Part shown: in pieces, positions 1 to 40,604 of the stretch
Numbering within the stretch: position 1 is the first letter of the stretch
Layout of the letters: the number at the start of each line of letters is the position of its first letter
Assembly (NCBI GenBank): GCA_903880005.1
Contig: CAIRNV010000256.1
Coordinates: forward strand, 1 to 40,604
Source of the DNA: an uncultured Verrucomicrobiota bacterium
GTDB taxonomy: Bacteria > Verrucomicrobiota > Verrucomicrobiia > Limisphaerales > UBA9464
Length of the DNA: 40,604 nucleotides
Reading direction: 5' to 3'
The notes under the pieces: generated by a model
What the model saw: only the letters and a program-made list of their open reading frames with translations
Told to the model about the DNA's origin: nothing
Database searches by the model: none
Translations under genes and position numbers: made by a program

Positions 1-46
1 GCCCAGTGAACGTGGAAGCGGCTGGAAGCCGCTTCCACTTTCACTT
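1..46. repeat. long imperfect hairpin at the window edge
   Basis: Perfect 12-bp stem GTGGAAGCGGCT (12-23) / AGCCGCTTCCAC (27-38) with GGA loop, extended outward by AGTGAA / TTCACT. Confidence 0.75.
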
Positions 47-60
47 GGCCCTCATGGAAG

Positions 61-119
61 GTGGCAGCAGCATCTTGCCGCTGGAGGTGATCCAGCCAGA
101 GCCGAGACGGCTCTGCCAC
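61..119. repeat. second nested hairpin
   Basis: Outer GTGGCAG (61-67) / CTGCCAC (113-119); inner CAGAGCC-gagac-GGCTCTG. Confidence 0.6.
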
Positions 120-223
120 GTTTCCGTTGGGTGAGGTCTCGGATGGATGCCACAAGGCCTCTTTGCCTTGATGGGACGGCCATTTCCTTGCCTGGAAGCC
201 CTCTTCAACTGCCGCTTTTAGGT

Positions 224-1309
224 TCAACGCCGGGCATCCCCGGCGGGCCCGACGATGACCTTCAACGACTCGGGCGTGGGCCTTGCGGCGAGTTGAATGG
301 CGGCTGCGGCGTCGCCCAGGGCAAATCGATGCGTCACGAGGGGACGGACGTCGAGCCTGCGCGAGAAGACCAGGCGAGCCACCTCGCGCTGCAAGGTGAA
401 GTCCGAGGAGTAGCTGCCCATCAATGCTTTCTCGTCCACGCAAACCCGCCCCAGGTCCACGGGCGCCGTCTTGCCCCGGAGGGTGTGCGCAAAGAGGAGC
501 GTGGGTCCGCCCCCACGCACCGCCTGCTGGGCTTGCTCGACGGCGGCGTCCGATGGCACCGCCACGACGGCGGCATCGACGCCCCGGCCTCCGGAGGCGT
601 TCCGCAGCGCATCGACCAGCCCCGCATCGGCCCCGTCCAGGGTCTTCCATGCACCCCACTTCCGGGCCAGGCGTCGCCTCGCGGGCAGAAGGTCCGTGGC
701 CACGACCCGCATCCCGCGCAACGCCAGGATCCGGGTGAACAAAAGCCCGATCGGTCCCTGCCCGGCTACTAGCACGATGTCATCCCGCAGCAATGGCAGC
801 ATCCGCACGCCCTTCAGCACGGTGTTCACCGGCTCCAACAGGGCGCCTTCCTCGAAGGTGTTGCGTGATGGGATCGGCACCACGCCGGGGAGACAGAACG
901 ACATGACGCGCACGTAATCCGCGTATCCACCGCCCGCAGGCTCGAACCCGGCGGTGATCCCGGTGCGCTTGTAGGTCTCGCATTGGGCGAACGCCCGGTG
1001 GAGGCAGTGATGGCAGCTCATGCAGGGGACGTGGTGGTGGAGGGCCACGCGTGTCCCCGTCTCCATCCCCCGCACCCGTGCCCCCACCTTCACCACCGTC
1101 CCGCTGGTCTCGTGTCCAAAGATGCGCGGCGGCGGGACCGAGCCGGTGGTGATCTTCTTGATGTCCGTCGGGCACACGCCGCATGCCGCCACGCGCACGA
1201 GGATTTCGTCGGGCCGGATGCGCGGCACCTCGACGGTCTCGATGCGGAGGTCGTGGGTGCCTCGATAGACCAGCGCCTGCATCTCGCGTGGAAGGGCATG
1301 GGTCGTCAT
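224..1309 (-). CDS. zinc-dependent alcohol dehydrogenase family protein (MDR superfamily)
   Basis: CGVCPTDIKK, GHETSGTVVKVG, structural-zinc cysteine cluster CMSCHHCLHRAFAQC, GQGPIGLLFTRIL Rossmann motif. Confidence 0.9.
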   Translation of the reverse strand: MTTHALPREMQALVYRGTHDLRIETVEVPRIRPDEILVRVAACGVCPTDIKKITTGSVPPPRIFGHETSGTVVKVGARVRGMETGTRVALHHHVPCMSCHHCLHRAFAQCETYKRTGITAGFEPAGGGYADYVRVMSFCLPGVVPIPSRNTFEEGALLEPVNTVLKGVRMLPLLRDDIVLVAGQGPIGLLFTRILALRGMRVVATDLLPARRRLARKWGAWKTLDGADAGLVDALRNASGGRGVDAAVVAVPSDAAVEQAQQAVRGGGPTLLFAHTLRGKTAPVDLGRVCVDEKALMGSYSSDFTLQREVARLVFSRRLDVRPLVTHRFALGDAAAAIQLAARPTPESLKVIVGPAGDARR

Positions 1310-1355
1310 GGGATGGAATGGCGCGAGGCGAACGGATTTCGGGCTGGCGCTTGAT

Positions 1356-3821
1356 TCAAGCGAGGATGCGCTCGCGCCGTGGGTCGTAGGGCGTGCGCAG
1401 GTGGGCCAAGGCCGGGCGGCGGACGCCGTCGGCCAGCAGTTCGTACCGCCCGGCCAGGATCCAATCCGGGGTCACGGCGGCACCCGGGTTCTTGACGTAG
1501 CCGAGCGCGACGCCGCCGCCGACGGTGTGTCCGTATGCGCCGCTGGTGGTGTATCCGCACGGGACGCCATCGCGGAAGATCACCTCGCCGCCCCACAGCG
1601 GGATGTCCGGCACGGACAGGACGAACTGGACGAGGAGCTTGCGACGGGGCTGGTCACGGGCGGCGAGCAAGGTCTCTTTGCCGAGGAACTCGTGGTCCCA
1701 GGAAACCGCGAAGCCAAGGCCTGCCTCGAACGGGGTCTCATCCGGGGAAAGCTCGGCCCCGAAGGCGCGGTATCCCTTCTCGAGCCTGAGCGAGTTGATG
1801 GCGTAGTGGCCGGCGTTGACCACGCCGAGGTCGCGCCCGGCGGCCTCCAGCGTCGCGAAGACCTGCGCGGCTTGCTCGGCCGGGACGTGGAGTTCCCATC
1901 CGAGCTCGCCGACGTAGGTGATGCGCACGGCGCGGACGGTGGCCATGCCGACGTCGAGGGACTGGAACGTGCCGAAGGGGAAGGCGGCGTTGGACAGGTC
2001 CTTCCCGGAGGCCCGGTGCAGCAAGTCGCGGGACTTGGGGCCCATGACGCCGATGACGGCGGTGGCCGCCGTGACGTCGAAGGCCTCGGCGTTGCCATGG
2101 GACAGGTGCCCACGAATCCAGGCGAGGTCCCGCGTCACCTGCGCGCTGCCGGTCACCACGAGGAACTCGTCCCGGCCGAGCCGCAGGACGGTCACGTCGG
2201 ACTCATACCCGCCGCGCTCGTTGAGCATGGGCGTATAGACGACCCGCGAGGGCTCCACGTCGATGCGTTGGGCGCAGAGATGGCCGAGCCGCAGGGCCGC
2301 CTCGGGGCCGCGCACCAAGATCTTGCCGAAGGCGGACTGGTCGAAGAGCGCGACGTGATGGCGGCACGCGTTGTGTTCGCGGGCATGGTTGGGAAACCAG
2401 TTTTGGCGTCCAAAGGAGTACGACGCCTCGGGCGTCGCCGCGCAGCCCGGGGCGTCGGTGGCGAACCAGTTGGGGCGTTCCCATCCACCCTTGGTTCCAA
2501 AGCACGCCCCGCGTGCCTCCAACATGCCGTGGAGGGCGGCGAGGCGGGCATTGCGGCCGGTGACGGGCTCGCGGTTGGGCCATGCCATCTCGTAGTGGAG
2601 GCCGAGGGACTCCGTGACGCGGTCACGGAGGAACCCGGTGGCGTTGGCCCAGGGCCCGAACCTCCGGACGTCCACGCTGGTCAGGTCGTAGGGCATCGCG
2701 CCGCCGATGATCCATTCGGCCAAGGCCTTGCCGGCGCCGCCGCCGCACGCGATCCCGGCCGAGTTGAAGCCCGCCGCCACGAACAACCCCTTCAACTCCG
2801 CCGTCTCGCCCAGCAGGAAGTTGTTGTCCGGGGTGAAGCTCTCGGGCCCGTTCACGAACCGCGAGAACCCCGCCGCGCGCAGCCCGGGGATGCGGTGCAA
2901 CCCCTCGCGCAGCGGTTGCTCGAACTTCTCCCAGTCCGGCTCCAGCAGCCCAAACGAGAAGTCGTCGGGCACGCGTCGCACGTCCCAGACCTTCGTCGTG
3001 CGCTGGAACGCCCCGAGCAACACGCCGCCGCCACCCTCCACGTCCTCGCCGCGAAAATAGATCGAGCCATCCATGTCGCGCGTGCAGGGGCTGTTGCCGT
3101 CCGCCCCCTCCAGCGCGTTGCTGACGACGTAATGGTGCTCCACGGGATGCAGCGGGACCTGCACGCCCGCCGCCAAGGCCAGTTGGCGCGTCCACATCCC
3201 GCCCGCCAGCACCACCCGCTCCGCCTCCACGTCGCCCTCGGCCGTGCGGACGCCGGTGACGCGGCCATGTTCATGGATCAAGGCCGTGACGCGCACGCCC
3301 TCCAACACCGTGGCGCCGCCCGCGCGCGCGCCCCTTGCCAACGCCAAGGGCACCTCGCCCGGCAACACCCGGCCGTCGTGCGGGATCCAGAACGCCCCGG
3401 CCAGGTCATCCACCCGGATGCACGGGAACCGGGCCTGGGCCTCGGCTGGTGAAATCTCATGGCACTCCACCCCGAGGTAGGACGCCACGCCCGTGGTGCG
3501 CCGATATTGGGTCATGCGCTCGGCGTTGCGCGCGAGCAGGAGGCTTCCCACCTGCCTCCACCCGACGTCATGCCCGGTGAGGTCCTTGAGCCGCGAGTAC
3601 AGCTCGGCCGAGTCTTGGTTGATCCGCATCATGCTGCTCGACACGCGCAACCGCCCCACCATGCCCGCCGCGTGCCAGGACGTGCCGCCGGCCAGCTTGT
3701 TCTGCTCGAGCAGCAACACGTCGTGCCAACCCTGCTGCACCAGGTGCCACGCCACCGACGTCCCCGCCACGCCCCCGCCCACGACGACGACCCGCGCCCG
3801 CACCGGTACCCTGCTGCTCAT
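1356..3821 (-). CDS. FAD-dependent oxidoreductase with C-terminal GcvT/aminomethyltransferase domain (dimethylglycine/sarcosine dehydrogenase-like)
   Basis: N-terminal VVVVGGGVAGTSVAWHL dinucleotide-binding motif, LAGGTSWHAAGMVG; C-terminal GcvT-like segments (YVGELGWELHVP, YRAFGAELSPDETPFEAGLGF). Confidence 0.9.
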   Translation of the reverse strand: MSSRVPVRARVVVVGGGVAGTSVAWHLVQQGWHDVLLLEQNKLAGGTSWHAAGMVGRLRVSSSMMRINQDSAELYSRLKDLTGHDVGWRQVGSLLLARNAERMTQYRRTTGVASYLGVECHEISPAEAQARFPCIRVDDLAGAFWIPHDGRVLPGEVPLALARGARAGGATVLEGVRVTALIHEHGRVTGVRTAEGDVEAERVVLAGGMWTRQLALAAGVQVPLHPVEHHYVVSNALEGADGNSPCTRDMDGSIYFRGEDVEGGGGVLLGAFQRTTKVWDVRRVPDDFSFGLLEPDWEKFEQPLREGLHRIPGLRAAGFSRFVNGPESFTPDNNFLLGETAELKGLFVAAGFNSAGIACGGGAGKALAEWIIGGAMPYDLTSVDVRRFGPWANATGFLRDRVTESLGLHYEMAWPNREPVTGRNARLAALHGMLEARGACFGTKGGWERPNWFATDAPGCAATPEASYSFGRQNWFPNHAREHNACRHHVALFDQSAFGKILVRGPEAALRLGHLCAQRIDVEPSRVVYTPMLNERGGYESDVTVLRLGRDEFLVVTGSAQVTRDLAWIRGHLSHGNAEAFDVTAATAVIGVMGPKSRDLLHRASGKDLSNAAFPFGTFQSLDVGMATVRAVRITYVGELGWELHVPAEQAAQVFATLEAAGRDLGVVNAGHYAINSLRLEKGYRAFGAELSPDETPFEAGLGFAVSWDHEFLGKETLLAARDQPRRKLLVQFVLSVPDIPLWGGEVIFRDGVPCGYTTSGAYGHTVGGGVALGYVKNPGAAVTPDWILAGRYELLADGVRRPALAHLRTPYDPRRERILA

Positions 3822-3830
3822 GCCCCGAGG

Positions 3831-4085
3831 CTACCGAGGCCGCCCCCGGTGGAAAGCCTTGTGCGACGCGCCCAGCAGGGCGAGCGAGGCGGCGCCGCTG
3901 ACGCCGAGGAAGGAAAGCCCGGGCCGAAAGACCGCCCTCTTTTCGGGCCCCGCGCCCGGCGCATGCTCCGACGCTGCGGCATCCTCGGTCCATTGCGATG
4001 GGCCGGTGTTCATGCCTCCGAAGAACCAGAGGCCGCCTCCCACGACGGCCACGGCGAGGGCAAGGGTGCGGAGCGTGCGACGCAT
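3831..4085 (-). CDS. small hypothetical membrane protein
   Basis: 84-aa ORF co-directional with neighbours, with hydrophobic segments (LALAVAVVGGGLWFFGG; FLGVSGAASLALLG). Confidence 0.5.
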   Translation of the reverse strand: MRRTLRTLALAVAVVGGGLWFFGGMNTGPSQWTEDAAASEHAPGAGPEKRAVFRPGLSFLGVSGAASLALLGASHKAFHRGRPR

Positions 4086-4118
4086 GGGGCTCAGGATGCT
4101 GCGCGCGCGGCACGGATG

Positions 4119-4610
4119 TCACCCATGACGTGGCACGGGGCCAACCTCGGTTTGGGAACGCCGCCTTCGCGCCCATGCCACGGCCATCGCCGCGCCGAGC
4201 GCGGCGCCGCAGGAGTCGATGGCCACGTCCGTGACCTGGCCTTGGCGCGATGGATAAAACGTTTGGTGCCATTCGTCCGTCGCCGCATAGGCGGTTGCCA
4301 CCAGCCATGCCCCCGCGAACAGCCTTCGGCCACGGTCATCCAGGCGCGTCCCAGACCCGGCCCACGCCACCAGCGCCGCCAGCACCGCGAACTCGCTCAC
4401 GTGCCCCCCCTTGCGGATCACGGTGCGGACGGTCGCGATGGATTCGTCCTGGATACCCGGCACGAGCCAGCGGAGGAAGGGGGTCAGGAAACTCGCTGTC
4501 CTGCCCGCCGACAACAGGTCGGTTGAACCGACGAAGATAAGCCCGGCCCAAAGGAGGGCCGGGATGGAGCGACGGAGGACGCGATGACTGATGCGCACGG
4601 GGCGATGCAA
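4119..4610 (-). CDS. VanZ family protein
   Basis: KGGHVSEFAVLAAL and TDEWHQTFYPSRQGQVTDVAIDSCGA VanZ-like motifs, multiple TM segments. Confidence 0.88.
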   Translation of the reverse strand: MHRPVRISHRVLRRSIPALLWAGLIFVGSTDLLSAGRTASFLTPFLRWLVPGIQDESIATVRTVIRKGGHVSEFAVLAALVAWAGSGTRLDDRGRRLFAGAWLVATAYAATDEWHQTFYPSRQGQVTDVAIDSCGAALGAAMAVAWARRRRSQTEVGPVPRHG

Positions 4611-4627
4611 GCATGGCCCATGACCTC

Positions 4628-4713
4628 GCTCAACGCTGGGAGCGCGGCCGTCCCCGGCCGCCCCTCCATGCTCCCGCCATGCAGAACCGGTCAGATCCCC
4701 GCTGCCCGCCCAA
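4628..4713 (+). repeat. dispersed GC-rich repeat R2, copy a
   Basis: GCTCAACGCTGGGAGCGCGGCCGTCCCCGGCCGCCCCTCCATGCTCCCGCC...CCCCGCTGCCCGCCCA; about 5 mismatches over ~86 nt to the reverse complement of 9013-9097; internal hairpin GCGGCCG-TCCC-CGGCCGC. Confidence 0.9.
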
Positions 4714-4811
4714 ATCCCGCCAACAACACAACTCCGGGATGCGCGGATTCTTCCCCGTCAGGGCCTCGTCCCTGGCTTCGACAACGGACGGTGCCGCGAT
4801 ACGGTGGGCCC

Positions 4812-5870
4812 GTGATTCGCAACGTGATCTTCGACTGGTCCGGGACCTTGGTGGACGACCTTCCCGCCGTGTGGCACGCGTCGAACCACATCTTCCGGAT
4901 GGCGGGCGTCCCGGAGATGACGTTGGACCGATTCCGCGCGGAGTTTGAGCTGCCGTTCCGTTCCTTCTACGAGCGCTACGTGGCGCACGTGCCGTTGCCG
5001 GAGCTGGAGCGTTGGTTTCACGAGCGGTTTGGCGAGATGCAGCACACGATCGTGGCGCTGCCGTTTGCGCGGGAGTTCCTTGGGTTTTGCCGGGAGCGGG
5101 GCTTGCGCACGTTCCTGCTCAGCGCGGTGCACCCCCGGCTCTACGAGGTGCAGCATCGGAGCACGGGCCTGGGCGAGTTCCTGGACCACCCGTACGTGGG
5201 CGTCCACGACAAGCGCGAGCGCATCCACGGCATCCTCTCCGAGCACGGGCTCCTGCCGGAGGAAACCGTCTTCATTGGCGACATGGAGCACGACGTGGAG
5301 ACCGCGCGGCATGGCGGCATCCCCAGCGTGGCCGTGCTGACGGGCTACAACCGGCTCGACCAACTGCGGCGTGCGCGGCCGGACCTCATCGTCGAGCACC
5401 TGGGCGAGCTCCGTGCGTTGCTGGACCGCAATGGCATGCGATTGCGCGCACCGGCCCCCGGGCGGCTGACGCCCATTCCCACCGTCGGGGCCTTGGTGGC
5501 GCGCGACGACGGCAAGGTGCTCCTCGTGCGAACCGCGAAGTGGTCCGGGCTCTGGGGCATCCCCGGCGGCAAGATCGAGTGGGGCGAGCCATCCGAGGAC
5601 GCCTTGCGACGCGAGCTGATGGAGGAGACGGGCCTCGCGGTTCGCGACATCCGCTTCGTGCTGGTGCAGGACGCGATTTCGCCGCCGGAGTTCTACAAGG
5701 ACGCCCATTTCCTCCTCCTCAACTACACCTGCCGCGTGGATGGGCCGTGCGCCGTGGTCCTCAACGAGGAAGCCCAGGAGCACGCATGGGTCACCCGAGC
5801 CGAGGCCATGGCCCTCCCGCTCAACACGCCCACGCGAATCCTCCTCGAGGCCACGGGGGAGGGGGCTTAG
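4812..5870 (+). CDS. HAD-family hydrolase fused to NUDIX hydrolase
   Basis: HAD motifs FDWSGTLVDD and VFIGDMEHDVETA; NUDIX box GGKIEWGEPSEDALRRELMEETGL. GTG start proposed at 4812; the ORF track extends upstream into repeat R2. Confidence 0.88.
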   Translation: MIRNVIFDWSGTLVDDLPAVWHASNHIFRMAGVPEMTLDRFRAEFELPFRSFYERYVAHVPLPELERWFHERFGEMQHTIVALPFAREFLGFCRERGLRTFLLSAVHPRLYEVQHRSTGLGEFLDHPYVGVHDKRERIHGILSEHGLLPEETVFIGDMEHDVETARHGGIPSVAVLTGYNRLDQLRRARPDLIVEHLGELRALLDRNGMRLRAPAPGRLTPIPTVGALVARDDGKVLLVRTAKWSGLWGIPGGKIEWGEPSEDALRRELMEETGLAVRDIRFVLVQDAISPPEFYKDAHFLLLNYTCRVDGPCAVVLNEEAQEHAWVTRAEAMALPLNTPTRILLEATGEGA

Positions 5871-5949
5871 CCGGGACGATTCAGTTGGGTCGGTCGTGCT
5901 TGCTCGATCTGCTGCGCAATCACTTCCCTCCCAACTGGATCATCCCGGG
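5871..5949. mobile_element. MITE/REP-like inverted-repeat element E1 (short form)
   Basis: Termini CCGGGACGATTCAGTTGGG (5871-5889) and CCCAACTGGATCATCCCGG (about 5930-5948); both arms match the reverse complement of element 40307-40469, with the middle ~84 bp absent. Confidence 0.8.
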
Positions 5950-5968
5950 TTGGCCGCAGCCGGTCCCT

Positions 5969-8023
5969 TCAAAACCGCGCGCTGAGGGCGATGCGGGCCT
6001 GGATGGGCTCCACGGGGTGGAAGTGAAAGTCGGCCGCACCGCCCGCTGGCTCCCCAGGCAGGCGCGACGTGTAGAAGTAGGTGATGTCATCCGCCCGCTG
6101 GTCCAGGAGGTTGAACACGTCGGCCACCAGCCTCCACGTGGCGTCGAATTGGTAGCCCAACTGAAGGCTGGCCAGCGCGGTGGCATGGGACCGTCGCGAG
6201 TCATCCTCCACCAACGGACGCGGGCCGAGGTATCGCAGACGCAGGCTGCCGAAGAATCCGCCAAGGCCGGGCACGTCCCGCACGGAAACCCCGGCGCTCA
6301 CCACCGCCTCCGGCGCGCCCGGGATGTGGTCGCCTTCCACTGCGTCGTCCCGGTACCGGGCATGGGTCCAGGACACATCCAGGTCCAGGGTCACGGGGCG
6401 GGCCGGGCTGTAGTAGTTGGCCCACTCCACCCCCACCCTGCGCCCCGGGCGCGTGGCCTCGGTGGTCCCGGCGTCGCCGACGAATACGAGTTCCGAGTCG
6501 CTGTCGAGCCACCACAAGGAAACCGTGCTTTGCAAGCCCCGTACCCGCGTCGTCCTCAATCCGATCTCCGCGCCGCTCGTGCGTGCCAACGGCGTGGCGG
6601 CATCCGACGCCGCCGTGACCCCTCGCGCGTCGTTGCTATGGAATCCAAGGCCCCCCGAGAGGTTGAACTCCGTCCCGTCCCAGGGCCCCACGACGATGCT
6701 TCCCTTCGGGCTGGCGATGCCGGCGTCTCGTCCCCGCGAGCGCCCGCTCCCCCGGTCCTCGACCCCAAAGTGGTACACGTCATATCGCGCACCCAGTTCC
6801 GTGCGGATCGCGTCGGACCATCGCGTCTCGTTCTTCAGGTAGGGCGACGCGCTCACCTGGCCGACGTTGTCCGCGCTCACGCCTTCCACGAACGCCCGCT
6901 TCTCCGTCTTGCTTAGCCGGACGTCCATGCGGTCGCCCCGCACCTGCAATCCCGCCTCGGTCGAGGCATCCCGCCCGGCGATCTCGTGGGCCCATGCATG
7001 ATGGCCTGCCCAGCCCCCCTGGAATCGCCGGTCGGATTGCTCGAATTGGTCGCCTCGCACCGGGTCCTCCAGGAAGTAGGTGAAGTTGGAGTACAACCCC
7101 AGGCTCGACGCCACCCCGTACACCAGCATCTCGGTGTGGCCGTGCTCGGTGTCCCGGTGCCATGCGCCGGAGCACGACAGCCGCGTGGACTCGCCGCCGT
7201 CCGTGGGGTCGATGGTGCCGAAGCGCGGCAGCGCCCCGCTCTCCACCGCGCGCCGGGGTATCTGGTCGGTCGAGCGCCATTGGCCGTGGTAGCCCATCGC
7301 GGTGACGTTCCAGCCGGAGTCGTCCGTCTGCTGGCCGTAGCGAAGGAGCAGGTTGGCCTTGTTGAAGCCCGACGCCAGGTCCCACGGGCCATCGTCATGC
7401 TGGTACTCGGCGGCGTAGAGGAGGTTGCCTTGGCCGACGACGGGGCTTCCGGCGACGAGCCCGCGTGCATGGCCGAACATGCCGGCCTCGCCGTGGACCA
7501 GGGTGCTGCGAAGGGTGGACGCATAGGTCAGCCGCGCGGCCCCCGCCGAGCTGAAGTCGCCCAGCTCCGCATGGTGGGTGCCCTTGCTGAATTGGATGCG
7601 CTCCACCAGCTCGGGAATGAGGAAGTTAACGTCGGTGTAGCCTTGGCCGTGCGCATGCGTCGGGAGGTTGACCGGCACGCCGTCCACGAACGTCGCGAAA
7701 TCGGTGCCGTGGTCGAGGTTGAAGCCGCGCAGGTAGTACTGGTTGGCCTTCCCGTTGCCGCTGTGTTGCGTGGCAATCAGCCCGGGCACCGTCTCCAGCA
7801 ACTCGCCCGGCCGAAGCAAGGGCCTCTGCTCGAAGTGATCCCGGCCCACGTAGCCGTCGCTGGCCGATCCCGCGATCCCCACCAATGAGTCGCCACGCCC
7901 CGAGATCACCATGCGCTCCAGCTTGTCCGGCTCGTGGGCCATGGCGGCGGAGCCGTGGAAGATCATGGCGTGAAGGGCCGCATTCCGGCATGTCGCGCAA
8001 AACGTGCGTCGCATGGTGTTCAT
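5969..8023 (-). CDS. TonB-dependent receptor
   Basis: Plug domain LLRPGELLETVPGLIATQHSGNGKANQYYLRGFNLDHGTDFATFVDGVPVN; C-terminal beta-barrel ending ...RIALSARF. ATG at 8023 within the longer ORF. Confidence 0.92.
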   Translation of the reverse strand: MNTMRRTFCATCRNAALHAMIFHGSAAMAHEPDKLERMVISGRGDSLVGIAGSASDGYVGRDHFEQRPLLRPGELLETVPGLIATQHSGNGKANQYYLRGFNLDHGTDFATFVDGVPVNLPTHAHGQGYTDVNFLIPELVERIQFSKGTHHAELGDFSSAGAARLTYASTLRSTLVHGEAGMFGHARGLVAGSPVVGQGNLLYAAEYQHDDGPWDLASGFNKANLLLRYGQQTDDSGWNVTAMGYHGQWRSTDQIPRRAVESGALPRFGTIDPTDGGESTRLSCSGAWHRDTEHGHTEMLVYGVASSLGLYSNFTYFLEDPVRGDQFEQSDRRFQGGWAGHHAWAHEIAGRDASTEAGLQVRGDRMDVRLSKTEKRAFVEGVSADNVGQVSASPYLKNETRWSDAIRTELGARYDVYHFGVEDRGSGRSRGRDAGIASPKGSIVVGPWDGTEFNLSGGLGFHSNDARGVTAASDAATPLARTSGAEIGLRTTRVRGLQSTVSLWWLDSDSELVFVGDAGTTEATRPGRRVGVEWANYYSPARPVTLDLDVSWTHARYRDDAVEGDHIPGAPEAVVSAGVSVRDVPGLGGFFGSLRLRYLGPRPLVEDDSRRSHATALASLQLGYQFDATWRLVADVFNLLDQRADDITYFYTSRLPGEPAGGAADFHFHPVEPIQARIALSARF

Positions 8024-8134
8024 CCGGCGCTGAGTCTCAACAGGCCCCTGCTGGGTCCAAGCAGAAATCGCGCGCCAGGCATCAGCCCAAGATTCCCGCC
8101 GGTGCCTTGCCACCCCGAGGGCGGCCGGGGAAGG

Positions 8135-9010
8135 ATGCCGGGAATGAAGGTGACCAGGACGCCCGCGGCGATGCAGCGGTGGGCGAGGCGATGGCGCATG
8201 GAGGGCCGTCGAATTGGGTTCGTTCCGACGATGGGCTACCTGCACGAGGGCCATGTCTCGTTGATGCACGAGGCCCGGCGTCGCGTGGGGCCCGACGGCG
8301 TCGTGGTGGTGAGCATCTACGTCAACCCGACGCAGTTCGCGCCCACGGAGGACCTGGGGCGTTATCCCCGGGATTGGGCGGGCGACCAGCGCCGCTGCCG
8401 CGACGCGGGCGTCGAGGTGATCTACGCGCCCACGGACGCGGCCATGTACCCGGGCAAGGCCGACGGGCGGTACAGCACCTACGTGGTGGAGGAGCGCCTG
8501 GGGCAAGGCATGGAAGGGGCCTCGCGTCCCACCCACTTCCGGGGCGTCACCACGGTGGTGGCGAAGTTGTTCAACGCGGTGCTTCCGGACGTGGCGGTGT
8601 TCGGGGCCAAGGATTGGCAACAGGCGGCCGTCGTGCGGCGCATGACGCGGGATCTCGACTTCCCGGTGCGGATCGTCGTGGCCCCCACGCGACGGGAGCC
8701 GGACGGCTTGGCCATGAGTTCCCGCAACGTGTACCTCGCCCCGGAGGAGCGTGCCCAGGCGACGGTCCTGTTTCGTTCCATCCAGCGGGCGCGTCGCCGG
8801 GTTCGCACGGCCCCTGGGCCCGTGACCGCGGGGGCGTTGAAGTCCGAGGTCGCGGCATGGGTGGCAGGCGAGCCCTTGGCGCGGCTGGACTACGTGGAGT
8901 TTTTTGACGCGGACACGTTGGAGACGCGGGATCCCGTGACGCCCGGCACCCACATGGCCCTCGCCGTCCGGTTTGGGGGCACGCGCTTGATCGACAACGG
9001 CCGCCTGTAA
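8135..9010 (+). CDS. panC: pantothenate synthetase
   Basis: FVPTMGYLHEGHVSLMHEAR, VVSIYVNPTQFAPTEDLGRYPR, VAKLFNAVLPDVAVFGAKDWQQ, EPDGLAMSSRNVYL. Confidence 0.96.
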   Translation: MPGMKVTRTPAAMQRWARRWRMEGRRIGFVPTMGYLHEGHVSLMHEARRRVGPDGVVVVSIYVNPTQFAPTEDLGRYPRDWAGDQRRCRDAGVEVIYAPTDAAMYPGKADGRYSTYVVEERLGQGMEGASRPTHFRGVTTVVAKLFNAVLPDVAVFGAKDWQQAAVVRRMTRDLDFPVRIVVAPTRREPDGLAMSSRNVYLAPEERAQATVLFRSIQRARRRVRTAPGPVTAGALKSEVAAWVAGEPLARLDYVEFFDADTLETRDPVTPGTHMALAVRFGGTRLIDNGRL

Positions 9011-9012
9011 TC

Positions 9013-9097
9013 TGGGCGGGCAGCGGGGATGTGACCGGTCCCGCAGGGCGGGAGCATGGAGGGGCGGCCGGGGACGGCCGCGCTCCCAGGGTTGAGC
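9013..9097 (-). repeat. dispersed GC-rich repeat R2, copy b (inverted relative to copy a)
   Basis: Reverse complement GCTCAACCCTGGGAGCGCGGCCGTCCCCGGCCGCCCCTCCATGCTCCCGCCCTGCGGGACCGGTCACATCCCCGCTGCCCGCCCA is nearly identical to 4628-4713; begins right after the panC stop. Confidence 0.9.
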
Positions 9098-9203
9098 CCA
9101 CACGACGTCTTTGGGACCACCCACAACCTCGGGATGCACCGGCATCGGAGGCCATGCGGAATTGGCGGTTGAACCATTCAACGCCGCGTGCGTCTCATGC
9201 TGC

Positions 9204-9611
9204 ATGGAAGCAACGGCTGAAGAAAACATGCTGGGGGCACGCACGCGTGAGCTTTGCGAGGCGTTGGCCGTCTCGCCCGAGTTCCAGTCCATTCGCCTTC
9301 GCATCGAGCGGTTCTCCGGCGACGTCGAGGCCCGCATGCAATTCGAGATCGTGAGCCGTCGCGGCTCGCAATTGCAGCAGAGGCAGGAGGCCGGCGAGAT
9401 GATCGGCGAGATGGAGGTGGCCGAGTTCGAGCGTCAACGCGAGGCGCTCGTGTCGAACGACGTCGCCCGCGAGTTCCTCGAGGCCCGCGAGGACATGATT
9501 CGGCTCCAGGAGGAAATCGCGAGTTGGGTGGGCAAGACCTTCGAGCTGGGCCGCGCGCCCACGGCCTCCGACATGGAAGGTTCGTGCGGGCCCGGTTGCG
9601 GCTGCGCCTGA
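9204..9611 (+). CDS. YlbF family protein
   Basis: Short helical protein LCEALAVSPEFQSIRLRIERFSGDVEARMQFEIVSRRG..LQQRQEAGE with C-terminal cysteine cluster CGPGCGCA. Confidence 0.75.
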   Translation: MEATAEENMLGARTRELCEALAVSPEFQSIRLRIERFSGDVEARMQFEIVSRRGSQLQQRQEAGEMIGEMEVAEFERQREALVSNDVAREFLEAREDMIRLQEEIASWVGKTFELGRAPTASDMEGSCGPGCGCA

Positions 9612-9676
9612 TTCACACCCCGACTTGCGGAGGCGTCGGCTGCGCGATCGGGTTTCTTCCAACGGCCGCGGCCCGC

Positions 9677-10849
9677 TCACGTGGCCTGCCTTGTTGCCTT
9701 GGCCCGGATCACCCACGCGGCCACGAGTCCGCCCAACAGGAACAACCCCACGGCCCATGCGGGTGAAGAGGGGCTTCCGGTGGACCATACGGCGACCGTG
9801 CTGACGGCCGGGCCGCCAAAGATCCCGCACCCGATGAACGCCTCGTGGATGCCGCCGTGGGCCCCGTGCTCCTCGGTGCCATCCATGGCGTAGAACAAGG
9901 ACGAGTAGTAAAGCAGCGCGCTCGCCCAGCCGAGGGCGACCTGCGCGACAAGGAGGACGGCGACGTTGGGGGCGAGGACGACGCCGACGAAGCCCGCCAT
10001 GAGCAGCACGAAGGCGGAGACGTACCAGCCGAAGTGGTAGTGCCAGCCCTGCCAGTGCCACAGCACCGCAAACCCGAGCGCCCGCACGACAAACCACGCC
10101 GACATCAGCCATCCGACGCTCTCGATGTCCATGCCCATGCGGATCGACAAGGCGGGGACGATGGCGAGGACGGTGTTGATGGCCATGTAGTTGAACGGGT
10201 TGCCGAGCCAGGCCAACCGCATGAAGAACGCCGGCCCGTGGGGGGTGGCGGGGTCCCCGGGTCGGGCGGGCGCGGGGGGCGGCGCCTGGGCCAGCCAGGC
10301 GTCATGACGCGGCTTCAACCACGCCAGCAGCACCAGTTGCCCCACGTGGATCGCCACGGGCAACCCGTACAGGCTGGACGCCCCGAGCCACCGGTAGATC
10401 GAGCCGCCCAGGAACACCCCGGCCGCCGCCGTGGACGCCCACACCACGTTGTAGAGCCCCACCTTGCCGGGCAGGCGGTCCCGCGGCTCGCGTTCGCTCA
10501 CCAAGGCCTCGAGCATGGGCCACACCAGGCACATGGATGCCGTCCAGACCGCCATCCCCGCCACCTGCGCCCATGTCGCCGGGATGATCCACGCCAACCC
10601 AATGCCCAGCCCCTGGCCGAGGATCCCCAGGCCCAGGCAAGTGAAGTAGCCAACCCGCTGGCCGAACACGCCGCCGAAGTAGGACATCGGGATGTAGAGG
10701 AACCCGTGCAGCACGCACACCCACAGCACCGTCAGGTCCTCCATCCCGAGGTCCCGCTTCAGGCGTTGCAGCAGGTAGTTGAAGAAGTACGAGGTCGCGA
10801 AGCTGTTGAGGCCTTCGATCGTGTAATAGCCGGTCTTGCGAGGAATCAC
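9677..10849 (-). CDS. MFS transporter
   Basis: About 12 hydrophobic segments; IPRKTGYYTIEGLNSFATSYFFNYLLQRL N-terminus; GTG start proposed at 10849. Confidence 0.85.
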   Translation of the reverse strand: MIPRKTGYYTIEGLNSFATSYFFNYLLQRLKRDLGMEDLTVLWVCVLHGFLYIPMSYFGGVFGQRVGYFTCLGLGILGQGLGIGLAWIIPATWAQVAGMAVWTASMCLVWPMLEALVSEREPRDRLPGKVGLYNVVWASTAAAGVFLGGSIYRWLGASSLYGLPVAIHVGQLVLLAWLKPRHDAWLAQAPPPAPARPGDPATPHGPAFFMRLAWLGNPFNYMAINTVLAIVPALSIRMGMDIESVGWLMSAWFVVRALGFAVLWHWQGWHYHFGWYVSAFVLLMAGFVGVVLAPNVAVLLVAQVALGWASALLYYSSLFYAMDGTEEHGAHGGIHEAFIGCGIFGGPAVSTVAVWSTGSPSSPAWAVGLFLLGGLVAAWVIRAKATRQAT

Positions 10850-11103
10850 GTTCAAGCGGGGTCCCCATGGAAACGGGGCGGCGAGAGCGTGTTGCGCCGC
10901 CGCCCCGTTGCAAGCCCCAAGGCTTGGCTGACGTGATCCGACGGGCGCCCCGCCCCGCCCTCGTCGTCCGTGGGATTCGGCAACGCCCACGACTCCATCC
11001 CCGCCGACTCGGCCGGGAGAATGGCTGGCATCCGTCGGTGACCGTGGCCCTGGGCCCAAGGACGGGCTTGCCATCCATGCACTTTGCGTGGCAAAGAACA
11101 TCC

Positions 11104-11730
11104 ATGAACGAGCGAGACGCCCGTGCGGACCTCGAGGCCATCCGCGTCCTCATGGAGCGGTCCGCCCTCTATCGTCGCACCTTGGCGCCCACGTGCCTCG
11201 GGCTGGGTGCTCTCGGGCTCGCCGCCGGTGCGGCGCATCGGTTCCTTCCCCTGGAGACCGCGACGGCGTTCGCCTTGTGCTGGCTGGCCACCGCCGTTCT
11301 CGGCGTTGGGATCGCCTTCTGGACCTCGCGTCGGCAGGCCGTGCGGGAAAGGGAGGCCTTCTGGTCGCCGCCTGCACGTCGCGTGGCCGAGTCAATCGCC
11401 CCGCCCTTGGCGGCCGGCTTCCTGCTGAGCGTGCCGTTCCTCCTCGGGGAGGACTGGGCGCGTCGGGTCGTGTGGCTGTTGCCGGCGTTGTGGATGGTCC
11501 TGTACGGATGCGCGTTGCACGCCGCCGGTTTCTTCATGCACCGGGGCATTCGACTGCTGGGATGGCTCTACATCGCCGGCGGAAGCGGATTGCTGCTGTG
11601 GTGGACATGCCCGCTCAACCAGTTCCCGCCCGTCGCCCACGCCCACCTCGCCATGGCCATCGGGTTTGGCCTCGTCCACCTCGCCTACGGGGCGTACCTG
11701 GTGGCCACGGAACGTTCCCGGCGCGCGTGA
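11104..11730 (+). CDS. hypothetical multi-pass membrane protein
   Basis: 208 aa, several TM segments, start MNERDARADLEAIRVLMERS; overlaps the next CDS by GTGA. Confidence 0.75.
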   Translation: MNERDARADLEAIRVLMERSALYRRTLAPTCLGLGALGLAAGAAHRFLPLETATAFALCWLATAVLGVGIAFWTSRRQAVREREAFWSPPARRVAESIAPPLAAGFLLSVPFLLGEDWARRVVWLLPALWMVLYGCALHAAGFFMHRGIRLLGWLYIAGGSGLLLWWTCPLNQFPPVAHAHLAMAIGFGLVHLAYGAYLVATERSRRA

Positions 11731-12035
11731 ACCCCTCCGACATCCTCCAGCTGGACCGGGTTGTGCATGAGCGGGTGCGCCTTGCCATCATGAGCATGCT
11801 GGCGGCGAGCCCCGACCTCTCCTTCACGGAGGTGCGCGATGCGTTGGACCTGACCGACGGCAACTTGATGAGCCATGTGCGCACGCTCCAGGAGGCGGGC
11901 TACCTGGCCGTGACGAAGGCCTATCAGGAGGCGCGGCCGCTCACGACGCTGGCGCTGACCAAGGCCGGCCGGGAGGCCTTCGCCGCCCACATCGCGCGCC
12001 TCGCCGCGATCGTTCAACACGCCCGGCCCGCGTAG
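11727..12035 (+). CDS. winged-helix transcriptional regulator (HTH_34/ArsR-like)
   Basis: VHERVRLAIMSMLAASPDLSFTEVRDALDLTDGNLMSHVRTLQEAGYLAVTKAYQEARPLTTLALTKAGREAF; GTG start overlaps the upstream TGA. Confidence 0.88.
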   Translation: MNPSDILQLDRVVHERVRLAIMSMLAASPDLSFTEVRDALDLTDGNLMSHVRTLQEAGYLAVTKAYQEARPLTTLALTKAGREAFAAHIARLAAIVQHARPA

Positions 12036-12084
12036 CGCCCTTCATGAATCCTTTCGCCCCACGGTCCCAAACCTTCACTTTGTA

Positions 12085-12990
12085 ATGCAAACCACCATGA
12101 CCATTCGACGCGCTTCCCACCTTGGCTGGTGCTTCGGCGTCCGCGACGCCGTCGGCGACGCCCGTGCCGCCGCCTCCCAGGGGCCCATCACCATCCTGGG
12201 CGACCTGGTCCACAACCCCGCCGTGGTGGAGTCGCTTCGGAAGGAGGGCGTGCTGACCCGGCACGACCCGGCGGACATCGCCACGCGGAGGGTGTTGATC
12301 ACGGCCCACGGGGCATCGCGCGCGCGGCTGCGGCAATTGCAGGACATGGGTTTGGAGGTGCAGGAGACGACCTGCCCGTTGGTCCACAAGGCCCATGCCG
12401 CGCTGGACGCGTTGGTGCGCCAGGGATTCCACCCGGTCATCGTGGGCCAGCGAACCCACGTCGAGGTGCGTGGCATGTCCGAGGATCATCCCGGCTGCGA
12501 CATCGTGTTGACGGCGGAGGACGTGGACGGGGTGGAGCAGCGGCCGCGATTTGGGGTGGTGAGCCAGACGACGCAACCATTGGGGTTGGTGCTGGGCTTG
12601 GTGGATCGGTTGAGGGCGCGGTTCCCGGGGTCGGAGGTGGTGTTTCGCGACACGGTGTGTCAGCCGACGAAGGACCGGCAGGCGGCGGCGGAGCAGATGG
12701 CGCGGGACAGCACGGTGGTGGTGGTGGTGGGCGGGCGACACAGCCACAACACGCGGCGTTTGGTGGAGACGTGCCGGGCGTGGTGCGCCCGAGTGCACCA
12801 CGTGGAGCATGCGTTGGAGTTGGAGGCAGGGTGGTTTCGGGTGGGGGACCGCGTGGGGTTGACGGCGGGGACATCGACGCCGGACGAGGAGATTGAGGGG
12901 GTAGAGGGGAGGCTACGGGCGATGGCGATGGGGATGGAGGTGGGGGATGTGCAAGGGGTGGGGGTGACGGGGTTGGGTGATCGGGGTTGA
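12085..12990 (+). CDS. ispH: 4-hydroxy-3-methylbut-2-enyl diphosphate reductase
   Basis: Conserved cysteines in LGWCFGVRDAV, ETTCPLVHKAH, DTVCQPTKDRQ; GGRHSHNTRRL; TAGTSTPDEEIEGV. Confidence 0.9.
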   Translation: MQTTMTIRRASHLGWCFGVRDAVGDARAAASQGPITILGDLVHNPAVVESLRKEGVLTRHDPADIATRRVLITAHGASRARLRQLQDMGLEVQETTCPLVHKAHAALDALVRQGFHPVIVGQRTHVEVRGMSEDHPGCDIVLTAEDVDGVEQRPRFGVVSQTTQPLGLVLGLVDRLRARFPGSEVVFRDTVCQPTKDRQAAAEQMARDSTVVVVVGGRHSHNTRRLVETCRAWCARVHHVEHALELEAGWFRVGDRVGLTAGTSTPDEEIEGVEGRLRAMAMGMEVGDVQGVGVTGLGDRG

Positions 12991-13006
12991 GGGAGGGCCG
13001 GGTGGG
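12955..13006 (+). other. G-run cluster, predicted G-quadruplex-forming
   Basis: Nine runs of 3 or more G with 1-5 nt spacers: GGGGTGGGGGTGACGGGGTTGGGTGATCGGGGTTGAGGGAGGGCCGGGTGGG. Confidence 0.7.
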
Positions 13007-13073
13007 TGGTGATTGCGAGGACTGGCCACAAAGGGGTTGGTGTTTTTTGGGACCGCGATTAGTACGTCTGCGT

Positions 13074-14330
13074 ATGAACGAGACCTTCGACGCCATCGTC
13101 GTCGGCGCAGGCCCCGCAGGATGCGCCACCGCCACGGCCCTCGCCCTCCACCATCGACGCGTCCTCGTCCTCGAACGCGAGAAGTTCCCCCGCTATCACA
13201 TCGGCGAATCCCTCATCCCCTTCACCTTCCATGCCCTCGACCGCATCGGGATGATCCCGCGCCTTCGCTCCTCCGCCTTCCCCAAGAAGTACTCCGTCCA
13301 GTTCGTCTCGCCCTCCGGCAGGGCGTCCCAGCCCTTCTACTTCTTCAACCGCTACGACCGGGACACCGTGGCCCAGACGTGGCAGGTGCTGAGGTCGGAG
13401 TTCGACCAGATGCTCTTGGACAACGCCCGGGAAAAAGGGGTGGAGGTCCGGGAGGAGACCGAGGTCGTCGAGTTGTTGAAGGATGGCCACCGGCACGTGG
13501 GCGTGCGGGTGCGGACCCGTGACGGCCGCGAGTACACCGTCCATGCGCCCGTGACGGTGGACGCCACGGGTCGCGAGGCCATGGCCGCGAGCCGCAACGC
13601 GTGGCGGCGAGGGGACCCCAAGCTGAACAAGGTCGCCGTCTGGACCTATTACGAGGGCGCGCTGCGGGACCCCGGGATAGACGAGGGTGGCACCACCGTG
13701 GCGTTCATCCCGGACAAGGGCTGGTTCTGGTACATCCCCCAGCACAACGACCGCGTCAGCGTGGGCGTCGTCGCCGAGGGCAAGTACCTCACGCGCGGCG
13801 GCATCAAGGATCCCAAGGAGATCTTCCATCGGGAGGTGAAGGAAAACCGCTGGATCGAGGACCACATCCAGCCCGGCCGGCCGTGCGGGGAGTATTGGCT
13901 GACGGCCGAGTACACCTTTCGCAGCGAGTATTGCGCGGCGGACGGGTTGGTGTTGGTGGGCGATGCCTACGGGTTCCTCGACCCGGTGTTCTCCAGCGGG
14001 ATGATGTTGGCCTTGAAGAGCGGCGTGCTGGCCGCCGACGCCATTCACGAGGCCCTCGGCCAGGGGCACGTCTCGGCGACGAGTTTCTCGGGCTACGCCA
14101 AGGCCATGCACGACAGCATCGAGAACATGCGCAAGCTGGTGTACGCCTTCTATGACGCCAACGTGAGCTTCAAGTCCGTCACGGACCGCCATCCGGGCGT
14201 GGCCGACGACCTGACGGACTGCCTCTCGGGCGACGTGAACAAGGATTTCGAGCGCATGTTCGGGGCGTTCTCGGAGTTCACGAAGCTGCCCGAGCCCTTG
14301 TCGCTGGGCATGCCGAAGGTGAACGCCTAG
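13074..14330 (+). CDS. FAD-dependent oxidoreductase, flavin-dependent halogenase-like
   Basis: GxGxxG motif VVGAGPAGCATATAL; GWFWYIP matching WxWxIP; FLDPVFSSG; RYHIGESLIP. Confidence 0.85.
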   Translation: MNETFDAIVVGAGPAGCATATALALHHRRVLVLEREKFPRYHIGESLIPFTFHALDRIGMIPRLRSSAFPKKYSVQFVSPSGRASQPFYFFNRYDRDTVAQTWQVLRSEFDQMLLDNAREKGVEVREETEVVELLKDGHRHVGVRVRTRDGREYTVHAPVTVDATGREAMAASRNAWRRGDPKLNKVAVWTYYEGALRDPGIDEGGTTVAFIPDKGWFWYIPQHNDRVSVGVVAEGKYLTRGGIKDPKEIFHREVKENRWIEDHIQPGRPCGEYWLTAEYTFRSEYCAADGLVLVGDAYGFLDPVFSSGMMLALKSGVLAADAIHEALGQGHVSATSFSGYAKAMHDSIENMRKLVYAFYDANVSFKSVTDRHPGVADDLTDCLSGDVNKDFERMFGAFSEFTKLPEPLSLGMPKVNA

Positions 14331-14453
14331 GTCCCCGAGTTCGTGGGCAGGGAAGCGGCGGTGGTACCGATCCACCCCACTCCGCCGCCATCGCGCCGAG
14401 GCACCCGCCCAATCCACGCTTGAGACACGGCGCGGCCGGGCCATCGTCCGACC

Positions 14454-15860
14454 GTGTCCGAGCGTGAAGATTCCCCCGTCGCGGGCTCCCAGCCGTCCCG
14501 CGTTACGTCGCGTCGTCCTCGTCGTCGTCCGGCGGCGAACGGCACGGGTCCCAAGAACTACGTCCTCGACACGAACGTCCTCCTGCATGACCCGAACGCC
14601 CTGCTGAACTTCCAGGACAACCACGTCCTGGTGCCCATCGAGGTCATCGAGGAGATCGACAAGTTCAAGCGGGAGACAAGCGAGCGCGGCCAGAACGCCC
14701 GCACCGTGTCCCGTCGGCTGGACGGCCTGCGGCGCCAAGGCTCGTTGGCGGAGGGCGTCGTGCTTCCCAATGGCGGGTTGCTTCGGATCATCTTCGAGGC
14801 GCCGTCGGCGCGCTCGCGGCCCTCGCTTCCCAACGGCACGGGCACGGTGGACAACCGCATCCTGGCGTTGGCCCTGGCGGTGAGCGACGCCGAGCGCGGG
14901 CGTCCGACGATCCTGGTGACGAAGGACATCAACCTTCGCCTGAAGGCGGACGTGTATGGGTTGGACGCCGAGGACTACGAGACGGACCAGGTCAACCTGA
15001 AGGACCTCTACACCGGCTATTTCGAGGCCACCGTGCCGGCCGGGCGCCTCGCCAACTTCCGCATCCACGGCGAGGTCCCGATTCCCGAGGGGCCCAGGCG
15101 CCATGCCAACCAGTACTGCTCCCTCGTCGAGGAGGGGGCCACCAAGCGCTCGATCCTTGGCCGGGTCGATCCCACGGGGGCGCGCATCATCCCCTTGCAG
15201 GACGTGCAGAACGTCTGGGGCATCCGCCCGAAGAATCGCGAGCAACACTTCGCGTTGGATGCGCTCCTCGACGACGGGATCAAGCTCGTCACCCTCATGG
15301 GAAAGGCGGGGACGGGGAAGACGTTGCTGGCCTTGGCTGCGGGGGTGAAGAAGACGGTGGCCGACCGGGAGTTTCGTCGCCTGGTCGTCGCGCGTCCGAC
15401 GGTCTCGATGGGCAAGGAGCTGGGGTTCCTGCCGGGTTCCCTCGAGGAGAAGCTCGCGCCGTGGATGCAACCCATCCATGACGCCTTGGAGCTGCTCGGG
15501 GACCTCAACATGGGCCGGGAGAACGGGCGGACCTCCGATCTTCTGCGCTCCGGCACGATCATGGTGGAAGCGCTGAGCTACATCCGGGGCCGTTCGATCG
15601 CCCACCAGTTCATGATCATCGACGAGGCGCAAAACCTGACCCCGCTCGAGGCCAAGACGATCATCACCCGCGTGGGGCAGGGCACGAAGATCGTGCTCAC
15701 GGGCGACCCGTACCAGATCGACAACCCGTACGTGGACGCCGCCTCCAACGGCTTCACCTACATCGTCAATCGTTTCAAGGGCCAGCGTCTGTCCGCCCAC
15801 GTGGAGCTGGCCCAGGGCGAGCGCTCCGACCTCGCCGAGGTTGCGGCCAACATTCTTTAG
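14454..15860 (+). CDS. PhoH family protein, PIN domain plus PhoH ATPase
   Basis: PIN: YVLDTNVLLHDPNALLNF; PhoH: DALLDDGIKLVTLMGKAGTGKTLLALAAG, VARPTVSMGKELGFLPGSLEEKL, FMIIDEAQNLTPLEAKTIITRVGQGTKIVLTGDPYQID. GTG start. Confidence 0.95.
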   Translation: MSEREDSPVAGSQPSRVTSRRPRRRPAANGTGPKNYVLDTNVLLHDPNALLNFQDNHVLVPIEVIEEIDKFKRETSERGQNARTVSRRLDGLRRQGSLAEGVVLPNGGLLRIIFEAPSARSRPSLPNGTGTVDNRILALALAVSDAERGRPTILVTKDINLRLKADVYGLDAEDYETDQVNLKDLYTGYFEATVPAGRLANFRIHGEVPIPEGPRRHANQYCSLVEEGATKRSILGRVDPTGARIIPLQDVQNVWGIRPKNREQHFALDALLDDGIKLVTLMGKAGTGKTLLALAAGVKKTVADREFRRLVVARPTVSMGKELGFLPGSLEEKLAPWMQPIHDALELLGDLNMGRENGRTSDLLRSGTIMVEALSYIRGRSIAHQFMIIDEAQNLTPLEAKTIITRVGQGTKIVLTGDPYQIDNPYVDAASNGFTYIVNRFKGQRLSAHVELAQGERSDLAEVAANIL

Positions 15861-15953
15861 CGGGGACGATTCAAGAGGGAGGCGCGTGGCGGCGCGGCGC
15901 GCCGGGGAAGCCGATGCTCGCCTTGGGCGAAACTGCGGCGTTAGCCTCGCCTC

Positions 15954-17384
15954 ATGTTCCCAAATCTTGCGTTCCGTCCCGTGGGATGGAGGACGGGCTT
16001 GGCCGTCTTGGGGTGGTCCATGGCCATGATGCTGCATGCCGAGTTGCCGTCTCGATTGCGCGTTCATCCGCCCGTTCCCGAGCCCTCGGGGATTCGCATG
16101 TCTTGGGAGGTGCCGGGGGATGGATGGACGTTCGACGTCCAGGAGGCCCTTGATCCAACGGGGCCCTGGGTGCCTTCCCCGAACGGCACCGTGGGCCCTG
16201 CCCGGAGCTGGCTCGACCCCCGCGGCACCGTGGACGCTGCCCAGCGGGTTTTCCGTGTCGTGCACACGCCGCCGCTCGTGGCTCGCGGCAGGCTCCTCTC
16301 CCTGTCCAAGACCGCGTCGTATCCGGCGGCGCAACTGTCCTTCCTGTTGCTGCTCCAGGGCATTCCCCTGGCCGCGCAGTTCGACGTGGACGTGTACAAG
16401 CTGGTTTATCAGACCGTTGATCCGTGGGGGCTGCCGACGGTCGCAACGGCCGGGCTTTGCCTGCCCATCAAGTCGGGCCGCGCATGGCCGCTGCTGGGCT
16501 ATCAGCATGGGACGCTCCTGCGAAAGCTCGACGCGCCGTCCTCGGGCCTGAGCACGGAAGGGCTCGTGGGCGTCCTGTTGGCGACCAGCGGATACGTGGG
16601 TGTTTCGGCGGACTACCTCGGGCTTGGGGAGTCACCCGGCCGGCATCCGTACCATCATGCGTCGTCGCAGGCCACGGCCGTGGTGGACGCCATGAGGGCG
16701 GGCCGTGCCGCCTGTGCGTCCAACGGCATCCCGTTGAACGGGCAGGTTTTCCTTGCGGGCTACTCGCAGGGCGGGCACGCCACCATGGCTGCCCTGCGCG
16801 AGATCGAGTCCCGCCACGCCTCGGAGTTCGACGTCGTCGCGTGCGCCCCCATGGCCGGGGCCTTCGATCTTTCGGGCGTCACGCTGGACGATGCGTTGTC
16901 GGATCGTCCCGTGCCGAACCCCTACTACTTTGCGTTCCTGTTGCAGACGTTGGTGGATCTGTACGGGCTGGCCCCGAGCTTGTCGGACCTGCTGGTGGCG
17001 CCCTTCGACCAAACGTTGCCGCCGTTGTTGGACGGCTCCACTGACGGCGGATCCGTGAACGCCGTCCTTCCATCCATCGCGAACCGGATCGTCAAGCCGA
17101 CCTTCCTCGCCGCCGTCCGATCGGACCCCGGCCATCCGTTGCGACGGGCGCTTCGTGACAACGATCTGGCGTCGTGGTCACCGCGTGCTCCCGTGCGGCT
17201 TTACCATTGCAGCGGCGACCAGGACGTCCTGCCGGCCAACTCGGTGGCCGCGCGGGATCGCATGAAGGCCTTGGGTGCGAACGTCGTGTTGATCGATCCG
17301 AAGTCCGGGGCCAGCCACGGCGATTGCGCGCAACCTGCGTTGCTGCTCGCCAAGGCGTGGTTTGACTCGCTCAGGAAGCAGTAG
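15954..17384 (+). CDS. secreted alpha/beta hydrolase (secretory lipase-like)
   Basis: N-terminal signal-like segment, GYQHGT, nucleophile elbow GYSQGG, DYLGLGES, late CSGDQDVLPA. Confidence 0.85.
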   Translation: MFPNLAFRPVGWRTGLAVLGWSMAMMLHAELPSRLRVHPPVPEPSGIRMSWEVPGDGWTFDVQEALDPTGPWVPSPNGTVGPARSWLDPRGTVDAAQRVFRVVHTPPLVARGRLLSLSKTASYPAAQLSFLLLLQGIPLAAQFDVDVYKLVYQTVDPWGLPTVATAGLCLPIKSGRAWPLLGYQHGTLLRKLDAPSSGLSTEGLVGVLLATSGYVGVSADYLGLGESPGRHPYHHASSQATAVVDAMRAGRAACASNGIPLNGQVFLAGYSQGGHATMAALREIESRHASEFDVVACAPMAGAFDLSGVTLDDALSDRPVPNPYYFAFLLQTLVDLYGLAPSLSDLLVAPFDQTLPPLLDGSTDGGSVNAVLPSIANRIVKPTFLAAVRSDPGHPLRRALRDNDLASWSPRAPVRLYHCSGDQDVLPANSVAARDRMKALGANVVLIDPKSGASHGDCAQPALLLAKAWFDSLRKQ

Positions 17385-17393
17385 GGGACCAAG

Positions 17394-17463
17394 GGCCGGG
17401 TGCCCTCACCCGGCGCTCGGAGGCGCGGCATCCTGGCCGCCGCGTGAGGGCACGCGGCCTACA
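17394..17463. repeat. R3 inverted repeat, copy a
   Basis: GGCCGGGTGCCCTCACCCGG (17394-) paired with CGCGTGAGGGCACGCGGCC (17441-17459), about 17/19 complementary; shares GTGAGGGCACxCGGCCTACA with 38836-38903. Confidence 0.8.
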
Positions 17464-17504
17464 TGATGGGGGGGCGTTCGGCTTCACCGGAGGGTTCGGG
17501 CGAC

Positions 17505-17529
17505 CCCAAAACCCCAGCACCGTTTTGGG
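17505..17529 (-). terminator. stem-loop in the convergent gap, terminator candidate
   Basis: CCCAAAAC (17505-17512) / GTTTTGGG (17522-17529); abuts the NUDIX stop codon; no clear U-tract. Confidence 0.45.
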
Positions 17530-18090
17530 TCATCCATCGCTGGCGTGGCGTTTGCCCGGGAAGGCGCCCTGGGCGAGGCGCGACCAAATCACCCGGAATG
17601 CGGATGCGAAGTCCTCGGGGTGGGCGGCCACCCAGTCGGCGATACGTTCCAGGGCAAACCATGCGCCGCCGCGGACCTCGGACGGTTGGAGGACAAAGGG
17701 TCCTTCGTGGCGCAGCCGATAGACCCAGCAGAACTCCATGCCAGTCTCCGGCGCGGCCACGAGGCGAAGCCAACGCTCGGGGGGAACCGGGGTCACGAGC
17801 CCGAGTTCCTCCCGCAGCTCGCGCAGGGCGCACGCGTCGTAGTCCTCGCCGGCATCGAGGTGGCCCGAGGCCGATGAATCCCACACGCCGGGCCACATGT
17901 CCTTGGAGAGGGACCGTTGCTGGAGGAACAGCTCGCCGCGGTCATTGAAGACCAGCATGTGCGTCGCGCGATGTCGCAATCCCAGCCGATGCACCTCGCT
18001 GCGTCGCTCGCGTCCGACCACGACGTCCTGCTCGTCCACGACGTCGAACCATTCCTCGTTGGCGTTCACGGTTGGGAAGTGGGGGCGCAT
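17530..18090 (-). CDS. NUDIX hydrolase
   Basis: NEEWFDVVDEQDVVVGRERRSEVHRLGLRHRATHMLVFN; NUDIX box SGHLDAGEDYDACALRELREELGL. Confidence 0.93.
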   Translation of the reverse strand: MRPHFPTVNANEEWFDVVDEQDVVVGRERRSEVHRLGLRHRATHMLVFNDRGELFLQQRSLSKDMWPGVWDSSASGHLDAGEDYDACALRELREELGLVTPVPPERWLRLVAAPETGMEFCWVYRLRHEGPFVLQPSEVRGGAWFALERIADWVAAHPEDFASAFRVIWSRLAQGAFPGKRHASDG

Positions 18091-18102
18091 TACCCGCCGG
18101 TT

Positions 18103-19533
18103 TCAAGCGTTCGCCCGGATGGCCCCCGCTAGGTCCTCGGTGGTCCAGCCCGGGCCACGTTCCATGAGGCGGTCGGCGGCGGCGCCGTGCTCGAAGATGG
18201 CGGCGCGGACGGCGGTTTCGGGATCCGCGGCCAGCAAGGGTTGCGCGAGCAACCCGCCTAGGAAGCCGGCGAGGACGTCGCCGCTGCCGCCCTGGGCCAG
18301 CCATGGGTTCCCGGTGGAGTTCCACCACGGCTTCCGTCCCGTGCGACCGGCCATGGTGGCGTGGCCCTTCAGGACGATCCATGCGCCGTCGAACAGCGCC
18401 TGAAGCTCCCGCAAAGACGCGGCTCGGTCGGATTGGACGCGTGCCGCCGTCGTGCCGAGGAGCCGGGCGGCCTCGCCGGGATGTGGCGTGAGGACGCGCG
18501 GGTAATCCGATGGGGTTCGTCCACGAGGGAGGAAATCGAGCGCGGAGGCATCCGCCACCATGGCCACGGGCGTCCGGGACCACCATTCAACGAGTTGGTT
18601 CACGAGCCATGGTTCGACGCCAGGACCGGCAAGGCCGGGACCCGCGACGACGCAGGTCACGCTGGCCGGCATGGGGCGTCCCGGCTCCCAAGACTGGACG
18701 ATGGGGGAAGCCAACTGGCACGCGACCGGCACGAGGGTCTGTGGATGGGTCCATACCGTGACCAAGCCTGGATTGGCACGCAGCGCCGCCCGGGCGGCCA
18801 GCACGGCGGCGCCGTGGTACCCGACGCTTCCCGCCACGACGAGCACGTGGCCGAGGCTGCCCTTGTGCGCGTCGATCGGCCGGCGCGGCGGCCAATCCTT
18901 GAAGTCCTGCGCGGTGCCCCAATGCCCCGCGATGTCCGCGTCGGGGATTCCCGCCGTCGCCCATGGCACCAGGCCCACGTCATCGGTGACGCGGATGCGT
19001 CCGGTGAACCGGGCGGCATGGCCCGCGAGGAGCCCGGACTTGGGCGCCCCCACGACGAGCGTCTCGGTGGCGCGGACGATGGCCCCCCACGACTGGCAAT
19101 CGGCCGCGTTCATCCCGGAGGGGACATCGACGGCCAAGACGGGGAGTTCGGCGTCATTGATTCGCTCGACGAGGCGAATCCAGTCGGGGGAAAGGGGGCG
19201 GTTGAGCCCGATGCCGAACAACCCATCCACGACGAGCGCGGGTCTCGCGTGGAGCGCATGGGAGAGAGCCGGGAGGGCTTGGGCGGGGTCCTCCACGAGG
19301 AGGAGTGACGCTTGGCCGGGCGGCAGGTGTGGCAGGGCGGCGCGGACGTCGTCCCCGTTATGGCCCTTGCCGGCGAGGAGCAGGACGTGGCCGCGTGGCG
19401 CGAGGCGACGCACGACGCGGGCGACCTCGGATCCGACGCGGGCGATGACCTCCTGCTCGCGGACCCCGGCGGCCCAGGACGCGCGTTCCCATGCGCGCAT
19501 GCCTAGGGGTGTGAGGACGGGGGTCGAATCCAT
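18103..19533 (-). CDS. nnr: bifunctional NAD(P)H-hydrate epimerase / ADP-dependent NAD(P)H-hydrate dehydratase
   Basis: Epimerase domain LLLAGKGHNGDDVRAA, AVDVPSGMNA; dehydratase domain HKGSLGHVLVVAGSVGYHGAAVLAARAALRANPGLVTV, LTPHPGEAARLLG, GSGDVLAGFLGGLLAQ. Confidence 0.94.
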   Translation of the reverse strand: MDSTPVLTPLGMRAWERASWAAGVREQEVIARVGSEVARVVRRLAPRGHVLLLAGKGHNGDDVRAALPHLPPGQASLLLVEDPAQALPALSHALHARPALVVDGLFGIGLNRPLSPDWIRLVERINDAELPVLAVDVPSGMNAADCQSWGAIVRATETLVVGAPKSGLLAGHAARFTGRIRVTDDVGLVPWATAGIPDADIAGHWGTAQDFKDWPPRRPIDAHKGSLGHVLVVAGSVGYHGAAVLAARAALRANPGLVTVWTHPQTLVPVACQLASPIVQSWEPGRPMPASVTCVVAGPGLAGPGVEPWLVNQLVEWWSRTPVAMVADASALDFLPRGRTPSDYPRVLTPHPGEAARLLGTTAARVQSDRAASLRELQALFDGAWIVLKGHATMAGRTGRKPWWNSTGNPWLAQGGSGDVLAGFLGGLLAQPLLAADPETAVRAAIFEHGAAADRLMERGPGWTTEDLAGAIRANA

Positions 19534-19683
19534 GGGGAATGGGGGGCAAGCCCGGGCGATTCAATCGGGGCGACGGCGCGGGTGTTGGGCCGCGGACCCA
19601 AACGTGCCTGGGTCAGGTCTCTTCATGCGTCATGCCGGGAAGGCCCATGCCCCAAGAGTTTGCTTTCAAACGAACCCGTCTGG

Positions 19684-21204
19684 CTAGGCAACGCTCAGCT
19701 CGCGTCGGATGCCGAACTTCTCGACGCGCTTGCGAAGGGTGGCGCGGGTGATGCCGAGGAGCTTGGCGGCCTGGACTTGGTTGCCGGAGGTTTCGCGCAG
19801 CGCCTGGATGATCAGCTCCCGTTCGACGGCCGGGAGGATGCGAAGCTTGGGGTCGGAGCGAGCGTGGCGGAAGAGGGCTTGCGCGAGCTCGGGCATGGTG
19901 GCGGGGGTGGATCCTTGGGGGGTAGCCGGGGCGGGGGTGGGTGGTGCCGCGGACGCCGGGCTCGCGGGTGCGGCGGCGGGGGCTGCGGCAGGGGCGGATG
20001 GATCCTCGGCGTGCGTCGTGGCGGCGGCGGCCTGGGCGCGCGGGGTCGAGGTGAATTCCGGCGGGAGGTCCGAGGGCAGGATGGCGGGGCCCTTGGCGAC
20101 CACGGTGGCGCGCCGGACGATGTTTTCGAGTTCCCGGACGTTGCCGGGCCAATGGTAGGCTTCGAGGGCAGCGAGGGCGGAGGCGGCGATGGTCCGAGGG
20201 GTGCCCCCGCCCAGCTTGCGCAGGAAGTAATCCACGAGGAGCCGGACGTCGTCGCGTCGCTCGCGCAGAGGAGGCATTTGGATGCGAACGACGTTGAGGC
20301 GGTAGAAGAGGTCCTCGCGGAACTGGCGGTTGGCGACCGCTTCCTCGAGGGGCTTGTTGGTCGCGGCGATGACGCGGACGTCGGCCCGGATGGGGGCGTT
20401 GCCGCCGACGCGCTCGAAGGTCCCGTTTTGGAGGACGCGGAGGATCTTGGTCTGGGTGGCGGGCGTCATGTCGCCGATCTCGTCGAGGAAGAGGGTGCCG
20501 CCATGGCATTGCTCGAACTTCCCGATGCGTTGCTGGGTGGCGCCGGTGAAGGAGCCCTTCTCGTGGCCGAAGAGCTCGCTTTCCAGGAGGTTCTCGGGGA
20601 TGGCGGCGCAGTTGATGGCGACGAAGGGCTGCTGGCAACGGCGGCTGTTGTGGTAGATCGCGCGGGCGACGAGTTCCTTGCCGGTGCCGCTTTCGCCGGT
20701 GATGAGGACGGTGGCGTCCGTCTGGGCGACCTGGCCGACGAGCTTGAAGACGGCTTGCATGGGCTGCGAGCGGCCGATGACGCCGAGGTCGTAGTCTTGC
20801 TGCTCGAGTTGCGGGGCGAGGGCGACGGTCTGGCGCATGTCGTGCGAGGCCTTGAGGGCGTCGGCGACGAGCTGCTTGAGGCGCGGGACGTCGAAGGGCT
20901 TCAGGAGGTAGTCGAAGGCGCCCAGCTTCATCGCCTCGATGGCGGTCTGCGTGGTGCCGTAGGCTGTCATCAAGATGACCGGGAGCTTGGGGTCGGCCTG
21001 CCGGATCCGGCGCAGCGTCTCCAGCCCGTTGATGCCCGCCATGCGCACGTCGGTGATGACGAGGTCGGGGCGGACCTTGGGGATGAGGCGGAGGCCTTCC
21101 TCGCCGCTGGAGGCGGTGTGAAGCTCGAGCCCGGGCGAGTCAAAGATGCGGCGGAAGGAGTATTGAACGTCCGCCTCGTCGTCGATGAGCAGCAACTTGT
21201 CCAT
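19684..21204 (-). CDS. sigma-54-dependent Fis-family response regulator (NtrC family)
   Basis: Receiver LLLIDDEADVQYSF / VITDVRMAGINGLE / LLKPF; AAA+ GESGTGKELVARAIY, HEKGSFTGATQQ, GGTLFLDEIGDM; C-terminal Fis-type HTH GNQVQAAKLLGITRATLRKRVEKFGI. ATG at 21204. Confidence 0.95.
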   Translation of the reverse strand: MDKLLLIDDEADVQYSFRRIFDSPGLELHTASSGEEGLRLIPKVRPDLVITDVRMAGINGLETLRRIRQADPKLPVILMTAYGTTQTAIEAMKLGAFDYLLKPFDVPRLKQLVADALKASHDMRQTVALAPQLEQQDYDLGVIGRSQPMQAVFKLVGQVAQTDATVLITGESGTGKELVARAIYHNSRRCQQPFVAINCAAIPENLLESELFGHEKGSFTGATQQRIGKFEQCHGGTLFLDEIGDMTPATQTKILRVLQNGTFERVGGNAPIRADVRVIAATNKPLEEAVANRQFREDLFYRLNVVRIQMPPLRERRDDVRLLVDYFLRKLGGGTPRTIAASALAALEAYHWPGNVRELENIVRRATVVAKGPAILPSDLPPEFTSTPRAQAAAATTHAEDPSAPAAAPAAAPASPASAAPPTPAPATPQGSTPATMPELAQALFRHARSDPKLRILPAVERELIIQALRETSGNQVQAAKLLGITRATLRKRVEKFGIRRELSVA

Positions 21205-21394
21205 GGGGTGCGGCCGCAACCGCGACGCGCCCTCCCATTCAATGCGACACGTGGGCGCGGGCAAGTTTCCATTTCCCGTGACGCGACGATTCAGCCGTGG
21301 CCGTGCGGCAAAACCCCCGCGCCGACGCCCCGTGGCATCGAGGTGGAAACCCTTGTTGAAGGCCCGGGCGGGTTGTCGTTTTCTGGTGGAAATC

Positions 21395-23425
21395 ATGAAG
21401 CGCGACATTCGATGGCTCCCTGCGCTGGCGCTTGCCTGCGGGATTGCCGTCCTGTGGGCCGACGGCCCGGCCGACAACGTCCCCGACAAGGTCCGGCCCG
21501 TGCCGCCGCCGGGCATGGCCTACCCGGGCGAGGTGAAGGAGTTCCTGCGCATGGGCGCTACGATGCTGGGGCGCGACATCGACCAATTGCGCAAGGACGT
21601 GTCGGGCAAGCCCGAGCTCGCGGCGCGGCTTCCGGACGTGGAGATCTTCCAGAAGGCGGTCGATTGGGCGGTGCGCCACGACGAGGTCTTCAAGACGAAC
21701 GAGCTGGCCGCGGCGCGGATGCTGTTGCAGACGGGGCACGAGAAGGCGGCGGCGTTGCGAACGGGCAAGGTCGGCTGGGCGGAGGCCACGGGGCCGACCG
21801 TGCGCGGGTATCGGTCGCGCATCGATGGGTCGGTGCAGCCGTACGGCTTGGTGGTGCCGTCGTCGTGGCGGCCGGACAGCGGCCGGCGGTGGCGGCTGGA
21901 CTTTTGGCTTCATGGCCGGGGCGAGCAATTGAGCGAGCTGTCATTCATCAACGACCGCATGCGGAACCCCGGGGAGTTCACGCCGCCGGACACGTTCGTG
22001 CTGCACTTGTACGGTCGTTATTGCAACGGGTCGCGCTTTGCGGGGGAGACCGACTTCTGGGAGGCGCTGGAGGACGTGCAGCGGCTGTACGCGATCGACG
22101 AGGACCGCATGGTGGTGCGCGGGTTCAGCCTGGGGGGGGCCTCGTGCTGGCACTTCACCGTGCATCATGCGTGGCGTTTCGCGGCGTCGGCCCCGGGCGC
22201 GGGCTTCTCCGAGACGGCGGAGTTCCTGGACGTCTTCCAAAACGAGAAGCTCCAGCCCTTCCCCTGGGAACCCAAGTTGTGGCGCCTGCATGACGCGACG
22301 GCCAACGCCCTCAACCTCGCGATGACGCCCGTGATCGCGTACAGCGGCGCCGATGACCGCCAGATCCAGGCCGCCCGCGCCGTCGAGAAGTCCATGGCCG
22401 GCCTCGGGATGGAGCTGACGCACTTGGTGGCGCCCAAGACGGGTCACCAATACGAGCCCGCCACCAAGGCCGAGCTCAACCGGCGCATCGACGCCATCGC
22501 CCGGCAGGGCCGCGTGCGCGTGCCGCCGCGAGTCCTGTTCACGACGCATTCGCTCCGTTACCCGCGCATGGCCTGGGTGGTGGTCGATGGCCTTGGTCAG
22601 CATTGGGAGCCCGCCACGGTCGCCGGCGATTGGCAGGGCAACACCGTTCGCGTCGTCGTCACCAACGTGACCGCGTTGTCCCTCGAATTCGGCCCGGGCG
22701 AGTCTCCCTTCGACCCGCGCTCACCCGTCCGGGTCGAGGTGCAGTCCGACGGCCGTGCCGCGGAGACCGTCACGCTGGGGCGGCCGACCTCGGAGCGGTC
22801 GTTTCGCGGATCCCTCCATCGCGGCGCGCAGGGATGGGCGGCCGGGCCGGCCCCATCCGAGGGCCTGGCGAAGCGCCACGGGCTCCAGGGGCCCATCGAC
22901 GACGCGTTCATGGACCGATTCGTGTTCGTCCGTCCCACGGGCGAGCCCCAATTCCCCCTCACCGCCGCCTGGGCCAAGTCCGAGATGGAACGTGCCCAGA
23001 GGGAATGGCGCCGACACTACCGGGGAGATGCCATCGTCGTGGACGACACGGCCGTGACCGACGAGGAACTCGCCCGTTCCAACGTGGTGTTGTGGGGGGA
23101 TCCGGCGAGCAACCGCCTGCTCTCGCGCCTGATCGCCAAGTTGCCCATCCAATGGACTCCCGACGCCTTGGTGGCCCACGGCAAGACGCACGACCCGGCG
23201 CGCCACGTCCCCGTGATGGTGTTCCCGAACCCGCTCAACCCGGCGCGCTACGTCGTCCTCAACAGCGGCTTCACCTTCCGCGAGTACGACTACCTCAACA
23301 ACGCCCGCCAAACCCCCAAGCTCCCGGACTGGGCGGTGATCGACGTCTCGCAGGCCCCCGGCCCGCGATTCCCGGGGAAGATCGTGGACGGAGGATTCTT
23401 CGGGGAACGCTGGGAGTGGAAGTAA
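21395..23425 (+). CDS. secreted prolyl oligopeptidase-like alpha/beta hydrolase
   Basis: Signal peptide MKRDIRWLPALALACGIAVLWA; FWLHGRGE; nucleophile GFSLGGASCW; YSGADDRQIQAA; GHQYEPATK. Confidence 0.85.
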   Translation: MKRDIRWLPALALACGIAVLWADGPADNVPDKVRPVPPPGMAYPGEVKEFLRMGATMLGRDIDQLRKDVSGKPELAARLPDVEIFQKAVDWAVRHDEVFKTNELAAARMLLQTGHEKAAALRTGKVGWAEATGPTVRGYRSRIDGSVQPYGLVVPSSWRPDSGRRWRLDFWLHGRGEQLSELSFINDRMRNPGEFTPPDTFVLHLYGRYCNGSRFAGETDFWEALEDVQRLYAIDEDRMVVRGFSLGGASCWHFTVHHAWRFAASAPGAGFSETAEFLDVFQNEKLQPFPWEPKLWRLHDATANALNLAMTPVIAYSGADDRQIQAARAVEKSMAGLGMELTHLVAPKTGHQYEPATKAELNRRIDAIARQGRVRVPPRVLFTTHSLRYPRMAWVVVDGLGQHWEPATVAGDWQGNTVRVVVTNVTALSLEFGPGESPFDPRSPVRVEVQSDGRAAETVTLGRPTSERSFRGSLHRGAQGWAAGPAPSEGLAKRHGLQGPIDDAFMDRFVFVRPTGEPQFPLTAAWAKSEMERAQREWRRHYRGDAIVVDDTAVTDEELARSNVVLWGDPASNRLLSRLIAKLPIQWTPDALVAHGKTHDPARHVPVMVFPNPLNPARYVVLNSGFTFREYDYLNNARQTPKLPDWAVIDVSQAPGPRFPGKIVDGGFFGERWEWK

Positions 23426-23489
23426 GGAGCCCTGGGGGCGTGGTCGTCCCCGGGTTGCCGGATCGGTCGGACGCAGGCAAGGCTGGAGC

Positions 23490-25379
23490 ATGAAGCGAGC
23501 GCGGGGAACGAGCGGGGGCTCATGGCGGGCCGGGGACGGGTGCGCCTCCCCGCGCTGGCGCGTTCGGTGGGCGTCGCCTCGAGGGGTTGTGTGGCTCGCC
23601 GGGCTCCTTGCCGTCGTGGCCGTCGTGGCCTCGCCATTGCCGCCCCACCTTGCGGGCATCGTTCCCACCGAGGGCGGTCCTGCGGGCTACACCGGGTCCG
23701 AGTCCTGCCGCGAATGCCATCGCGAGGCGTTCAGCTCATGGCATCGGACGTACCATCGCACGATGACCCAATATCCCACGCGCGAGTCGGTGAAGGCCCG
23801 AATCGACGGGGTGGTCCTCACCCATAGCGGGGTACGCTACCGGCTGGGGAGCACGGGCGACGTGTTCAAGGTGTGGCTGGAGTCGGTGGCGGGCGGGGGC
23901 GAGCCGGTGGAGTCGCGGCTGAGCCTCGTGACGGGCTCGCATCACATGCAGGTCTTCTGGATGCCGGGCGAGGACGGCAACGTGCAGGTGGGGTTCCCGT
24001 TCACGTGGTTGATTCCCGAGGGACGTTGGGTGCCGCGCCACGCCACCTTCATCCGGCCGCCCGGCACCGCTCATTCGACGGAGGTGTGGAACGTGGGTTG
24101 CAGCCGATGCCATGCGACGGCCATCGAGCCCCGCGTGGATGCGTCACGCCGATCGGTGGAGACGCGCGCGGCCGAGCTGGGCATCTCGTGCGAGGCCTGC
24201 CATGGGCCGGGCGAACGCCACGTCCATGCACGCCGCAAGGACGCGTCCCGCGCCGAGGACGCCCCCTTGCCACCGGGCGAGATCGTGCACCCGGCGAAGC
24301 TGGACGCCGCTCGTTCGACGGAGACGTGCGGCTTTTGCCACTCGATGAAGTGGATCGACCGGGGCGAGCCATGGCGACAGGGAGGGTTTCGGTTCCGGCC
24401 GGGCGACCGCCTGGGCGACACCACGCCGATCATCCGGCCTCGCACGGCCGATGGCGTCCCGGGCCTCAAGGAGTTCCTTGCGCGCAACCAGGGGCTGTTG
24501 TCGGAGTACTTCTGGCCCGACGGCATGGTGCGGGTGAGCGGGCGGGAGATGAACGGGTTGGTGGAGAGCAAGTGCTTCGAGGGGGGCAAGCTGTCGTGCG
24601 TGACGTGTCATTCGATGCATGACGCGGACCCGGACGACCAGTTGACGCGGAAGGGGCAGGGGAACCTGGCGTGCATCGCGTGCCACGGCGCCTACGCCAG
24701 CAAGGACGGGCTCCTCCGTCACACGCGCCACGCCGAGGGATCCTCCGGCAGCGACTGCCGGAATTGCCACATGCCCCACACGACCTACGGCGTCCTTGGG
24801 GCGATTCGCAGCCACCAGATCACGCGCCCCACCGCCGCCGAGACCCTGGAGCATGGCCGTCCCAACGCCTGCAACATCTGCCACCTCGACCGGCCCCTCT
24901 CCTGGACGGCCCGCCAACTCAACGCGTGGTACGGCCAGCCCATCCCCAAGGGACTCGGGCAGTCCCATGAGGTCGCCGAGTCGGTCCGTATGGCGATGGC
25001 GGGCGACGCCGGCCAGCGCGCCCTGACGGCGTGGCACCTGGGATGGGAACCCGCGCTGAAGGCCTCCGGTTCCCAATGGGTCCCGCCCATCCTCGCCGTG
25101 CTCCTCGACGATGACTACGCGGCCGTGCGATGCATCGCGGGCCGTTCGTTGGAGCACGCCGCGCCCGGCATGGCCGCGGGATTCCGTTTCGAGGAGGATC
25201 CCGAGGGTCGCGAGGATTGGACGCCGCGCATCTGGAAGGCGTGGAAGGAACAACTGCCCCGCGACGTCGTCCTGCCCGAGGCCGTGCGGGTGAAGTCCGT
25301 TGACGTGGAATCGTTGGCCGCGTTGCTGGCACCCCTTCGCGCCGCCCGAGACGAACGCCCGGTTCGTCTCCGGGAATAG
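23490..25379 (+). CDS. octaheme c-type cytochrome (cytochrome c554-like) with HEAT-like C-terminus
   Basis: Eight CxxCH motifs: CRECH, CSRCH, CEACH, CGFCH, CVTCH, CIACH, CRNCH, CNICH; N-terminal TM; C-terminal LLDDDYAAVRCIAGRSLE. Confidence 0.92.
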   Translation: MKRARGTSGGSWRAGDGCASPRWRVRWASPRGVVWLAGLLAVVAVVASPLPPHLAGIVPTEGGPAGYTGSESCRECHREAFSSWHRTYHRTMTQYPTRESVKARIDGVVLTHSGVRYRLGSTGDVFKVWLESVAGGGEPVESRLSLVTGSHHMQVFWMPGEDGNVQVGFPFTWLIPEGRWVPRHATFIRPPGTAHSTEVWNVGCSRCHATAIEPRVDASRRSVETRAAELGISCEACHGPGERHVHARRKDASRAEDAPLPPGEIVHPAKLDAARSTETCGFCHSMKWIDRGEPWRQGGFRFRPGDRLGDTTPIIRPRTADGVPGLKEFLARNQGLLSEYFWPDGMVRVSGREMNGLVESKCFEGGKLSCVTCHSMHDADPDDQLTRKGQGNLACIACHGAYASKDGLLRHTRHAEGSSGSDCRNCHMPHTTYGVLGAIRSHQITRPTAAETLEHGRPNACNICHLDRPLSWTARQLNAWYGQPIPKGLGQSHEVAESVRMAMAGDAGQRALTAWHLGWEPALKASGSQWVPPILAVLLDDDYAAVRCIAGRSLEHAAPGMAAGFRFEEDPEGREDWTPRIWKAWKEQLPRDVVLPEAVRVKSVDVESLAALLAPLRAARDERPVRLRE

Positions 25380-25420
25380 CCCGATGACTTCCCCGGGGCC
25401 CTTGGGTAGCATCGACGAGC

Positions 25421-26113
25421 ATGGCGCTGCTCCACATTGACGGTCTCCAGAAGGCCTACGTGGGCCCGGACGGGTCGCGTCACCAGGTGGTGGACATCCC
25501 GCGCTTCGAGCTGGCCGAGGGCGCGGCGGTGGCCTTGGCCGGGCCTTCGGGCAGCGGCAAGACGACGTTCCTCAACCTCGTGGCCGGCATCCTCGCGCCC
25601 GACGCGGGGCACGTGCGCATCGACGGGACGGACGTGGCGCAATTGCCGGAGCATGAACGCGACCGGTTCCGGGCTCGGCACGTGGGCTACATCTTCCAGA
25701 CGTTCAACTTGCTCCAGGGGTTTACCTGCCTCGAGAACGTCCTCCTTGGGATGAGCTTCGGGCACGGGATCGATCGAGCGCGCGCGGAGGCGTTGCTGCG
25801 GAGGGTCGGGTTGGGCGAGCGGCTGCATCACTTCCCGCGGCAGCTTTCGACCGGGCAACAGCAACGCGTCGCCGTGGCGCGCGCGCTGGCGGGGAAGCCC
25901 CGGCTGGTCCTCGCGGACGAACCCACGGGCAACCTCGATCCCCGGCACGCGCAGGAGGCGCTGGCGTTGATCCGGGAAGTGTGCGCCGAGAACGGATCCG
26001 CGTTGCTCCTGGTGTCCCACGACCGCGACATCCTCGCGCGGTTCGGGATGGTGGCGTCGCTGGCCGACATCAACCGCGCGAGCCGCGCGACGTCTTCGGG
26101 GGGGGCATCATGA
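25421..26113 (+). CDS. ABC transporter ATP-binding protein (LolD/MacB type)
   Basis: Walker [43 protein letters not shown]. Confidence 0.95.
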
Positions 26114-27324
26114 CGCTCCCGCTATTGGTGCGCCGCAGCCTGCGGCAGCATGCGTTGTCCACGGCGGTGACGGCGCTGTCGTTGTCCTTGGCGGGCGGGT
26201 TGCTCATGACGGTCTGGGTGATGCGCCAGCAAGCGCGCCAGACCTTCGAGCGCATGGACGGTGGATGGGATGCGGTGCTGGGCGCACGCAGTTCCAAGCT
26301 GCAGCTTGTCCTCAACGCCATCTTCCACCTCGAGGCGTCGCCCGGGAACATCAAGGCCACCGACGTCGCGTTGCTGGCCTCGAATCCGGCCGTCCGCGCC
26401 GTCGTGCCCATCGCCATGGGCGACAACTACCAGGGGTTCCGCATCGTGGGGGTGACGACGAATCTCTTCGCGGGGCATGAATACGCGCCGGGACATGCGT
26501 TCAAGGTCGGCGAGGGCCGCGTGTTCGAGGACAACCTGCGCGAGGCCGTGGTGGGATCGTTCGCCGCGCGCAAGCTGGGGTTCAAGGTCGGCACGGAGTT
26601 CCAGCCGTACCATGGGCTGAACTATTCCTCCAACCCGCGCGACAACGTCCAGCACGAGGACACCTACGTCGTGGTCGGCATCCTGGAGCCCTCGAACACC
26701 CCGGCCGACCGCGTGGTGTGGATCCCCGTGGCCGGGCTCCAAAACATGGCCGGGCACGACCCCTCGGCGGCGGAGGATTACAGCGCGGCGCTCGTCAAGC
26801 TGCGGGACCCGGCGGCCGGGTTTCGGCTCGACCAGCTTTACAACAAGCAGGGCGACCGCCTCACGTTCGCATGGCCGATCGGGACGGTGATGGCGCAGCT
26901 CTTCGACAAGATTGGCTGGTTCGACAAGGTCCTGGCGCTGGTGGCATGGCTCGTGGCCGTGGTGGCGGCGGCGTCCGTCCTCGCGTCCATCTACAACTCC
27001 ATGAGCGCGCGTCGCCGCGACATCGCCATCCTGCGGGCCCTGGGCGCCCGGCGGGGAACGGTGTTTGCGTCCATCGTCCTCGAGGCGGCGTCCGTGGCGG
27101 CGATGGGGGCGATGGGGGGCTTTGTGGTTCACATCGGCCTGCTGGCGGGCGCCGGGGTGATCGTTCGCGCCCAGACCGGCGTCCTGATCGAGCCGTTTCA
27201 ACCTGGCTGGGTTTGGTTGTGGGCCCCGGCGGCCCTCGTGGGACTGGCGGCCTTGGCCGGCGTGGTGCCGGCCTTCAAGGCCTACAAGGTGGATGTCGCA
27301 TCCTCGCTCGCGCCCGATTCCTGA
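26110..27324 (+). CDS. ABC transporter permease (FtsX/MacB type)
   Basis: ATGA overlap with the ATPase; [61 protein letters not shown]-terminal FtsX-like TM block with [22 protein letters not shown]. Confidence 0.93.
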
Positions 27325-27331
27325 TTCTTCC

Positions 27332-28342
27332 ATGCGTTGCCTTGTCACGGGCGCCTCCGGCTTCGTCGGGGCGAACTTGGTTCATGAATTGTCCGCGCAG
27401 GGGCATGGCGTTCGCGCCTTGCTTCGTCCCGGCGCCGACGTCCGCGGCCTCGAAGGCGCTCAATTGGACGTCGTGCACGGCGACCTGACGGACGGACCCG
27501 AGTCGTTGTCGCGGGCGATGGAGGGCTGCGACTGGGTGTTTCACGTGGCCGCCAGCTATGCGCTGTGGATGCGGGACTACGCGCCGATGTACCGGGCGAA
27601 CGTCGAGGGGACCCGCAACATCCTCCGGGCCGCCGTTTCCGCGCGCGTCCGTCGGGTCGTGTACACCAGCACCGTGGGTTGCATCGGGTTGCCCCGGCCC
27701 GGCGTCGGCGGCGAGATCCAGCCCACGGACGAGGACGCGCCGGTGACGGAGGCGCAGATGTCCAACCCCTACAAGCACTCGAAGTGGCTGGCGGAGGTGG
27801 TGGCGCGCGATGCGGCGCGGGAAGGGGTGCCCGTGGTGATCGTGAACCCGTCGGCCCCGGTGGGCCCGCGCGACGTGAAGCCGACCCCGACGGGGCAGGT
27901 GATCGTGGATTACCTGTCGGGAAGGATGCCGGCCTGCCTCGACACGGGGCTCAACTGGGTCCACGTGCGCGACGTGGCGAAGGGGCATGTGCTCGCCGCC
28001 GAGCGTGGCCGACTGGGCGAGCGTTACATCCTCGGCCATGCCGAGGGAAATTGGACGATGGTGCGCACCTTCGAGGAGTTGTCGGCCCTGACCGGACTGC
28101 CGCCGGTGCGGCGCACGGTCCCGTGGCACGTGGCGTTCGTCGCGGCTCAGTTTTCCGAGGGATGGTCCCGGTTGACCGGCAAGCCTCCTCGCGCGCCGGT
28201 CGCGGGCGTCCGCATGGCCCGCTACAAGATGTGGTTCAACCCCTCCAAGGCCATTCGCGAGCTGGGCCTGCCCCAGACGCCCCCACGGGATGCCCTGGCG
28301 GACGCCGTGGGCTGGTTTCGCGCGCAGGGCATGGCGCGGTGA
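27332..28342 (+). CDS. NAD-dependent epimerase, hopanoid-associated sugar epimerase (HpnA)-like
   Basis: LVTGASGFVGANLV; YRANVEGTRNILRAAV; VIVNPSAPVGPRDVKPTPTGQVIVDYLSGRMPACLDTGLNWVHVRDVAKGHVLAAERGRLGERYILG. Confidence 0.88.
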   Translation: MRCLVTGASGFVGANLVHELSAQGHGVRALLRPGADVRGLEGAQLDVVHGDLTDGPESLSRAMEGCDWVFHVAASYALWMRDYAPMYRANVEGTRNILRAAVSARVRRVVYTSTVGCIGLPRPGVGGEIQPTDEDAPVTEAQMSNPYKHSKWLAEVVARDAAREGVPVVIVNPSAPVGPRDVKPTPTGQVIVDYLSGRMPACLDTGLNWVHVRDVAKGHVLAAERGRLGERYILGHAEGNWTMVRTFEELSALTGLPPVRRTVPWHVAFVAAQFSEGWSRLTGKPPRAPVAGVRMARYKMWFNPSKAIRELGLPQTPPRDALADAVGWFRAQGMAR

Positions 28343-28445
28343 CGAGGACGGACACGCTCGGCCGTCCTGCTTGAGCGTCGCCGCATGCCATGTCGCCGGT
28401 GTGGACAGGACCGCCCAAGGTTGGCGAGTGTCGGGGCCTCTCCCG

Positions 28446-29393
28446 ATGAACGCGACGACATGGATTCATTTTGGTGGGCTCGGCCGCTTGGCGGTCGCGG
28501 CATTCTTGGCATGGACGGCCTCGGCCTGCGCACGAGGCGCGGACCCGGCGGTGCGTCACTCCTTTGCGGCGTTCGGGGGTGAGACGCGCATCGTGGGGGA
28601 GGACGGGACGGTGCAGTGGAGGTATCCCGAGGGCACGCGCGACGGATGGGTGCTTCCCAACGGCAACCTCCTGCTGACGTTGAGCCGCAGCGACCGCCAC
28701 AAGGGCGGCGCCGTGCGGGAGGTCACGCGGTCGGGCGACGTCGTGTTTCACTGGGAAGGGACACAGGAGGAGGTCAACACGTGCCAGCGGATCGGCAAGG
28801 ACCGCGTGATGGCGGTGGAGGCGGGTCCGCGCCCGCGCGTGGTCGTGTTGGATGCCAAGGGCTCCGTGGTCCTTGAACGCCCGCTCTCGTGCCAATCCAC
28901 CAACCATCACATGGAGAGCCGCATGACGCGCTCGCTTGCCAACGGGCGGTTCATCGTCCCCCAGTTGCTGGACAAGGTGGTTCGTGAGTATGGCCCCGAC
29001 GGTAAGGTGGCGTGGGAGTACCGGACGCCGGAGAACCCGCCCGAGTGCTGGCCCTTCACGGCGATTCGATCCAGCAATGGCCGCACGCTCGTGACGTTGA
29101 CCCATGGCAACCGCGTCGTGGAGGTGGATCGCTCCGGCAAGGAGACGTGGTCGCTGGACAACGCCGACCTGCCGGGCCCGTGGCTGAAGGACCCCTGCGG
29201 CGCGCAACGGCTCGCGAACGGCAACGTGGTGATCACCAGCTACGGCGCAGGGGACCAAAAGGTGAAGCTTCTGGAGGTGGATCGTCGCAAGCGCGTGGTG
29301 TGGACCCACGAGGAATCACGCCCGGGCGGCATCCACCACTTCCAGGTGCTCACGACGAACGGTCGCAAGGAGCCTTGGCCGGCCCTGCGTTGA
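28446..29393 (+). CDS. secreted beta-propeller (PQQ/arylsulfotransferase-like repeat) protein
   Basis: Repeated blade-like motifs NGNLLLTLS, NGRFIVPQ, NGRTLVTLTHGNRVVEVDRSGKETW, NGNVVITSYG. Confidence 0.75.
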   Translation: MNATTWIHFGGLGRLAVAAFLAWTASACARGADPAVRHSFAAFGGETRIVGEDGTVQWRYPEGTRDGWVLPNGNLLLTLSRSDRHKGGAVREVTRSGDVVFHWEGTQEEVNTCQRIGKDRVMAVEAGPRPRVVVLDAKGSVVLERPLSCQSTNHHMESRMTRSLANGRFIVPQLLDKVVREYGPDGKVAWEYRTPENPPECWPFTAIRSSNGRTLVTLTHGNRVVEVDRSGKETWSLDNADLPGPWLKDPCGAQRLANGNVVITSYGAGDQKVKLLEVDRRKRVVWTHEESRPGGIHHFQVLTTNGRKEPWPALR

Positions 29394-29408
29394 TCGAGGT
29401 CATTCCGG

Positions 29409-29891
29409 TTAGCAGCTCGTCGGGACCTCCTGCAACACCTTCACGGTGTGCGGGATGGCACCCAGGACGAATCCAAGGCAATCCACGGCCCCGGCCGGCT
29501 TGCCAGGCAGGCAAATCACCAGCGTGGGCCCGACGGCGGCCGCCAGGCATCGCGACAGGATCGCGTTGGGCGTCAGGGCGAGGCTTCGCATGCGCATGAC
29601 CTCGCCGAACCCCGGGATTTCGCGGTCGGCAATCGCACGAACGGCCTCGGGGGTGACGTCACGGCGCGACACGCCGGTGCCACCGGTCGTGAGGACCAGA
29701 TGGGAACCGCGGGCGATGCATTGCCGAATGGCGCGTTGGATGGCTGATGCGTCGTCGGGAACGATCTCCTCCGCGACGACGGCCCACCCGTTCTGGCTGG
29801 ACGCTTGGCGGAGGGCGGGGCCGCCAAGGTCCTCGTAGATGCCTTGGGATGCGCGGTCCGAGACGGTGACGATGCCAACGTGGATTTGCAT
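29409..29891 (-). CDS. molybdenum cofactor biosynthesis protein MogA/MoaB-like
   Basis: VGIVTVSDRASQGIYEDLGGPAL, HLVLTTGGTGVSRRDVTPEAVRAIADREIPGFGEVMR, VICLPGKPAGAVDCL. Confidence 0.94.
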   Translation of the reverse strand: MQIHVGIVTVSDRASQGIYEDLGGPALRQASSQNGWAVVAEEIVPDDASAIQRAIRQCIARGSHLVLTTGGTGVSRRDVTPEAVRAIADREIPGFGEVMRMRSLALTPNAILSRCLAAAVGPTLVICLPGKPAGAVDCLGFVLGAIPHTVKVLQEVPTSC

Positions 29892-30001
29892 GGGCGGACG
29901 CTACCGAGGAAGGGACGAGATGCCACGGCCGAAGCCGTAACGATTCAATTGGGGGACGGCGGCGGGGAATGAGCTGGGCAAGACCTTCCCGTAGGAAAGC
30001 A

Positions 30002-30031
30002 AAACGCCCGCCATGGAAGTGGCGGGCGTTT
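30002..30031 (-). terminator. Rho-independent terminator downstream of rpsI
   Basis: Perfect 11-bp stem AAACGCCCGCC (30002-30012) / GGCGGGCGTTT (30021-30031); minus-strand transcript continues TTTTGCTTTCC. Confidence 0.9.
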
Positions 30032-30049
30032 GCCGGTCGAGGCCTGGGC

Positions 30050-30445
30050 CTAGCGCTTGGAGAATTGGAAGCGCTTGCGGGCACCGGGCTGGCCGTACTT
30101 CTTGCGCTCGCGCATACGCGGGTCGCGGGTCAGCAAGCCCTCGGCCTTGAGAAGGGGACGCAGAGCGGCGTCGGCTTCGAGGAGGGCGCGTGCAATGCCA
30201 TGACGAACGGCACCCGCCTGGCCGGCGGGACCGCCGCCGGAAACATTGATGCGGACATCGTACTTGCCCGAGGTCGCGGTGGCGGCGAACGGCGCCAAGA
30301 CGGCCCCGCGATGCTGCTCGAGCGGGAAGTAGTTGTCGAAGGCGCGGCCGTTGACGGTGACGTTGCCGGTGCCGACGGCGAGGCGGACGCGGGCGGTGGA
30401 CGTCTTGCGACGACCGGTTCCGAGATACTCAGTGATCTGGGCCAT
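30050..30445 (-). CDS. rpsI: 30S ribosomal protein S9
   Basis: [18 protein letters not shown]-terminus [24 protein letters not shown]. Confidence 0.98.
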
Positions 30446-30492
30446 GGCTTGAAGCGGTAGGTGTGAGAAAGGGCGGGGAATCCAGAGGGGGC

Positions 30493-30927
30493 TCAGCCGG
30501 CGTAGGCCGTGACGACGGGTTGCTGGGCACCGTGAGGATGCTCGGCGCCCGGATAAACCTTGAGTTTGGTCAGGAGGCGGTCGCCCAGGCGGTTCTTCGG
30601 CAGCATGCCCTTCACCGCGTGCATGACGAGGCGCTCGGGATGCTTGGCGCGGACCTCGGCGACGGTGCGGTAGCGCTCGCCACCCTTCCACCCCGAGTAG
30701 CTCATGAAGGTCTTCGTCGTCTCCTTTTTGCCCGTCAGGACGACCTCGGCGGCATTGATGACGACGACGAAGTCGCCGGCATCCAGATGGGGGGTGTACG
30801 TGGGCTTGTCCTTGCCACGGAGTGCGTCTGAAACCTGGACGGCAAGGCGGCCAAGGACGGCTCCCTTGGCATCAATGATGCGCCATGCGCGGCGCTGCAC
30901 GTCGATCTTCGGCAAATGCGTCTTCAT
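30493..30927 (-). CDS. rplM: 50S ribosomal protein L13
   Basis: [48 protein letters not shown]. Confidence 0.98.
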
Positions 30928-30954
30928 CTCGTTCCCAACAGAAAAGGGACGGCG

Positions 30955-30982
30955 GTTCTACCAGATGCGGAGGGCACGTCAA
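30955..30982 (-). promoter_or_regulatory. sigma-70-type promoter upstream of rplM-rpsI
   Basis: Minus strand TTGACG-(16 nt)-TAGAAC, -10 box about 28 nt from the rplM start. Confidence 0.5.
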
Positions 30983-31140
30983 CCTTGTTCCCCAACTCGT
31001 TCGCGACAAAACGTTGGCGAGTACGATCCACAAGGGATGCCGCGCTCGCGCAACGGGCCGCGCTGGAGGCGTCGCGCGACCATCCAGGAGGGTCCAATAC
31101 GAGGTTGGCAACCATCGCCAACGTGCATAGAAACGTTCCC

Positions 31141-31806
31141 ATGGGAACGAGGCGTGCAGCAAGCAGGTGGATTCGCTGGGTGGTTGCGGGGTGGATGGTG
31201 GCGTCGGCTTCGGCGTCGGCGCAGACCATGGGGTTGTTCACGTTTCCCCATGTGGACGCCCATCGGATGGGGATCCCCGGGGTAACGCGGCCGATGTGGA
31301 TGGCGGGACCCGCCATGATGGGAATGGGGATGGGCATGGGCGGCGGCATGGGGACGCCTGTGGTCAACCCGCATTGGACGGGTGCGGCGGCGATGTTCGC
31401 GCCGGAACTGTTGATGGGCCGAGGGATGCTTCAGGGGCAGGCGGGGGTGGTGTCCGGCGGCGGATTCGGGGCCAACGCTGGGATGTCCGGGCGTTGGGGG
31501 CAGGTGCCGCAGCGTCCTGCGGCCCCGGTGGCCATGGCGTCCGCGGCGTCGGCGACGCGGGCGACCGCGTCGGCGCGGTCGTCTTCGTTGGGAACGACGC
31601 CGGGCAACGAGGCGGGGAACGGCTCCCCTGCGGACGCCCGCTTGCTGGCCTTCCAGCAAGCGGAGGCGCGGAAGGGTTCGCCCGGCGCGCAGCGGGCCTT
31701 GGCGCTTCGATACGAGAAGGGGGACGGGGTTGAGGCCAGCGAGGAACTCGCGCGGGCGTGGAGGATGGCCGCCGAGCGCACGGAGAAGGCGGCGGGCCTG
31801 CCGTGA
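31141..31806 (+). CDS. secreted Met/Gly-rich protein with C-terminal Sel1-like repeat
   Basis: Signal-like WIRWVVAGWMVASASASA; MWMAGPAMMGMGMGMGGGMG; C-terminal Sel1-like KGSPGAQRALALRYEKGDGVEASEELARAWRMAAE. Confidence 0.65.
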   Translation: MGTRRAASRWIRWVVAGWMVASASASAQTMGLFTFPHVDAHRMGIPGVTRPMWMAGPAMMGMGMGMGGGMGTPVVNPHWTGAAAMFAPELLMGRGMLQGQAGVVSGGGFGANAGMSGRWGQVPQRPAAPVAMASAASATRATASARSSSLGTTPGNEAGNGSPADARLLAFQQAEARKGSPGAQRALALRYEKGDGVEASEELARAWRMAAERTEKAAGLP

Positions 31807-31932
31807 TGTCCCGGCCGCAGGCTTGCCGGTCAGGGCGAAGTGGATAGGATGCGGTTCGGGGCTTTGACGGTGCGTCCGTGACATGGGGTCGCGCTTCGCC
31901 GTCGGGATCGGGTTGGCGGGCATCATTCTTTT

Positions 31933-34900
31933 ATGCAGAAAAAACAGGGTTCGGGTCCGCGTCGGACATGGCTGCGCTGGGTTGCGGGCCTGCCGGTGGT
32001 CTTGGGGGTGGTTTACTTCGTCGGGACGAGCGGATGGTTTGTGAGGTCGGTGGTCTTGCCGCGGGTCGGTGATTCGCTGGGCGCCACGATCACGGCGGAG
32101 TCCGTGTCCCTGAGTCCTTGGTCTTCCTTGCAGGCCAGCGGCGTGCGGCTCGCGCCGAAGGGGGGCGAGCCATTGGTGGAGGTGGGGTCGGCGCTGGCGC
32201 GCTACAGCCTGTGGTCCATCCTGCGTGGCTCGATCGTCGTGGATGAGGTGGTTTTGGACCGCCCGGTGGTGACCGTGGTGGCAAGGAAGGGCGGGAAGAG
32301 CAACCTCGATGCCCTCATGTCCTCGATCCCGAAGTCCGCCCCGTCGAAGGCGAGCCGTCCGCCCACGTTGGCCATTCGCAACGTCAGCCTGAAGGGCGGG
32401 ATCGTCCGATTCGACCAAGAGGACGCCGGCGGGCATCGGATTCGCGCCGCCGCGACCGGCTTGGACGTGGCGCTGGACAAGTTGGTGTCGAACGAGCCCA
32501 TCCGGACGAAGGTGGGCGCGGGTTTGGAGTGGGAGACGAGCGGCGGGGTTGGGGATGGGAAGATGGCCGGGCGGGTCGATGGCGAGGTGGTCGCCCGGTT
32601 GAACGGGGAACTGGGGCTGGAAGGGATGTTTGGGATGGTGCGGCTGGACTTGCTCGATGCGTCGGGGGGGATGCAGCGGATGAAGGGGCTTGGGGCGACG
32701 TTGGATGTCGCGATGGGGACGACGACGCTCACCAACCTGGCCCTGAAGTTTGTGCAGGATGGCAAGACGATGGGCCAGCTCTCCGTGAAGGGGCAGCTCC
32801 GCCTGGCGGATTCGGAGGTCCGCCTGGCGTATGAGGTCCAAAGACTGGACGCGCGGGTCCTGGGTTTGTTGGGGGCGGTCGCGGGCGTGGACCTTGGGGA
32901 TGCCTCGATGACGGCGTCGGGACGCGTCGATTGGCTGGAGCGCGGGACGATGTTGGCGACGGACGGCACGTTGAACGTCGCGGCCTTGTCCGTCGGAACC
33001 CTGCGCGGGCGGACCAAGGCGGCCGACATCAGCGTGCAGCACCGCGCGGTCCTCAATCAGCGCACGAGGTCCCTGCTGGTCGAGCAGCTCAACCTTGGGG
33101 TGCGGCAAGGGGGCGCGACCCTGGTCAGCGGCTCGCTCGACAACGGCTTGAACATCTCGTGGGACAAGACCGCGCCGGGTTTCCGCGAGGCGACGTACAC
33201 CGTCAACGTGACGGGGCTCAACCTCGCAGACTGGGCGCCGATCCTGCCCTTGGAGGAGGTCCAAGGTGGCATGGAGGGCGTGGCGAGGGTGACGTTCGAC
33301 GACGCCGGCCGTTCCTGCGTTTTGAAGTTGGATGGGTCTGGCAAGGGCCTGGGGTTGGCGGCTGGAGGACGGCGCTACGAAGGGCTTGGGATGAAGGCGA
33401 GGGTGGTGGCGAGACTCCGGGACTTCGAGCGCTTCAACACGGACGCCTTCGAGCTGGAATTGAGGGCCGATGGGAGCCGTTTGGCCATGATCACGGGCAT
33501 TGCCGACGGGCAGGTCACCTCGGGAAAGCTGGGCGCGCAAGTGGACGTGGAGGTTCCCTTGGCAACCGCCCTGAAGCTGCATCCCATCGAGGCGGTGAAC
33601 CTTCGTGAAGGCACCCTCAAGGCAGGCTTGATGGTGAGCGTGCGTGGTGGCTTGGACCAAGCCGACACCGACTTGTCCATCAACGCGACGGACCTCTCAG
33701 GGCGCATCGGCGGCGTCGAACTGACCCGCTATCAGGCGTTGGTCGCGGCCACGGCCGGGCGCTCGGGCACGGCGATCGCCATTCGCAAGCTCAGCGTGTC
33801 CGGGCAATCCGGGGTCGATTCGGGTGGCAGCATCGAGTGCGTCGGCCAATACGACCTGGCCACCGAGAACGGCCAGTTGGACCTCAAGCTCATCGGGGTC
33901 AACCAAAGCATGCTCCAGCCCTTCGTCGCCCCCAGCCTCGCCCCCAACCGGCTCGTCACCTTGAACCTCGACCTCGAGGCCAAGGCCAACGTGACCAAGG
34001 GTGGCAAGGCCTCCGCCTCGGGCCGCGGCTCTCTCACCAAGGTCCTCGTCTCGCATCCTGACGGCCGCATCCCGGAGGTGCCGCTCGGCTTCGCCCTGGA
34101 CTTCGACGGCTCCACCGACGGCACCCTGACGGAGTTGCGTCGCGCCAACGTCTCCTTGGGCCCGACCGACCGTGCCACCAACCGCATCGAGATGACCGCC
34201 CTGGTCGATCTCGGCACGAACTCACCCCAGCCCTCGCGTGTCACGGTCAAGTCCACCAGCCTTGATCTCACGCCCCTCTACGAACTCCTTTCCTCCGCGA
34301 CGAACTCGGTCAAGTCCACCCCGTCCACCGGCGAGCCTGCCGCCGTCAAGCTGCCCATGCGCCAACTGACGGCGACCGTGGACATCCCCAAGCTGTACCT
34401 GCACGAAATCGACCTCTCCAACATCAGCGCCAAGGCCGTCGTGCAGGACAACGTCGTCTCGCTGGACGACGCGGCCCTTCGCTTCAACGGGGCGCCCGTC
34501 CAGGCCAAGGCCAAGGTGAATCTAGGGCTGCCCGGCTATGAGTACGCCCTGTCCCTCTCCGCGGACCGCATCCCCATCGCGCCCGTCGTCAACTCGCTCC
34601 TCCCCACCCTGCGCAACCTCGCCGAGGGCACCGTGATCGCGTCGGCCGACGTCCGCGGGGCGGGCGTCACGGGTTTGTCCCTCAAGAAGTCGTTGGCGGG
34701 ATTCGTCGATCTCCGGGCCACCAATTGCGAAATCCGGATCCCCACCGAGCCCATCCAGGTCCCCGCGCTGCTGTCGCGATACATCCCCATCCTCCCCGAG
34801 ACCATTCACCCCGCCGCCATCCTGACCCTCATTGGCAAGACCAGCGCGCTGGCGGAACCCTTCCGTGTCCTGGAGGCCCGCGCCGACATGGGCCAGGGCG

Positions 34901-35415
34901 TCATCAAGGTTTCCAACGCCCGCTTCCTCAGCGCCGCCATGGGCGTCCAGCTCGCGGGCGACATCCGCATCGCCGACGACTTGAACCAGTCCGTCCTCGA
35001 TCTCCCCATCGGCCTCGCCTTTGCCTCGGGCAACCAGCTCCCCGCCCTTCGCACCGTCGGGCGTGCTGCCGGCACCCTTCAGAAGCCCTCCTTCAAGCCC
35101 GACGTCCTGGGCCTCGGGGCCGTCGTGGGCTCGTTGACCCTCCCCGGCATCGGCAACGTCGGCACCAAGGCCACCGACGCCCTCAAGGCGGCGGGCAGCA
35201 ACCTCAACCAAGCCACCGGCGGCGTCCTCAACAAGGCCGCCTCCGCCGTCGATGCCGTCGCCAACCCGGATCCCAAGGCCCCGGGCAGTGCGTTCGGTGG
35301 CCTCATCAAGGGCGTTCTCCAGCCCGGTGCACAGCCCGGTGCCAAGCCCGACACCAATGCCCCGGCCAAGCCCGCCTTCATCGACCTGCTACCCGGCGGC
35401 AAAGGCAAGAAATGA
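31933..35415 (+). CDS. AsmA-like/DUF748-type large membrane-anchored protein
   Basis: N-terminal TM; SLGATITAESVSLSPWSSLQASGVRL, YSLWSILRGSIVVDEVVLDRPVVTVVARKGGKSNLDAL. Confidence 0.8.
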   Translation: MQKKQGSGPRRTWLRWVAGLPVVLGVVYFVGTSGWFVRSVVLPRVGDSLGATITAESVSLSPWSSLQASGVRLAPKGGEPLVEVGSALARYSLWSILRGSIVVDEVVLDRPVVTVVARKGGKSNLDALMSSIPKSAPSKASRPPTLAIRNVSLKGGIVRFDQEDAGGHRIRAAATGLDVALDKLVSNEPIRTKVGAGLEWETSGGVGDGKMAGRVDGEVVARLNGELGLEGMFGMVRLDLLDASGGMQRMKGLGATLDVAMGTTTLTNLALKFVQDGKTMGQLSVKGQLRLADSEVRLAYEVQRLDARVLGLLGAVAGVDLGDASMTASGRVDWLERGTMLATDGTLNVAALSVGTLRGRTKAADISVQHRAVLNQRTRSLLVEQLNLGVRQGGATLVSGSLDNGLNISWDKTAPGFREATYTVNVTGLNLADWAPILPLEEVQGGMEGVARVTFDDAGRSCVLKLDGSGKGLGLAAGGRRYEGLGMKARVVARLRDFERFNTDAFELELRADGSRLAMITGIADGQVTSGKLGAQVDVEVPLATALKLHPIEAVNLREGTLKAGLMVSVRGGLDQADTDLSINATDLSGRIGGVELTRYQALVAATAGRSGTAIAIRKLSVSGQSGVDSGGSIECVGQYDLATENGQLDLKLIGVNQSMLQPFVAPSLAPNRLVTLNLDLEAKANVTKGGKASASGRGSLTKVLVSHPDGRIPEVPLGFALDFDGSTDGTLTELRRANVSLGPTDRATNRIEMTALVDLGTNSPQPSRVTVKSTSLDLTPLYELLSSATNSVKSTPSTGEPAAVKLPMRQLTATVDIPKLYLHEIDLSNISAKAVVQDNVVSLDDAALRFNGAPVQAKAKVNLGLPGYEYALSLSADRIPIAPVVNSLLPTLRNLAEGTVIASADVRGAGVTGLSLKKSLAGFVDLRATNCEIRIPTEPIQVPALLSRYIPILPETIHPAAILTLIGKTSALAEPFRVLEARADMGQGVIKVSNARFLSAAMGVQLAGDIRIADDLNQSVLDLPIGLAFASGNQLPALRTVGRAAGTLQKPSFKPDVLGLGAVVGSLTLPGIGNVGTKATDALKAAGSNLNQATGGVLNKAASAVDAVANPDPKAPGSAFGGLIKGVLQPGAQPGAKPDTNAPAKPAFIDLLPGGKGKK

Positions 35416-36869
35416 GCCCATCACCCACCTCGCTCCCCCTCCAACCCGCCCTCGACTGGCTCGGCCACCATCAAGCCGACCTCGTCGAACGCCTTCGGGA
35501 CTACGTCCGCATCCCCTCGGTGAGCGCCCAGCCCGCGCACGCCCAGGACGTTCATCGTTGTGCCGAGTGGATCGCCGGGCGCTTTCGGTCTGCTGGCCTG
35601 TCCACGGTCGTCCACCCCACGCGCACCAACCCCATCGTGGTGGCGCGGACACCCAAGGTTGAGGGCGCGCCCACGTTTTTGGTGTACGGCCACTATGACG
35701 TCCAGCCGCCCGAGCCCTTCGACCTGTGGACCACGCCCCCCTTCGACCCGCAGGTCCGCGGCGACGACCTCTTTGGGCGCGGCTCCAGCGACAACAAGGG
35801 GCAGCACCTCGCGCATCTCCACGCCGCCGAGGCGTGCCTCGCCTCGGGCGTCGGCCTCCCCTGCAACTTGGTATTTCTCGTCGAAGGCGAGGAGGAGGTC
35901 GGCTCCAGTGCCCTCCAGGAGTTCCTTCCCCTTCACCGCAACGAGCTGGCCTGCGATGCCGTCGTCGTCTCGGACAACGGCATTCCCGACCTGGAGCACC
36001 CCGCCCTCACCTATGCCCTCCGGGGCATCGCCGCGTTGGAGGTCCGCATCGACGGCCCCTCCAAGGACCTTCACTCCGGGTTGTTTGGGGGCACCGTCGA
36101 GAACCCGGCCATGGCCTTGTGCCGGCTCTTGGCGCAGATGCGCGACGAGACCGGCCGCGTCACGGTCCCGGGGTTTTACGACGACGTCGTCGAGCTGTCC
36201 GCCTATGAGCGCGCGCAGCTCGCCCGCCTTCCCACGTCCCCGGCGGATTACCTCGCCTTGACCGGTTCCCCCGCGCTGTTTGGGGAGCCTGGACATACCC
36301 CGGAAGAGCAAAGGACCGCGCGTCCCACGTTCGAGATCAACGGCCTCACCAGCGGATACCAAGGCGAGGGAAGCAAGACCATCATCCCGGCCTGGGCCTC
36401 CGCGAAACTCACCCTCCGCCTCGTCGCCAACCAAGACCCCGGCCGTGTCATCGCCGCCGTCAAGGCCCACCTCGAGCGTTCCTGCCCCTCCACCGTCCGC
36501 ATCACCGTCCATCACGGGCATGGGGCCGTCCCCTACCTGATGTCTCCCGATGGACCCATGGCGGCCGCCGCGTTGGCCGCCTTGCAGGAGGGCTATGGCC
36601 ACCCCGGCCTCCTCATGCGCGAGGGCGGCAGCATCCCCATCGTGTCCGCGTTCCAGCGCCACCTCGGAGCCGACACCCTGCTGCTGGGCATGGCCTTGCC
36701 CGACGACAACGCGCACTCGCCCAACGAGAAGTTCAACCTGCGCTCCTACGCCTCGGGCATGCGCATGGCCGTCCATCTTTGGCCGCGCCTTGCCGCCGCC
36801 GCCCGCGTCGCGAATCCGGGACGATTCGGTCGCCATCAACCCGCCGGCGGTGCGGGCTCTGCCGCCTGA
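35412..36869 (+). CDS. M20/M25/M40 family metallo-dipeptidase
   Basis: YGHYDVQPPEPFDLWTTPPFDP, GRGSSDNKGQ, EGEEEVGS, DLHSGLFGG, EGGSIPIV; ATGA overlap with the AsmA-like gene. Confidence 0.95.
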   Translation: MSPSPTSLPLQPALDWLGHHQADLVERLRDYVRIPSVSAQPAHAQDVHRCAEWIAGRFRSAGLSTVVHPTRTNPIVVARTPKVEGAPTFLVYGHYDVQPPEPFDLWTTPPFDPQVRGDDLFGRGSSDNKGQHLAHLHAAEACLASGVGLPCNLVFLVEGEEEVGSSALQEFLPLHRNELACDAVVVSDNGIPDLEHPALTYALRGIAALEVRIDGPSKDLHSGLFGGTVENPAMALCRLLAQMRDETGRVTVPGFYDDVVELSAYERAQLARLPTSPADYLALTGSPALFGEPGHTPEEQRTARPTFEINGLTSGYQGEGSKTIIPAWASAKLTLRLVANQDPGRVIAAVKAHLERSCPSTVRITVHHGHGAVPYLMSPDGPMAAAALAALQEGYGHPGLLMREGGSIPIVSAFQRHLGADTLLLGMALPDDNAHSPNEKFNLRSYASGMRMAVHLWPRLAAAARVANPGRFGRHQPAGGAGSAA

Positions 36870-36918
36870 CAAGGGGCGTGCGAGGCTTCCCTTCCATCCG
36901 CCTGATTCCGGCCCACCC

Positions 36919-37920
36919 ATGAAGCCCACCGCGACGGGGTCCCCTCTCCCGGTCATCCTCCTCACCGGGTTTCTTGGTGCCGGCAAGACCACCCTTCTCC
37001 TCCGCTGGCTAGAGGAGGCGCCGTCCACCGGCCGCCGCATCGGCATCGTCATGAACGAGTTCGGCTCCGAAAGCGTCGATGGCCAGCTGGTTCGCCGTCC
37101 GGGCATCACCGTCACCCAGGTTGACGGCGGTTGCGTGTGCTGTGCCCCGGATGACTCGCTCGACCGCGCCTGTCGCTCGATGGCCCGCGAGGGCCAGTGC
37201 GACGACATCGTCCTCGAAGCCAGCGGCCTCGCCGACCCCGACAACGTCATCGACGTGTTGACGGATGCCGATCTCCTCGACGTCGTCCGCCTGCAGGCCG
37301 TCGTCACCGTCGTCGATGCCGCGTGGTTCCTCCGGCCCGAGGGTGGCGCCGGCGAACGCGTCCTCGTTCGCAGGCAGGCGGAGTACGCCGACGTCGTCGC
37401 CCTCTCCCGATGCGACCTGCTGGCGCCGGGCGAGGCGGAGGCCGTGGAGCAAGCGCTGCGCGCATGGAATGGCCGCGCGACGTTCGTCCGGTTGCCCTTC
37501 GGCCTGCCAGACCTGCCGGCCTTGCTGGCGCGCCCGGCCGCGCATTGCGTCGCCGACGACCCGCTGCCTTCGGGCCGCGGCCCGGCGTCGGGCGAACACC
37601 TGCATGCCCGGTACCGAAGTGTTTCGTGGCGATTCCCGGTGCCCATCCGGCGCGAGGCCTTCGAGACATGGCTCGCGTCGCTCGAACGTCATGGCGTCGC
37701 ACGGGCCAAGGGTTTCGTCCGCTTCGATTCCAGCCCCACGACCGTCCATGTCTTCCAGAAGACCCTGGGCCATCATTTCATCGAGAAGTTCCCGGCCAAG
37801 CCCGATCCCGAGACGTTTGGCGTCCTGATTGGATGCGGTCTCGACGTGGAGGCGCACCGGGCACGGGCCAGGATGTTGTGGGCGCCGACGAAGGCGATGC
37901 CGGGCCTTGCCGGCATGTGA
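36919..37920 (+). CDS. CobW/COG0523-family GTP-binding protein
   Basis: LLTGFLGAGKTTLLLRWL, VMNEFG, GGCVCCA (CxCC), EASGLADPDNV, C-terminal CobW_C-like region. Confidence 0.92.
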   Translation: MKPTATGSPLPVILLTGFLGAGKTTLLLRWLEEAPSTGRRIGIVMNEFGSESVDGQLVRRPGITVTQVDGGCVCCAPDDSLDRACRSMAREGQCDDIVLEASGLADPDNVIDVLTDADLLDVVRLQAVVTVVDAAWFLRPEGGAGERVLVRRQAEYADVVALSRCDLLAPGEAEAVEQALRAWNGRATFVRLPFGLPDLPALLARPAAHCVADDPLPSGRGPASGEHLHARYRSVSWRFPVPIRREAFETWLASLERHGVARAKGFVRFDSSPTTVHVFQKTLGHHFIEKFPAKPDPETFGVLIGCGLDVEAHRARARMLWAPTKAMPGLAGM

Positions 37921-38007
37921 CGACGGCCGATGCGGCGACCGCGTCCGAGTGGGCGGCATGGGTTGGGGCGCGGCAGGAGTTCGTGACGCGAGGCACCGGA
38001 GGGCTTG

Positions 38008-38880
38008 ATGGGAGCGGATGTCCAACTGCGATTGTTCCCGCCGGCGCGGCCCTTGGTGGATCGACTGGGGCCGGGTTGGTTCCGGGCCTTGCCGCGTTGC
38101 CCGGGTGTGTACCGCATGTTGGACGAGTCCGGGCGCGTGCTGTACGTGGGCAAGGCCTTGGACCTTCGGGTGCGTCTAGCGAGCTATCGCAGCACCCAGG
38201 GCCAGGCCCGCAAGACCGTGCGCCTCCTTCATCAAGTCGCCCGCATCGACATCGAGACCTGCCCGGATGAACCCTCCGCGCGCCTGCGGGAAAACCACCT
38301 GATCCGAACCCTTCGGCCGCCCTTCAATCGCGTTGGGACCTGGCCTCGTGCCGCGCTCTACGTCCGCGTGTCCATGGACGATTCGTGCGTCCTCCAGATC
38401 CAATGCACGCGCGAGCCCGTGCCGGGCGACTACGGCGCCTTTCGTCCGGGCGTCCGGTTGGCCTGCGCCGCGATGCAACGTCTTGGATGGCGCCTGCTGC
38501 ACCCCGGGGCATCCGCGGCGGGCATGCCTCGCGGCCTCATGTCCGAGGCCGGGCCATGGCTGTTGTGTCATCCTGCGGCGGCGGGCTGGGCTGACGCCAT
38601 CCGGGCGTATTGGTCGGGCGAGTCCCCGGGATGGGTCACGCGCTGCCTGTTCGAGTTGGCCCTGCAGGAGACTCCCTTCGACGACGCATGGACAACCCAT
38701 GACCTCGGCGTGGTGTCGGAATTCTTCGGGCGCGGGCCCGCCCGGAACCTCTGGCTGCGGGGGGTGGCGGGGGGCGAAAGGGCGCAATTGCTTCCCGAGG
38801 AACTGGATGACCTGCCCATCGTGGCGGAGCACCCGGCGCGTGAGGGCACTCGGCCTACAGCAGGTGGGGGAAATTTGTAG
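38008..38880 (+). CDS. standalone GIY-YIG nuclease, UvrC N-terminal/Cho-like
   Basis: LPRCPGVYRMLDESGRVLYVGKALDLRVRLASYR...SARLRENHLIRTLRPPFN; ~290 aa without UvrC C-terminal domains; last codons lie in inverted repeat R3b. Confidence 0.85.
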   Translation: MGADVQLRLFPPARPLVDRLGPGWFRALPRCPGVYRMLDESGRVLYVGKALDLRVRLASYRSTQGQARKTVRLLHQVARIDIETCPDEPSARLRENHLIRTLRPPFNRVGTWPRAALYVRVSMDDSCVLQIQCTREPVPGDYGAFRPGVRLACAAMQRLGWRLLHPGASAAGMPRGLMSEAGPWLLCHPAAAGWADAIRAYWSGESPGWVTRCLFELALQETPFDDAWTTHDLGVVSEFFGRGPARNLWLRGVAGGERAQLLPEELDDLPIVAEHPAREGTRPTAGGGNL

Positions 38881-38903
38881 GTCGGGTGCCCTCACCCGGC
38901 GTG
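38836..38903. repeat. R3 inverted repeat, copy b
   Basis: GGCGCGTGAGGGCACTCGGCCTACA (38836-38859 region) / TGTAGGTCGGGTGCCCTCACCCGGC (38876-38900), about 21/24 complementary. Confidence 0.85.
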
Positions 38904-38991
38904 CGGGGATGCGGCACGGGCGAGCCGTCCGGGTTGGGATCCAGTTCGGCCTTCCTCCCGCCCTTGCCTCCGGCTTTCATCGGGGCACTCC

Positions 38992-40305
38992 ATGAAATGC
39001 TTTTCCACCCCGGCTTGCTGGATGGCGGCCGCGTTGTTCCTTGGCTCGGCCCGGGCCGAATTCCAGATCCGCAACGGCGACCGCGTCGTGTTCCTCGGCG
39101 ACAGCATCACCGAGCAACGTCTCTACACCACCTACGTGGAGGCCTATGCCACCACCCGAAACCCCGGCTGGCGCCTCCAATTCCGCAACGTCGGCTGGGG
39201 CGGCGACACGTCATGGCTGCGTCAACGCGCGCATCCCGACGAGGGCCAGTTGTTTCGATCCGAGGGCGCCGACTTGGCTCAGCGGGTCACCGATGCCGTC
39301 GAGAAGGGCCTCGGGCGGGACGTCCTCCCGCTCAAGCCCACCTTCGTCACGGTGAAGTTCGGGATGAACGACCACTCCTATCAGAAGTTTCGCCCCGACA
39401 TCTTCCGCGCCTACACCAACAGCCAGGCCCAGATCGCATCCGTCCTCTCCAAGCATGGCGCCCGCGTGACATTCCTGACGCCGCAACCCATCGAGGAACG
39501 GCGTCCTGATCCGGACCAGGACGACCGGAACGCCTCGCTGCGGCGGTTTTCCGATGGGCTCGGCGAGGTCGCGCGGGCCACCGGTAGTGGCTACGTGGAC
39601 CAGTTCGCTCCCTTCATGAAGCTGATGCTGGACGCCCGCAGCGCCGACCCGAAGGCCTTCATCGGCGGCGGCGATGCCGTTCATCCTGGCCCCTCGGGTC
39701 AGACCCTCATGGCGTGGGCCGTCCTCAAGGGCCTCGGTGCCACCCCCATGGTTGCCTCGGCCGACATCGACGTCGGCAGCAAGTCCGTGAAGGCCGTCGC
39801 CTGCCAGGTCACCGGCGTCACCGTGAACGGCTCCACCCTCGCCTTTGACCGTCGTGACGGCTCCTTGCCCATGCCCATCGACGCGCGTGCCGAGGATGCC
39901 CTCAAGCGCGCTCCCATCCTCGAGGATCTCAGCCGGCTCATGCTCGTCGTGTCGGGGCTTCCCGCGGGCGAGTACGAGGTGCTCATCGACGACCAACCCG
40001 TGGCCAAGGTGGATGCCGCGACGTTGGCCAAGGGTTGGAACTACTCCAACGTCGCGGGCCCCATCACCCGGCAGGCGCGCGAGGTCCTCGCCGCCATCTT
40101 CGGCAAGAACGACCGCTACTTTGCCCGCTGGCGCGACGTCCAGCTCCATCGCTTCCCCGGCTGGGCCAACGGACCCGAGATCGAGTCCCGCCGCGAGGCC
40201 GAGCTCAAGCGACTCGATGCAGCCATCGCCGAGGCCGAGAATCGCATCGCGGAGCTCAACAAGCCCCAGACCCATCACTTCGTCATCCGCCCCGCCAAGC
40301 CCTGA
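38992..40305 (+). CDS. secreted SGNH/GDSL hydrolase
   Basis: Signal peptide; VVFLGDSITEQ, NVGWGGDT, VKFGMNDHSY, DAVHPGPSGQ. Confidence 0.92.
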   Translation: MKCFSTPACWMAAALFLGSARAEFQIRNGDRVVFLGDSITEQRLYTTYVEAYATTRNPGWRLQFRNVGWGGDTSWLRQRAHPDEGQLFRSEGADLAQRVTDAVEKGLGRDVLPLKPTFVTVKFGMNDHSYQKFRPDIFRAYTNSQAQIASVLSKHGARVTFLTPQPIEERRPDPDQDDRNASLRRFSDGLGEVARATGSGYVDQFAPFMKLMLDARSADPKAFIGGGDAVHPGPSGQTLMAWAVLKGLGATPMVASADIDVGSKSVKAVACQVTGVTVNGSTLAFDRRDGSLPMPIDARAEDALKRAPILEDLSRLMLVVSGLPAGEYEVLIDDQPVAKVDAATLAKGWNYSNVAGPITRQAREVLAAIFGKNDRYFARWRDVQLHRFPGWANGPEIESRREAELKRLDAAIAEAENRIAELNKPQTHHFVIRPAKP

Positions 40306-40306
40306 G

Positions 40307-40469
40307 CCGGGACGATGCAGTTGGGAGGGAAGTGATTGCGCCGCATATTCTTTTGCAAGACGAGGAGTGAGCGAGGCGCGGGCCGGTACGAGGCCCATAA
40401 CGAGCGAAGGACGAAGCTCTTGCCAAAGAAGATCCAGCAAGCCCGACCGACCCAACTGAATCGTTCCGG
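40307..40469. mobile_element. MITE/REP-like nested inverted-repeat element E2 (long form)
   Basis: Outer TIRs CCGGGACGATGCAGTTGGG (40307-40325) / CCCAACTGAATCGTTCCGG (40451-40469); inner IRs TCTTTTGCAAGA (40349-40360) / TCTTGCCAAAGA (40418-40429); central GGGCC-GGTACGA-GGCCC (40380-40396). Confidence 0.85.
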
Positions 40470-40604
40470 CTAAGGCTTTGGATCTTTCCGTGCCACGACG
40501 AACGCGTTGAACAGCCCGTATCGCAGCGGCGTGGCATTGAGCAGCCTGTCCAACCACCGCTGCACGTGGCGATCCGTGCACGCCGACAACTCGATCGTGC
40601 AGCC
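40470..40604 (-). CDS. 3' end of a CDS running off the window, possibly a SAM-dependent methyltransferase C-terminus
   Basis: Open frame GCTIELSACTDRHVQRWLDRLLNATPLRYGLFNAFVVARKDPKP*; stop abuts element E2. Product assignment weak. Confidence 0.5.
   Translation of the reverse strand, partial: GCTIELSACTDRHVQRWLDRLLNATPLRYGLFNAFVVARKDPKP

Follow-up and report, generated by a model that had tools for sequence, protein, structure and literature searches.

A high-copy MITE family, probably mobilized in trans by IS1380-family transposases, in the genome of an uncultured Verrucomicrobiota bacterium

RUP elements, which are thought to be mobilized in trans by IS630-Spn1 (PMC2229807), represent the classic bacterial MITE that is moved by an insertion sequence (IS). 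Like Correia/NEMIS MITEs, they share with the repeat described here a length of ∼100–170 bp, terminal repeats, a mostly intergenic location, and a high copy number. Unlike both groups, the present family is G+C-rich, is linked to another transposase family, and has CTNAG rather than TA as its target. REP/BIME sequences and GTAG-tagged REPs are likewise palindromic, extragenic, and located at gene ends, and GTAG-tagged REPs also resemble this MITE in supplying stop codons to genes (PMC3733652). However, the MITE is much longer than these repeats, carries a target duplication of the DDE type, and has no association with RAYT genes. In its terminal repeats (CCGGAACGATTCAGTTG) and its 5-bp CTNAG duplication, the MITE resembles full elements of the IS1380 family in Verrucomicrobiota; IS1247, which belongs to this family, is reported to have a 5-bp duplication (PMC3281130). 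Unlike these elements, the MITE has no transposase gene, and its identity with the resident IS is limited to the terminal ∼17 bp. The papers searched contain no description of an IS1380-derived MITE or of a transposon with a CTNAG target. The MITE represents a new family within a familiar class of mobile DNA.

The copy described here lies near the end of the window, by which we mean the whole 40,604-nucleotide stretch of DNA that was analyzed. The relevant features of the window are as follows.

40307–40469, + strand: MITE copy, 163 bp, CCGG...CCGG
40302–40306: left target duplication CTGAG, containing the TGA stop of the SGNH gene (40303–40305)
40470–40474: right target duplication CTAAG, containing the TAG stop of the convergent frame (40470–40472, minus strand)
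40307–40324, + strand: left terminal inverted repeat, common to IS1380
40452–40469, − strand: right terminal inverted repeat
40348–40359, + strand: 5′ arm of the inner stem (covarying helix 2)
40419–40430, + strand: 3′ arm of the inner stem (covarying helix 2)
40379–40384, + strand: 5′ arm of the central hairpin (covarying helix 3)
40392–40397, + strand: 3′ arm of the central hairpin (covarying helix 3)
40360–40378, + strand: unpaired purine-rich block ACGAGGAGTGAGCGAGGCG, near-invariant in the alignment of copies
40398–40418, + strand: second conserved unpaired block in the alignment of copies, ATAACGAGCGAAGGACGAAGC in the window copy
38992–40305, + strand: SGNH/GDSL hydrolase gene (Pfam Lipase_GDSL_2), with its stop in the left duplication
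40470–40604, − strand: convergent open frame that ends at the contig edge, with its stop in the right duplication
5871–5948, − strand: 78-bp short form of the same MITE family, after a CTTAG containing the upstream gene's stop
15856–15893, + strand: decayed end of a further MITE copy, directly at a TAG stop

A first-pass annotation had placed a 163-bp element at 40306–40470. The length was correct, but the exact boundaries are 40307–40469, with the flanking pentamers being target duplications. As that annotation stated, position 40305 is the last base of the SGNH gene's TGA, and the stop codon of the minus-strand frame (CTA) starts at 40470. It also described imperfect terminal inverted repeats of 19 bp; imperfect repeats are present, with 18 of 22 positions matching in this copy. 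The second inverted-repeat pair and central hairpin that it reported inside the element correspond to the inner stem and hairpin listed above, and the absence of coding potential holds for both the 163-bp and the 78-bp forms, neither of which carries a gene of its own. The fold of the window copy is far stronger than that of shuffled sequences (−79.1 versus −55.8 kcal/mol, z = −5.9), and none of 200 shuffles was as low.

This 163-bp sequence is one of hundreds of MITE copies. The terminal motif has 406 forward and 390 reverse matches (796 in total) in the organism's own genome (5.02 Mb, 492 contigs), whereas the reversed control gave none on either strand. Thus the sequence is not single-copy outside the window, and the copy count is a lower bound, because many contigs start or stop within a copy. 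A sequence search of this genome recovered many copies with 85%–96% identity. A 1.06-Mb sample, consisting of the window plus contigs picked for containing matches, holds 102 copies of full length, of which 82 belong to the 163-bp class and 20 to the 78-bp class, and MITE matches make up 1.8% of its length. Copy boundaries are conserved: 41 of the first 53 copies are exactly 163 bp long and have the same ends. The family therefore has the properties by which MITEs are recognized, namely a length below ∼300 bp, no coding capacity, terminal repeats shared with an IS, duplications of fixed length, and dispersal in multiple copies.

The two size classes differ by 85 bp, which the 163-bp form carries as an insert at AGAT. 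This AGAT is repeated on both sides of the insert, which has 11-bp inverted ends (GCTTTCGCAAG...CTTGCGAAAGC). The 85-bp part looks like a nested insertion, or else the 78-bp form looks like the product of a deletion between the AGAT repeats. The idea that the inner 81-bp part exists as a separate element was rejected, since the 1.06-Mb sample contains just three weak fragments of it that are not within full copies.

Copies are flanked by direct 5-bp CTNAG repeats. Among 52 copies, the middle base agrees directly in 31 and is complementary in 5. For solo copies with a perfect CTNAG on both sides, the middle base agrees in 14 of 24 cases versus 6.5 expected (p = 0.0013). Direct agreement rather than complementarity indicates that the pentamer is not part of the inverted repeat. 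Moreover, some copies have the same off-consensus pentamer on both sides (CTAGA, TTAAG, CTAAT, or CCAAG), which indicates that all five bases derive from the target. Identical CTNAG flanks were found for six of six copies examined in congener G007, and the duplications of the window copy differ at one base (CTGAG/CTAAG). Adjoining copies have one CTNAG in common, as would fit insertion into an existing duplication. One such arrangement occurs at L095:1-610 (G000:C31), where two tandem MITE copies with a common CTAAG are followed directly by a truncated fragment of a DDE transposase.

In congener G004, the orthologous interval does not contain the copy located at C35:23616-23778, with flanks too diverged for the 5-bp duplication to be resolved base by base. 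No strict empty site exists for the window copy, as the SGNH orthologues of congeners have not retained the downstream neighbor. The orthologue in congener G006 ends in CTGAG and has no element there.

Among the PF01609 loci of the organism's own genome, one (L087, G000:C131) has a right end of the MITE type, CAACTGAATCGTTACGG, followed by CTAAG. This right end is preceded by a 463-amino-acid open frame whose product is assigned to IS1380 by NCBIfam NF033539 (242.4 bits, cut-off 180) and also matches Pfam DDE_Tnp_1_4. It is the only complete transposase gene of its type in this genome, and its left IS end is cut off by the contig boundary. A left end of the resident IS occurs at three places and is preceded by CTAAG on two other contigs; these contigs stop inside the IS, and the gene and right end reside on a separate contig. 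The IS is present in about three copies versus hundreds for the MITE. Relatives of the L087 protein in named genomes are mostly from Verrucomicrobiota. Complete IS1380 relatives are ∼1.5 kb in length and have the same type of ends as the MITE, and exact CTTAG, CTAAG, or CTGAG duplications flank seven of them (L143, L144, L145, L146, L148, L150, and L153).

The terminal ends and CTNAG duplications common to the MITE and IS1380 make it most likely that the MITE is mobilized by IS1380. On the basis of these sequence features, we consider it highly probable (roughly 0.93) that the window feature is a copy of a high-copy MITE mobilized in trans by an IS1380-family DDE transposase. In the mechanism we propose, the transposase would recognize the ∼17-bp terminal repeats CCGKAACGATKCAGTTG and insert the element into CTNAG, thereby duplicating these five bases. 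The resident IS1380 protein probably moved these copies and probably still does so. Counting against this view, several relatives have the MITE but yielded no IS1380 gene of the resident type. Neither end type was found around transposase loci L134, L135, and L137 of genomes G046 and G039.

Other candidate non-autonomous elements with such ends were also encountered. Loci L069 and L077 of G039 hold a different MITE-like element of 185–187 bp, with IS1380-type ends CCGGAACGATTCAGTTGA and an unrelated interior around GGAACGCCGGATTCATCCGGC. At L238:1493-1873 (G029:C11), an IS1380-type left end CTCAGCCGGAACGATTCAGTTGAAATGGAGAGGC is followed by sequence with no reported transposase match, possibly another non-autonomous derivative.

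The first-pass annotation had correctly suggested a non-autonomous mobile element of the MITE type, as judged from copy number, ends, and 5-bp duplications, and had suggested searching for a RAYT or transposase gene flanked by the same termini; L087 carries one of these, the right end. It had also offered a RAYT-mobilized family with REP/BIME architecture; the corresponding rival is a REP/BIME or REPIN-like sequence whose movement depends on a RAYT (Y1 HUH) transposase. Such an origin would suit a palindromic, extragenic, high-copy repeat at gene ends in a genome that contains Y1_Tnp genes, and GTAG-tagged REPs, which often give flanking genes a stop codon, are abundant in the verrucomicrobial O. 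terrae (PMC3733652). However, the element termini occur at none of the 30 Y1_Tnp loci examined, whereas ends of the MITE type occur at an IS1380-family locus, and RAYT was rejected as the mobilizer. A 5-bp direct target duplication, as found on the MITE, is typical of DDE elements and is unexpected for HUH/RAYT elements. REP/BIME units are palindromes of 20–40 nt with no DDE-type duplication, versus 163 bp and 5-bp duplications here. We regard movement by RAYT as extremely improbable. Matches to Y1_Tnp (RAYT type) number 30 in relative G046 versus 2 in the organism's own genome.

The positions of copies relative to genes were tabulated using a simple codon-usage caller written for this analysis, so gene calls are approximate. 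Only 2 copies are inside genes, though 87% of the 1.06-Mb sample is coding. By gap type, copies number 29 convergent, 50 tandem, and 7 divergent. Relative to the expectation from gap length, convergent gaps are enriched and divergent (promoter) gaps are depleted (chi-square = 26.5, p = 1.8 × 10−6), and the previously suspected bias toward 3′ ends and convergent gaps is real.

Could the transposase target stop codons as such, as a safe-haven strategy? The duplication contains a stop codon in 32 of 86 copies (37%), compared with 34 of the 144 CTNAG sites that are free and non-interior (Fisher p = 0.035). A or T as the middle base is strongly preferred. In non-coding DNA, an element fills about three quarters of such sites (47 copies, 14 free), versus 18 copies and more than 110 free sites for C or G. 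Although these values are in the direction expected of stop-codon targeting, the excess over free sites is modest and in part due to selection, CTWAG is scarce in an element-free congener as well, and many copies are intergenic and distant from stops. We therefore judge stop-codon targeting to be unlikely. A depletion of free CTWAG sites (11 versus 24 per 100 kb in the element-free congener) was also considered and set aside, since counts are small and other pentamers are lower too.

Rather than recognition of stop codons, the availability of CTNAG together with purifying selection explains most of the location pattern. In this G+C-rich genome, non-coding CTNAG sites are scarce and many are at stop codons. 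Insertion at C-TAA-G, C-TGA-G (C-TNA-G), or CT-TAG keeps the gene's stop codon intact, and insertions inside genes and promoters would be purged, such that copies accumulate at gene ends. If this explanation is correct, then the gene-end location of such repeats requires no regulatory role.

The structured body could still have been co-opted by the host as a 3′-end device, such as a terminator, an mRNA stabilizer, or a processing signal. The location of copies at gene 3′ ends and the strong fold of the window copy are in keeping with such a role, as are data from an alignment of 32 copies from several genomes. A three-helix fold leaves 94.8% of the cells of this alignment paired, and both sides have changed in 18 of its 36 pairs. 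The covariation score is 0.373 versus 0.166 for shuffles, and the purine-rich blocks between helices are almost invariant. The cross-genome covariation thus seemed supportive of an RNA function, but observations within the genome argue against it. One-sided mismatches of the G-T kind (35) are as frequent as those of the A-C kind (31; both capped per site). The 163-bp form shows no orientation bias relative to neighboring genes: tandem gaps hold 18 sense and 24 antisense copies, and the corresponding numbers at stop codons are 15 and 12. Equal mismatch classes and the absence of strand bias indicate that single copies are not maintained as RNA hairpins. In addition, no terminator-like site (a G+C-rich hairpin followed by a T run) was found on either strand, and MITE copies are few or absent in most congeners. 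The bidirectional terminator or 3′-end stabilizer proposed earlier is not borne out by these results, and a host function of this kind appears improbable. Instead, the pairing looks like a property of a mobile DNA palindrome. A simpler reading of the covariation would be that matched arms are renewed in the propagating lineage, either through arm-to-arm template correction or through a need for a DNA hairpin.

The arms do change as matched pairs, for example CGGGCC/GGCCCG and TCCCGC/GCGGGA, around the two near-invariant unpaired blocks. The 163-bp form is found in other genera and in another family of the order, and from this sharing we infer that it is old. An exact match to the conserved core was confined to the organism's own genome among 388 genomes across the phylum, and the conserved-core pattern had no exact match in viral contigs. 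An Rfam search gave no match above chance. Within one genus, the same body carries either of two end types, CCGGAACGATGCAGTTGG or CCGTATCCATGCAGTAGG, with both termini of the matching type. Matched end types are consistent with ends that follow different IS1380 transposases. More speculatively, and with the odds clearly against it, the MITE body may be a lineage of its own that endures across families of the order and exchanges or co-evolves ends with different IS1380 transposases while its arms are renewed as pairs. Such renewal would be expected if an extruded DNA hairpin, or the binding of a host factor to the blocks, were required for propagation.

These data pair a highly abundant repeat family in an uncultured lineage with one particular family of transposases and with an exact rule for the target. 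The CTNAG rule and the ends together form a clear signature for automatic annotation. With hundreds of copies, one target rule, and ends that change in step, the system offers a possible means of examining how non-autonomous elements keep pace with transposases that change.

The window contains two additional repeat families. One is palindromic and occurs at 17386–17480 and 38833–38916, with a core GTGAGGGCACGCGGCCTACA that pairs with GGTCGGGTGCCCTCACCCGGCG. This core has 34 matches (≤3 mismatches) in the 1.06-Mb sample and none in shuffled sequence, and its 95-bp unit gives 27 BLAST hits. The other, at 4628–4715 and 9010–9097, is an 88-bp inverted pair whose members are 93% alike; it contains a GCGGCCGTCCCCGGCCGC palindrome and gives 20 BLAST hits in the 1.06-Mb sample.
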